Source: Caldilineaceae bacterium
GTDB taxonomy: Bacteria; Chloroflexota; Anaerolineae; Caldilineales; Caldilineaceae
Reading direction: 5' to 3'
NCBI GenBank assembly: GCA_020845455.1
Contig: JADLFO010000319.1
Location: 1-43,433 of the forward strand
Length of the DNA stretch: 43,433 nt
Part shown: piece after piece, positions 1-43,433 of the stretch
Layout of the letters: each line of letters begins with the position of its first letter
Position numbering within the stretch: the stretch's first letter is position 1
Notes under the pieces: generated by a model
The model's input: the letters and a program-made list of their open reading frames with translations, nothing else
Database searches by the model: none
What the model was told of the DNA's origin: nothing
Translations under genes and position numbers: made by a program

Positions 1-564
1 CAAGGCCGCGGCGTCTATTTTGAAGTGACCACCGAACTGGGGGGCTATGCGGCCCCCCAGGCGGCGTTGCTGCGCCATCTGCCCGACAAACCGGGCGGCT
101 GCGCCTCCTATGCGGGGGCGTTCCGTCGCGAGGCGCTGCCGCCGGTGCGCGCCACTGGATCCGGCGGGGCGGAGGGTACAGTGGATCAGCGCGGGGTCAA
201 CCGCGTCAACGAGCATACGCTGGATATGCGCCACGACCGGCTGCCGCTGCCCAGCCGCCACCGCCATGCGCCGGTGGCTGTGGGCGGAGGGCGCAGCGTG
301 GCCCATTCGGAGATCGCGCTGGTGCTGTCGCGTCCCGCCTATGGGCTGCCGGAGGTGACGGGCGAGAGCGAAGGCCGCGTGGTGCTCTACACCTGCCCGG
401 AACTTGACCCGGCGCAGACCGTCGAAGTGGCGCTGCGCCCCGGCTCGATCGTGGTGACCCCGGCGTCGGAGACGGGCGTAGCGGGTCACTATTTCGCCAA
501 TGCCTTCGCCATGCTGGTGGCGATCCCCGGCTTTGTCTCGCCGGCACAGCCGATCCCAGAATAG
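1..564 (+). CDS. C-terminal part of an unidentified protein (cupin-like features)
   Basis: The reading frame is open from base 1, so the true start lies outside the window; about 187 residues are visible, ending at TAG 562-564. I do not recognise the family with confidence. The second half has a His-rich segment (RHRHAP), then alternating short beta-like strands with conserved-looking glycines (RPGSIVVTPASETGVAGHYF), which resembles a cupin or other small beta-barrel fold. No signal peptide or membrane segment is seen in the visible part. It precedes a true cupin gene at 760 but is separated from it by about 195 bases containing an inverted repeat, so the two are probably not one transcript. 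Codon use is high-GC like the neighbours. Confidence 0.55.
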   Translation, partial: QGRGVYFEVTTELGGYAAPQAALLRHLPDKPGGCASYAGAFRREALPPVRATGSGGAEGTVDQRGVNRVNEHTLDMRHDRLPLPSRHRHAPVAVGGGRSVAHSEIALVLSRPAYGLPEVTGESEGRVVLYTCPELDPAQTVEVALRPGSIVVTPASETGVAGHYFANAFAMLVAIPGFVSPAQPIPE

Positions 565-604
565 TCAGGGATTCGTAATACAGTGGATATCGGCCAAACT
601 GCGC

Positions 605-647
605 GTACGGACACGATATGTACGGACACGAACTATCGTGTCCATAC
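605..647. repeat. Direct plus inverted repeat (operator-like)
   Basis: The 12-mer GTACGGACACGA occurs at 605-616 and again at 620-631, and its near-perfect reverse complement TCGTGTCCATAC follows at 636-647. The second and third copies can form a 12-bp hairpin with one mismatch and a 4-base loop. No T-run follows, so this does not look like an intrinsic terminator. It lies in the 183-base gap between the truncated first gene and the cupin gene. A regulator-binding site is an inference. No promoter hexamers were convincing here. Confidence 0.4.
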
Positions 648-759
648 GCAAGTTAGCGAATCTCCGAGGCGTCATACAAGCGTACAGCCCGAAATGTGCG
701 CGCCACTGGTGGCGCTGAAAGCCCCACCTACATCACTACAAGACTAGATGGAGTCGCCC

Positions 760-1077
760 ATGCAGTTTCTGGATCATGCGGTCAGAGGGATCGCACACTG
801 CTGGCTTGACGCCGACCTAAAGGATGAGCCGCTGCATGTGCATCTTACGGAGGTTGGCCCCGGCCAACGTTCGCACCCGCCCCACCGCCACGGCGGGTTG
901 GAGGGAGTCTATATGATTGAGGGCGAAGGCACGCTGGAGATCGACGGGGTTGTCCAGGTGCTGCGCGCCAACGAGGCTACGGTCTTTGACCCTCGCAAGC
1001 TCCACGGGCTGTATAATCACAGCAGCGCGCCGATGCGCTATCTGGTGATCTTAACCAAGGGCGCGCCGGGAAGCTGA
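760..1077 (+). CDS. Single-domain cupin protein
   Basis: This 105-residue protein is one conserved beta-barrel. Cupin motif 1 is visible as HPPHRHGGLEGVYMIEGEG, with the metal-binding His pair and a Glu, and motif 2 as the segment ending KLHGLYNHSSAP. Small cupins of this type bind a divalent metal and act as isomerases, dioxygenases or sugar-binding sensors; the substrate cannot be told from sequence. I chose ATG 760 over the in-frame ATG at 748 because GGAG at 750-753 is 6 bases upstream of 760, while 748 has no Shine-Dalgarno. It is followed after 63 bases by a Gfo/Idh/MocA gene on the same strand, so the two may be cotranscribed. Confidence 0.85.
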   Translation: MQFLDHAVRGIAHCWLDADLKDEPLHVHLTEVGPGQRSHPPHRHGGLEGVYMIEGEGTLEIDGVVQVLRANEATVFDPRKLHGLYNHSSAPMRYLVILTKGAPGS

Positions 1078-1140
1078 CCGGCTGCGCCGCACCTTGCCCA
1101 CCCTGCCGGGAAAACCGGCCCACGTTGAAGGATACAAGAG

Positions 1141-2241
1141 ATGACCAATCAGCCGATTCGTGCCGTGTTGATCGGGACGGGCGGTATTGCGCGCTCGCAT
1201 GTGGCCGCAGTGCGGGCCGCCGAGGGGCAGGTTGCGCTGACCGCCGCTATGGATATCGACGCAGGCCGCGCCCATGCTTTCACCGAAACCCAGGAGATCC
1301 CGGCCACCTATACCGATGTCGACATGATGTTGGCCGAGCAAAAGCCACAGTTGGTGATGATCGCGACGCCGCCCGGCACGCATGCCGAGTTGGCCGTGCG
1401 CAGCATGGAAGCGGGCGCGTGGGTGCTGTGTGAGAAGCCGTTGTGCGCCTCGCTGGCGGAGATGGACCGCATCGAAGAAGCCGAGCGACACACCGGCAAT
1501 TACACCAGCAGCGTCTTCCAGTGGCGTTTTGGCTCCGGCGGCCAGCATCTCAAGCGGCTGATTGACCGGGGGACGCTGGGCAAACCGTTGGTCTGCAACA
1601 GCCTGGTCACCTGGTATCGCACGCCGGAGTATTACGCCGTGCCTTGGCGCGGCAAGTGGGCGACCGAGTTGGGCGGGTGCAGTATGGGCCACGGCATCCA
1701 CGCCATGGATTTTGTACTCTGGCTGCTGGGCGAATGGCAGGAGGTGCGCGCCATGATCGGCACGCTGGATCGTGACATCGAAGTGGAGGATGTGTCGATG
1801 GCGAGCGTGCGTTTTGCCAATGGGGCCATGGCGAACCTGACCAACGCCGTGCTGTGCCCGCGTGAGGTTTCGTATGTGCGTTTTGATTTTCAGAAGGCCA
1901 CGGTTGAACTGACCCATCTGTACAGCTATCGCAACGGTGACTGGCGCTATTCCGCGCCCGCGGGCGCGGCCTATGGCGACGAGGTGGCAAAGTGGGCGTC
2001 GATCCCAGAAGATGTGCCGTCTTCGCACGCCGCGCAGTTTGCCGCGTTTTTGGCGGCCATGCAGCGCGGGGAGCGCCCGCCTGTCAGCGGGCCGGATGTG
2101 CGCGGCACGATCGAGTTCTTGGCGAGCCTGTACAAGTCGGGCATGGAGGGCAAGCCGGTCAAGCGCGGCGAGATCACGCCCGACGACCCCTTTTATCATC
2201 AAATGTGCGGGCCGTGTGACCAGGCCTGGCAGCAGCCGTAA
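1141..2241 (+). CDS. Gfo/Idh/MocA family NAD(P)-dependent oxidoreductase
   Basis: The 366-residue protein has an N-terminal Rossmann fold (GTGGIARSH near residue 12) and the family's EKP signature (Glu98-Lys99-Pro100) that positions nicotinamide and substrate. A C-terminal alpha/beta domain carries the motif GGCSMGHGIHAMDFVLWLLG, typical of the substrate-binding and catalytic His region. Such enzymes oxidise or reduce sugars, inositols or sugar derivatives in the cytosol. The exact substrate is not predictable. GAAGGA lies about 10 bases before ATG 1141. The stop TAA is followed after one base by the ATG of the next gene, suggesting translational coupling. It is one of three family members in this window (others at 10716 and 14331). 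Confidence 0.93.
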   Translation: MTNQPIRAVLIGTGGIARSHVAAVRAAEGQVALTAAMDIDAGRAHAFTETQEIPATYTDVDMMLAEQKPQLVMIATPPGTHAELAVRSMEAGAWVLCEKPLCASLAEMDRIEEAERHTGNYTSSVFQWRFGSGGQHLKRLIDRGTLGKPLVCNSLVTWYRTPEYYAVPWRGKWATELGGCSMGHGIHAMDFVLWLLGEWQEVRAMIGTLDRDIEVEDVSMASVRFANGAMANLTNAVLCPREVSYVRFDFQKATVELTHLYSYRNGDWRYSAPAGAAYGDEVAKWASIPEDVPSSHAAQFAAFLAAMQRGERPPVSGPDVRGTIEFLASLYKSGMEGKPVKRGEITPDDPFYHQMCGPCDQAWQQP

Positions 2242-2242
2242 T

Positions 2243-3100
2243 ATGCGGGGCGAACTCAACCCGGACGAAACTCTGCTCTGGACCAAGCTCCAACAGGAGA
2301 TCGAGCGGGCCGCGGCGGCCTGTCCCGGCGTAACGGGCGTAGCCGTGGCGAGCTTGACCCATGAGGCGGGCTGCGTGCTGCATGCCGAGGAGGTCTTTCC
2401 GGCAGCGTCTACGATCAAGCTGCCCATCTTGGTGCAGTTGCTGATGCGGGCACGGGCCGGGGAGGTCGACCTGGCGCAGCGGGTGGCCGTGCCGGCCGCA
2501 AGCCATGTGCTGGGCAGCGGGGTGGTGGCCTATCTCGCCGGGCCGGTCATGCTCTCGCTGCTCGACCTGGCGATCCTGATGATCATCGTCTCAGACAACA
2601 CGGCGACCAACCTATGCCTAGAGGTCGCGGGGATGGACGCGACCAATGCGCTGCTGGACGGGTTGGGGCTGCCGCAGACGCGCGTGCGGCGCAAGATGAT
2701 GGACCAGTTGGCGGCAGTGCGTGAACTGGAGAATGTCGCCACGCCTGCTGAGTTGGTGGAGTTGATGCGGCTGCTGTATGCAGGGCAGCCGGACGCGCAG
2801 GTTGCGGCGCAGGCGCTCGAGATCCTCAAAAAGCCCAAAAACGGTATTCTCAACAAGGCGCTGCCACCGGATGTGCCTGTGGCGAACAAACCGGGCTGGG
2901 TGGAGGGCGCGCGCTGTGATGCGGGGATTGTCTATCTGCCGCGGCGGCCCTATGCGCTGGCGATCATGTCCAAGTATGCTCAGTGCAGCGACGAGGGGCA
3001 TGAGCAGGCCCTGATCACGCTGGCGCGCATGATCCACCGTTGGATGAGCGTGCTGGATCGCAGCAACCGCTACGGGCGGGCCGTATATGAGATTTCCTAA
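2243..3100 (+). CDS. Class A beta-lactamase-like serine hydrolase (no signal peptide)
   Basis: The 285-residue product has the penicillin-recognising fold of the Beta-lactamase2 type. The nucleophile motif SxxK is STIK (Ser56, Lys59), the SDN motif is Ser117-Asp118-Asn119, and a KPG triad (Lys216-Pro-Gly218) stands where KTG is usual. No clear counterpart of the deacylating Glu166 with its following Asn is seen. The N-terminus (MRGELNPDET) is hydrophilic with no export signal, so the protein is predicted to be cytosolic, unlike true beta-lactamases. That argues against antibiotic resistance and for an unknown esterase or peptidase-like role. The start at 2243 is one base after the preceding stop. 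An extension in this frame into the preceding gene is rejected because it overlaps a well-supported CDS. Confidence 0.85.
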   Translation: MRGELNPDETLLWTKLQQEIERAAAACPGVTGVAVASLTHEAGCVLHAEEVFPAASTIKLPILVQLLMRARAGEVDLAQRVAVPAASHVLGSGVVAYLAGPVMLSLLDLAILMIIVSDNTATNLCLEVAGMDATNALLDGLGLPQTRVRRKMMDQLAAVRELENVATPAELVELMRLLYAGQPDAQVAAQALEILKKPKNGILNKALPPDVPVANKPGWVEGARCDAGIVYLPRRPYALAIMSKYAQCSDEGHEQALITLARMIHRWMSVLDRSNRYGRAVYEIS

Positions 3101-3120
3101 GCGGACATAGAGGGGGTGAG

Positions 3121-4128
3121 ATGACGCAGCCGGAGACATTGGCGGCGGATCTGCAGCGCTACTTGGGGCAGAACGCCCTGGTGCGCGACGTGACCAATCT
3201 CAGCATGGGCTGGGAGAGCGATGTCTACGGTTTTGTGTTGGAGAACGCGGCGACGGGGCACGCCGAGGCACGCGCATTACGGCTCTATTTCGGAGCGCAC
3301 GGCGCGTATACGGCGGGCCGCGAGGCGGCGGCGCTGCGGCTGCTGCGCCGGGCAGGTTATCCTGTGCCCGAGGTCTATGTCGTGGAGAGCGGGGCGGCTG
3401 CGTTGGGCCGCCCCTTTATGATCATGCAGCGCATGCCGGGAGAGCTGCTCTGGGCGCCAATGCTGCAGCCCGGCGCGCCGCAGGCAGAACAACATATGGC
3501 CCACTTCTGCCGGCTGCTGGTCCAGCTTCACACATTGAATTGGGCCGCACTGCCCGCCGCAGAACGGGCATTGCTGCCACAGCGCGATGTAGCCGGCCAA
3601 CTGGCGTATCTTGGCGGAATTGCGCGGCGCTATCCGCTGCCGGGGATCGATGACGGTATGGTCTGGCTGGTGGCGCGGCAAGATGCCGTTGCTGCCGCGC
3701 CCTTGGCGTTGATTCATTGGGATCTACACCCGGCGAACGTACTCTTCGCCCCGCCTGACCGCTACACCGTGATCGACTGGACGCAGGCGGAGATCTGTGA
3801 CCCACGCTTTGATTTGGCCTGGACGTTGGTGCTGGTTGGGTCGCAGGCAAGCTGGGATGCCGCCGGGCGGATCCAGGCAAGCTATGCCGCCCAAGGCGGC
3901 GCGACCACCGCCGATCTGGATTACTTTGTGGCGGCAGCGTGTCTGAAGCGGCTTGTCTCGGTGCTGATCTCACTGTCGCACGGCGCGGAGACGTTGGGGA
4001 TGCGCCCCAGCGCCGAGGCGACCATGGCGCAGCACTTAGACCGCATCGCCCAGGTCTATCGGCGCTGGCTGGAGATCACGGGGCTGCGGCTGGCAGAGGC
4101 CGAGCGGCGATTGGCCTCTCATCTCTGA
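3121..4128 (+). CDS. Aminoglycoside phosphotransferase (APH)-family kinase
   Basis: The 335-residue protein has the APH/choline kinase fold. The catalytic loop HWDLHPANVLF carries His199, Asp201 and Asn206, and the Mg-binding motif is IDW with Asp219. An ATP-binding N-lobe is seen at about residues 20-110. The family phosphorylates hydroxyl groups of small molecules such as aminoglycosides, homoserine, choline and sugars. The gene sits beside metabolic genes and has no resistance context, so a metabolic or unknown substrate is more likely than an antibiotic. GAGGGGGTGAG lies immediately upstream of ATG 3121. The 20-base gap from the hydrolase gene suggests the same transcript. Confidence 0.88.
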   Translation: MTQPETLAADLQRYLGQNALVRDVTNLSMGWESDVYGFVLENAATGHAEARALRLYFGAHGAYTAGREAAALRLLRRAGYPVPEVYVVESGAAALGRPFMIMQRMPGELLWAPMLQPGAPQAEQHMAHFCRLLVQLHTLNWAALPAAERALLPQRDVAGQLAYLGGIARRYPLPGIDDGMVWLVARQDAVAAAPLALIHWDLHPANVLFAPPDRYTVIDWTQAEICDPRFDLAWTLVLVGSQASWDAAGRIQASYAAQGGATTADLDYFVAAACLKRLVSVLISLSHGAETLGMRPSAEATMAQHLDRIAQVYRRWLEITGLRLAEAERRLASHL

Positions 4129-4140
4129 GAGTGCTAGAAT
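4111..4140 (+). promoter_or_regulatory. Candidate sigma70 promoter for the PLP decarboxylase
   Basis: TTGGCC (4111-4116), 18 bases, then an extended -10 TGCTAGAAT (4132-4140). It overlaps the end of the kinase gene. Transcription would begin near 4147, just before the Shine-Dalgarno AAAAGGAGA at 4147-4155, giving a leader of about 20 bases. The -35 matches only four of six consensus bases. Confidence 0.4.
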
Positions 4141-4165
4141 CATCTCAAAAGGAGATGACGTACAC

Positions 4166-5641
4166 ATGACGACAAGCTTACCCCCGCGCGATCTGACGAG
4201 CCAGGTGGCGAGCCGCACGCAGCCGGGCGAACATATGACGCCGGACGAGTTTCAGCGCTACGGCCATATGCTGGTCGATTGGATCGCCGATTATTACCGT
4301 AATGTGGAGAAGTATCCGGTGCTCAGCCAGGTGCAGCCGGGGGAGATTCGGGCGCAGCTTCCGCCCGCCCCGCCGCAGACGGGCGAGCCGTTTGAGGCCA
4401 TGCTGGCCGATGTAGACCGGGTGATCATGCCGGGGATCACTCACTGGCAGTCACCCAATTTCTTTGCCTTCTTTCCCGCCAATACTTCCGGCCCCTCGAT
4501 TTTGGGTGAACTGCTTTCGGCAGGCTTGGGTGTGCAGGGCATGTTGTGGGCCACCAGCCCGGCCTGCACCGAGCTAGAGACGCATGTGATGGACTGGGTC
4601 GTCAAGATGATGGGCCTGCCCGAGCATTTCCTCTCCACCTCCACCGGAGGAGGCGTGATCCAAGAGTCTGCGTCGAGCGCGTCGCTGTGCGCGGTGCTGG
4701 CCGCACGCGAGCGCGCCACCCAATACGCCGGCAACGAGACCGGCGCGACCGGCAGGTTGACGGCCTATGTCTCGACCCAAGCCCATTCGTCGCTGGAGAA
4801 GGCGGTTAAGATCGCGGGTATCGGCCGTGAGCGGCTGCGACTCGTCGGCGTGGATAAGACCTTTGCCATGCGACCGGGCGCGCTGGCGGCGCGCATCGCC
4901 GAGGACCGCGCGGCGGGCTTTGTGCCTTGTTTTGTGGCGGCGACGGTCGGCACCACCTCTTCGACTGCGGTGGACCCGCTGCCGGAAATCGGCAGGATCT
5001 GCCGCGAGCAGGGGCTGTGGCTGCACGTGGATGGGGCCATGGGCGGCTCGGCCGCGATCTGTCCGGAGTTTCGATTTATGTTCGAGGGCTTGGAACTAGC
5101 AGACAGCTACTGCTTCAACCCGCACAAGTGGATGTTCACCAACTTTGACTGTGACTGTTTCTTTGTGGCCGACCGCTCCGCCTTGATCCGGACGCTGAGC
5201 ATTCTGCCCGAATATCTGCGCAACCAGGCGACGGAGTCGGGGGCGGTGATCGATTATCGCGACTGGCAGGTGTCGTTGGGCCGCCGCTTCCGCAGCCTCA
5301 AGCTCTGGTTTGTGATCCGCCATTACGGCGTGGAAGGCTTGCAGACGCTGATTCGCAAGCATGTGACGCTGGCCCGCGACTTTACCCGATGGGTTGAGGA
5401 AGATCCTGACTTTGAGCTGGCGGCGTCGACGACCTTTAGCCTGGTCTGCTTCCGGCACAAAGGCGGCGATGCCGTCAACGAGCGCATGTTGGCCCAACTG
5501 AATCAGAGCGGCGCGCTTTTCCTGAGCCATACAAAGCTCGACGGCAAGTATACGCTGCGCATGAGCATCGGCCAGACGCACACGGAGCAGCGCCATGTGG
5601 CGCAGGCCTGGGAGTTGATCCGTGCCGCGGCCCGCGGCTAA
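4166..5641 (+). CDS. Group II pyridoxal-phosphate decarboxylase (aromatic-L-amino-acid decarboxylase type)
   Basis: The 491-residue protein aligns along its length with aromatic amino acid decarboxylases. The PLP lysine is Lys321 in FNPHKWMFTNFDCD, the aspartate that pairs with the pyridine nitrogen is Asp289 in HVDGAMGG, and the ring-stacking His is His207 in TQAHSSLEKAVKIAG. The spacing between these residues closely matches human DOPA decarboxylase. The reaction is decarboxylation of an aromatic amino acid (Tyr, Trp, Phe or DOPA) to the amine in the cytosol. The exact substrate is uncertain, and some family members are aldehyde synthases. ATG 4166 follows AAAAGGAGA; a downstream ATG at 4235 is possible but would remove family-conserved N-terminal sequence only slightly. 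A DinB-like gene follows after 16 bases. Confidence 0.93.
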   Translation: MTTSLPPRDLTSQVASRTQPGEHMTPDEFQRYGHMLVDWIADYYRNVEKYPVLSQVQPGEIRAQLPPAPPQTGEPFEAMLADVDRVIMPGITHWQSPNFFAFFPANTSGPSILGELLSAGLGVQGMLWATSPACTELETHVMDWVVKMMGLPEHFLSTSTGGGVIQESASSASLCAVLAARERATQYAGNETGATGRLTAYVSTQAHSSLEKAVKIAGIGRERLRLVGVDKTFAMRPGALAARIAEDRAAGFVPCFVAATVGTTSSTAVDPLPEIGRICREQGLWLHVDGAMGGSAAICPEFRFMFEGLELADSYCFNPHKWMFTNFDCDCFFVADRSALIRTLSILPEYLRNQATESGAVIDYRDWQVSLGRRFRSLKLWFVIRHYGVEGLQTLIRKHVTLARDFTRWVEEDPDFELAASTTFSLVCFRHKGGDAVNERMLAQLNQSGALFLSHTKLDGKYTLRMSIGQTHTEQRHVAQAWELIRAAARG

Positions 5642-5657
5642 CCACAGGAGGGATATC

Positions 5658-6125
5658 TTGGATCCATTCTTCACGGCGCTCTGTGCGCGGTTACAGGGGG
5701 TCCACGCCGGTTTCGATAAGGCGCTGGAGGGGCTGGGCCAGGAGGCTTTGGACTGGTCGCCGGGGCCGGAGATGAACTCGCTGGCGGTGTTGGCGACGCA
5801 TGTGGCAGGCTCGGAGCGTTATTGGATCGGCGATGTGGCGGGCGGCGAGCCGTCGGGCCGGGTGCGCGCCGCCGAGTTTGAGGCGCGCGGCCAGGATGGC
5901 GCTGCACTGCGGGCGCGGCTGGCCGAGGTGCTGGACCATTCGCATGGGGTGCTGGCGCGGCTGACGGCAGCCGATCTAGGACGAGAGTGCTATGCGCCCA
6001 TCCTGGGCGACACATATACGGTGGCCTGGGCTTTGCTGCACGCTTTGGACCACGCCGCCGAGCATATGGGTCACTGCCAGATGATCCGGCAGTTGTGGGA
6101 TCAAAACCAGCGCGCCGCCGGTTAG
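5658..6125 (+). CDS. DinB/YfiT-like four-helix metalloprotein
   Basis: The 155-residue protein has the DinB-superfamily helical bundle pattern. A first metal His sits in LATHVAGSERYWIGD (His48), and a C-terminal helix HALDHAAEHMGH supplies the other His ligands (His128-His139). Members are often thiol-dependent transferases (bacillithiol or mycothiol) or of unknown function; the substrate is not predictable. I chose TTG 5658 as start because CAGGAGGG at 5645-5652 lies 5 bases upstream. An in-frame GTG at 5622 overlaps the decarboxylase and has no ribosome-binding site. It is probably cotranscribed with the decarboxylase. Confidence 0.85.
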   Translation: MDPFFTALCARLQGVHAGFDKALEGLGQEALDWSPGPEMNSLAVLATHVAGSERYWIGDVAGGEPSGRVRAAEFEARGQDGAALRARLAEVLDHSHGVLARLTAADLGRECYAPILGDTYTVAWALLHALDHAAEHMGHCQMIRQLWDQNQRAAG

Positions 6126-6154
6126 CTATACACGATGAGTAAGGAGCGTTCAGT

Positions 6155-6511
6155 ATGCATGTCGTGGTGACGGGCGGAAGCGGTCGCGCCGGGACATTTA
6201 CCGTGCGCGAACTGGCCGAGGCGGCGAACCCGTCGCCCAGCGGCTATCCGCGGCAACAGACCTTCGCCAACAATGTGTTGAGCACCTATCACGTCATGCA
6301 GGCGGCGGGCGACAATGGGGTGACGCGGCTGTCTGGATATTCCGCTGCGCGAGGCGATTGAGCGGCGCTGCGCGGCGGGGCCGCCTTTGCCGAGGGGTTT
6401 GGCGATTTTCAATCGGCCTTTGACTGCAGCAAGATCGAACGCTTCTTTGGCTGGCGTGCGCGCTATAGCTGGCGCACTGAGCCGGCTGTCAACTGGGCCG
6501 AATCTGTGTAG
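6155..6511 (+). pseudogene. Decayed NAD-dependent epimerase/dehydratase
   Basis: The N-terminus MHVVVTGGSGRAGTFTVREL is a clear Rossmann glycine motif. It jumps to FANNVLSTYHVMQAAGDNGV, which corresponds to the region around residue 85-100 of the intact paralogue at 20131-20991. An in-frame TGA at 6359-6361 interrupts the frame. The same frame then resumes as FDCSKIERFFGWRARYSW, matching the C-terminal LSCARAEAAFGYRPRYVW of that paralogue, and ends at TAG 6509-6511. The central catalytic part with YxxxK is missing. The remnant therefore has two or more internal deletions plus a stop and cannot encode a working enzyme. It is flanked by intact genes with normal spacing. Confidence 0.8.
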
Positions 6512-6529
6512 AGGGGTCAGGAGATGGCG

Positions 6530-7516
6530 ATGAATAAGCGGGAACGGTTGGAGGCAACCTTTGCAGGCGAGCAGGTGGACCGTCCGGCGGTGGCGCTCTG
6601 GCGGCACTGGCCGATCGACGATCTGCGCGGGCCGGAGTTGGCGCGCGCCACGCTGGCCTTTCAACAGACCTATGATTTTGACTTTATCAAGGTGACGCCC
6701 AACAGCAATTTCTGCGTGGCGGGCTATGGCGCGACGACGACTTGGGTCGGCAATGAGGAGGGGACATACGTCTGGGGGCCGCGCGTGATCCGCACGGCGG
6801 AGGACTGGACGCGGCTGCCGCCGTTGGAGCCGAGCGACGGTTTGCAGGGCGAGGTGCTGACCGCCAACCGGCTGGTGGGCGAAGCGGTAGGGAAGGACGT
6901 GCCCTTTATCCAGACGATCTTTAACCCGCTGTCGCAGGCCAAGAACCTGGCCGGCGACCGGCTGCTAGCCGACCTGCGCCAACATCCGGAGGCAGTGCAG
7001 GAAGGATTGGCGACGATCACCGAGTCGATTGTGCGCTTTATCGACAAACTCAAGGCGACCGGGGCCGCGGGTATCTTTTTGGCGGTGCAGCACGCCAGCT
7101 ATGATCTGTTGACCGAAGAGGAGTACCGCACCTTCTGCCGCCCGCTGGATCTGAAGATCCTGGAGGCGGCGGAGGGCATGTGGTTCAACCTGGTGCATCT
7201 GCATGGCCGCAATGTGATGTTTGACCTGGTGGCGGACTATCCGGCGCAGGTGATCAACTGGCACGACACCGAGACGCCGCCGAGCCTGGGCGGCGGGCTG
7301 CAGCGCACGCGGATGGCGTTGTGCGGGGGGCTGCGCCAGTGGGAGACCATGCTGCGCGGCACGCCCGACCTGGTGACGGACGAGGCGGCCACGGCCTTGG
7401 CGGCGACCGGTGGGCGGCGCTTTATTCTGGGGACGGGCTGCGTTACGCCGGTCACCGCGCCCACGGGAAACCTGGTGGCGGCACGGCGGGCGGTGGAAAC
7501 GGTGCGCACCAAGTAG
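6530..7516 (+). CDS. Uroporphyrinogen decarboxylase (UroD)-family protein
   Basis: The 328-residue protein fits the UroD/MtaA TIM-barrel family. The N-terminus RERLEATFAGEQVDRPAVALW is typical, and the C-terminal part contains NLVHLHGRNVMFDLVADYP and a final GTGCVTPVTAPTGNL segment typical of UroD-like proteins. The substrate-binding Arg/Asp signature of true heme-pathway HemE is not obvious, and no heme genes are nearby. A corrinoid-linked methyltransferase or demethylase-like role is therefore as likely as porphyrin decarboxylation. ATG 6530 is preferred to ATG 6524 because CAGGAG (6518-6523) is 6 bases from the former and abuts the latter. It follows the epimerase remnant by 18 bases. Confidence 0.85.
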   Translation: MNKRERLEATFAGEQVDRPAVALWRHWPIDDLRGPELARATLAFQQTYDFDFIKVTPNSNFCVAGYGATTTWVGNEEGTYVWGPRVIRTAEDWTRLPPLEPSDGLQGEVLTANRLVGEAVGKDVPFIQTIFNPLSQAKNLAGDRLLADLRQHPEAVQEGLATITESIVRFIDKLKATGAAGIFLAVQHASYDLLTEEEYRTFCRPLDLKILEAAEGMWFNLVHLHGRNVMFDLVADYPAQVINWHDTETPPSLGGGLQRTRMALCGGLRQWETMLRGTPDLVTDEAATALAATGGRRFILGTGCVTPVTAPTGNLVAARRAVETVRTK

Positions 7517-7585
7517 GGGCGGCGCGTATCCAGGCCACGGCGTTCGAAATGTAGCCCAGTCCATATCCGTTTTTTTCCGACCCGT

Positions 7586-7614
7586 TTTACAATTGCCGGG
7601 GGTGGGCGTATAAT
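7586..7614 (+). promoter_or_regulatory. Strong sigma70-type promoter for the cytochrome gene
   Basis: TTTACA (7586-7591), a 17-base spacer, then a perfect TATAAT (7609-7614). Transcription would start near 7621, leaving a leader of about 50 bases before ATG 7671. It lies in the gap after the UroD-family gene, so the cytochrome gene is a separate transcription unit. Confidence 0.7.
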
Positions 7615-7670
7615 GGCCCCAGCGCACTCCCGGCGTACACTTTATCCGCATTCTTCAGAAGCAGCAGCGC

Positions 7671-8255
7671 ATGATGCCGGAAGCGATGAGGGCGCGGCCG
7701 CAAGGCCACAAGTGGATCAGGCGGACAGTGAGCGCTTGTCTCCTGTGTGGGGGTCTGCTGGCCGCGGGCTGCCAACCTATTGTGCCGCCAACATCCGCGG
7801 GCGGCGCAGATATGGCGGAGGCGCCGCCCGCTGCGACGCCGGTTGTACACGCGACCGCTGAAATAACTGCGACTGCCATAGCCGCGACGCCTGTGCTGAG
7901 TGGAACTGCGCCGCTGTCTTCGACAGGAACCGCTAAAGACCCGGCGCTGATCGCGGCCGGGCTAGCAGTCTACCGGCAGCAGTATTGTGGCGTCTGCCAT
8001 GAACTGGCTGCTGCGGGCACGCGCGGCGTCTTTGGCCCGACGCATAACGGGATCGGCACGACTGCCGCGCAGCGCATTCAGTCTCCGGGTTACAGCGGTC
8101 ATGCAACCACGGCAGCGGAGTATATTCTTGAGAGCCTGCTTGACCCCCAAGTCTATATTGTAGAAGGCTTTGCGGCAACGCCGCACCGTATGCCACCGTA
8201 TTGGCATCTCGACAGCGCCAGCCTCGATGCGTTGGTTGCGTTCTTGCTGTCATAA
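7671..8255 (+). CDS. Mono-heme cytochrome c lipoprotein
   Basis: The 194-residue precursor starts with basic residues, a hydrophobic stretch (SACLLCGGLL) and the lipobox LAAGC with Cys34 as lipidation site, so it is exported and membrane-anchored. An Ala/Thr/Pro-rich spacer of about 55 residues follows. The heme c attachment motif is CGVCH (Cys106, Cys109, His110), and Met174 in PHRMPPY is the likely sixth ligand. The class I cytochrome c core is about 105 residues. It would carry electrons at the outer face of the membrane; no oxidase or reductase gene is adjacent. ATGs at 7674 and 7686 are alternative starts. Confidence 0.9.
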   Translation: MMPEAMRARPQGHKWIRRTVSACLLCGGLLAAGCQPIVPPTSAGGADMAEAPPAATPVVHATAEITATAIAATPVLSGTAPLSSTGTAKDPALIAAGLAVYRQQYCGVCHELAAAGTRGVFGPTHNGIGTTAAQRIQSPGYSGHATTAAEYILESLLDPQVYIVEGFAATPHRMPPYWHLDSASLDALVAFLLS

Positions 8256-8480
8256 CAATCATCACAATCATCACGGCAGAGATCGCAGCCATCGACTCAT
8301 TGGAGCAGCGCATCGCTTGGCGATGGGAACGCCCGAGATACAGCGCTGAGCGCCGGTTACGGACAGGCTCCAGTGGGAAAGGAGGCTGGCACGCCGCCAC
8401 AAACCGCGTATGGGGATGAACGATCCTTATCTTCATCATTTATCGCAGTTCCATCCATACCAGCATAGGGAGAAGTTCTT
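8256..8480. other. Intergenic leader region with no recognised element
   Basis: These 225 bases separate the cytochrome and the surface-protein gene. They contain a short TCATCACAA-type repeat at the start and several GC-rich inverted segments, so a structured leader is possible. I could not match it to any riboswitch class, and no good promoter pair was found. AGGGAGAAG before 8481 is the Shine-Dalgarno of the next gene. Confidence 0.4.
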
Positions 8481-10598
8481 ATGATCAAACGAGCATTTGT
8501 AGCTGCCGTGCTCGTCTTGGGGTTGGCGTCGGCGCTGGTCATGCAGCCTTCGCCAGTTTTTACCCAGGAAGGCGGCACGGTGATCGCAGAGGGGTTCAAC
8601 GGCCCCCAAGGGGTCTATGTCGCCGACGACGGCGCGATTTATGTGGCCGATTCCGGTGTGGGCGGTGAGGAAGAGATTTCTTCGATCGACCCGGCCAGCG
8701 GCCAGGTGATCACCGGCACGTTGGGCGAGACCGCCCAAGTGGTCAAGATTGACCCGGACGGAACGCAGACGGTCTTGGCGACGCTGACGTCGATCTTTGC
8801 CGGAACTGAGGCAACCGGTGCGGCGCGCGTGGCGGAGCTAGACGGTGAACTGTATGTTACGCATGGATTCTTCCTGGCAGACCCAGCCACGGGTGACGCA
8901 TTGGTCCCGACGACCGCCGATGTCCTGCACATTGGGGAAGACGGCGCGGTGGAATCGGTTGCGTCACTGTGGCGGCTCGAAAAGCGTATGAACCCGGACA
9001 ACACCGTTATCGAGTCGCATCCCTATGGACTTGCCGCCGGGCCGGATGGGAAGCTCTGGGTGACGGATGCCGGGGGCAATACGCTGCTGCGTGTCGATCC
9101 AAACTCCCAGGCAGTGGAGTTGGTAGCCACCTTTGCGGCGATTCCGGGCGTCTTCCCCAACCCCAACCGCGGCGGGGAGATGTTGGCGGACCCGGTGCCG
9201 ACGGGGATCGCCTTTGACGACGACGGCAATGCGCTGGTCGCGTTCTTGAGCGGTGCGCCTTTTGTGCCCGGTTCGGCTAAGGTCGTCAAGGTGACGCCGC
9301 GCGGCCAGGTGAGCGACTATGCTACGAACCTGACCATGCTCACCGACCTGCGCCGCGGGCCGGACGGCAATTTCTACGCCGTGCAGTTTGCGGAATTCAC
9401 CGATCAGGGGCCGACGCCGAACAGCGGCGCGATTGTGCGCATTGGCGAAGGCGAAGGGTCCACGCCGGTGCTGGAGGGGTTGTCGTTCCCTACGTCGATC
9501 GATTTTAATGAGAACGGCGACGCCTATGTGACGATCAACGGCGTGGGCGCACCCGGTTCGGGCGCAGTGGTGATGTATGAGGGGGTGGCCGGCGGTGAGG
9601 AGGGGGCTGCGGCGGTAGCCACTGCCGAGCCGACAGCGGAGCCAACGGAAGAACCCGCCGCAGAAGCGACTGCCGAGCCGACTGAAGAGGCGACGGCGGA
9701 AGCCACGGAAGAGCCCACTGCGGAGCCAACCGAAGAACCAACAGAGGAGCCGGCTGAAGAACCGACAGCTACCGCAGAGCCGACCGAGGAACCTACAGAA
9801 GAAGCGGCCGCGGAGGCGACGGCTACCCCGGCTGCCGAGGAAGAGGCGGCCGTCCCCAGCGTCGAAGTCGTCGACCAGCCCTCAGACGGGGACAGCGTGG
9901 CGGTGGCCAAGGTGGTCGCCACGCAGCCCGGCTGGATCGTGATCCACGCCGATGCCGACGGCAAGCCCGGCCCTGTGTTGGGCCGGACGCCGGTTGCCCC
10001 CGGCGAGACCGACAACATCGTCGTGATTCTCGACGAGCCGATCACGGACCAGACGCCGCTGTGGGCAATGCTCCATGTCGACGAGGGCCGGCAGGGGACC
10101 TATGAATTCCCCGGCGCGGATATCCCGGTGCAGGTCGAGGGCGCGATCGCGATGGCGCCGTTTGTGGCCGATGCGTCGCCTGTTGAGGCGGCTACGCCGC
10201 AGCCGACGGCAGAGCCAGAGCAAGAGGCGACGGCTGTGCCTGAGGAGGAAGCAGGCGGCGAAGCGACGGTCGTGCCGACCGAGGAGGCTGCTGAGGAAGC
10301 GGCTGGAGAGGCCACGCCTGAAGCGACGGCGGAACCGACGGAAGAAGCCGTTGAAGAACCCGCAGCCGAAGCCACAGTCGAGCCTACGGCTGAAGCGACG
10401 GAAGAGGCGGTTGAGGAAGCCGCCGCGGCGACCCCGGCAGCTGAGGAAGAGGTCGTGGCGGAACCGGGCAGCAAGGGCGCTCCGGCGACCATGCCCAACA
10501 CCGGCGCGGCGCAGACCGGCGCAGGCCCGATCCTGCTGGTCGTCGGCGGTGTGCTGCTGGCGCTGGCAGGCAGCGTGGTGGCGCGGCGCAAGGCATAA
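8481..10598 (+). CDS. ScyD-like beta-propeller surface protein with E/P/T-rich linkers and LPXTG-like tail
   Basis: The 705-residue protein starts with a signal peptide (MIKRAFVAAVLVLGLASALV). Residues of about 35-370 form a ScyD/ScyE or SMP-30/NHL-like propeller with repeated GPQGVYVADDGAIYVAD-type blades. A Glu/Pro/Thr/Ala-rich linker (about 370-460) precedes a beta-sandwich of about 105 residues that resembles DUF7282 (VEVVDQPSDGDSVAVAKVV onward). A second acidic linker of about 110 residues follows. The C-terminus has MPNTG, a hydrophobic segment (GPILLVVGGVLLALAGSVV) and the tail ARRKA, which is the sortase-signal layout with Met in place of Leu. It is predicted to be displayed outside the cell. 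The linker repeats are codon-shuffled rather than exact DNA repeats. A terminator follows 33 bases after the stop. Confidence 0.88.
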   Translation: MIKRAFVAAVLVLGLASALVMQPSPVFTQEGGTVIAEGFNGPQGVYVADDGAIYVADSGVGGEEEISSIDPASGQVITGTLGETAQVVKIDPDGTQTVLATLTSIFAGTEATGAARVAELDGELYVTHGFFLADPATGDALVPTTADVLHIGEDGAVESVASLWRLEKRMNPDNTVIESHPYGLAAGPDGKLWVTDAGGNTLLRVDPNSQAVELVATFAAIPGVFPNPNRGGEMLADPVPTGIAFDDDGNALVAFLSGAPFVPGSAKVVKVTPRGQVSDYATNLTMLTDLRRGPDGNFYAVQFAEFTDQGPTPNSGAIVRIGEGEGSTPVLEGLSFPTSIDFNENGDAYVTINGVGAPGSGAVVMYEGVAGGEEGAAAVATAEPTAEPTEEPAAEATAEPTEEATAEATEEPTAEPTEEPTEEPAEEPTATAEPTEEPTEEAAAEATATPAAEEEAAVPSVEVVDQPSDGDSVAVAKVVATQPGWIVIHADADGKPGPVLGRTPVAPGETDNIVVILDEPITDQTPLWAMLHVDEGRQGTYEFPGADIPVQVEGAIAMAPFVADASPVEAATPQPTAEPEQEATAVPEEEAGGEATVVPTEEAAEEAAGEATPEATAEPTEEAVEEPAAEATVEPTAEATEEAVEEAAAATPAAEEEVVAEPGSKGAPATMPNTGAAQTGAGPILLVVGGVLLALAGSVVARRKA

Positions 10599-10630
10599 CC
10601 CGCTGTCTTTTCAAGCGGCGAATGAACAGA

Positions 10631-10667
10631 CCGGCGTCGGGAGATTGCTTCCGACGCCGGCTTTTTT
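10631..10667 (+). terminator. Intrinsic terminator after the surface-protein gene
   Basis: A perfect 10-bp stem (CCGGCGTCGG at 10631-10640 with CCGACGCCGG at 10651-10660) extends by three more pairs including one G-U, closes on a 4-base loop, and is followed by TTTTTT at 10662-10667. Confidence 0.9.
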
Positions 10668-10685
10668 GTGCTGGGCCTTTGTGTT

Positions 10686-10709
10686 CTCTGCGTGCGTTGC
10701 GCTGAATTT
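10686..10709 (+). repeat. Copy C of a dispersed TGCGT..TTGCG.TGAATT motif
   Basis: This intergenic stretch (core GCGTGCGTTGCGCTGAATTT) matches the motif at 13502-13526 and 34352-34377. All three sit between genes. It resembles REP-like dispersed sequence; see findings. Confidence 0.5.
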
Positions 10710-10715
10710 CGCCCT

Positions 10716-11717
10716 TCAGGGCCGCACGACTTCGCCGGTCTGGGCGGAGCGGTAGAGCGCCAGAACGCTGCGCAGGAAGGCGCGGCTGTCGTCGAGCGAG
10801 ACCACCGGCGCGGCCCCGTCTAAGATGCAGGTTTCCATCGCTTGCACTTCGCATAGGTAAGGATTGATGGCCGGAGCGGTGATCTCCTGCTTGCTGCCGC
10901 CGCGCCCGGTCAGGATCATGGTGCTGTCTTTGCCGGCAATGCCCGGCTTCCAAGGTTCGGGGATCTGCAGGATGCCGGCGTCGCCCACGACGAAGGCTCC
11001 TTCACGGAAGGGGGTGCGGAACCCGGAGGAGATCTGCGCCACCTTGCCGCCGGCGAAGTGCAATTGGCCGCGCATGGCCACATCTACGCCCGATTCGCCC
11101 ACGATCTGGCCGGCCCACACCGCCTGCGGCGCACCCGCGCCGAGCATGGTGATGGACAGGCTGTTGGGATAGACGCCTACGTCCCACAGTGAGCCGCCCG
11201 ACAGCCCGGCGTTGAGGCGGATATTGCTGCTGTTTTCCGGCGGCAGATAGAAGTGGAACCAGCTTTGCACCGTCTGCAGGTCGCCCAGCTTGCCCTCGCC
11301 GATCAACTCCAAGGCGCGGCGCGTCTGCGGATGGTGCAGATACATAAAGGCTTCGAAAAGGGTGACGCTGTGGGCAGCGGCGGCTGCGGCCATCTGGTCG
11401 AGTTCGTCTAGGGTGACGGCGATGGGTTTTTCGACCAGGACATGTTTGTCTGCTTGCGCCGCCTTCACCGCCCATTCGCAGTGCAGGGCGTTGGGCAGCG
11501 CGATATAGACGGCGTCGATCTGCGGGTCGGCCAGCAGATCTTCATAGCTGCCATAGGCGGTGGGGATGCCCTTGGCGGCGGCGTAGTCGAGACCTTTTGC
11601 CAGGTCACGGCTGGCGACGGCGACCAGTTCGCTGCGCTTGGCCTGGCGGATGGGGTCGATCAGGGCGTCGTTGATGCGGGCCGTCGACAGCAAGCCCCAG
11701 CGAATCATGTCGGGCAT
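10716..11717 (-). CDS. Gfo/Idh/MocA family oxidoreductase
   Basis: The 333-residue protein has a Rossmann domain with the N-terminus MPDMIRWGLLSTARINDALI, in which the usual GxGxxG is replaced by GLLSTARI, a variant common in the dihydrodiol dehydrogenase/AFR-like subgroup. EKP is present in KHVLVEKPIAVTLDELDQM. The C-terminal domain includes GGSLWDVGVYPNSL, the catalytic-region motif of this subgroup. The substrate is probably a sugar or a trans-dihydrodiol-like compound. ATG 11717 is chosen because GAGGAG lies 7 bases upstream. A longer open frame to 11828 is hydrophilic, not conserved-looking and crosses the promoter. It converges on the terminator at 10631-10667 and diverges from nnr. Confidence 0.9.
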   Translation of the reverse strand: MPDMIRWGLLSTARINDALIDPIRQAKRSELVAVASRDLAKGLDYAAAKGIPTAYGSYEDLLADPQIDAVYIALPNALHCEWAVKAAQADKHVLVEKPIAVTLDELDQMAAAAAAHSVTLFEAFMYLHHPQTRRALELIGEGKLGDLQTVQSWFHFYLPPENSSNIRLNAGLSGGSLWDVGVYPNSLSITMLGAGAPQAVWAGQIVGESGVDVAMRGQLHFAGGKVAQISSGFRTPFREGAFVVGDAGILQIPEPWKPGIAGKDSTMILTGRGGSKQEITAPAINPYLCEVQAMETCILDGAAPVVSLDDSRAFLRSVLALYRSAQTGEVVRP

Positions 11718-11783
11718 GGGAATCTCCTCAGCGGTGAGCCGGCGCGCGGGCCGGTGGATGAACTTTGGCGCTTGTGTGGTTCC

Positions 11784-11812
11784 ATTGTAATCTCCTAGAC
11801 ATAGACAACCAA
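11784..11812 (-). promoter_or_regulatory. Candidate promoter for the 10716-11717 oxidoreductase
   Basis: Read on the minus strand: TTGGTT (11807-11812), 17-base spacer, TACAAT (11784-11789). The -10 has five of six consensus bases and the -35 three of six. It lies in the 155-base divergent region shared with nnr. No comparably good plus-strand pair was found. Confidence 0.45.
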
Positions 11813-11872
11813 GTTTGCGATGCCCCACCCTGAACCTGGAGCGGCGCAGCGATCAACGCCGAGGAGCCGAGC

Positions 11873-13438
11873 ATGAAAGTGAGCAGTGTGGCGGAGATGC
11901 GCCAGATGGACCGCAGCGCCATCGAGCAGTACCGGATCCCCGAACTCTTGTTGATGGAGAATGCGGGGCTGGCGGTGCAGCATGTGATCCGGCAGCGCGG
12001 GCCGGTCATCGGTCAGCGCTGGTTGGTGCTGTGCGGCACGGGCAACAACGGCGGCGATGGGCTGGTAGTGGCGCGGCTGCTGCACAGCGCGGGCGCTCAG
12101 GTGGAGGTGTTGATTCTGGGCGACCCGGCGCGCTATGGCGAGGCGGCGGCGGTGAACTACGGTGCGGCGCAGGCGTTGGGGCTGCCGCTGCGCCAAGTCG
12201 CCGAGGTCGACGCGGTCTCTGCGGCGCTGGCGCGCTGCGATGGCGTGGTGGATGGGCTGCTGGGGACGGGGATCGCGCGCGCGGTGGAGGGGTTCTATGC
12301 CGCGACGATTGGGGCGGTGAACGCGTCCGGTAAGCCGGTGGTGAGCGTCGATATCCCGTCGGGCGTCAACGGCGACGCGGGGCAGGTGATGGGGGCGGCG
12401 ATCCGCGCCGCGCAGACGGTGACCTTTGGCCTGCCCAAAGTGGGCAATCTGTTGTACCCGGGCTATGCGCTGGGCGGGGAGCTGTGGGTGAGCCATATTT
12501 CATTCCCGCCTGCGCTCTATGGGTCGGCGGCGCTGCAGATGGCGGTCAACGAGCCGCTGCCGCTGCCCGCGCGCGACCCGGCGGGACACAAGGGCGATTT
12601 TGGCGAGGCGCTGTTTGTGGCGGGGGCCGCGGCCTACTATGGCGCACCCTATTTCAGCAGCCTGGCCTTTATGAAGGCGGGCGGCGGCTATGGGCGGCTG
12701 GCCGCGCCGGCGAGCCTGGCGCCGCGCATCGCCACGCGCGCCGGGGAGATCGTCTATCTGCCGCAGGCGGAGACAGCGGGCGGTGCGCTGGCGCACGCCA
12801 ATTTGGATGGGCTGCTGCGAGTTGTCGACAAGATGGATTTTGTGGTGGCGGGGCCGGGCACGTCGCTCGACGAGGAGACGCAGAACTTGATCCGCGACCT
12901 GGCGCGCGGCTGCGACAAGCCGCTGCTGTTGGATGGCGACGGGCTGACCGCGGTGAGCTGCGACCTGGACGCGGTGCGCGGCCGCCGCAGCCCGACGATC
13001 CTCACGCCGCACACGGGTGAGATGGCACGGCTGACCGGGCTGGCCGCCGCCGAGATCGAGCAGGATCGAGTGGCGGTGCTGCGCCGCACCACACGCGATC
13101 TCAACGCCATTGTCGTGTTGAAGGGCGCGCATTCACTGGTCGGCTATCCGGACGGGCGTATCTACATCAACCTCAGCGGCAACGCGGGCATGGCAACCGC
13201 GGGGTCGGGCGATGTGCTGACAGGGACGATCGCGGCCATGGCCGGGTTGGGGCTGCCGATCGAGGAGGCCGTGCGCCAGGGGGTCTTTGTGCATGGGCTG
13301 GCCGGAGACCTGGCCGCGGCGCGCCAGGGTCAGGATGGGATGACGGCGCAGGATATCCTGGAGGCGCTGCCCGCGGCGGTGCGCGCCTGCCGCGCGGGGG
13401 GAGCGGCGGCACGCTATGCGCTGCGTGTGGTGGAATAG
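11873..13438 (+). CDS. nnr: Bifunctional NAD(P)H-hydrate epimerase / ADP-dependent NAD(P)H-hydrate dehydratase
   Basis: The 521-residue protein fuses the two YjeF modules. The N-terminal epimerase domain (about 1-215) has LLMENAGLAVQHVI and the signature GTGNNGGDGLVVARLL. The C-terminal ribokinase-like dehydratase (about 225-520) has GHKGDFGEALFVAGAA, VVAGPGTSLDEETQ, LLLDGDGLTAV, LTPHTGEMARL and the ATP/ADP-site motif NAGMATAGSGDVLTG. Together the domains repair damaged NADHX and NADPHX in the cytosol: the epimerase interconverts R and S forms and the dehydratase restores NAD(P)H using ADP. This is a housekeeping gene. GAGGAG (11861-11866) lies 6 bases before ATG 11873. It is transcribed alone, with the oppositely oriented operon downstream. 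Confidence 0.96.
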   Translation: MKVSSVAEMRQMDRSAIEQYRIPELLLMENAGLAVQHVIRQRGPVIGQRWLVLCGTGNNGGDGLVVARLLHSAGAQVEVLILGDPARYGEAAAVNYGAAQALGLPLRQVAEVDAVSAALARCDGVVDGLLGTGIARAVEGFYAATIGAVNASGKPVVSVDIPSGVNGDAGQVMGAAIRAAQTVTFGLPKVGNLLYPGYALGGELWVSHISFPPALYGSAALQMAVNEPLPLPARDPAGHKGDFGEALFVAGAAAYYGAPYFSSLAFMKAGGGYGRLAAPASLAPRIATRAGEIVYLPQAETAGGALAHANLDGLLRVVDKMDFVVAGPGTSLDEETQNLIRDLARGCDKPLLLDGDGLTAVSCDLDAVRGRRSPTILTPHTGEMARLTGLAAAEIEQDRVAVLRRTTRDLNAIVVLKGAHSLVGYPDGRIYINLSGNAGMATAGSGDVLTGTIAAMAGLGLPIEEAVRQGVFVHGLAGDLAAARQGQDGMTAQDILEALPAAVRACRAGGAAARYALRVVE

Positions 13439-13439
13439 C

Positions 13440-13531
13440 AGAGAATTCACCGCAGACTCCTCAGCATGACACGCTCTGCCCCTACTCCCTCTCTGCTCTG
13501 GCCTTTGCGTGATTTGCGGTGAATTTCTCTG
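13440..13531. repeat. Imperfect inverted repeat with motif copy A
   Basis: AGAGAATTCACCGCA at 13440-13454 is the reverse complement, apart from one extra T, of TGCGGTGAATTTCTCT at 13516-13531. The right arm contains the dispersed motif CCTTTGCGTGATTTGCGGTG at 13502-13521. It fills the gap between two convergent genes. It could act as a folded 3' end, but there is no T-run. It looks like a REP-type element. Confidence 0.5.
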
Positions 13532-13555
13532 CCTCTACTGCCTGCTGCCCTCTGG

Positions 13556-14287
13556 TCAGCCGCGGCCCAGGTATTTCTGCTGCGTGGGCAGGACGATGCT
13601 CTCGAACACGTTGACATGCAGCGGCAGCGCGGCCATGGTGACGGCGGCCAGGGCTAGTTCGTCCACGGTCATCATCGGTTCGGCGTCTTGGGCAGCGCTG
13701 CTGGCGGCGCGGCGCTCGGTCAGCACATTGCCGGGATGAAGCACGCTGGCGACCACGTTGAAGTCGCGGCCCTCCAGCGCGATCGATTTGGTCAGCCCGA
13801 CCAGGGCATGTTTGGTGGTGTTGTAGGGTGCGGCGTTGGGCCGGCACATTTGGGCCGAAATGCTGCCGATGTTGATGATGCGCCCGCCGCCCTGGCGCTT
13901 CATGAGCTTCATGGCCTCGCGCGCGCAGAGAAAGGGGCCGGTGAGGTTGACGTTGACTACCTTCTGCCATGTGGCGAGCGACAGCTCTTCAAAGGGGCCG
14001 CCGTCGAAGGCGCCGGAGTTGTTGATCAGGATGTCGATGCGGCCAAAGACGGCCATCGTCTGTTCAAAGAGCGCGATGACTGCGGCTTCGTCGGTCACGT
14101 CGGTGGGGATGACGCGCACGCGGTGCTGATATTGGCCGATCTCCTGCGCGGTCTCGTCCAGGTTGGCCTGGTTGCGCGAGGCGAGCACCAGGTCTGCGCC
14201 TTCACGCGCAAAGGCGCGGGCGATGCCCTTGCCGATGCCCGTGCCTGCGCCGGTGATGATGGCGATCTTGCCGTCTAGCTGGCCCAT
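13556..14287 (-). CDS. Short-chain dehydrogenase/reductase (SDR), classical type
   Basis: The 243-residue protein has the classical SDR layout: cofactor motif TGAGTGIG (residues 12-19), NNSG (89-92), the structural Asn in NVNLTG, and the catalytic Ser142-Tyr155-Lys159 in the segment ending PYNTTKHAL. Arg38 after the second strand favours NADP(H). Its substrate is unknown. It is the last gene of the seven-gene minus-strand operon, 43 bases after the Gfo/Idh/MocA gene, so a role in the same sugar or sugar-acid pathway is inferred. ATG 14287 is preceded by GAGAGGAA. Confidence 0.92.
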   Translation of the reverse strand: MGQLDGKIAIITGAGTGIGKGIARAFAREGADLVLASRNQANLDETAQEIGQYQHRVRVIPTDVTDEAAVIALFEQTMAVFGRIDILINNSGAFDGGPFEELSLATWQKVVNVNLTGPFLCAREAMKLMKRQGGGRIINIGSISAQMCRPNAAPYNTTKHALVGLTKSIALEGRDFNVVASVLHPGNVLTERRAASSAAQDAEPMMTVDELALAAVTMAALPLHVNVFESIVLPTQQKYLGRG

Positions 14288-14330
14288 GATGGTTCCTCTC
14301 GTTGGCGTGGTAGTATCGTGCTAGTTGCGT

Positions 14331-15365
14331 TTACAGGGTGATGGCTTGGCCGGCTGCGGCGGAGGCATAGCTGCCGAAAACCAGCCGCACCGTCTTAAGA
14401 TTGTCCTCACCGGTGGTCTCGGCGGGGTGGTCACCGCGCAGCGCGGCGAGAAGATTGGCGTTGCAGGCCACGATGCTCGAATGCACGACATCATAGGCCG
14501 GGTCGGCCCAGGGGTAATGCATCGGCGGCACGCGGCGGATGCGGGTTCCTTCGGCGGTCGTCTCGCGCAGATGGAAGTCCGGCCCCAGTTCGAGAAATCC
14601 CTCTGACCCTTCGACATAGATATAGGTTTCGGGGAAACGTTCGATCTCGGTACGGCTGGCGTAGCTCATCTCGACGGTGAGCGTCAGCCCGTCCTGCATG
14701 GTGAGCATGGCCGTAGCTGTGTCTTCGCCGCGCACGGCGGCGTGTTTGAGGTCGCGATAGACAGGGCGCGTCTGGCAATAGAGCCGCGACGCTTCGCCAA
14801 AGAGAAAGCGCGCCGCGTCGAACAGGTGCGACCCCATGTCGGCCAAGATAAACTGTTCCAGGCCGGCCAGGAAGGGCTGGTTGGCGAAGACCGGGAAGCT
14901 GGAGCAGTAGTGGATGCGGGCGCGGAAGGGCACGCCGATCCGCCCGCTTTGCAGCGCCGCCTTGAAGGCGCGGATCGGCGTCTGCCAGCGCCAGTTCTCA
15001 TGGATCAAGAAGGGCACGCCCGCAACCTGGCAGCCGGCGACCATCTGCCCGGCGGTTGCTAGGTCGGGGGCCATCGGCTTTTGGCAGATGGCGGGTAGGC
15101 TGCGCTGCGCCGCCATGTGGACGAAGCGGCTGTGACTGTCCACGTCGGTGATGATGTCGACAAAGTCAAGCGTTTCACGGTCGAGCATGGCTTCGGCGTC
15201 GTCATAGACGGCGGGCACGTCAAACTCGCGTGCTAGCGCCTCGGCCTTGCTGCGTGTGCGGTTATAGACGGCGACACAGGTCGCACCGTCCAGTTCGCGC
15301 CACCCGGCCAACTGGAAGCGAGACCAGAAACCGGCTCCGAGGATGGCAAAGCGCAGTGGGTGCAT
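14331..15365 (-). CDS. Gfo/Idh/MocA family oxidoreductase
   Basis: The 344-residue protein has a Rossmann N-terminus (MHPLRFAILGAGFWSRFQLA, GxGxxx type). The EKP signature appears as CQKP (LPAICQKPMAPDLATAG): Glu is replaced by Gln but the nicotinamide-facing Lys is kept. The C-terminal domain has FILADMGSHLFDAARFLFG, the His motif that usually carries the catalytic acid. It is sixth of seven genes in the operon starting at 20991, so it is probably a sugar or sugar-derivative dehydrogenase in that pathway. The start at 15365 is the only sensible one because the Rossmann strand begins at residue 5. Confidence 0.9.
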   Translation of the reverse strand: MHPLRFAILGAGFWSRFQLAGWRELDGATCVAVYNRTRSKAEALAREFDVPAVYDDAEAMLDRETLDFVDIITDVDSHSRFVHMAAQRSLPAICQKPMAPDLATAGQMVAGCQVAGVPFLIHENWRWQTPIRAFKAALQSGRIGVPFRARIHYCSSFPVFANQPFLAGLEQFILADMGSHLFDAARFLFGEASRLYCQTRPVYRDLKHAAVRGEDTATAMLTMQDGLTLTVEMSYASRTEIERFPETYIYVEGSEGFLELGPDFHLRETTAEGTRIRRVPPMHYPWADPAYDVVHSSIVACNANLLAALRGDHPAETTGEDNLKTVRLVFGSYASAAAGQAITL

Positions 15366-15415
15366 GGTCGATCAGTCCTTGTGCGATGGCCTTGATCTAT
15401 GCGGTCTAGTGCGTC

Positions 15416-16228
15416 TCAACCGATACGATTCAACTGGGCGACGTCGCCGTCGCTCAGGTTGACCTGCAGCGCGTCGAGGTTTTCCTGGGCGTGTTCGATA
15501 TCGCTCGACTTGGGGATGGTGATGACGTACGGTTGGCGCACCAGCCAGTTGATGGCGATCTGGGCTGGGGTCGCGCCGTGGTTGGCGGCGATGCGGGCGA
15601 CGACCGGATGGGTGAGCACGTCGTCTTTAAGCGGCGAATAGGCCGTCAGGATCACGCCTTCACGTTGACAGAAGTCAAGCATGCCGTTTGTCTCCGGCTC
15701 GCGGTGCAGCAGGTTGTAGTGGACCTGGTTGGTGATGACCGGCGTGGCGCAGAGTTCCATCGAGCGCTGCAGCAGGGGCACGTCGAAGTTGCTGACGCCC
15801 ACGCGCCTGACGCGGCCATCCGCCACCAGTTCGTTGAGCGCCTCGAAGGTGACTTCTAGGGGAATGTCACGGTTGGGCCAGTGGATCAGATAGAGGTCGA
15901 CATAATCGGTATCGAGGCGGCGCAGGCTGCCTGCGATGGCCTTGTGGACATCGGCATAGCGCAGGTGTTCGGGCGCGACCTTGGTCGTGATGAAGACTTG
16001 GCTGCGGTCAAACGCCTTGATCGCCTGGCCGACCACCTCTTCGCAGTGGTTCTTGCCGTAGGACTCGGCGGTGTCGAGATGCGTATAGCCCATCTCGATC
16101 AGGCGGCGCAGCGTGGCGATCGACTCGGCGTCGCGGCTGTAGTCGGCGGTGCTGCCGCCGCCATAGCTCCAGGTTCCCAGGCCGAGCACGGGCAGCGGCC
16201 GGCCGTCCAGCATGGTCACGGTTTTCAT
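15416..16228 (-). CDS. Aldo/keto reductase
   Basis: The 270-residue (alpha/beta)8-barrel protein has the full AKR tetrad: Asp52 and Tyr57 in HLDTAESYGKN, Lys83 in FITTKV and His116 in LIHWPN. The NADPH-binding signature IPKSSDIEHAQENL is near the C-terminus. It would reduce an aldehyde or ketone, for example a sugar or 2-keto acid semialdehyde, in the cytosol. It lies between the FkbM-like and Gfo/Idh/MocA genes in the operon with gaps of 28 and 50 bases. This supports a carbonyl-reducing or dehydrogenating step in the same catabolic route, which is inference. Confidence 0.93.
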   Translation of the reverse strand: MKTVTMLDGRPLPVLGLGTWSYGGGSTADYSRDAESIATLRRLIEMGYTHLDTAESYGKNHCEEVVGQAIKAFDRSQVFITTKVAPEHLRYADVHKAIAGSLRRLDTDYVDLYLIHWPNRDIPLEVTFEALNELVADGRVRRVGVSNFDVPLLQRSMELCATPVITNQVHYNLLHREPETNGMLDFCQREGVILTAYSPLKDDVLTHPVVARIAANHGATPAQIAINWLVRQPYVITIPKSSDIEHAQENLDALQVNLSDGDVAQLNRIG

Positions 16229-16256
16229 GGGCCGGCAATCCTTTCGTGTAGGCCGC

Positions 16257-17099
16257 TCAGCGGGCGGCCAGCAGGTCTTCGGGGCGCTTAGCCCGCCGCA
16301 GCGAGGGAAGCAGCGCCGTAATATCGTCTGGTTCTAGCTGCTGGAGGCCAAGCCCGCGCAGCCGGTAGAGGTGAAAGCCCCAGCCGAGCAGTTCATGCGG
16401 CAGCGCATCGGGCGCGTGGCCGGCGCTCTCTTGCAGCAACGGATGCCACTCCACGATCAGCCGCACCTGGGGCGCTTGCAGAATGCGCTCCATGCCGCCC
16501 AAGACTTCCAACTCCGCGCCTTCGACGTCGATCTTGACCAAGTCGGGTTGGCCTGGGATGAGGTCGTCGAGCGGGGCGACGGCGACTTGGATGGCGGCGG
16601 TCACCTCGGCGTAGAAACTCTCAGGATAGAAGCTGTTGACCGCGCTGGTGTCCCCGCGCAGATAGAAGTCGCGGACTTCGTGGCCGCGCCCGGCAGCAAA
16701 GGGCAGCACCACCACATTGGCTATCCCATTTTCTGGTCCCTGGCCCGCGGCGTTGGCGAGCAGGTTGGCGTAGAGCACGGCCAGGTTATCTTGGGCCGGT
16801 TCCACGGCATAGACTCGGCCCTGCGTGCCGACGCGGCGAGCGGCGTAGAGCGTGTTATAGCCGATATTGGCCCCCACGTCCACCACGGTGGCGCCGGGCT
16901 GCACGGCCAGATCGCACAGCCGTTGAAAGCGCACGTTGCCTGCGACCACCGACAGGCGGATGATGCGCGGCCCCGGCACATGCAGACGCAGCCCGGTGAG
17001 CGTCACCTGGTCGCCCAGCGCGGCCTGGGCGGCAGGCCGCGCATAACGGCGCAAGAGATGCCAGGGCGTCTCGGTCAGGCGGTCGACGGCCGGTTCCAT
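16257..17099 (-). CDS. FkbM-family SAM-dependent methyltransferase
   Basis: The 280-residue protein has the SAM-binding motif I VVDVGANIGYNTLYAARRV (from about residue 74), an acidic motif II (RVYAVEPAQDNLAVLYANL) and the FkbM hallmark VKIDVEGAELEVLGGMERIL. FkbM-like enzymes usually O-methylate hydroxyls of glycans, polyketides or sugars. It is an odd member of what otherwise looks like a catabolic operon. It starts only 3 bases after the end of the IlvD/Edd gene, so the two are tightly coupled. It may methylate a sugar or cell-surface glycan, or simply hitch-hike in the transcript. Confidence 0.9.
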   Translation of the reverse strand: MEPAVDRLTETPWHLLRRYARPAAQAALGDQVTLTGLRLHVPGPRIIRLSVVAGNVRFQRLCDLAVQPGATVVDVGANIGYNTLYAARRVGTQGRVYAVEPAQDNLAVLYANLLANAAGQGPENGIANVVVLPFAAGRGHEVRDFYLRGDTSAVNSFYPESFYAEVTAAIQVAVAPLDDLIPGQPDLVKIDVEGAELEVLGGMERILQAPQVRLIVEWHPLLQESAGHAPDALPHELLGWGFHLYRLRGLGLQQLEPDDITALLPSLRRAKRPEDLLAAR

Positions 17100-17102
17100 G
17101 GG

Positions 17103-18848
17103 CTAGAACTTGGGCTGGAGGGTGACGGTCACCGGGTCGGAGCCGCGCAGGAAGTCGAAATCGACGCCCTGTGGCGCTTGGTTGACCTGCTGCAGATAGA
17201 GCTGCCCATAGCCGCGGCGATAGGCAGGGGCGGGCGGCTGCCAGGCAGCGCGGCGGCGCGCCAGTTCGGCGTCGTCCACGTGCAGATGCAAGCGGCGGTT
17301 GGGCACATCCAACTCAATCTCGTCGCCAGTCTGCACCAGGGCCAGCGGGCCGCCGATGGCGGATTCGGGCGCGACATGCAGCACGATCGTGCCGTAGGCC
17401 GTGCCGCTCATGCGTCCGTCGGAGATGCGCACCATATCGCGCACTCCCTGCTGCAGCAGTTTTTGCGGGATGGGCAGATTGCCGACTTCGGGCATGCCCG
17501 GCCCGCCCACCGGCCCCACGTTTTGCAGCACCAGCACGCTGTCGGGGGTCACGTCTAGGTCGGGCGCATTGAGCCGGGCGCGCAGGTCGTCCATGTCTGT
17601 GAAGACCACGGCGCGGCCGCGATGCTGCATGAGCGCGGGGGTGGCGGCGGAGTGTTTGATCACCGCGCCGTCCGGGGCCAGGTTGCCGCGCAGGATCGAC
17701 AGGCCCCCTTCCGGCTGGAAGGGGTCATCGAGCGGGCGGATGATGGCGCGGTCTTGCACCTCGGCGGCGGCTACGTTTTCGGCCAGGGTGCGCCCGGTCA
17801 CGGTCAGCGCATCGCCGTGCAGCAGCGGCAGCAGCTCGCGCAAGATGGCCGGGATGCCGCCCGCATAGTAGAGGTCTTCCATCTGATAGCTGCCGCTGGG
17901 GCGCAGGTTGGCGATCAGCGGCGTGCGCCGGCTGATGGCGTCGAACAACTCCAGCGGTAGGTCGATATCCAGCCGTCCGGCGATGGCCGGGAGGTGGACG
18001 ACGGCATTGGTGCTGCCGCCCACGGCGCAAAGCAGGGTGATGGCGTTTTCAAAGGCCTGGCGCGTAAGGATCTGCGAGGGGCGCAGCCCGCGGCGCGCCA
18101 GGTCGACGATAGCGCGGCCCGTTTCTTCGGCCAGACGGATGCGGCGGCTGTCCACGGCAGGCGTCGCGCCCGTGCCGGGCAGACCGATGCCCAAGGCTTC
18201 CAGCAGCGAGTTCATAGTGGAGGCCGTGCCCATGACCATGCAGTGGCCGCGGCTGCGGAAGACGTTGTCTTCGGCCAGGCGGTAGGTTTCGGCGGAGAGC
18301 GTGCCCGCCGTGTATTCGGCGGTCATGCGCCGGCAGTCGGTACATGCGCCCAGGATTTCGCCGCGGAAATGGCCGTTGAGCGCCGGGCCGCCGGACAGCG
18401 CAATCGTGGGCGCGTCGGCGCTGCACGCGCCCATGAGCGCGGCGGGGGTGGTCTTGTCACAGTTGACGAGCAGCACCACGCCATCCAGCGGTTGGCCGCG
18501 GATCATCTCCTCGGTGTCCATGGCGGCGAGATTGCGCCAGAGCATGGAGGAGGGGTTGAGGTAGATCTCGCCCAGCGAGATCGTCGGGAACTCCAAGGGA
18601 AAGCCGCCTGCCTGCCAGACGCCGCGCTTGACCGCTTCGCCCAGTTCGCGCAGATGGGCGTTGCAGTTGTTTAGCTCGCTGTAGGTGTTGCAGATGCCGA
18701 TCAAGGGCCGCGCCATGTCGGCCTCGTCATAGCCCATGGCCTTGGTAAAGGCGCGATGGGTGAAGCCGGCGACATGGGGTTCTTGAAAGAAGCCGGCCCC
18801 GCGCAGCGGCGCGGGTGCGGTGGGGTCGTGCGGGTCGTCGTGGCGCAT
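17103..18848 (-). CDS. IlvD/Edd-family dehydratase (sugar-acid dehydratase likely)
   Basis: The 581-residue protein has the three Fe-S cysteines of this family: Cys53 in GICNTYSELNNCN, Cys130 in VNCDKTTPAALMGA and Cys203 in GHCMVMGTASTMNSL. The C-terminal motif DGRMSGTAYG carries the catalytic Ser. The reaction is dehydration of a 2,3-dihydroxy acid to a 2-keto acid. Its neighbours (an enolase-superfamily dehydratase, an epimerase, an AKR and Gfo/Idh enzymes, but no branched-chain amino acid genes) suggest a sugar acid such as arabonate or xylonate rather than the IlvD substrate. The start at 18848 is preferred; a longer frame runs back into the preceding gene and lacks family similarity. Confidence 0.93.
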   Translation of the reverse strand: MRHDDPHDPTAPAPLRGAGFFQEPHVAGFTHRAFTKAMGYDEADMARPLIGICNTYSELNNCNAHLRELGEAVKRGVWQAGGFPLEFPTISLGEIYLNPSSMLWRNLAAMDTEEMIRGQPLDGVVLLVNCDKTTPAALMGACSADAPTIALSGGPALNGHFRGEILGACTDCRRMTAEYTAGTLSAETYRLAEDNVFRSRGHCMVMGTASTMNSLLEALGIGLPGTGATPAVDSRRIRLAEETGRAIVDLARRGLRPSQILTRQAFENAITLLCAVGGSTNAVVHLPAIAGRLDIDLPLELFDAISRRTPLIANLRPSGSYQMEDLYYAGGIPAILRELLPLLHGDALTVTGRTLAENVAAAEVQDRAIIRPLDDPFQPEGGLSILRGNLAPDGAVIKHSAATPALMQHRGRAVVFTDMDDLRARLNAPDLDVTPDSVLVLQNVGPVGGPGMPEVGNLPIPQKLLQQGVRDMVRISDGRMSGTAYGTIVLHVAPESAIGGPLALVQTGDEIELDVPNRRLHLHVDDAELARRRAAWQPPAPAYRRGYGQLYLQQVNQAPQGVDFDFLRGSDPVTVTLQPKF

Positions 18849-18921
18849 GGCGTTCCTTAGGTGGGTGTGAGGGGACTGGCAACGCCCCCTCGCACCCAGG
18901 GTAGAGTGTCCGTCGTACGAA

Positions 18922-20067
18922 CTAGTCGACGACGAGGTGGTCTCGAATATAGTCCATGTTGATGTCCAGGCCCAGCCCAGGCTCCTGCGAGATGTGGACA
19001 AAGCCTTGGTCGTCCATGGGGTCGATGGGTTTGTTGAGCCAGGGTGGGACCTCGTCGAAGTTGATAAAGGGGTGGAGCAGCCCGCGCTCGTAGAACTCGC
19101 CGGGGGTGGGCATGGCGCAGAGCACATGCAGGTTGCCCACGCCGCCGCCGTGCACCTCCATACGCATGCCAAACGATTCGGCCAGATGGGCGATCTTCAT
19201 CAGCGGCGTGATGCCGCCCACGTCGCCCACGCCGCCGCGCACGATGTCACACGCGCCATGTTTGATCCACTCGGCGCGGGTGTACATCTTGCCTTCGGCG
19301 GTCTCCGGCCCACAGATCGGCAGCAGGGTGTTTTGGCACAGCCAGATATACGACGACATGCTGTGCTCGTCCATGGGTTCTTCCATCCAATAATAGTCGA
19401 GCTTTTCCAGTTCGCGCGCCAAGTAGAGCGCCTCTTCGCGGCTGTAATAGTGGAAAGGGTCGAGCATCAGCGGCACATCCGGCCCCAGGGCTTCGCGCAC
19501 GGCGGCGCAGGCCTGGATGTCGCGCTTGGCATTGGGCGCACCGGCATAGGGCGGCTGCCAGGTGTGGAGCTTGAAGGCCGGGTAGCCGCGCCCGCGAGAC
19601 CACAACGCGAAATTGGCGTAGTCCTCCGGCGTTGCCAGCCCGCCCTTCATGTCGTCGCCGCACATGGTGCTGGCATAGGCCGGAACCTTGTCGCGCGATG
19701 CGCCCAGGAGCTTATGCACCGGCTGGCCCAGGGCCTGGCCCGCCAGGTCCCACAAGGCCAGGTCGACGACCGTCAGCACGCGGTCGACCAAGCTGGTGAG
19801 GTTGAGGCGCTGCCGCTCGTTGAGGGCGCGCCAGATCTTTTCGCGATAGAAGGGGTCCTCGCCGACGAGGATAGGCTTGACCAGGCTTTCCAGCGTGGAC
19901 TCGGCGATGTGGCCGAAGCAGCGGCCTGCCACGCCTTCATCGGTATGGATCGTGACCAGAGACTGGGTCGCTTCATGTTCCGGGCCGGGGTGGCCGTGAC
20001 CTTCAGAGTCACGCACGGTTTTGGAGACGTAGCGAAAACTCTGGATGGTGACGTCGGCGATCTTCAT
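18922..20067 (-). CDS. Enolase-superfamily sugar-acid dehydratase (mandelate racemase/MLE type)
   Basis: The 381-residue protein has the capping domain and TIM barrel of the mandelate racemase group. Lys166 and His168 are in AFKLHTW; metal ligands are Asp203 (LMLDPFH), Glu229 (WMEEP) and Glu255 (CGPETAEG); the C-terminal catalytic His is His306 (MEVHGGGV). Members abstract a proton alpha to a carboxylate and usually dehydrate sugar acids such as galactonate, fuconate, rhamnonate or tartrate. The presence of a second, unrelated dehydratase (17103-18848) in the same operon suggests that more than one acid, or two steps, are handled. The exact substrate is not predictable. Confidence 0.92.
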   Translation of the reverse strand: MKIADVTIQSFRYVSKTVRDSEGHGHPGPEHEATQSLVTIHTDEGVAGRCFGHIAESTLESLVKPILVGEDPFYREKIWRALNERQRLNLTSLVDRVLTVVDLALWDLAGQALGQPVHKLLGASRDKVPAYASTMCGDDMKGGLATPEDYANFALWSRGRGYPAFKLHTWQPPYAGAPNAKRDIQACAAVREALGPDVPLMLDPFHYYSREEALYLARELEKLDYYWMEEPMDEHSMSSYIWLCQNTLLPICGPETAEGKMYTRAEWIKHGACDIVRGGVGDVGGITPLMKIAHLAESFGMRMEVHGGGVGNLHVLCAMPTPGEFYERGLLHPFINFDEVPPWLNKPIDPMDDQGFVHISQEPGLGLDINMDYIRDHLVVD

Positions 20068-20097
20068 GGGAGACTCATTCCTCTCTATGGGTTCCTC

Positions 20098-20125
20098 AAG
20101 GTAGATACGGCAAGGTAGATACGGC
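20098..20125. repeat. Two-copy 14-bp tandem duplication
   Basis: AAGGTAGATACGGC occurs at 20098-20111 and immediately again at 20112-20125, in the 63-base gap between the epimerase and the enolase-superfamily gene. It is probably replication slippage. Confidence 0.7.
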
Positions 20126-20130
20126 AGGCG

Positions 20131-20991
20131 CTAGGCGTTCGCCGGGAGGGGGTGTTGTTGACGTTGGTTCCAGACATAGCGGGGCCGGTAGCCAAAGGCG
20201 GCTTCGGCGCGGGCGCAGCTCAAGGGAGAGGCGTGCTCCGAAAGCCCAGCGCGTACTTCCATAGCCGCGCCGAAATAGGCGGCGACGAGTTCGGCGCTGG
20301 GCCGGTCGAGCACAACTTCGGCCCCGGTGATGTTATAGGGGCCGGAGGGCGGCGCGGCGGTCTCGACGGCCTGGCGGCAGGCGATGGCGGCGTCGCGGGC
20401 GTCGGTGCGTGTCCACAGCAGCCAGCTTCCGCTCGCAGGGTCGGCGGCCATGGCGTCGATCTCGGCTGCGATCTCCTGTGGGGCGCGCACGCCCATAAAA
20501 CGGAAGGAGAGGATCGTCAGGCCGAAGTTGGCGGCGAAGTAGGCGGCGGCCTGCTCGCCCGCGACTTTGGCGAGAGCATAGCTGTTGACCGGGCGGACGG
20601 GGTGGTCTTCGTCCACCGGCGCATAGAGCGGCGCGGCCTTGGCAAAGCCATAGACCTGGGCGCTGGAGGCCGAGACGATGCGGCGGACGCCCATCTCGGC
20701 GCAGGCCTGAAACACATTGAATGTGCCGCGCACGTTGTCGCCATAGGTGCGGGCGTCGGGCACGATGCCGGCGTTGGCCCACGCGCCCAGATGGATCACG
20801 GCCTCAGCCTGGGCAAAGGCGATCGCTTGGTAGACATCGCCCGGCTCGGTTAGGTCCACGCGCAGAAAGCGACCGGGCGCGTGGGAGGCGGGTGACAGGT
20901 CGGCGTTGACAACTGCATGGCCTGTCGCGGCGAGTTCGGCCACCACAAAGCGCCCAATGCGCCCGCTGCCGCCCGTGACCAGTACATTCAT
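20131..20991 (-). CDS. NAD-dependent epimerase/dehydratase (extended SDR)
   Basis: The 286-residue protein has the NAD motif TGGSGRIGRF (residues 6-15) and the catalytic YxxxK as Tyr138-Lys142 (NSYALAKVAGEQ), with Ser109/Ser110 in VSASSAQVYG. Its length and layout resemble uronate dehydrogenase-like and UDP-hexose epimerase-like proteins. In this operon an NAD-dependent oxidation of a sugar or uronic acid feeding the two dehydratases is plausible, but this is inference. It is the first gene after the promoter at 21091-21119. ATG 20991 is chosen because the Rossmann strand begins right after it; an upstream in-frame ATG at 21048 adds 19 hydrophilic residues without similarity. The pseudogene at 6155 is a decayed relative. 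Confidence 0.9.
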   Translation of the reverse strand: MNVLVTGGSGRIGRFVVAELAATGHAVVNADLSPASHAPGRFLRVDLTEPGDVYQAIAFAQAEAVIHLGAWANAGIVPDARTYGDNVRGTFNVFQACAEMGVRRIVSASSAQVYGFAKAAPLYAPVDEDHPVRPVNSYALAKVAGEQAAAYFAANFGLTILSFRFMGVRAPQEIAAEIDAMAADPASGSWLLWTRTDARDAAIACRQAVETAAPPSGPYNITGAEVVLDRPSAELVAAYFGAAMEVRAGLSEHASPLSCARAEAAFGYRPRYVWNQRQQHPLPANA

Positions 20992-21090
20992 GAGGCTGGA
21001 TCGCTCTCTAGGGGGTGGGACGTGCGTCTCCGCGTCGCCGGCGGGCATGGAGATCGCGTTGGATAAAAGGGCCGGTACGCTGCTGGGTCT

Positions 21091-21124
21091 ATTATTCCGT
21101 TTTCGCGCGGGGATGTCAACATCC
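21091..21124 (-). promoter_or_regulatory. Promoter of the sugar-acid operon with overlapping palindrome
   Basis: Read on the minus strand: TTGACA (21114-21119), 17-base spacer, AATAAT (21091-21096). Transcription would start near 21084, about 93 bases before ATG 20991. The -35 lies inside the perfect palindrome GGATGTCAACATCC (21111-21124; 6-bp arms, 2-base centre), a likely operator. Occupancy would block RNA polymerase, so a repressor is the simplest inference. Confidence 0.7.
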
Positions 21125-21169
21125 GGCCTAGGTTGACCGGGCGCAGGCCTCTTGACCGGCTGGGCGTGT

Positions 21170-21916
21170 CTATTCGGCCAACAACTGGGTGCGGCGGAAG
21201 CAGCAGGTGACGGCGAAATAGAGCGCGGCGTCGGCCAGGAGCAGACCGAACGCCAGCACGGCGAGCGATGCTGTGACAGACGGGGCGGACAGCCCCGCGG
21301 CCAAGCGATCGAGGGAGCCGCTGGGCAGGAAATGGAGGCCGACCGCGCCCGCGGCGGCGACCATAAAGCCGAGGGCGACGATGAACAGGGTGAGGGTCAG
21401 CCGGGCCTGGCGCACGGTGGTGACACGCAGCGAGACGAGCACGCCGATACAGGCGGTGAGCGCCGCGGCGAGCAGCCCCAAGGTAAGGCTGCCAACCCCC
21501 AGTGCCGGCGCGTAGACGATAAAGCCATCGGCGGCGTAGACTAGGTTGACGGTGATCAAGCCGAGCACTTGGATGGCCACGGAGTTGAGCCAGCCAAAGA
21601 GCGCGGCCGCCATGATTTTGCCGGTGAGGATGGCGCGGTCGGAGAGGGGGCTGGCGAGCAGGGTTTCGAGGGTGTGGCGTTCGCGTTCGCCGGCAAACGA
21701 TTCGGCGGCGGCGCCGATCACTAACGGCAGGGGCAGCAGGACCCAGACCCAGAAGACCAGTGAGTCCGAGAGCCACTGCCGGCCCCACCACCAAGGGGCA
21801 GCGATCCCAAAGAGCGCCAACATGGCGAGATGTCCGGCGCTGCAAAGCGGACGGCCGGCGCGGGCGACCACCAGTTCTTTGAGTTCTTTCCAGACGATCG
21901 TCCATGTGTCGCGCAT
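21170..21916 (-). CDS. ABC-2 type transporter permease
   Basis: The 248-residue protein has about six hydrophobic segments, beginning near residues 28-44 and 52-70. The cytosolic coupling segment ESFAGERERHTLETLLASPL is the hallmark of ABC-2 exporter permeases of the NatB/ABC2_membrane_3 type. It starts with MRDTWTIVWKELKELVVARA, a typical N-terminal elbow helix. The start codon overlaps the stop of the upstream ATPase gene by one base (TAATG), so the two are translationally coupled and form one exporter. The substrate is unknown; family members export sodium, antibiotics, lipids or polysaccharides. Confidence 0.9.
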   Translation of the reverse strand: MRDTWTIVWKELKELVVARAGRPLCSAGHLAMLALFGIAAPWWWGRQWLSDSLVFWVWVLLPLPLVIGAAAESFAGERERHTLETLLASPLSDRAILTGKIMAAALFGWLNSVAIQVLGLITVNLVYAADGFIVYAPALGVGSLTLGLLAAALTACIGVLVSLRVTTVRQARLTLTLFIVALGFMVAAAGAVGLHFLPSGSLDRLAAGLSAPSVTASLAVLAFGLLLADAALYFAVTCCFRRTQLLAE

Positions 21917-22905
21917 TACGGCGATTCCTCCTCTGGCGCCTCTTGCGTGAGGGCGGTGAAAGCGGTATAGAGGGCGGGCTGGTGTTTATGCACCTCTTCG
22001 ATGTCGGCGCTGGCCTCCACCAGCAGGCTGACGAGGGGAGCCGTGTCATGGTCGCCGGAGAGCTGAAGCACCAGGCGGTTGTCGACGCACAGGGCGGAAG
22101 CCACTTCGGGGCGGCGGCTGACGAGGGCAATGACCTGGTCGGTAAAGCCGCGGCCCACGATCTCCAACTGGGGCGCGGCGGTGCGGGCGCGCAGTTCCGC
22201 CAAGGAGCCGACCTCGAGGATGCGGCCCTGGCGCATGATGGCAACGGCAGAGCAGAGCGCTTCCGCTTCGACGAGGTCGCGCGTGGCGAGGAAGACGGTC
22301 ATGCTCTCGCGGGCGGCCAGGTTGTCCAGGTCGCTCCAGATCGCCTCGGCCTCGGCTGGACTCAGGCGGTCGGTCGGCTCGTCGATGAAGACGAGCGCCG
22401 GGTGATGAAAGACGGCGCGTGCCAGCGAGAGCTTGCGCCGCCGCCCGCGATCCCAACTGCCGACCAACTGGTCGCGCTGCTCCCACAGCCCCAGGCTGTT
22501 GAGCAGTTCCTTGGCGCGGCTGCGCCGGTCCCCGGCGCTCATATGCCAGATGCGACCGAAGAAGTCGAGATTGTCCAGGGCGGTCAGCCGGTCATAGAGT
22601 CCTGAATAGGCCAAGAGCGCGCCGGTGTGCTGGCGGATACGGTCGCCCTGGGTTTGAATGTCGTAGCCCAGCACCGTGGCGCAGCCGTCGGTAGGCTCCA
22701 AGAGACCCAAGAGAAGGCGGATCGTCGTGGTCTTGCCGGCCCCGGTCGGGCCAAGCAGTCCGAAGATCGCGCCCGCTGGCGCTTGGAGGGAGACATGATC
22801 GACCGCGCAGAGCGCTCCGAAGGTACATGTGAGATTCTCGGTGTGGATAGCTACGCCTTCCACGCCTTCCTCCCCGATTTGCTTGGCGGCATGCAGGTTC
22901 ATCAC
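21916..22905 (-). CDS. ABC transporter ATP-binding protein with degenerate motifs
   Basis: The 329-residue protein has a normal Walker A (GPTGAGKTT, Lys58) and Walker B (LVFIDEP, Asp175-Glu176). Other motifs depart from the family. The signature is GSWDRGRRRKLSLARA instead of an LSGGQ-like sequence, the D-loop Asp after Walker B is Ser (EPTDRLSPAE), and the H-loop His is Arg209 (FLATRDLVEAEAL). The C-terminal extension of about 90 residues is as in CcmA/NatA-like exporters. It should bind ATP; hydrolysis may be slowed or altered. It is coupled to the permease at 21170. ATG 22905 and 22902 are equivalent choices. Confidence 0.9.
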   Translation of the reverse strand: MMNLHAAKQIGEEGVEGVAIHTENLTCTFGALCAVDHVSLQAPAGAIFGLLGPTGAGKTTTIRLLLGLLEPTDGCATVLGYDIQTQGDRIRQHTGALLAYSGLYDRLTALDNLDFFGRIWHMSAGDRRSRAKELLNSLGLWEQRDQLVGSWDRGRRRKLSLARAVFHHPALVFIDEPTDRLSPAEAEAIWSDLDNLAARESMTVFLATRDLVEAEALCSAVAIMRQGRILEVGSLAELRARTAAPQLEIVGRGFTDQVIALVSRRPEVASALCVDNRLVLQLSGDHDTAPLVSLLVEASADIEEVHKHQPALYTAFTALTQEAPEEESP

Positions 22906-22932
22906 CGAGAGTATAGCGCGGCTGGAACGCTT

Positions 22933-22978
22933 CCGGTAGTGACAACTGTCCCTGGGGTAGATGACAACTGCCTACCGG
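22933..22978. promoter_or_regulatory. Nested direct and inverted repeats upstream of the ABC operon
   Basis: TGACAACTG occurs at 22940-22948 and 22962-22970, exactly 22 bases apart, and the pair is bracketed by CCGGTAG (22933-22939) and its reverse complement CTACCGG (22972-22978). It lies 28-73 bases upstream of ATG 22905, between the ABC operon and the histidine kinase. Two same-face half-sites suit a dimeric or cooperative regulator. Function is inferred. Confidence 0.45.
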
Positions 22979-23028
22979 CGAGGGGGCAAATGGGGCAGGC
23001 TGAGGCGGGTCGGGGGCGGCGGGCGAGG

Positions 23029-24384
23029 TCAGGAGGGCAGGGTGACGGCGATGCGGGTGCCGCCGCTGGGCGCGCTGCTGACGTCGAGCACGCCGTTGAG
23101 TTGATGGGCGCGCTCGGCCATGTTGTGCAGCCCATGGCTGCCCGGCTTGCCGTTGGCGGCTGTGTCAAAGCCTCTACCGTTGTCTTCGACCACCAGCGTC
23201 ACCATGCCGTGATCGGGCCGAACGCGGATGGCGACCTGGGTGGCGTTGGCATGTTTGCGGACATTGCTCAGGGCTTCACGCGCGATCTGGAGTAAGTCGC
23301 TGGTCTGTTTGCCGGAGAGCCGTTTGAGCGTGGTCGGGTCGACGTCGACGTCGATAGTCAAGACCGAATAGGTCTGCAGGTCACGCGCCAGTTCCTCCAG
23401 GCCCTGCTGCAGGTTGTGGCCGTTGAGTTGGCTGGAGCGCAGATCGTGGATGTAGGTGCGAATGTCCTTGATGACCTGGTTTAGCCCGGCGATGGCGCCG
23501 CCGATACCCTCTTGGGCGGCTTCGGGTGCGGTCACCAGTTGGTGGCGGCTGTTGTCGAGCATGAGGCCGATGGCATAGATCGATTGGATCACGCCATCGT
23601 GAAGGTCCATGCCGAATCGTTCGCGTTCCTGCAAAATGGCGATCTGTTGGTTTTGCCGGTAGAGTTGAGCGTTTTCGATGGCGATGGCCGCCTGGTTGGC
23701 GAACATCTCCAGGATCTCCTCGTCTTCCTGGCTAAAGGCAAGTGCTTGGCCGCGCCGCCCGCTTGTCAGGTCGGGCAGTTTGTCCGCCAGATAGAGGTTG
23801 CCAAAGACGCGCCCCTTGGAGATGAGGGGGACCCCCAAGAAGGAGTTCATGGTGGGATGGTTGACCGGAAAGCCGCGGGCGCGCGGGTCGTTGGTAACGC
23901 TGTCGACGCGGATCGGGCGATGCTCGATGATCGGCACGCCCAACAGCCCGTGGGTGCGCGGGAAGTGATCCATGCGGGCGCGCGAGGCAGGCGAGAGACC
24001 GGAGGTGATCAGTTGGGCGATGGTGCTGCCGTCTTCGTCGAGGATGCCCAGCGCGCCGTACTTGGCGTTGAGCAGGGCGCGGCTGAGGTCGACTACCTTT
24101 TGCAGCACTGTGGTGAGGTCATGCTCGGTGGTCAGGGCGATGCTGGCGCTGTGCAGCGCCTCGAGATGGTTGGTGCGCTGGCGCACTTCGCCGGCCTGGC
24201 GCTCGAGGACGGAGATAATCCAGCGCCAAAAGATGGCGCTGCCCAAGATGACAAGCCCCATTTCCACGGCGATGAGACGGGGGGAGAAGGGCTGATCGAA
24301 GATCAGAAAGCGCAGGACAATCAGCCCTGCCCAACAGATCAGGGCCAGCAAAACGCCCAATACGCCCAATAGCCTCGTATTCAT
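23029..24384 (-). CDS. Membrane GAF-domain sensor histidine kinase (NarL/HisKA_3 family)
   Basis: The 451-residue protein has two N-terminal transmembrane segments (about 5-27 and 36-57), a coiled linker, a GAF domain (about 85-235) and a HisKA_3 dimerisation box ERFGMDLHDGVIQSIYAIGL with the phospho-His near residue 262. The HATPase_c domain has the N box EALSNVRKHANA and G boxes VVEDNGRGFD and GSHGLHNMAERA. It autophosphorylates and should pass phosphate to the response regulator encoded divergently at 24487. The ligand of the GAF domain is unknown. ATG 24384 is chosen because the hydrophobic segment begins 3 residues later; a frame open to 24438 adds 18 polar residues. Confidence 0.92.
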   Translation of the reverse strand: MNTRLLGVLGVLLALICWAGLIVLRFLIFDQPFSPRLIAVEMGLVILGSAIFWRWIISVLERQAGEVRQRTNHLEALHSASIALTTEHDLTTVLQKVVDLSRALLNAKYGALGILDEDGSTIAQLITSGLSPASRARMDHFPRTHGLLGVPIIEHRPIRVDSVTNDPRARGFPVNHPTMNSFLGVPLISKGRVFGNLYLADKLPDLTSGRRGQALAFSQEDEEILEMFANQAAIAIENAQLYRQNQQIAILQERERFGMDLHDGVIQSIYAIGLMLDNSRHQLVTAPEAAQEGIGGAIAGLNQVIKDIRTYIHDLRSSQLNGHNLQQGLEELARDLQTYSVLTIDVDVDPTTLKRLSGKQTSDLLQIAREALSNVRKHANATQVAIRVRPDHGMVTLVVEDNGRGFDTAANGKPGSHGLHNMAERAHQLNGVLDVSSAPSGGTRIAVTLPS

Positions 24385-24430
24385 AGGTCTGTATTCATAG
24401 GGTCGATGATCCGCACAAAAGCCGGGCATG

Positions 24431-24476
24431 TGGTACAATTGGGGATATTATAGCTTCCGGCGCTAGGGATGGTCAA
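24431..24476. promoter_or_regulatory. Overlapping divergent promoters of the two-component pair
   Basis: On the minus strand TTGACC (24471-24476), 18 bases and TATAAT (24447-24452) drive the kinase gene. On the plus strand an extended -10, TGGTACAAT (24431-24439), without a good -35, could drive the regulator gene. The two elements lie so close that polymerases or a bound regulator at one would affect the other. Confidence 0.6.
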
Positions 24477-24486
24477 CGATGGGGCG

Positions 24487-25158
24487 ATGAATCTGAGGAT
24501 TTTGTTGGTCGACGATCATGAGATCGTGCGTCTGGGGTTAAAATCGCTGCTGGCGCGCTATCCCCAATTTGAGGTGGTGGGAGAGGCGGGGGACGCGCAG
24601 GAGGCCCTGGAGAAGACGCTTTATTATCAGCCGGACGTGGTGGTCATGGATATTCGTCTGCCCGGCAAGAGCGGCGTTGAGGCGACCCAGGAGATCTTGG
24701 AGGCGCGGCCGCAGACCAAGGTGATCGTGCTGACTTCGTATGCTGAAGATGATGTGTTATTTGACGCGATTGCGGCGGGTGCGTCCGGCTATGTGTTGAA
24801 GCAGATCGGCAGTGATGACCTGGTGCGGGCGTTGATGACCGTGGGTCGCGGCGAATCGCTGCTTGACCCGGCGGTGACGCAGCGGGTCTTTCAGCAGGTG
24901 CGCTCGAATGCGCGCCAGGCTGAAGACGAGTATTTTGCGACGTTGACCGACCAGGAGCTGATCATCCTGGGGTTGATGACCGACGGACTGACCAATAAGG
25001 AGATTGCGCGGCGGGTCTTTTTGAGTGAGAAGACCGTGCGCAACTATGTCAGTTCAATCCTCAGCAAGCTCAATGTCACTTCGCGCGCCGAGGCCGCGGT
25101 CTACGCCGTGCGCCACCACATTGAAGACCATCTTCCCGGCGGCAAGGTCAACCCCTAA
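24487..25158 (+). CDS. NarL/FixJ-type response regulator
   Basis: The 223-residue protein has a receiver domain with acidic pocket Asp9-Asp10, phospho-acceptor Asp55 (VVMDIRLPG), Thr83 and Lys105 (GYVLKQ). The C-terminal LuxR-type helix-turn-helix is [22 protein letters not shown] followed by the recognition helix [16 protein letters not shown]. It is a DNA-binding transcription regulator, most like the DevR/LiaR group, presumably phosphorylated by the divergent kinase. Starts at 24469 and 24487 are both in frame. I prefer 24487 because [12 protein letters not shown] matches the family N-terminus and GGGG lies just upstream; 24469 would add six residues. Its targets are not known; nearby candidates are its own promoter region and the ABC operon. 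Confidence 0.92.
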
Positions 25159-25217
25159 CCTGCGGGCGTCGTCGATACAATCAACCCAATCAACCGCAGT
25201 GCGGCCATCCGATGCGG

Positions 25218-26981
25218 CTAGGCAGGCGCCGGTTCCTCGCCTGTGTTGCTTGCCGGTGCGTCGGATGCGGAGATGTCTGCCGGGGGGACATCCGTCAGCG
25301 GCACGGTGATGGCTTCGGCATGGACGGCGTGGTCGGCCATCAGGTAGCGTTGTTCTGCCACCAGGATGGCTTGGTCGGAGCTCCAGAAGAAGTTGTCGCG
25401 GCCCAGGGTGTCGATCAGTTGGCTGCGCTCCAGCATTCGCAGGACGCTAGGCTGGACACCGGTGAGCATGAGCGCCTTGCCCTTGTGAGTCAGTTGTTCG
25501 TGTAGCGATGAGAGGGTTTCGAGGCCGGTGACATCGATCATGGGGACGGCGCGCATGGAGAGGATGAGCACTTGCACATCTTCTTCGTGGGCAAAGGCCT
25601 CGTTGAAGGTGTTGGTGGCGGCGAAGAAGAGTGGGCCGGTCAGATAGGCGACGCGGATCGCGCCGCAGTTGGTGACGATGGGCATGCCTTGGCTGCGCAG
25701 CTTGTCGGCGTCGACTTGGCGCACATCCACGTTGAGATTGGCGATCTGGTTGATAAAGACGACCGCCGAGAGCGCTGCGCCGATCAAGATGGCTTGGGTC
25801 AGATCGAGCGTGATGGTGGCGAGCAGCGTCACGGTGAAGGTGACCATGCCGGTCTTAAAGCGGTTGCCAAAGAGAAAGCGGATGGCCAGCCATTCGTTCA
25901 TGCGATAGGCGGTGACCATGAGCACGCCGGCCAGCGCCGTCAGCGGGATGCGGGCGATGACGGGCGCAAAGAGCAGCGCCGAGGCCAAGAGCGCCAAGGC
26001 GTGGAGGATCGAGACGAGCCGGGTTTGGCCGCCGGAGCGGATGCCGACTGAGCTGCGCGCGATGGCAGCGGTGGCAGGCACGCCGCCAAAAAAGGGGATG
26101 AGGATGTTGCCCACCCCTTGGGCGACCAATTCCTGATTGGCCTGAAGCCGGATACCGGTCATCTTGCTGGCGACTGCGCCGCAGAGCAACGACTCGACCG
26201 CGCCCAGGGCGGCAATGGTCAACGCGGGGGCCAGCAGATGTTCCAGATCGCCCCACGGGATGTCGGCGAACCCCAGGCGCTGGTCGAGCAGGATGGTGCG
26301 CGGGATGTCGCCAATGATGGGGATTTGCCAGCCGGCGGCGAAAGCGACCAGGCTGGCGACGACGATGCCGGCCAGCGAGCCAGGGATGAGCTTGCTCCAG
26401 CGGGCGGGCCAAAAGACCATCATTCCGATGACGATGCTGCCGATGAGCGTGGTCTGCCAGTTTGGGGTCCAGCCGCCGCGAAAGTAGCCCAGCAGTTTGA
26501 GCGCCGCCGACTCGACGCCCGGGGTCGTGACGCCCAGGAAGTTATCGATCTGGCCCACGAAGATGATCACGGCGATGCCGGAGGTGAAGCCGCTGATGAC
26601 GGGGGCGGGGATAAAGGCGATGAAACGCCCCAGCCGCAGCAGGCCAATGGCGAGGATGATGGCGCCGGCCATGACGCCGGTGAGCCACATGCCTTCCATC
26701 CCGTAGCGCGCGCTGATCAAAATGAGGATGGCACTCATCGCGCCGGTAGGGCCGGAGATCTGATAGGGCGCGCCCGAGAGCGCGCCGATCAGGATACCGC
26801 TGAGGATGGCAGTGACAAGACCGGCGGCGGCTGTGGAGCCGGAGGCTACGCCGAAGGCAAGCGCCAGCGGCAGCGCGACGGCGCCGACGGTTAAGCCGGC
26901 GAGCAGGTCTTGGCGGAATTTGTCTAGATTATAGTTGGTGAATTCACGCTGCCAAAGCTGAACGAGGGAGAGGCGGTGCAT
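25218..26981 (-). CDS. SulP-family anion transporter with STAS domain
   Basis: The 587-residue membrane protein has the SulP N-terminal signature (DLLAGLTVGAVALPLALAFG), about 10-12 hydrophobic segments to residue 430, and a cytosolic STAS domain at the C-terminus (about 455-560, with LILSMRAVPMIDVTGLETLSSL). SulP proteins carry sulfate, bicarbonate or other anions. No carbonic anhydrase or sulfate-assimilation gene is adjacent, so the anion is open. ATG 26981 gives the normal family N-terminus. The frame stays open far upstream, antisense to recX, but that part has no similarity. It converges with the response regulator gene. Confidence 0.92.
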   Translation of the reverse strand: MHRLSLVQLWQREFTNYNLDKFRQDLLAGLTVGAVALPLALAFGVASGSTAAAGLVTAILSGILIGALSGAPYQISGPTGAMSAILILISARYGMEGMWLTGVMAGAIILAIGLLRLGRFIAFIPAPVISGFTSGIAVIIFVGQIDNFLGVTTPGVESAALKLLGYFRGGWTPNWQTTLIGSIVIGMMVFWPARWSKLIPGSLAGIVVASLVAFAAGWQIPIIGDIPRTILLDQRLGFADIPWGDLEHLLAPALTIAALGAVESLLCGAVASKMTGIRLQANQELVAQGVGNILIPFFGGVPATAAIARSSVGIRSGGQTRLVSILHALALLASALLFAPVIARIPLTALAGVLMVTAYRMNEWLAIRFLFGNRFKTGMVTFTVTLLATITLDLTQAILIGAALSAVVFINQIANLNVDVRQVDADKLRSQGMPIVTNCGAIRVAYLTGPLFFAATNTFNEAFAHEEDVQVLILSMRAVPMIDVTGLETLSSLHEQLTHKGKALMLTGVQPSVLRMLERSQLIDTLGRDNFFWSSDQAILVAEQRYLMADHAVHAEAITVPLTDVPPADISASDAPASNTGEEPAPA

Positions 26982-27062
26982 GGCGGGGATGGTGTTCCTT
27001 CTAGTTGGGCCGGGTCGAACCAGGGGCAACTGGGTGGCGCAGTAAGTATATGATCGTTGAAT

Positions 27063-27091
27063 GGTATACGCCCGTTGGGTTTGTTTGTCAA
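27063..27091 (-). promoter_or_regulatory. Promoter for the SulP gene
   Basis: Read on the minus strand: a perfect TTGACA (27086-27091), 17-base spacer, TATACC (27063-27068). Transcription would start near 27056, giving a 75-base leader. It lies in the divergent region shared with recX. Confidence 0.65.
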
Positions 27092-27155
27092 CCGCGACGG
27101 GGTCTCGTTGCATGATCATGCGCTGTATGTGATCGTGGGTGGAGGGTGTACGAAT

Positions 27156-27812
27156 ATGGCCGATGTCACTGCCGGCAACGCCGGCGCGGGGAACGTGATC
27201 ACCGGGCTGGTGATCCAACAGCATAACAAGGAGCGGGTCAACGTCTTTCTCGACGGTGAATATGCGTTTGCCGTGGGGCTGGACGCCGCCTTGGGGCTGC
27301 GTAAAGGGCAACGGCTCAGCGCCGAGCAGATCGCCGCGTTCAAATACGAGGGTGAAGTCGACTTGGCCTATCAACGCGGCTTGCGCTATCTGGGCATTCG
27401 CCCGCGCAGCGAACAGGAGATGGCGACCTATTTGGCCGGCAAGGGCTATGTCGAGGAGGTGACGGCGGCGGCGCTGGCACGCTTGCGGGCGCGGGGCTAT
27501 GTAGACGACGCGGCCTTTGCGCGCTATTGGGTGGATAACCGCACCCGTTTCCGCCCGCGGGGGACGCGCGCGCTGCGTTATGAACTGCGTCAGAAGGGGC
27601 TGGATAGCCCGACGATCGACGAGGCGCTGGAGGAGCAGGATGAGGATGCGGCGGCCTGGGCGGCGGCCGCGCCTATGGCGGCGCGCTGGGCCGGTCTGCC
27701 GCGCGAGGAGTTTGACAGGAAGCTGATCGGCTTTCTGGCGCGGCGTGGCTTCAACTATGCCATCTGCCGCCGCGTGGCAGAGCGGGCCTGGCAGGAAGCC
27801 CACGGGGAATAG
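27156..27812 (+). CDS. recX: Regulatory protein RecX
   Basis: The 218-residue protein has the RecX three-helix repeats: YQRGLRYLGIRPRSEQEMATYL, then VTAAALARLRARGYVDDAAFARYWVDNR, and RGTRALRYELRQKGLDSPTIDEAL. The C-terminal repeat ends RKLIGFLARRGFNYAICRRV. RecX binds RecA filaments and limits recombinase activity. An N-terminal extension of about 65 residues with a beta-strand pattern (RVNVFLDGEYAFAVGLD) is usual for longer RecX proteins. ATG 27156 is chosen because GGAGGG (27141-27146) is 9 bases upstream; a frame open from 27057 lacks such a site. recA is not in the window. The stop is 2 bases from the convergent YigZ gene. Confidence 0.93.
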   Translation: MADVTAGNAGAGNVITGLVIQQHNKERVNVFLDGEYAFAVGLDAALGLRKGQRLSAEQIAAFKYEGEVDLAYQRGLRYLGIRPRSEQEMATYLAGKGYVEEVTAAALARLRARGYVDDAAFARYWVDNRTRFRPRGTRALRYELRQKGLDSPTIDEALEEQDEDAAAWAAAAPMAARWAGLPREEFDRKLIGFLARRGFNYAICRRVAERAWQEAHGE

Positions 27813-27814
27813 GT

Positions 27815-28447
27815 CTATGTTTCTTGGCCGGTCACTTCAAGCAGGGCCTGGCCGTTGGTGAGTTCGCCGATGGCCGCGTCGAAGCCGGGCAGTTGCTCGC
27901 TGGGCAGCCGGAGCCGATAGGTCACGTCGGCGGCGTATTCTTCGCCAAGCAGTTCGGCCTCATAGTCGGGCAGCAGACGTTTGAGGAGCGTCACGGCGGA
28001 GTAATCCACGAGCAGCGTCACATCGGTTTTGGGGACGCGTTCCAGCGTGGGCAGACCGGCGAGGGCAAGCTGCACGCCGCCGCTGTAGGCTTTGACCAAC
28101 CCACCCTTGCCCAAGAGTGTGCCGCCGAAATAGCGCGTGACGACCGCGCAAATATCACCGATGCCGCTGTGCAGCAAAACCGTCAGCATGGGCCGGCCCG
28201 CCGTGCCGTGCGGCTCGCCGGCGTCGCTCATGCCGATCTGTCCCGTGCTGCCGGGCGGCCCGACCACATAGGCCCAGCAGTTGTGGCCGGCATCGGCAAA
28301 TTCGGCGCCGACTTCGGCAATCAGGGCGCGGGCCGCTTCCACGCTGGGCGCAGCGCCGACGGTGGTGATAAAGCGGCTGCGTTTGATCTCTTCTTCGACG
28401 CGCCACGTTGCCGCGGGGATCGGGTAGCGGTTGCTGGGCCGGCTCAC
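27815..28447 (-). CDS. YigZ/IMPACT (UPF0029) family protein
   Basis: The 210-residue protein has the IMPACT N-terminal signature: [14 protein letters not shown], then [20 protein letters not shown] and the strongly conserved [22 protein letters not shown]-terminal ferredoxin-like DUF1949 domain (about 140-205) is present. The family is universal and linked to translation or nucleotide-related functions; its biochemical activity is not settled. It starts 12 bases after the end of the LysW-like gene, so the two are probably one transcript. That is an unusual pairing. Confidence 0.93.
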
Positions 28448-28459
28448 GGCGGATGCCGC

Positions 28460-28897
28460 CTATCGCCAGCGCCGTTCGCCGTCATCCTCGTCGCCGAAGT
28501 CGTCATCATAGTCAAGTTCGTCATCAAGTTCGTCGTCAAGTTCGTCGTCGAGTTCGAGGTCATCCTCTTCGTCGAGTTCGTCCTCAAACTCGTCGTCTTC
28601 CAACTCTTCACCTTCCAGATCGTCTTCTTCCAGATCTTCCTCGATCTCTATGTCCAGTTCGTCCTCAATCAGAAGCTCGCCGCGCAGATCCTCGCCTTCT
28701 AGGTCGCCGTCGAGGTCATCGACTTCTTCCATCTCGTCGTCCCAGTCATCGTCGTCGGCCCAGTCCAACTCGATGGGGTCGGTGGCGACGACCTCTAGGA
28801 CAGCGCCGCAGTGCGTGCAACTGACCTTTTGGCCGATGCGGGCGCGCCCTTCCAGTTCAATGGCTTCTTCACATTCAATACAATGCGTGGTCGGCAT
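28460..28897 (-). CDS. LysW-like zinc ribbon fused to a long acidic tail
   Basis: The 145-residue protein has an N-terminal ribbon of about 50 residues with two CxxC pairs (Cys6/Cys9 in HCIECEEAIEL and Cys27/Cys30 in VSCTHCGAVLEVV), then DPIELDWADDDDWDDE. This matches the amino-group carrier protein LysW/ArgW up to where LysW normally ends with EDWGE. The protein instead continues for about 90 residues composed mostly of Asp, Glu and Leu, and ends GERRWR. LysW carries lysine, arginine or ornithine intermediates on its C-terminal Glu; that terminal Glu is absent here, and no lysX/argX-type ligase is nearby. A carrier role is therefore doubtful. A metal-binding, RNA/DNA-mimic or protein-binding role is possible but unproven. 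AAGGAA precedes the ATG. Confidence 0.85.
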   Translation of the reverse strand: MPTTHCIECEEAIELEGRARIGQKVSCTHCGAVLEVVATDPIELDWADDDDWDDEMEEVDDLDGDLEGEDLRGELLIEDELDIEIEEDLEEDDLEGEELEDDEFEDELDEEDDLELDDELDDELDDELDYDDDFGDEDDGERRWR

Positions 28898-29065
28898 GCC
28901 AGTTGGTTCCTTGTATTTACCAGATATCTAGCCGTAGGCCGGCCCGGCGTGTGGGCCGGAGAGAATTCGTTGGCAAGCAGAGGCCCCCTGCACCTTGCGG
29001 CTCAGTGCTGTTGTGTGCTATCGCCGGGGCGATATGGCTCTGATGATTGCTGTGCCTATCGTGCC

Positions 29066-29094
29066 ATTATAAAGTTCCGAAAAGGTTTTGAAAA
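29066..29094 (-). promoter_or_regulatory. Candidate promoter for the LysW-like/YigZ operon
   Basis: Read on the minus strand: TTTTCA (29089-29094), 17-base spacer, TATAAT (29066-29071). The start near 29059 gives a leader of about 160 bases before ATG 28897. Confidence 0.5.
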
Positions 29095-29312
29095 AACGGC
29101 TCATGTCTGTTGGTGCAGCCCAGCGCGGCCGGCCGATCAAGCGGCGCAATCAAGCATGCGGAGCCAAGCCGTGCAGACGGCATGCCGGAATGAGATTCTT
29201 CCACTCTCCGATTATAATGCAACTATGATCACGCAACTGTAGCGGATCGCCATCCGGACAGGGCCAAGCCCCTGGCCGTAATGTCTGATTCTGCGGCGTA
29301 CGTCTGCGTGCG

Positions 29313-29790
29313 TCGGCAGGAAACTATCCATTCTGTGTGAGCGATTGGCGCAGCGGCTGGCAGCAGGCCGCCGACCCGACGGCGGCGATCACCGGCGCGG
29401 CCGTAGCCCATCAGGCGCGGCTGGCCGGCAACGAGCAGGCCGAGCCGCACTATGCTCGGCTAGGCGCGGCGCTGGGCCGGGTCATCTAGTGGTTGGATGC
29501 GTGTGAGGACTGGGTTGCCGACCGGGCGCGCGGGCGCTTTAACCCACTGCCCAGGCCAGAGGCCGTGGAGGAGGTGCTGCCCCCGGCGTTTGACGCCGCA
29601 TCCGCGGCCCTGGCAACTACGTCGCCGGTGCGCCATGGCGCGCTGCTGACCGATGTGTTGATCGCGGGGCCGCGGCGGCGATTGGCGCAGTTGCGCGGCG
29701 CGCAGGAGGGGCAGCAGGGGGCATTCAGCCATGCGCGCCAGCCGTCTCGGCAGCGCAGACAGGGCGCTGCGCCAGGCCCGTGCGACCCGA
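29313..29790 (+). pseudogene. Probable decayed, unidentified coding sequence
   Basis: One plus-strand frame reads SDWRSGWQQAADPTAAITG from about 29340, with GC-rich third positions like real genes nearby. It meets TAG at 29487-29489, then resumes in the same frame as WLDACEDWVADRARGRFNPL and continues through LIAGPRRRLAQLRGAQEG. After about 29760 three frames compete and similarity to a protein-like composition is lost. No family could be recognised, and no start codon with a ribosome-binding site was found. A short intact ORF beginning at 29493 is the alternative, but it would begin in mid-domain and end in the repeat. Confidence 0.3.
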
Positions 29791-29874
29791 CATGCGCGGC
29801 GTGCGGCGACTGTTATACGATCGGCGATGGCTGTTGCCAGAGCGTGCCCTGCTGCAGCGATTGTTGTGATCATA

Positions 29875-29934
29875 GCGGCTGTGATCGTTGCGGCTGTGAT
29901 CGTTGCGGCTGTGATCGTTGCGGCTGTGATCGTT
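29875..29934 (+). repeat. Tandem repeat, four copies of 15 bp
   Basis: GCGGCTGTGATCGTT is repeated exactly four times (29875-29934), followed by a partial copy. The period is a multiple of three. One frame would read repeated CDRCG and another AAVIV. The copies are identical, implying recent expansion by slippage. Confidence 0.85.
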
Positions 29935-30059
29935 GCGGTGACGGCTGCAACTGTGGGTGCGACTGCCCCTGTGATAGTGGCGGAAGCGGATAGGGCCACC
30001 GTCTGCGGCGGCGTGTTCGCCTGAGGGATGGCGGGGATGCGGCCCTGAGCAATGCTGCG

Positions 30060-30088
30060 TTGACAAGACCCCGCCTCCGCGCTAAACT
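30060..30088 (+). promoter_or_regulatory. Promoter for the PP2C-like/propeller gene
   Basis: A perfect TTGACA (30060-30065), 17-base spacer, TAAACT (30083-30088). Transcription would start near 30095. This makes ATG 30141 a better start than ATG 30099, which would leave almost no leader. Confidence 0.6.
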
Positions 30089-30140
30089 TTCTGACATAAT
30101 GAATTCTCGATATGATGACGCTTGGTACTCATCTTCTCTT

Positions 30141-32660
30141 ATGACCTACATAGGCTATATCACGGGGCCGCGGGCCGAACAGCCCACAGGAGTGCGTGTG
30201 GTCGAGCCGCCGCCGGGCACGCGCCAGTATCAACGCGGGAATCTATATGCTGTGGTGGACTTGAGCGGGGAACATCCCGACCGCGCTGCGGTCGCCGACC
30301 GGCTGCTCAGCGACATGCAGCGCGCCTACTACAGCGCCAGGGGCAGCCAGTCGCAAGTCTTGATTGCGGCGCTGCAACAGGCGCAGCAGTCGTTGCGTGA
30401 GGTCAACGCCCACACCCAATATTATCCTCTCAAGGCCGGGTTGTTGTGTGCGGCGCTGCTCAACGGCAAGCTGTTGGTCGTCGCCAGCGGGGCGGCCTTT
30501 GCCATGGTGCGCGTCAGCGATAAGGTTCACATGTTCCCATCGGAAATGAGCCTTAACGTGGGGGGCTACAGTCTTGCCGATGGGCCGGTCGAGATCTATC
30601 GGCAAGATGTGCAGCCTGACGATGTCTTTTTTGTGGGGGGCGGCAGTTGGTTCAACCATGTGCCGGTGCGTACGCTGGCCGGGATTGTGGCCTTTACGAC
30701 GGCGGAGAACTGCACCGACGCCGCCGACGAGTTGTTTGATGTTGGGGGACGTGTACCTCTGCCGGGGCTGTTGATCGTGTTGGGCGCAAACTCGGAGCCG
30801 CCGCGGCCGGGTGCGCCGCCTCCGGGGTCGGGGTCACCGCCGCCGCGCCCGCGCCGCCCCCGCTTTGGGGGGTTGCCCACCGCGCTGAGCGCCACACCGC
30901 CGGCTCGGCTACCTGCGTCGACGCCGCTGGCCGCCAGTTCGTCGCCTGTGGCGCCGCCCGCTGCCTTCGCGCCCACAGAGCCGGCGCCGCCTATGGCTGC
31001 GTCTCAGGCTGAAATAGAGGTGGATGTCGCGCCGGGTGAGCCGATTTTCCCGCCGCCTGCGCCGGTGAGCGAAGCCCCCGCGGAGGCACGGCGCGGTCCG
31101 GTCTGGCCGGGGCAATTGGGCGCGGCCGCGGCGCAGGGTTTGCGCCAGGCCAAGGAGTTATTCAACCGCATGCTGCCTGAGCCGGCCCCGCTACCGCGCA
31201 CGGCGGCGTTTGCGCCGGTTTCTCCACATGAGGCGCGTGATGAGCAGGGCCGATTGATTGAATCGGTTGAAACCATCGGGCGGGCAGAGAAGCGGGCCGG
31301 AGAAGCGGCGCGCCAGGATGCAGAGGCGATGCCGCCGGTGCGTGAACCGCCACCCGGCGTTTCATACCGGACGAGGGATGCTTCTGTACATGCTGCGCTG
31401 GATGCGGCTGTGGAGCAAGAACCGCCCGTGCTGCCCACGCCTGTGCTGGAGCTGCCGCCGTTTGTGGCTCCGCCGCCGGCCAGAGGCGCTCGGGCGCGTT
31501 TGTTTTTATTGCTGGCCCTGGTGATCGTTTTGATGGTCCCTGTGATTGTCGCAGCGCTTCATTTTTTCAAAGGAATCGATCAGGGAGCCGAAGCGGCCCA
31601 GTTGACCAGCGCAGCCCAGGCTCAACTGGTAGGGGCGCAGGCTGCCTTGGATTTGGGCGATAAGACCAGCGCCCGCCAGCAACTGATCGAGGCGCTCGAC
31701 TTTCTGGACCAGGCGGTGCTGCTGGACGGCTCGAACCCCGAGCGCGACCGGCTGCGCGCCACGATTGAGTCTGAACTGCAGGAAGTGCAGCAGATTGTGC
31801 CGCTCTATGGGCTGACCGAGCCGCTGATCACCTTCCCGCCCGAAGCGCAGCCGCGCCGCGTGCTGGTGGTGGACGAGGATATCTTTGTGCTGGATGCGGC
31901 GCGCCAGGCGATCTTTCAATACCGGTTTGACCCGGCGACGGAGCGAGTCAGTGATCAGGCCGGGATGGTGGTGATCCAGCAGGATTCGGTTGTCGACGGC
32001 GTGACGGTGGGGCCATTAGCCGATATGGCATGGCTGCCCCAGGTGCCTGGCTATGAAGACCGCCCGACGCTCTTGATTGTGGACCGCAATAACAATGTGT
32101 TTCGCTATGACCCGCGGGTCGAAGGCGCGACGCGCATGGTCTTGGGCGGGCAGGCGGATTGGGGCAGCATCAGCCAGATCGAAACCTATCAAAACCGGCT
32201 GTACATTGCCGACGAGGGCGCGGGCGAGCTTTACCGCTACAGCCTGGGGGCGCTGAATACGCCCGGCGATGCCTGGTTTTCCGAGCAGACCCAAGTCAAC
32301 TTGGCGGGGGCCATTGCGTTGGAGATCGACGGCGACGTGTGGTTTCTGTTTAGCAACGGCATGATCCTGCGCTATCGCAGCGGAGAGCAGGTTCCCTTTT
32401 CGCCCGAAAACAGCATCGGCCTGGCCGAAGAGCCGACCGACCTTTATGTCTTTCGCCAGGAGTTGAACCTGATCTATCTGGTGGATACGGGTGAAGACCG
32501 CATTTTGGTCTATGACAAGACCGGCGCGTATCTCAGCCAACTGCGTGCGCCGGAAGGGGAACTGTTGCGCGGGTTGTCGAGCGTCTATGTCGACGAGGTG
32601 GCGGGCACGATGTATCTGCTGACCCAGTCGGCGCTCTTCACGCACCCGGTGTGGCAGTAG
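30141..32660 (+). CDS. PP2C-like domain, Pro-rich linker, TM helix and extracytoplasmic propeller
   Basis: The 839-residue protein is modular. Residues 1 to about 200 resemble a PP2C/SpoIIE-like fold (NLYAVVDLSGEHPDRAAVAD, then LLCAALLNGKLLVVASGAAF), but the usual Asp-Gly metal motifs are not clear, so it may be catalytically dead. A Pro/Ala-rich linker runs to about 450. A TM helix (about 452-475: LFLLLALVIVLMVPVIVAAL) is followed by a helical stretch and a C-terminal domain of about 280 residues with beta-propeller-like strands. The predicted layout is a cytosolic N-domain and an external propeller, as in a sensor or signal relay. No Shine-Dalgarno is evident before ATG 30141; ATG 30099 is the alternative. 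It precedes an LCP gene. Confidence 0.75.
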   Translation: MTYIGYITGPRAEQPTGVRVVEPPPGTRQYQRGNLYAVVDLSGEHPDRAAVADRLLSDMQRAYYSARGSQSQVLIAALQQAQQSLREVNAHTQYYPLKAGLLCAALLNGKLLVVASGAAFAMVRVSDKVHMFPSEMSLNVGGYSLADGPVEIYRQDVQPDDVFFVGGGSWFNHVPVRTLAGIVAFTTAENCTDAADELFDVGGRVPLPGLLIVLGANSEPPRPGAPPPGSGSPPPRPRRPRFGGLPTALSATPPARLPASTPLAASSSPVAPPAAFAPTEPAPPMAASQAEIEVDVAPGEPIFPPPAPVSEAPAEARRGPVWPGQLGAAAAQGLRQAKELFNRMLPEPAPLPRTAAFAPVSPHEARDEQGRLIESVETIGRAEKRAGEAARQDAEAMPPVREPPPGVSYRTRDASVHAALDAAVEQEPPVLPTPVLELPPFVAPPPARGARARLFLLLALVIVLMVPVIVAALHFFKGIDQGAEAAQLTSAAQAQLVGAQAALDLGDKTSARQQLIEALDFLDQAVLLDGSNPERDRLRATIESELQEVQQIVPLYGLTEPLITFPPEAQPRRVLVVDEDIFVLDAARQAIFQYRFDPATERVSDQAGMVVIQQDSVVDGVTVGPLADMAWLPQVPGYEDRPTLLIVDRNNNVFRYDPRVEGATRMVLGGQADWGSISQIETYQNRLYIADEGAGELYRYSLGALNTPGDAWFSEQTQVNLAGAIALEIDGDVWFLFSNGMILRYRSGEQVPFSPENSIGLAEEPTDLYVFRQELNLIYLVDTGEDRILVYDKTGAYLSQLRAPEGELLRGLSSVYVDEVAGTMYLLTQSALFTHPVWQ

Positions 32661-32757
32661 CCCGGGGGCCGCGATAGGCCGTATCACGAGCGGTGGCGAC
32701 CCTGGTATTCGTCCGACTTCCGTAGGCTGATGAACTTGCCTGGGTTGACAACGCCTG

Positions 32758-32766
32758 TGCTATACT
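32758..32766 (+). promoter_or_regulatory. Extended -10 element before the LCP gene
   Basis: TGCTATACT (32758-32766) is an extended -10. TTGCCT 19 bases upstream is a weak -35, and TTGACA at 32745-32750 is too close. The start near 32773 would make the message almost leaderless relative to ATG 32777. Confidence 0.45.
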
Positions 32767-32776
32767 TAGAGCCACT

Positions 32777-34234
32777 ATGGCATGGCGTCGGCATGAGCAA
32801 GAGCCGTCCCGGACGGACTCACAACGCAATCGATCCGGCTTTCGTCTGGTTCCTCGCGGTCGTCGTGGGGTGGCGGCTGCGATCGTCTATTCTTTGGTGA
32901 CCTTGATCCTCGCCTTGGTGGTCAGCTCCTGGGTCTATGACCTGGCCCGCGTGCGCATTTTGAACAGTTCGTCGTTTGCCGATCTGGCGAACTGGGAGGT
33001 ACTGTTGCCGGGCAACGGCGGCGCGGACGAGGCCGGGGCCGGTGATGGAGCTAACGCGGCGCAAGAGGGGGCTGCGGCAGACGGCGATCAGGCTGAGCAG
33101 GCCGTCCCCGCCATCAACGTGCTGCTGCTGGGAACCGACCTCCGCCCCGGCGAGGCCGATGCGCCGCGCACCGACACGATTATCTTGGCGACCTTTGACC
33201 CGCAGCGCCAGTCGGTGGGGCTGCTCTCGCTGCCGCGCGACCTGTGGGTTCCGGTTCCCGAAATGGGCTATGACGCCAAGATCAACACGGTCTACGGCAT
33301 CGGCGAGGAATATGCCTATGCTGGGGGCGGGCCGCAGTTGACCAAAGATACGGTCAGCAGCTTTGTCGGGCAGCCTGTGCAATATTATGCCCGGATCAAC
33401 TTCCAGGGCTTTGTCGAGTTGATCGACCTGATCGGCGGCGTGGATGTAGCCGTTCCCTTTGCGATCTACGACGACGCCTATCCCACCGACGACTATCTGA
33501 CCACGACCTTTTATCTGGAGGCGGGGATTCAGCACCTCGACGGCGAGACGGCGCTCAAATATGTGCGCACGCGCAACGTGGACGACGACTATGGCCGGGC
33601 TGAGCGCCAGCAGGCAGTGATCCGGGCAGTGCTTGACAAGGTGTTGCGCGCCGATATGCTGCCGACGCTGCTGCCTAAACTGCCGCGCCTGCTCTATACC
33701 ATGCGCAGCAGTATTGAGACCGATATCCCGATGGCGCTGCAGCTAGAGTTTGCCAACTATCTGCGCACCCATTCGCTGCGCGAGGTGCGCCAGTTGGTGT
33801 TGGACAATCGTTTTGGCGTCGAGACCTATGCCGACAACGGCGCTTGGATCCTGCTGCCCGACCGCAGCTTGGTGCGCAGCGCGCTGGCGAATTTCTTTGC
33901 TACAGAGACCGAGGGCAGCGCGGTGGCGTTGGCGGACCCGACCTGGGTGCGGATCGAGGTGCTCAACGGCACGGGCGAGCCTGGGGTGGCGGCGCGCACG
34001 CGTGACCTGCTGCAGAGCCAGGGCTATCAGGTGGTCTCGATCGGCGATGCCGACCGCAGCGACTATGAGCGCACGATCATCATCAACTACGGCGTGCCTG
34101 ACGAACTGGTGAAGCGGGTGGGCACGGATTTGGAACTGGAGCCGAACCGCTCCAGCCTGCATGGGCTGAATGTGTCGGCCCCGATCGACGTGCGGATTGT
34201 TGTGGGGCGTGATTTTTTGGGCCATCTTCAATAG
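32777..34234 (+). CDS. LytR-CpsA-Psr (LCP) family protein with LytR_C domain
   Basis: The 485-residue protein has a basic cytosolic N-terminus, one TM helix (about 33-53), an acidic low-complexity spacer and the LCP domain (about 105-310). The LCP core is recognised by LLLGTDLRPGEADAPRTDTI, LLSLPRDLWV with Arg154, INTVYGIG and GGVDVAVPFAIYD, then HLDGETALKYVRTRN. A LytR_C domain (about 390-480: VRIEVLNGTGEPGVAARTRD) follows. LCP proteins attach glycopolymers or glycans to peptidoglycan or other cell-wall acceptors, outside the membrane. No glycosyltransferase gene is adjacent. The downstream hairpin at 34279-34303 ends the transcript. Confidence 0.93.
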   Translation: MAWRRHEQEPSRTDSQRNRSGFRLVPRGRRGVAAAIVYSLVTLILALVVSSWVYDLARVRILNSSSFADLANWEVLLPGNGGADEAGAGDGANAAQEGAAADGDQAEQAVPAINVLLLGTDLRPGEADAPRTDTIILATFDPQRQSVGLLSLPRDLWVPVPEMGYDAKINTVYGIGEEYAYAGGGPQLTKDTVSSFVGQPVQYYARINFQGFVELIDLIGGVDVAVPFAIYDDAYPTDDYLTTTFYLEAGIQHLDGETALKYVRTRNVDDDYGRAERQQAVIRAVLDKVLRADMLPTLLPKLPRLLYTMRSSIETDIPMALQLEFANYLRTHSLREVRQLVLDNRFGVETYADNGAWILLPDRSLVRSALANFFATETEGSAVALADPTWVRIEVLNGTGEPGVAARTRDLLQSQGYQVVSIGDADRSDYERTIIINYGVPDELVKRVGTDLELEPNRSSLHGLNVSAPIDVRIVVGRDFLGHLQ

Positions 34235-34278
34235 GGATGTGTGGCCGGTATGCCGCCTTATCCGAGCTAGAGACTGGA

Positions 34279-34303
34279 ACGCCCGCGGCCCGCGGGCGTT
34301 TTT
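34279..34303 (+). terminator. Intrinsic terminator after the LCP gene
   Basis: ACGCCCGCGG (34279-34288) and CCGCGGGCGT (34290-34299) are perfect reverse complements, and TTTTT ends at 34303. The real stem is probably 8 bp with a short loop because only one base separates the arms. Confidence 0.8.
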
Positions 34304-34351
34304 GATCGTGCGGGTATGCGATGAGTTAGCCCTACGTTTTCTGGTTTGTCT

Positions 34352-34377
34352 CTTTTTGCGTCCTTGGCGGTGAATTC
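34352..34377 (+). repeat. Copy B of the dispersed TGCGT..TTGGCGGTGAATT motif
   Basis: The core TTGCGTCCTTGGCGGTGAAT matches the copies at 10686 and 13502. It lies just upstream of the hydrolase start at 34394. Confidence 0.5.
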
Positions 34378-34393
34378 AGTTCGAGGTGAGCAA

Positions 34394-35359
34394 ATGCGCA
34401 AGTTCTGGGCCGGCGTGAGCGCCGGGATGGTGGGTGCAGCCGCCTATGGGCTGCTGTGGCGTCTGCCCCGAGTGACGGCCCCGCTGCCCCACCCGGCAGC
34501 GAGTCCGGCTGAGGCGCTGGTTCGGCTGCAGGCGTTGCAGGCCCAGGACGGGCCGGAGATCAACCCCCTATGCCGGACGCGCCTGCTGGCACAGGCTGCG
34601 CCGGCCCGCCGCGTGGTGATGCTCTATCATGGCTATACCAACTGCCCGCACCAGTACCATCAGTTGGCGGCGCGGCTACATGCCGCCGGCGATACGGTCT
34701 TGATGCCGCGGCTGCCGCTGCACGGCGCGGTCAACCGTGTGCCGCGCGATCTACACCGGCTGACGGCGCAGCGGGTGATAGATTTTGTGCAGGCCACGGT
34801 GGATATTGCAGCCGGGCTGGCGCCGGAATTGGTCGTGTTGGGCTTTTCGTTTGGCGGCGTGTTGGCGGCTTGGGCGGCGCAGCACCGGCCCGAAGTGCAG
34901 CGTGCGGTGCTGGTCTCGCCGGCGTTTGATCTGCAGCCCGTACCTAATCGCCGGCTCTATGCGGCGCTGCTGCCCCGGCTGCCGGATCGGTTTGTATGGT
35001 GGGACCCGGCGCTGAAGAAAAAGGCGGTGGGGCCGAGCCATGCCTATCTGGGCTTTTCGCGGCGGGGGGTCGGCCATTTGCTGCGCTTGGGGCTGGCCGT
35101 GGAAGAGGCGGCGCGGCACAGCGCGCCTGCGGCGGGTTCGATCTGCGTGGTGGTGAATCCGAGCGATGAGTTGCTGGACAATGGCGCGGCGTTGGCGCTG
35201 GCCGCACGCTGGAAGCGGCACGGGGCCAAGGTCGAGGTGCGCCGTTTTGCCGCCGAAGATCAGTTGGCGCATGACCTGATGGACCCGCTGCAGCCGCTGC
35301 AACAGGTGGATAGGGTCTACCCGCTGGTGGAACAGGCGCTGGCAGCCGCAGGCGTCTAG
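34394..35359 (+). CDS. Alpha/beta hydrolase, probably membrane-associated
   Basis: The 321-residue protein begins with a hydrophobic stretch (FWAGVSAGMVGAAAYGLL), so it may be anchored or exported. The hydrolase core has the oxyanion motif VMLYHGYTN, nucleophile Ser152 in LGFSFGGVL, an acid in VVNPSDELLDN and a C-terminal His in QLAHDLMDP. The lid region (about 175-225) is large. The substrate is an ester or lipid-like compound and is not predictable. ATG 34394 is preceded by GAGGTGAG (34383-34390); an in-frame ATG at 34346 lies inside the repeat motif and is less likely. Confidence 0.88.
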   Translation: MRKFWAGVSAGMVGAAAYGLLWRLPRVTAPLPHPAASPAEALVRLQALQAQDGPEINPLCRTRLLAQAAPARRVVMLYHGYTNCPHQYHQLAARLHAAGDTVLMPRLPLHGAVNRVPRDLHRLTAQRVIDFVQATVDIAAGLAPELVVLGFSFGGVLAAWAAQHRPEVQRAVLVSPAFDLQPVPNRRLYAALLPRLPDRFVWWDPALKKKAVGPSHAYLGFSRRGVGHLLRLGLAVEEAARHSAPAAGSICVVVNPSDELLDNGAALALAARWKRHGAKVEVRRFAAEDQLAHDLMDPLQPLQQVDRVYPLVEQALAAAGV

Positions 35360-35373
35360 GCGCGGCCCAGCCG

Positions 35374-38300
35374 CTACCAGCTAATATGGCCGACGCGGCT
35401 TGGATCACCCGCCAGCGCGTAGACGATGCCCCCCTGGAAGCCCTGGGCACGCAGCCCGGAGACCTCAAATTCCTGGGTGATGGGCATGCCCAAGCCGATG
35501 CGCCGCGCATAGCCGGCCAGCGGCGAGTCGGAGCGGTATTCGATGCCGATGCGCGTCCACAGCGCCTGGCGCAGCGCCAGCAGCCCGGTGGGGCTGAGGT
35601 CAATGGCGTTCGCGCCGTCGGCAATTCTGGCCAGCGCCGCCGGTTTGGAGACGACCGGGACATAGATCGACTGGTCGCGGTCGCCGCCGGCTTCCTCTTG
35701 ACCGTCGGGGTTGGGTACGGCTTGCCAGACCACGAAGAACGAGATGTGATGGTTGGCGGGCAGGCCGCCGCCGCAGACGACCTCCGCTGCGCCGGCAGGC
35801 GCCCAGCACCAGGGGCCGCTCTCGCCGCGCGCGGGAACATAGCTGCTGCCTGGCCCTGTGATGATGTTGGCCCAGCCGGAGCGTTGGCGCGTATAGCGGC
35901 GCACATAGCCGTTGTAGGCTTGATCGCCGAGCTTGTCAAAACCATCGGACCAGAAAACGATCTCCTGCTGGCGCACCAGCTTGCCGTCTAGCCCGATCAC
36001 GGCGGCGAAGAGATGGTGGTCGCCGCCGGCTTCTTCGAAGGCGTCGGGCGCATTGTGCGCCTTGAGATAGTCGTCGCGCGCCCACTGCGGCACAGAGCCA
36101 GGCAGCGTGGTCGGTTCCCATGAGCCGTTGCGTGTGGTGAAGATATCTTTGACCAGGTAGATCACATCACCGGCGGCGCGGTCGGGCCGCTCCGCCAGCG
36201 GTTTGATGCTGACGTTGTAGAGCGATACCCATTCGCTGACGCGCGTCTCGACACTTGGCCCGCCTGGTGCAGGGGCCGGGGGACGGCCCGGCTGGACAGG
36301 CTTGCCGGTGGCCGGCTCCTGTTCGCGTGCGGCTTCCCAGTCGGCGCGCGGGACTGCCTGCCACACGACAAAGGTCGAGACAGGGTGGTTGAGCGGCAGG
36401 CCGCCGCCGCAGACGACCTCCGCTGCGCCGGCAGGCGCCCAGCACCAAGGGCCGCTCTCGCCGCTTTCGGGCACAAACGAGCTGCCCCCGGCCATAAACA
36501 TGTTGGCCCACCCCGAACCCTCTTTGGTGCGCTCGCGGTTGTAGGAGGTGTAGTTGGGGTCGCCCAGCCGTTCGAAGCCGTCGGACCAGAAGCTGACCTC
36601 ATGGCCTCTGACAAACGCTCCATCCAGCCCGATGATAGCGGCGAAGAGATGGTGGTCTGCGCCTGCTTCCAGAAATTCGGGGCGTAGATAGGCTTCGCGC
36701 GCCCAGGGCGCTACCGAGTTGGCCGCATCGTCGGGTTCCCAGGAGCCGTGATAGGTCATAAAGACATCTTTGACCAGATAGACCACGTCGCCCATGGGCG
36801 GCTGGTCGGGCCGTTCGACAATGGATTTGATCGCCATGTTGTACTGCTGGAAGGCGGGCGCGATGCGCTGCGTGACGAGCGGGGCATCGGCCGTCTCTGC
36901 GACTTCGGCCGTCTCTGCGACCTCTGCTGCCTCTTCTAGCGCCTCCTCTTCCGGTGTCTCCGCTACGGCTTCGGCGGACGGCGCGTGCGGCTCTGTCGCC
37001 CCGCCGTCAGGTTCGGGCGGGGACGGTTCGTCCACGGCCGCGGTGGCGTGCGGCGCGCCGGTCTCCGCCTCTGGTGTGGCGAGGACGGCTTGGGGCGCGG
37101 ATGTCTCGCCGGGGGGCGCTGCTGCGCCTTTCTCCGCTCTCGGCGCGTCCTGGGGTGTATCTTGAGGTATAGCGGGCGGCGCTGCCTCTGCCTCGACCTG
37201 GGCCTCGACTTGGGCGCTGGGCCACGGCTCGTCAAGCGCAGGGGGGGTAGCCGACGGTGGTTCTAGCTGCGCTCCCTGTCCGATCTCCGGGCCGGGGTCG
37301 GTTTCGGAATCTGTCTCACGGGGTGCGATGTCAAATACTTGTGTGTCCACCTGTAGCCATGTGCCTTTGTCAGATAGGTCGGCAAGGTAAGTTGCAGCCT
37401 TGCCCGCGATGTCATAGGTTGCCCAAGGGGTCGTATGCCCCAGGGTAAAGACCGAATAGCCCAAAATTTGGCCGGAAAAGCGCTCTAAATAGCGCCCGCA
37501 TTTCAATAATTGCTCGACATATCCTTCGGGGGTGGTAAAGGTCTGCCAGCCGGCGGGCTGGTCGCCGCGGATCAAGCCGTCGATGCCGAATTCGGTGACG
37601 GCGAATTTGAGCTGCCGGAAGGGCAGTTGGGGGAGCACTTGGTGCTCCAGGCGAAGCAGATACCAATCATAGGCGTTGTTGGGGCCCCAGAGGTCGGGCA
37701 TGCCGTATTGATGGACGGCGGCGATATGGCCGCGCTTTTCCGCCCGTTCCAGCGCCGGGTAGACGCGCCGCCAGGCCGCCATCCGGTCGCCTTCGGGCAG
37801 GTCGGGGTTGCTCACGCCAAAGCCCAGGATGGCGCAGCGATAGCCGTTGCGCTCGGCGAGACGCATGCGCGCCAGTTCGAATTTGCCGAGAAGGGGCAAG
37901 TCTTCTTCGTCTTGTAGGATTTCGTTGGCGACTTGCCAGTAGTTCACCCCATGCACGAGCCGGGCGCGCACGGCTTCGTTGGCCCAGTTGGCGGCCTCGA
38001 TGGGGTCGGCGCGAATGCGCTCGTCCAGCTCGCGCGGGGAGACAGGCATCCGGCCCACGACGATGCTGTGCGGCGTGACCTGGCGCAGCGCGGTCACCTG
38101 GTCGGGGTCGGGGTCGTAGATCGTGATGATGCGGGGCTGCCAGCGCTCCAACATCTCCAGATGGGGCTGCGGGTCGCCCATGATGTAGGGGCCGATGATC
38201 GCGCCTTTGGCTTCGGTCAGCCGTTCCAAATAGGGCATTGGGTCGACAAAACCGCTCCAGCCGTCGCCGACGAAGTAAGGGATAAGGCGCAGCCCGAAGT

Positions 38301-38652
38301 GAAGATGAGGCGCAGCGCCCGGCCCGTTGCTGCCGCTCAGCCCGATGATTTGGCTGGCCCCGACTTGCTGACCTTCTTGGACGCGGGTTTCGCTGAGGTG
38401 GGCATAAAAGGATTGTCCCCAGCGGTGACCCACTAGGACGGAGCGGCCATAGTTTTGACTCTCTGCACGGATTTCAAGCACGACGCCGTGCTGAACCGCA
38501 ACCACCGGTGTGCCTTCGGGGAGGGCAAAGTCGACGCCGGGATGGCCCCGCAGGGGGATTCCGGCATGGCTTACTTGGCCGAACAGGTCAGGCCGGTCGC
38601 CGAATTGCAGCAGAACCGGGAAGCTCCCGACAAAGGGCAGGTTGCGGAGCAT
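35374..38652 (-). CDS. Large multidomain protein: M23 peptidase, glycosidase-like barrel, tandem C-terminal domains
   Basis: The 1092-residue protein starts with an M23/LytM-like domain (about 1-135) with the zinc-site residues His37-x3-Asp41, His85 (FYAHLS) and His116-x-His118 (APHLHFG). A TIM-barrel region (about 145-430) resembles clan A glycoside hydrolases, with an acid/base Glu in WQVANEI and a nucleophile-like Glu in FAVTEFGIDG. An acidic Glu/Ala/Pro linker follows (about 440-610). Two related domains of about 165 residues then appear (VYLVKDVFMTYHGSWEP... and IYLVKDIFTTRNGSWEP...), each with a nearly identical GESGPWCWAPAGAAEVVCGG block. The final domain ends GFQGGIVYALAGDPSRVGHI. No classical signal peptide is visible, which is odd for a wall-directed enzyme. 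A GGGAG site precedes ATG 38652. Confidence 0.85.
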   Translation of the reverse strand: MLRNLPFVGSFPVLLQFGDRPDLFGQVSHAGIPLRGHPGVDFALPEGTPVVAVQHGVVLEIRAESQNYGRSVLVGHRWGQSFYAHLSETRVQEGQQVGASQIIGLSGSNGPGAAPHLHFGLRLIPYFVGDGWSGFVDPMPYLERLTEAKGAIIGPYIMGDPQPHLEMLERWQPRIITIYDPDPDQVTALRQVTPHSIVVGRMPVSPRELDERIRADPIEAANWANEAVRARLVHGVNYWQVANEILQDEEDLPLLGKFELARMRLAERNGYRCAILGFGVSNPDLPEGDRMAAWRRVYPALERAEKRGHIAAVHQYGMPDLWGPNNAYDWYLLRLEHQVLPQLPFRQLKFAVTEFGIDGLIRGDQPAGWQTFTTPEGYVEQLLKCGRYLERFSGQILGYSVFTLGHTTPWATYDIAGKAATYLADLSDKGTWLQVDTQVFDIAPRETDSETDPGPEIGQGAQLEPPSATPPALDEPWPSAQVEAQVEAEAAPPAIPQDTPQDAPRAEKGAAAPPGETSAPQAVLATPEAETGAPHATAAVDEPSPPEPDGGATEPHAPSAEAVAETPEEEALEEAAEVAETAEVAETADAPLVTQRIAPAFQQYNMAIKSIVERPDQPPMGDVVYLVKDVFMTYHGSWEPDDAANSVAPWAREAYLRPEFLEAGADHHLFAAIIGLDGAFVRGHEVSFWSDGFERLGDPNYTSYNRERTKEGSGWANMFMAGGSSFVPESGESGPWCWAPAGAAEVVCGGGLPLNHPVSTFVVWQAVPRADWEAAREQEPATGKPVQPGRPPAPAPGGPSVETRVSEWVSLYNVSIKPLAERPDRAAGDVIYLVKDIFTTRNGSWEPTTLPGSVPQWARDDYLKAHNAPDAFEEAGGDHHLFAAVIGLDGKLVRQQEIVFWSDGFDKLGDQAYNGYVRRYTRQRSGWANIITGPGSSYVPARGESGPWCWAPAGAAEVVCGGGLPANHHISFFVVWQAVPNPDGQEEAGGDRDQSIYVPVVSKPAALARIADGANAIDLSPTGLLALRQALWTRIGIEYRSDSPLAGYARRIGLGMPITQEFEVSGLRAQGFQGGIVYALAGDPSRVGHISW

Positions 38653-38848
38653 AGACTATCTCCCAATCGGTGCGGTGTTGGCAGCTTTCGCGCCGCTTCC
38701 GGATGCGGCGCAGCAGTGGATGGCCCGGATGGGAAGGGCGCTGTTTCACGCCATTATAAGCTTTGTTCGCAGCGGTGACAACTGACGCACGGGGCTAATC
38801 GGGTCACTTGGTGGGCAACCGCCCGCCTGCTGTCTACAGGTTTGGCGG

Positions 38849-38888
38849 GAAAAAGGCGACAGGCCCTTCCCGCGGGAAGGGCCTGTCG
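38849..38888 (-). terminator. Intrinsic terminator of the ABC exporter operon
   Basis: A perfect 16-bp-arm palindrome at 38857-38888 (CGACAGGCCCTTCCCG and its complement) lies 34 bases beyond the stop of the ABC operon. On the minus strand it is followed by CC and TTTTT (38850-38854). Confidence 0.88.
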
Positions 38889-38922
38889 TATAAAACGAGG
38901 CTGCCGGTGGGCGCAAGCCAGG

Positions 38923-40779
38923 TTAGGCGGTTGCGAAGACAGCCTCTGGGGGCGAGGCCGCCTCGCCGAAGGGGCTGTACTCCTTCTCCAATTCCCGGCG
39001 GAACTGCTGGGTGTAGAGCCGGTAGTAGTGCCCCTGGGCGCGCAGCAGTTCTGCATGGCTGCCCATCTCGGCGATCTCGCCATTATCGATGACCAAGATG
39101 CGGTCGGCGTTGCGGATCGTGCTGAGCCGGTGGGCGATCACGAAGCTGGTGCGCCCCTCCATCAGCACGTCCATGCCCTGTTGGATCAAGACTTCGGTCA
39201 GGGTATCCACCGAACTGGTCGCCTCGTCCATGATGAAGATATCCGGGTTGGCCAAGACGGCGCGCGCCAGGCTGATCAACTGTTTCTGGCCCACCGAGAG
39301 CAGGCTTCCGCCCTCGCCCACCTGTTCATCATAGCCTTTGGACAGGTTGGTGATGAACTCGTCCGCGCCGACGATGCGCGCTGCTTCGAGCACCTCGGCG
39401 TCGGTGGCGTCCAGCCGCCCATAGCGGATGTTCTCACGCACGGTGCCGGAGAAGAGGTGCGGCGTCTGCAGCACGATGCCGACGCGCGACTGGATGGCGT
39501 GCTGCGTCATGTGCGTGTAGTCCATGCCGCCAATGCGGATCGTCCCACGCTTGGGTTCGAAGAAGCGGCAGATCAGGTTGACAATGGTGGACTTTCCGCC
39601 GCCTGTCGGCCCGACCAGCGCGATCGTCTCGCCCTGTCGGACCTTTAGGCTGAAGTCGGTCAGCACAGGGCTGTCGGCCTCGTAGTAGAAGGTCACGTCG
39701 TCGAACTCGATATCGCCGCGCAGCGTGCCTGGGTCGGTGGCGTCGGCGCGGTCTTGGATCTCCGGCTCGGCTTCGAGCAGCGAGAAGATGCGTTCACCGG
39801 CGGCGATGGCCTGCTGCATCTCGGCGTAGACGCGCGCCATCTCTTGGATGGGCCAGAGCATAAAGGTGACATAGGTGATAAACGCCTGGATGCCGCCGAT
39901 GCTCAGGGTCGTCCCCGCAATGTTGACGCTGGTGATCTGCCAGCCGCTGTACCAGATCACGGCTCCCACTGCCAGCGCGCTGATCAACTGGACGGCGGGC
40001 AGGAAGAGCGCCGAGAACCAGGCCGCGCGATAGCCCGCGCGGTACATGTCGCCGGTCAGTTCGCCGAAGCCTTCGAGGTTCTCGCGCTCGCGCCCCAGGG
40101 ACTTGATCACGCGCACGCCGGTGATCGTCTCGTTATAGCCGCCCGTGATCTTGGAGTTGATCTTGCGGACGTGGCGATATTCGACGATGATCTTCTTCTT
40201 GAACTGGATCGCCACCACGACGATGGCGGGGATCACGACGCTGACGATCAGCGCCAGCCGCCAGTCGATGATCACCATGAAGTAGATCGCGGTCAGGATG
40301 TTAAAGAACCCCCAGGAGGTATCCAGGATACCCCAGGTGACCAACTCGGCCAGCTTGTCGGTGTCGGACGTGACGCGCGACATGATCCAGCCCACCGGTG
40401 TGCGGTTGTAGTAGGAGAGCGAGAGCCGCTGCAGATGCGCAAAGAGCTGCTTGCGCAGGTCATAGCGGATGCGCTCGCCCAGGATGCCGGTGAAGTAGAT
40501 AAAGCCGAAGACCGTCAACGCCTGGACGACGATCAAGGAGCCGTAGATCGTCAAGGTGTGGGTGAGCGCGGCGCGGTCGCGCGCCACGATCCCATCGTCG
40601 ATGATCAGCTTGCTCAGATAGGTGAAGTATGAGTCGAGAAAGGCAGCCCCTGCGATGAGCACCACAAAGCCGACCAGATAGGGCCAGTGCGGCTTGGTCA
40701 GCCCCAAGATGCGGCGCAGGGTCTGCCCGTTGAATTGTGTGTCGAACTCTTCTTCCTCGAACTCAATCGGGTCGGACAC
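38923..40779 (-). CDS. ABC exporter half-transporter, canonical-ATPase subunit
   Basis: The 618-residue protein fuses a six-helix exporter domain (about 30-320) to a nucleotide-binding domain (about 350-595). It has Walker A GPTGGGKST, Walker B IFIMDEATSSVD with the catalytic Glu, an H-loop VIAHRLSTI, and a non-canonical signature LSVGQ. It pairs with the 679-residue subunit, whose catalytic Glu is Asp but whose signature is LSGGQ. This is the asymmetric arrangement known from heterodimeric exporters such as TM287/288 and BmrCD. The gene overlaps the upstream subunit by 17 bases (40763-40779), so translation is coupled. The likely substrate is a drug, lipid or hydrophobic compound, undetermined. 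A terminator follows. Confidence 0.93.
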   Translation of the reverse strand: MSDPIEFEEEEFDTQFNGQTLRRILGLTKPHWPYLVGFVVLIAGAAFLDSYFTYLSKLIIDDGIVARDRAALTHTLTIYGSLIVVQALTVFGFIYFTGILGERIRYDLRKQLFAHLQRLSLSYYNRTPVGWIMSRVTSDTDKLAELVTWGILDTSWGFFNILTAIYFMVIIDWRLALIVSVVIPAIVVVAIQFKKKIIVEYRHVRKINSKITGGYNETITGVRVIKSLGRERENLEGFGELTGDMYRAGYRAAWFSALFLPAVQLISALAVGAVIWYSGWQITSVNIAGTTLSIGGIQAFITYVTFMLWPIQEMARVYAEMQQAIAAGERIFSLLEAEPEIQDRADATDPGTLRGDIEFDDVTFYYEADSPVLTDFSLKVRQGETIALVGPTGGGKSTIVNLICRFFEPKRGTIRIGGMDYTHMTQHAIQSRVGIVLQTPHLFSGTVRENIRYGRLDATDAEVLEAARIVGADEFITNLSKGYDEQVGEGGSLLSVGQKQLISLARAVLANPDIFIMDEATSSVDTLTEVLIQQGMDVLMEGRTSFVIAHRLSTIRNADRILVIDNGEIAEMGSHAELLRAQGHYYRLYTQQFRRELEKEYSPFGEAASPPEAVFATA

Positions 40780-42802
40780 GGTTCAACTCCTTTTGCAGTT
40801 CATCCTCGATGCGGGTCTGAGCCGCATAGATGCGTTGGTACATGCCGTCCTGTGCGAGCAGTTGTGTATGGTCGCCGGCCTGCACGATCCGGCCTTTGTT
40901 GAGCACCAAGATCAGATCGGCCGTCATGATGGTCTGGATGCGGTGGGCGATGATAAAGGTCGTGCGCCCTTGCATCAGCCGTTCCAGGGCTTGGCGGATC
41001 GCCGCCTCGGTCTCCGTATCCACTGCCGATGTGGAGTCGTCCATAATCAGAATGCGGGGGTCTTTGAGCAGCGTGCGTGCGATGGCGACGCGCTGTTTTT
41101 GACCGCCCGATAGGGTCGTGCCCCGCTCGCCCACCAGCGTATCATAGCCGTGGGGCAGCTTGGTCATGATGACGTCGTGGATGGCGGCGGCCTTGGCCGC
41201 ATCTTCCACCTGCGCTTGCGAGACCTCCTTGCCTACGCTGTAGGTGATGTTCTCACGCACCGTGCGCGAGAAGAGGAAGGGCTCCTGTTCGACGATGCCG
41301 ATCTGCGAGCGCAGGAAGGCACGCGAATACTTCTTCAGTTCAACTCCGTCCAGCAGGATGCGCCCGCCGGTGTAGTCATAGAAGCGCGGCAGCAGGTTGA
41401 CCAAGGTCGTCTTGCCGGAGCCGGTGGCGCCGAGCAGCGCCACCACCTGGCCGGGTTTGACGTGGAAGCTGATGTCTTGCAGCGCCACAGTGCGGGTGCG
41501 TGTATCGCTTCCGTTCCGGCCGTCCGCGCCGTTCACGGCCTCCTTGCCGTCGCGCGCGCTGGGTTTGTCCATGAGGTGGAGACCTGTGCCGTTGACGCCG
41601 GTCCCATCCTTGCTGTGCTCCCCCTTGTCTGTCTTGCCGGCCTCGTCCTTTGCCGCTCCGTTCTTGGCGGCCTTGGGCGGCGGGATGATGGCCGGCTGCT
41701 CGCGATAGGCGAAGCCGACATGCTCGAAGACTACATCCCCCGATAGGCGCTGCGGCGGGGTGAAGCCCTCTTCCTGCATGACCTCGCGGTTCTGGCGGAT
41801 GATCTCGCCGACACGTTCAAGCGACACCAGCCCGCGCGACATATCTACGACCAGGCGGCCCAGGTTGCGCATGGGCCAGATCACCATGAGCAGCATGCCG
41901 GCATAGGCCAGATAGGTGCCGACGGTGATCGTGCCGTCGATCGCCATGAGCGCGCCGACGGCGTAGCCGCCGATCATCTGGATGCCGCAGAGCACATCGG
42001 AGAAGGGCCAGTAGAGCGAGTGCATGAGCAGAAGCTGCTTGCCGCGCACATACTTGTTCATGTTCGCTTCTTCGAACTTACCTTCCTCGTAGCTCTGGCG
42101 GGCAAAGGCCTTGACGACGCGCACGCCGGTCAGGTTCTCTTGCAGCGTGGTGGTCAGCACCGCTTCCTGTTCCTGATACTTCTCATAGGCCCGCGACACC
42201 AGGCGGAAGAAGTAGACCGAGAGCGCCAGGATGACGGGGATGACGATCACCGAGATCCAGGCTAAGCGGGCATTGAGCCAGTAGATCGCGACGAAGTTGA
42301 CAACGAACAGAAAGAGGATGCGTCCACTTTCGATGGCCTGCGACGCAAAGAAGCGGCGCAGCGCGTCCACGTCGGAGGTCACGCGCTGGATCAACTCGCC
42401 GGTCTGCATCTCGTCATGATAGGCGAAAGGCAGACGCTGAATGTGGTCGAGCAGATAGTTGCGCAGCCGTTGGGCAATGCCTTCGGCGGTATGCGCGGCC
42501 AGCGTGCCGCTGAGGAAGGTGAAGCCGCCCTGCACCAGCGCCAACCCGACAAAGCCGCCGACGATCATCCACAGCCCATAGGTGCGGTCGCCTTGGTTGA
42601 GATAGGCATCGACGAAGTATTGGATGAGCAGCAACGAAAATGTGCGTGCAACGGTGGCGACGCCCAGGCTCAGCCCCGCGCCCAAGTAGGGCAGCCGGAA
42701 CCCGTGCATGAGCCGCCAGATGCCCGCAAGCCGTCCGCTCTGAGCAACCGGTTTAAGATCGGGGGTGAGTTGATCCAGGCGGGCAACAGCTTGGTTCAAC
42801 AT
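40763..42802 (-). CDS. ABC exporter half-transporter, degenerate-site subunit with inserted linker
   Basis: The 679-residue protein has the exporter TM domain (about 20-320) and a nucleotide-binding domain. Walker A is GATGSGKTT, the signature is LSGGQKQR, and Walker B is ILIMDDSTSAVD, where Asp replaces the catalytic Glu. A hydrophilic insert of about 65 residues rich in Lys, Gly, Asp and Asn (about 372-440) sits right after the first strand of the nucleotide-binding domain (HVGFAYREQ), before VALQDISFHVKPGQ. Homologues lack this insert, and its role is unknown. It is first of the two-gene operon, with GAGGGA about 10 bases before ATG 42802. It lies downstream of the attenuator-like leader. 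Confidence 0.93.
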   Translation of the reverse strand: MLNQAVARLDQLTPDLKPVAQSGRLAGIWRLMHGFRLPYLGAGLSLGVATVARTFSLLLIQYFVDAYLNQGDRTYGLWMIVGGFVGLALVQGGFTFLSGTLAAHTAEGIAQRLRNYLLDHIQRLPFAYHDEMQTGELIQRVTSDVDALRRFFASQAIESGRILFLFVVNFVAIYWLNARLAWISVIVIPVILALSVYFFRLVSRAYEKYQEQEAVLTTTLQENLTGVRVVKAFARQSYEEGKFEEANMNKYVRGKQLLLMHSLYWPFSDVLCGIQMIGGYAVGALMAIDGTITVGTYLAYAGMLLMVIWPMRNLGRLVVDMSRGLVSLERVGEIIRQNREVMQEEGFTPPQRLSGDVVFEHVGFAYREQPAIIPPPKAAKNGAAKDEAGKTDKGEHSKDGTGVNGTGLHLMDKPSARDGKEAVNGADGRNGSDTRTRTVALQDISFHVKPGQVVALLGATGSGKTTLVNLLPRFYDYTGGRILLDGVELKKYSRAFLRSQIGIVEQEPFLFSRTVRENITYSVGKEVSQAQVEDAAKAAAIHDVIMTKLPHGYDTLVGERGTTLSGGQKQRVAIARTLLKDPRILIMDDSTSAVDTETEAAIRQALERLMQGRTTFIIAHRIQTIMTADLILVLNKGRIVQAGDHTQLLAQDGMYQRIYAAQTRIEDELQKELNRVRPD

Positions 42803-42950
42803 AAGTGGTGTTCCCTCACAAGTGTCTTATCAATGGTGGGTAGGTCCGACACCGGCGCCGACCGGCCCGCTCGCGGTGTTGGGGGAGCGAGCCGCAGAGA
42901 AATGCGACATAAGGTCGCCATACAAAAGACCTCGACAAATAAGATCCCGA

Positions 42951-42996
42951 CAAAAAAAGACGTAGGCGATGGTCCTGGAACCTCATGCCTACGTCT
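42951..42996 (-). terminator. Second leader terminator (T2), upstream of the ABC operon
   Basis: AGACGTAGGC (42958-42967) is the reverse complement of GCCTACGTCT (42987-42996). Read on the minus strand the 10-bp stem has a 19-base loop and is followed directly by a run of seven T from 42958 down to 42952. It lies about 150 bases before ATG 42802. Confidence 0.75.
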
Positions 42997-43039
42997 TGGG
43001 GAACCCTTCAAACCGGCTGGCGTTGCAGCCGACCCCAAT

Positions 43040-43074
43040 AAAAAAACCGCAGGCACCAGGTCGGTGCGCTGCGG
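43040..43074 (-). terminator. First leader terminator (T1), right after the 29-codon ORF
   Basis: On the minus strand the stem pairs 43069-43074 with 43047-43052 and 43063-43067 with 43053-43057, with G68 bulged and a 5-base loop. Seven T follow (43040-43046). Its 5' arm contains GCGCACC (43063-43069), complementary to GGTGCGC in the small ORF. Confidence 0.85.
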
Positions 43075-43096
43075 CTCGCATTTGCGAGTCGGCCAG

Positions 43097-43186
43097 TTAC
43101 CTGGCAATGGGCGCACCACTCCCTTGGAAGAATTCAGGGAAACCCCCGATTCCGAGGATACGGCGAACGATCATCTCGTAAGCCAT
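43097..43186 (-). CDS. 29-residue leader peptide upstream of the ABC exporter
   Basis: ATG 43186 begins an ORF of 29 codons ending TAA at 43097-43099: MAYEMIVRRILGIGGFPEFF followed by QGSGAPIAR. AAAGGAG (43196-43202) lies 9 bases upstream, one of the best ribosome-binding sites in the window. It stands about 80 bases downstream of the promoter at 43274-43302, and terminator T1 begins 22 bases after the stop. Codons 24-26 contain GGTGCGC (43111-43117), which can pair with the 5' arm of T1. This arrangement suggests a regulatory leader peptide rather than a functional small protein, but it could also be a stand-alone small protein. No homologue is known to me. Confidence 0.65.
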   Translation of the reverse strand: MAYEMIVRRILGIGGFPEFFQGSGAPIAR

Positions 43187-43273
43187 GCGGTGCGACTCCT
43201 TTAATCGCTCAATGAGCACGGATAATGCGCTGCGGGCGACGGCAACCGCTATGTTGCTCCCGCCACCCTGCCA

Positions 43274-43302
43274 ACTCTATCACACGGTTGGGTCTTTGTC
43301 AA
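43274..43302 (-). promoter_or_regulatory. Promoter of the leader ORF / ABC exporter operon
   Basis: Read on the minus strand: a perfect TTGACA (43297-43302), 17-base spacer, TAGAGT (43274-43279). Transcription would begin near 43267, about 465 bases before ATG 42802. Confidence 0.7.
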
Positions 43303-43384
43303 GCACAATTGACATCCGGACATAAAGAGATGGAGGTAGAATAAGGGCGGATCAGGTTGTGGGTAGGCGCAGGAAGGAGGAACC

Positions 43385-43433
43385 GTGGCAGAGGCAATGG
43401 CGTGGGAGAGCTACCTGGGCAGTTATGAGGGCC
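43385..43433 (+). CDS. Start of a gene running out of the window
   Basis: GTG 43385 is preceded by AAGGAGG (43374-43380) with a 4-base spacer. Only 16 codons are visible (MAEAMAWESYLGSYEG), too few to name a family. It diverges from the ABC exporter operon. Confidence 0.55.
   Translation, partial: MAEAMAWESYLGSYEG

Follow-up and report, generated by a model that had tools for sequence, protein, structure and literature searches.

LysW is the textbook amino-group carrier, and the gene described here raises the question of what a LysW-like protein does when a long acidic tail stands in place of the end to which the amino acid is attached. The gene lies in a stretch of 43,433 nucleotides from a Caldilineaceae bacterium (hereafter the window), whose genome (G000; 5.7 Mb) is 94% complete with a contamination estimate of 5.7%. 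The preliminary description of this DNA gave the coordinates of the gene exactly; the strand, which it left out, is minus (Table 1). An AAGGA sequence is located ~10 nt 5' of the ATG of the tailed gene.

Table 1. Features of the window around the tailed LysW-like gene
Feature	Position	Strand	Remarks
recX, convergent with yigZ	27057..27812	+	
yigZ (YigZ/IMPACT family), probably cotranscribed	27815..28447	-	begins 12 bp past the stop of the tailed gene
LysW-like ribbon and acidic tail protein, 145 aa	28460..28897	-	ATG start; stop codon within coordinates
Basic/aromatic C-terminal tip ERRWR	28463..28477	-	R/K/H/W enrichment over shuffles
Disordered acidic tail, residues 56-145	28463..28732	-	62% Asp/Glu, charge -52; composition and AlphaFold
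Imperfect 12-bp tandem repeat in the tail coding region	28511..28597	.	~7 copies, 70% matches
DDWDDE, residues 50-55, internal	28733..28750	-	paired with the EDWGE end of LysW in profile alignment with 3wwl and 5k2m
Zinc-ribbon domain, residues 1-47, C6/C9/C27/C30	28757..28897	-	PF21344, AlphaFold, Foldseek
ELDW motif, residues 43-46	28760..28771	-	column counts set the subfamily apart from canonical LysW
Sigma-70-like promoter match, TTTTCA-17-TATAAT	29066..29094	-	~170 bp 5' of the ATG; consensus match only
Conserved divergent neighbor, 866 aa	30060..32660	+	no Pfam or NCBIfam match

The N-terminal part of the protein is predicted to be a zinc ribbon of the LysW fold. PF21344 (Zn_ribbon_LysW) scores 42.4 bits over residues 1-48 (cut-off 27), both CxxC pairs (C6xxC9 and C27xxC30) are intact, and a Foldseek search ranks the LysW structures 3wwn, 3wwl, and 5eio first, the best PDB match being Thermus thermophilus LysW. 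The scores to TIGR01206 (an equivalog; 26.6 vs 53.2 needed) and NF041070 (25.2 vs 75 needed) are below cut-off. Model confidence is high in the ribbon and low in the tail (pLDDT ~92-94 for residues 1-40, 85 for 41-50, and 48-58 in the tail). The LysW-like domain with two CxxC pairs recognized in the preliminary description is borne out, also by the structure prediction that it proposed as a check. Residues 40-55 read DPIELDWADDDDWDDE. Profile matches to PDB entries 3wwl and 5k2m reach the W of EDWGE, the equivalent of which is residue 52, and the chain runs past this position to GERRWR, confirming the earlier claim that the C-terminal attachment Glu has been lost.

The tail of about 90 residues ending in RRWR was likewise correctly described: 56 of its 90 residues are acidic (29 Asp and 27 Glu), encoded by mixed codons (GAC 21, GAT 8, GAA 17, GAG 10), and stops interrupt both other sense frames across the region. 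Tail length and sequence vary widely among relatives (26-120 residues), and the tail with its basic/aromatic tip is kept across divergent genera. Among eight tails, including one from G019 discussed below, R, K, H, or W occurred 20 times in the last five residues (2.1 expected by shuffling) and adjacent hydrophobic residues were rarer than in shuffles (15 vs 25.7), both tests being descriptive since tail starts were set by eye. A wider set of 33 acidic tails showed a moderate enrichment of aromatic residues in the last three positions (16 vs 9.6 expected, p ~0.016).

The combination of ribbon and acidic tail is encoded in eight of the 46 genomes of the order, namely that of the window and seven others of the same Caldilineales family. 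Frameshift, assembly artifact, or chance as the source of the tail is excluded by these seven tailed orthologs, and close relatives retain the tail rather than ending in EDWGE without it. In a profile search of the 46 genomes, seven tailed proteins had E-values of <=4e-27 and one was weaker (1.5e-13), with canonical LysW at 1e-11 and weaker. An alignment search of the genome contigs returned eight loci, and a single-sequence search of them with the window protein gave no match. Named matches to the tailed protein were mostly from Caldilineaceae MAGs, and at a strict threshold only the window's genome was listed from a sample of the phylum, which was an even draw and need not contain the genomes known to carry the gene.

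A normal LysW, for which the preliminary description suggested looking, is present in the same genome. It is found on contig C229, comprises 61 residues ending in EEEEDWGE, and is followed by LysX with a GSWGR motif; only one match in the genome exceeds the RimK-family cut-off, and it lies next to this LysW on C229. The window protein is thus a paralog of LysW and is excluded as the only LysW of its genome. The third PF21344 match in the genome, on contig C224, has its ribbon at the C-terminus and is a different protein. LysX/ArgX use their GSWGR motif to read EDWGE, the last Glu of which accepts the amino acid, and an E54A substitution in haloarchaeal ArgW results in arginine auxotrophy (PMC10433800). 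Because the W of the window protein aligned with this end is at position 52, with more of the chain after it, loading by LysX appears unlikely, as does a canonical carrier function.

Profile comparison places the ribbon in a separate ELDW-type subfamily of LysW-like proteins that is common in Anaerolineae. The ribbon scores 69.5 bits to a profile of this subfamily, built from non-Caldilineales LysW-like proteins only, and 35.9 to a canonical LysW profile, whereas the canonical LysW of G000 shows the reverse (39.9 vs 85.3). The ELDW marker follows the second CxxC, and among the best profile hits, which were sampled and are not a random draw, its D is present in 33 of 35 subfamily members and its W in 27 of 35, compared with 9 and 0 of 37 canonical LysW proteins, respectively.

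No lysX, argX, or other ligase was recognized among the neighbors of the window gene, so the earlier remark that ligases are missing nearby is correct for this locus; it does not extend to subfamily members elsewhere in Anaerolineae, which often, though not always, adjoin genes for AblA and an ATP-grasp ligase. Comparison of hit coordinates in 396 Anaerolineae genomes revealed a LysW-like gene directly upstream of an AblA homolog in at least 11 (G037, G044, G049, G054, G058, G077, G084, G088, G103, G115, and G277), and a Ddl-like ATP-grasp gene, sometimes two, follows AblA in nine of nine loci examined of these eleven. An OmpR-type regulator, often without a recognizable phospho-acceptor Asp, precedes many of the LysW-like/AblA loci; a search of G000 for this atypical regulator found no close copy, only general response regulators. 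A GNAT gene is also present at the AblA locus L147. The clusters at L062, L133, L135, L144, L147, and others contain an OmpR-type regulator, a LysW-like gene, lysine 2,3-aminomutase, one or two Ddl-like ATP-grasp genes, and sometimes a GNAT acetyltransferase. At L118:111-500 (+), a single chain has two LysW-like ribbons. No publication linking LysW to an aminomutase pathway was found in literature searches, and the Anaerolineae clusters of regulator, LysW-like, AblA, and Ddl-like genes are possibly an undescribed beta-lysine pathway.

Such neighborhoods could mean that the tailed protein is a carrier after all, a Ddl-type ATP-grasp ligase loading a Glu residue of ELDW-type proteins with, for example, AblA-made beta-lysine, in parallel to LysW/LysX or EpmB/EpmA-EF-P. 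Besides the gene order, this would agree with the terminal EEDWG kept by the L147 copy and with the AblA of G000, which is above the TIGR03820 cut-off (536.9 vs 525.4) and aligns with lysine 2,3-aminomutase 2a5h. AblA and the tailed protein also tend to occur together, AblA being present in four of the eight tailed-protein genomes (G000, G003, G012, and G016) compared with three of the other 38 in the order (Fisher p 0.012, uncorrected for phylogeny). Nevertheless, we consider this reading unlikely. C-termini vary within the subfamily, most of them having no terminal Glu, and the tailed proteins of G005, G006, G007, and G013 are found without an AblA homolog in the assembly. Moreover, in G000 the aminomutase gene (457 aa), which overlaps the Ddl-like ATP-grasp gene (L184:6053-8501, minus strand), is on contig C42 with no LysW-like gene there, the tailed gene being on C319, and the Ddl-like protein lacks the GSWGR motif by which LysX reads EDWGE. 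With four of eight assemblies lacking a homolog, AblA as a direct partner in every carrier genome is unsupported.

The window YigZ is assigned to its family by TIGR00257 (184.4 bits vs a cut-off of 167.95) and matches both PF01205 and PF09186. The pairing of the tailed gene with yigZ made in the preliminary description holds in part: its suggested search for tailed homologs clustering with yigZ places the gene directly upstream of yigZ, at 10-104 bp, in six of the eight carriers (G000, G003, G005, G006, G007, and G016), and this operon-like order is confined to one clade. Elsewhere, the tailed gene of G013 is near the 866-aa neighbor with yigZ on another contig, and G012 has a divergent tailed copy away from yigZ and the 866-aa homolog, which are ~250 bp apart with none between. 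In G019, L178:970-1398 (plus strand) encodes a protein of 142 aa that has no zinc ribbon, is 65% Asp/Glu, and ends in YGSRWG; its gene is 85 bp upstream of yigZ, the position taken by the LysW-like gene in other genomes. Homologs of the 866-aa protein are also near the LysW-like gene in G003, G007, G013, and G016. The 866-aa protein is present in all but one of the order's 46 genomes (45), its gene frequently lying close to yigZ; judged by eye alone, its sequence is suggestive of a phosphatase-like domain at the N-terminus, a membrane span, and a C-terminal part resembling a propeller. Between its gene and the LysW-like gene, positions 29840-29990 of the window contain a short tandem repeat whose plus strand reads as repeated CDRCG and whose minus strand reads as repeated TAATI.

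YigZ was found in 42 of the 46 genomes and the tailed protein in eight, which excludes the latter as an obligate YigZ partner. All carriers fall within one supported clade of 12 genomes in the YigZ tree (97/89), most inner forks of which are unresolved, so part of the pairing could be due to nothing more than synteny. The distribution fits a single origin at the yigZ site followed by loss, movement, or erosion. We conclude that the tailed gene is probably in an operon with yigZ in one Caldilineales clade; direct pairing of the two proteins is unproven.

The operon-like placement beside yigZ in six genomes, the charge of the tail with its spaced hydrophobic residues, and the acidic part standing alone beside yigZ in G019 would be in accord with a nucleic-acid mimic or nucleic-acid-protein chaperone whose tail covers basic surfaces, such as those of a partner associated with ribosomes or nucleic acids and linked to YigZ. 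This is quite unlikely in our view, because YigZ is itself negative (net charge -7 in the window, -6 to -10 in linked copies, and negative in most unlinked copies too) and is not an obvious basic partner; most YigZ-bearing relatives lack the tailed gene and no nucleic-acid system was identified beside the wider subfamily. Electrostatic pairing of the tailed protein with YigZ is, given the charge of the latter, unsupported. The nucleic-acid mimic and the metal or protein chaperone put forward in the preliminary description are guesses.

Alternatively, the protein might be a LysW duplicate whose tail, having hardly any function itself, drifts by repeat slippage, the yigZ pairing being inherited synteny. 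The variable tail length and the 12-bp repeats point in this direction, as do the confinement of all carriers to one YigZ-tree clade and the many genomes in which yigZ and the 866-aa gene are near each other without a tailed gene. However, ribbon, acidic composition, frame, and tip have been kept across genera and adjacent hydrophobic residues are scarcer than in shuffles, making drift distinctly improbable. We give a similarly low chance to ELDW-type proteins being partners or carriers of an undescribed AblA/ATP-grasp (beta-lysine) pathway in Anaerolineae of which the tailed Caldilineales copies are a re-routed branch coupled to yigZ. A metal buffer, binding zinc through the ribbon and divalent cations with low affinity through the many carboxylates of the tail, would suit the tail composition and intact ribbon cysteines but is very unlikely, as no metal regulator was seen among the conserved neighbors and the conserved tip is left unexplained.

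We favor a non-carrier docking or adaptor role, and tentatively regard the window gene as a non-carrier LysW paralog acting as a small adaptor or chaperone, a plausible reading that we place somewhat short of probable. It is non-carrier in that a disordered polyanionic tail replaces the free EDWGE end loaded by LysX and that canonical LysW and LysX are kept in the same genome; an adaptor is suggested by retention of tail and tip over divergent genera and by the ribbon-less acidic protein upstream of yigZ in G019. The ribbon would retain the docking ability by which LysW visits partner enzymes, and the tail, in which Leu, Phe, and Tyr are spaced among acidic residues ahead of a short end motif, would be a flexible arm recruiting or stabilizing a client, the whole acting as adaptor or chaperone and not as covalent amino-acid carrier. 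The protein probably descends from one that partnered the AblA/ATP-grasp enzymes adjoining the subfamily elsewhere, the gene of the Caldilineales clade having since come to its probable operon with yigZ. Against the adaptor reading, the tail could be loosely constrained, as its length and sequence vary and part of it is a 12-bp repeat; some AblA-linked members (L055, L064, and L065) have no acidic tail, and half of the carriers have no AblA.

The ELDW-type branch of LysW-like proteins is uncharacterized so far. PF21344 alone would assign its members to the carriers of lysine biosynthesis, probably in error. A branch that keeps the fold, lacks the attachment end, and bears a polyanionic tail beside a normal LysW would show a carrier fold put to other use, and the recurrent aminomutase/ATP-grasp neighborhood in Anaerolineae offers a concrete pathway to test.

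LysW-like carrier proteins of natural-product clusters, such as that with a Family 3 encapsulin, are likewise paralogs outside the lysine and arginine pathways, inferred to tether intermediates (PMC8346489); no such cluster was recognized at the window locus. Compared with LysW/ArgW (3wwl, 5k2m, 3vpb; PF21344, TIGR01206), the window protein has the same fold, both CxxC pairs, and LEVV followed by proline, but has ELDW instead of the canonical residues, a 90-residue acidic tail, and no C-terminal EDWGE, and its gene does not adjoin lysX. RNA polymerase delta similarly joins a small folded domain to a long Asp/Glu tail and is unrelated in fold and sequence. Beta-lysylation of EF-P by EpmB/EpmA combines a lysine 2,3-aminomutase-family enzyme with a ligase, a comparison that concerns the AblA-linked relatives only. 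Unlike EpmA and EF-P, those loci have a Ddl-like ATP-grasp ligase and a candidate zinc-ribbon acceptor, both unrelated to their EF-P system counterparts.
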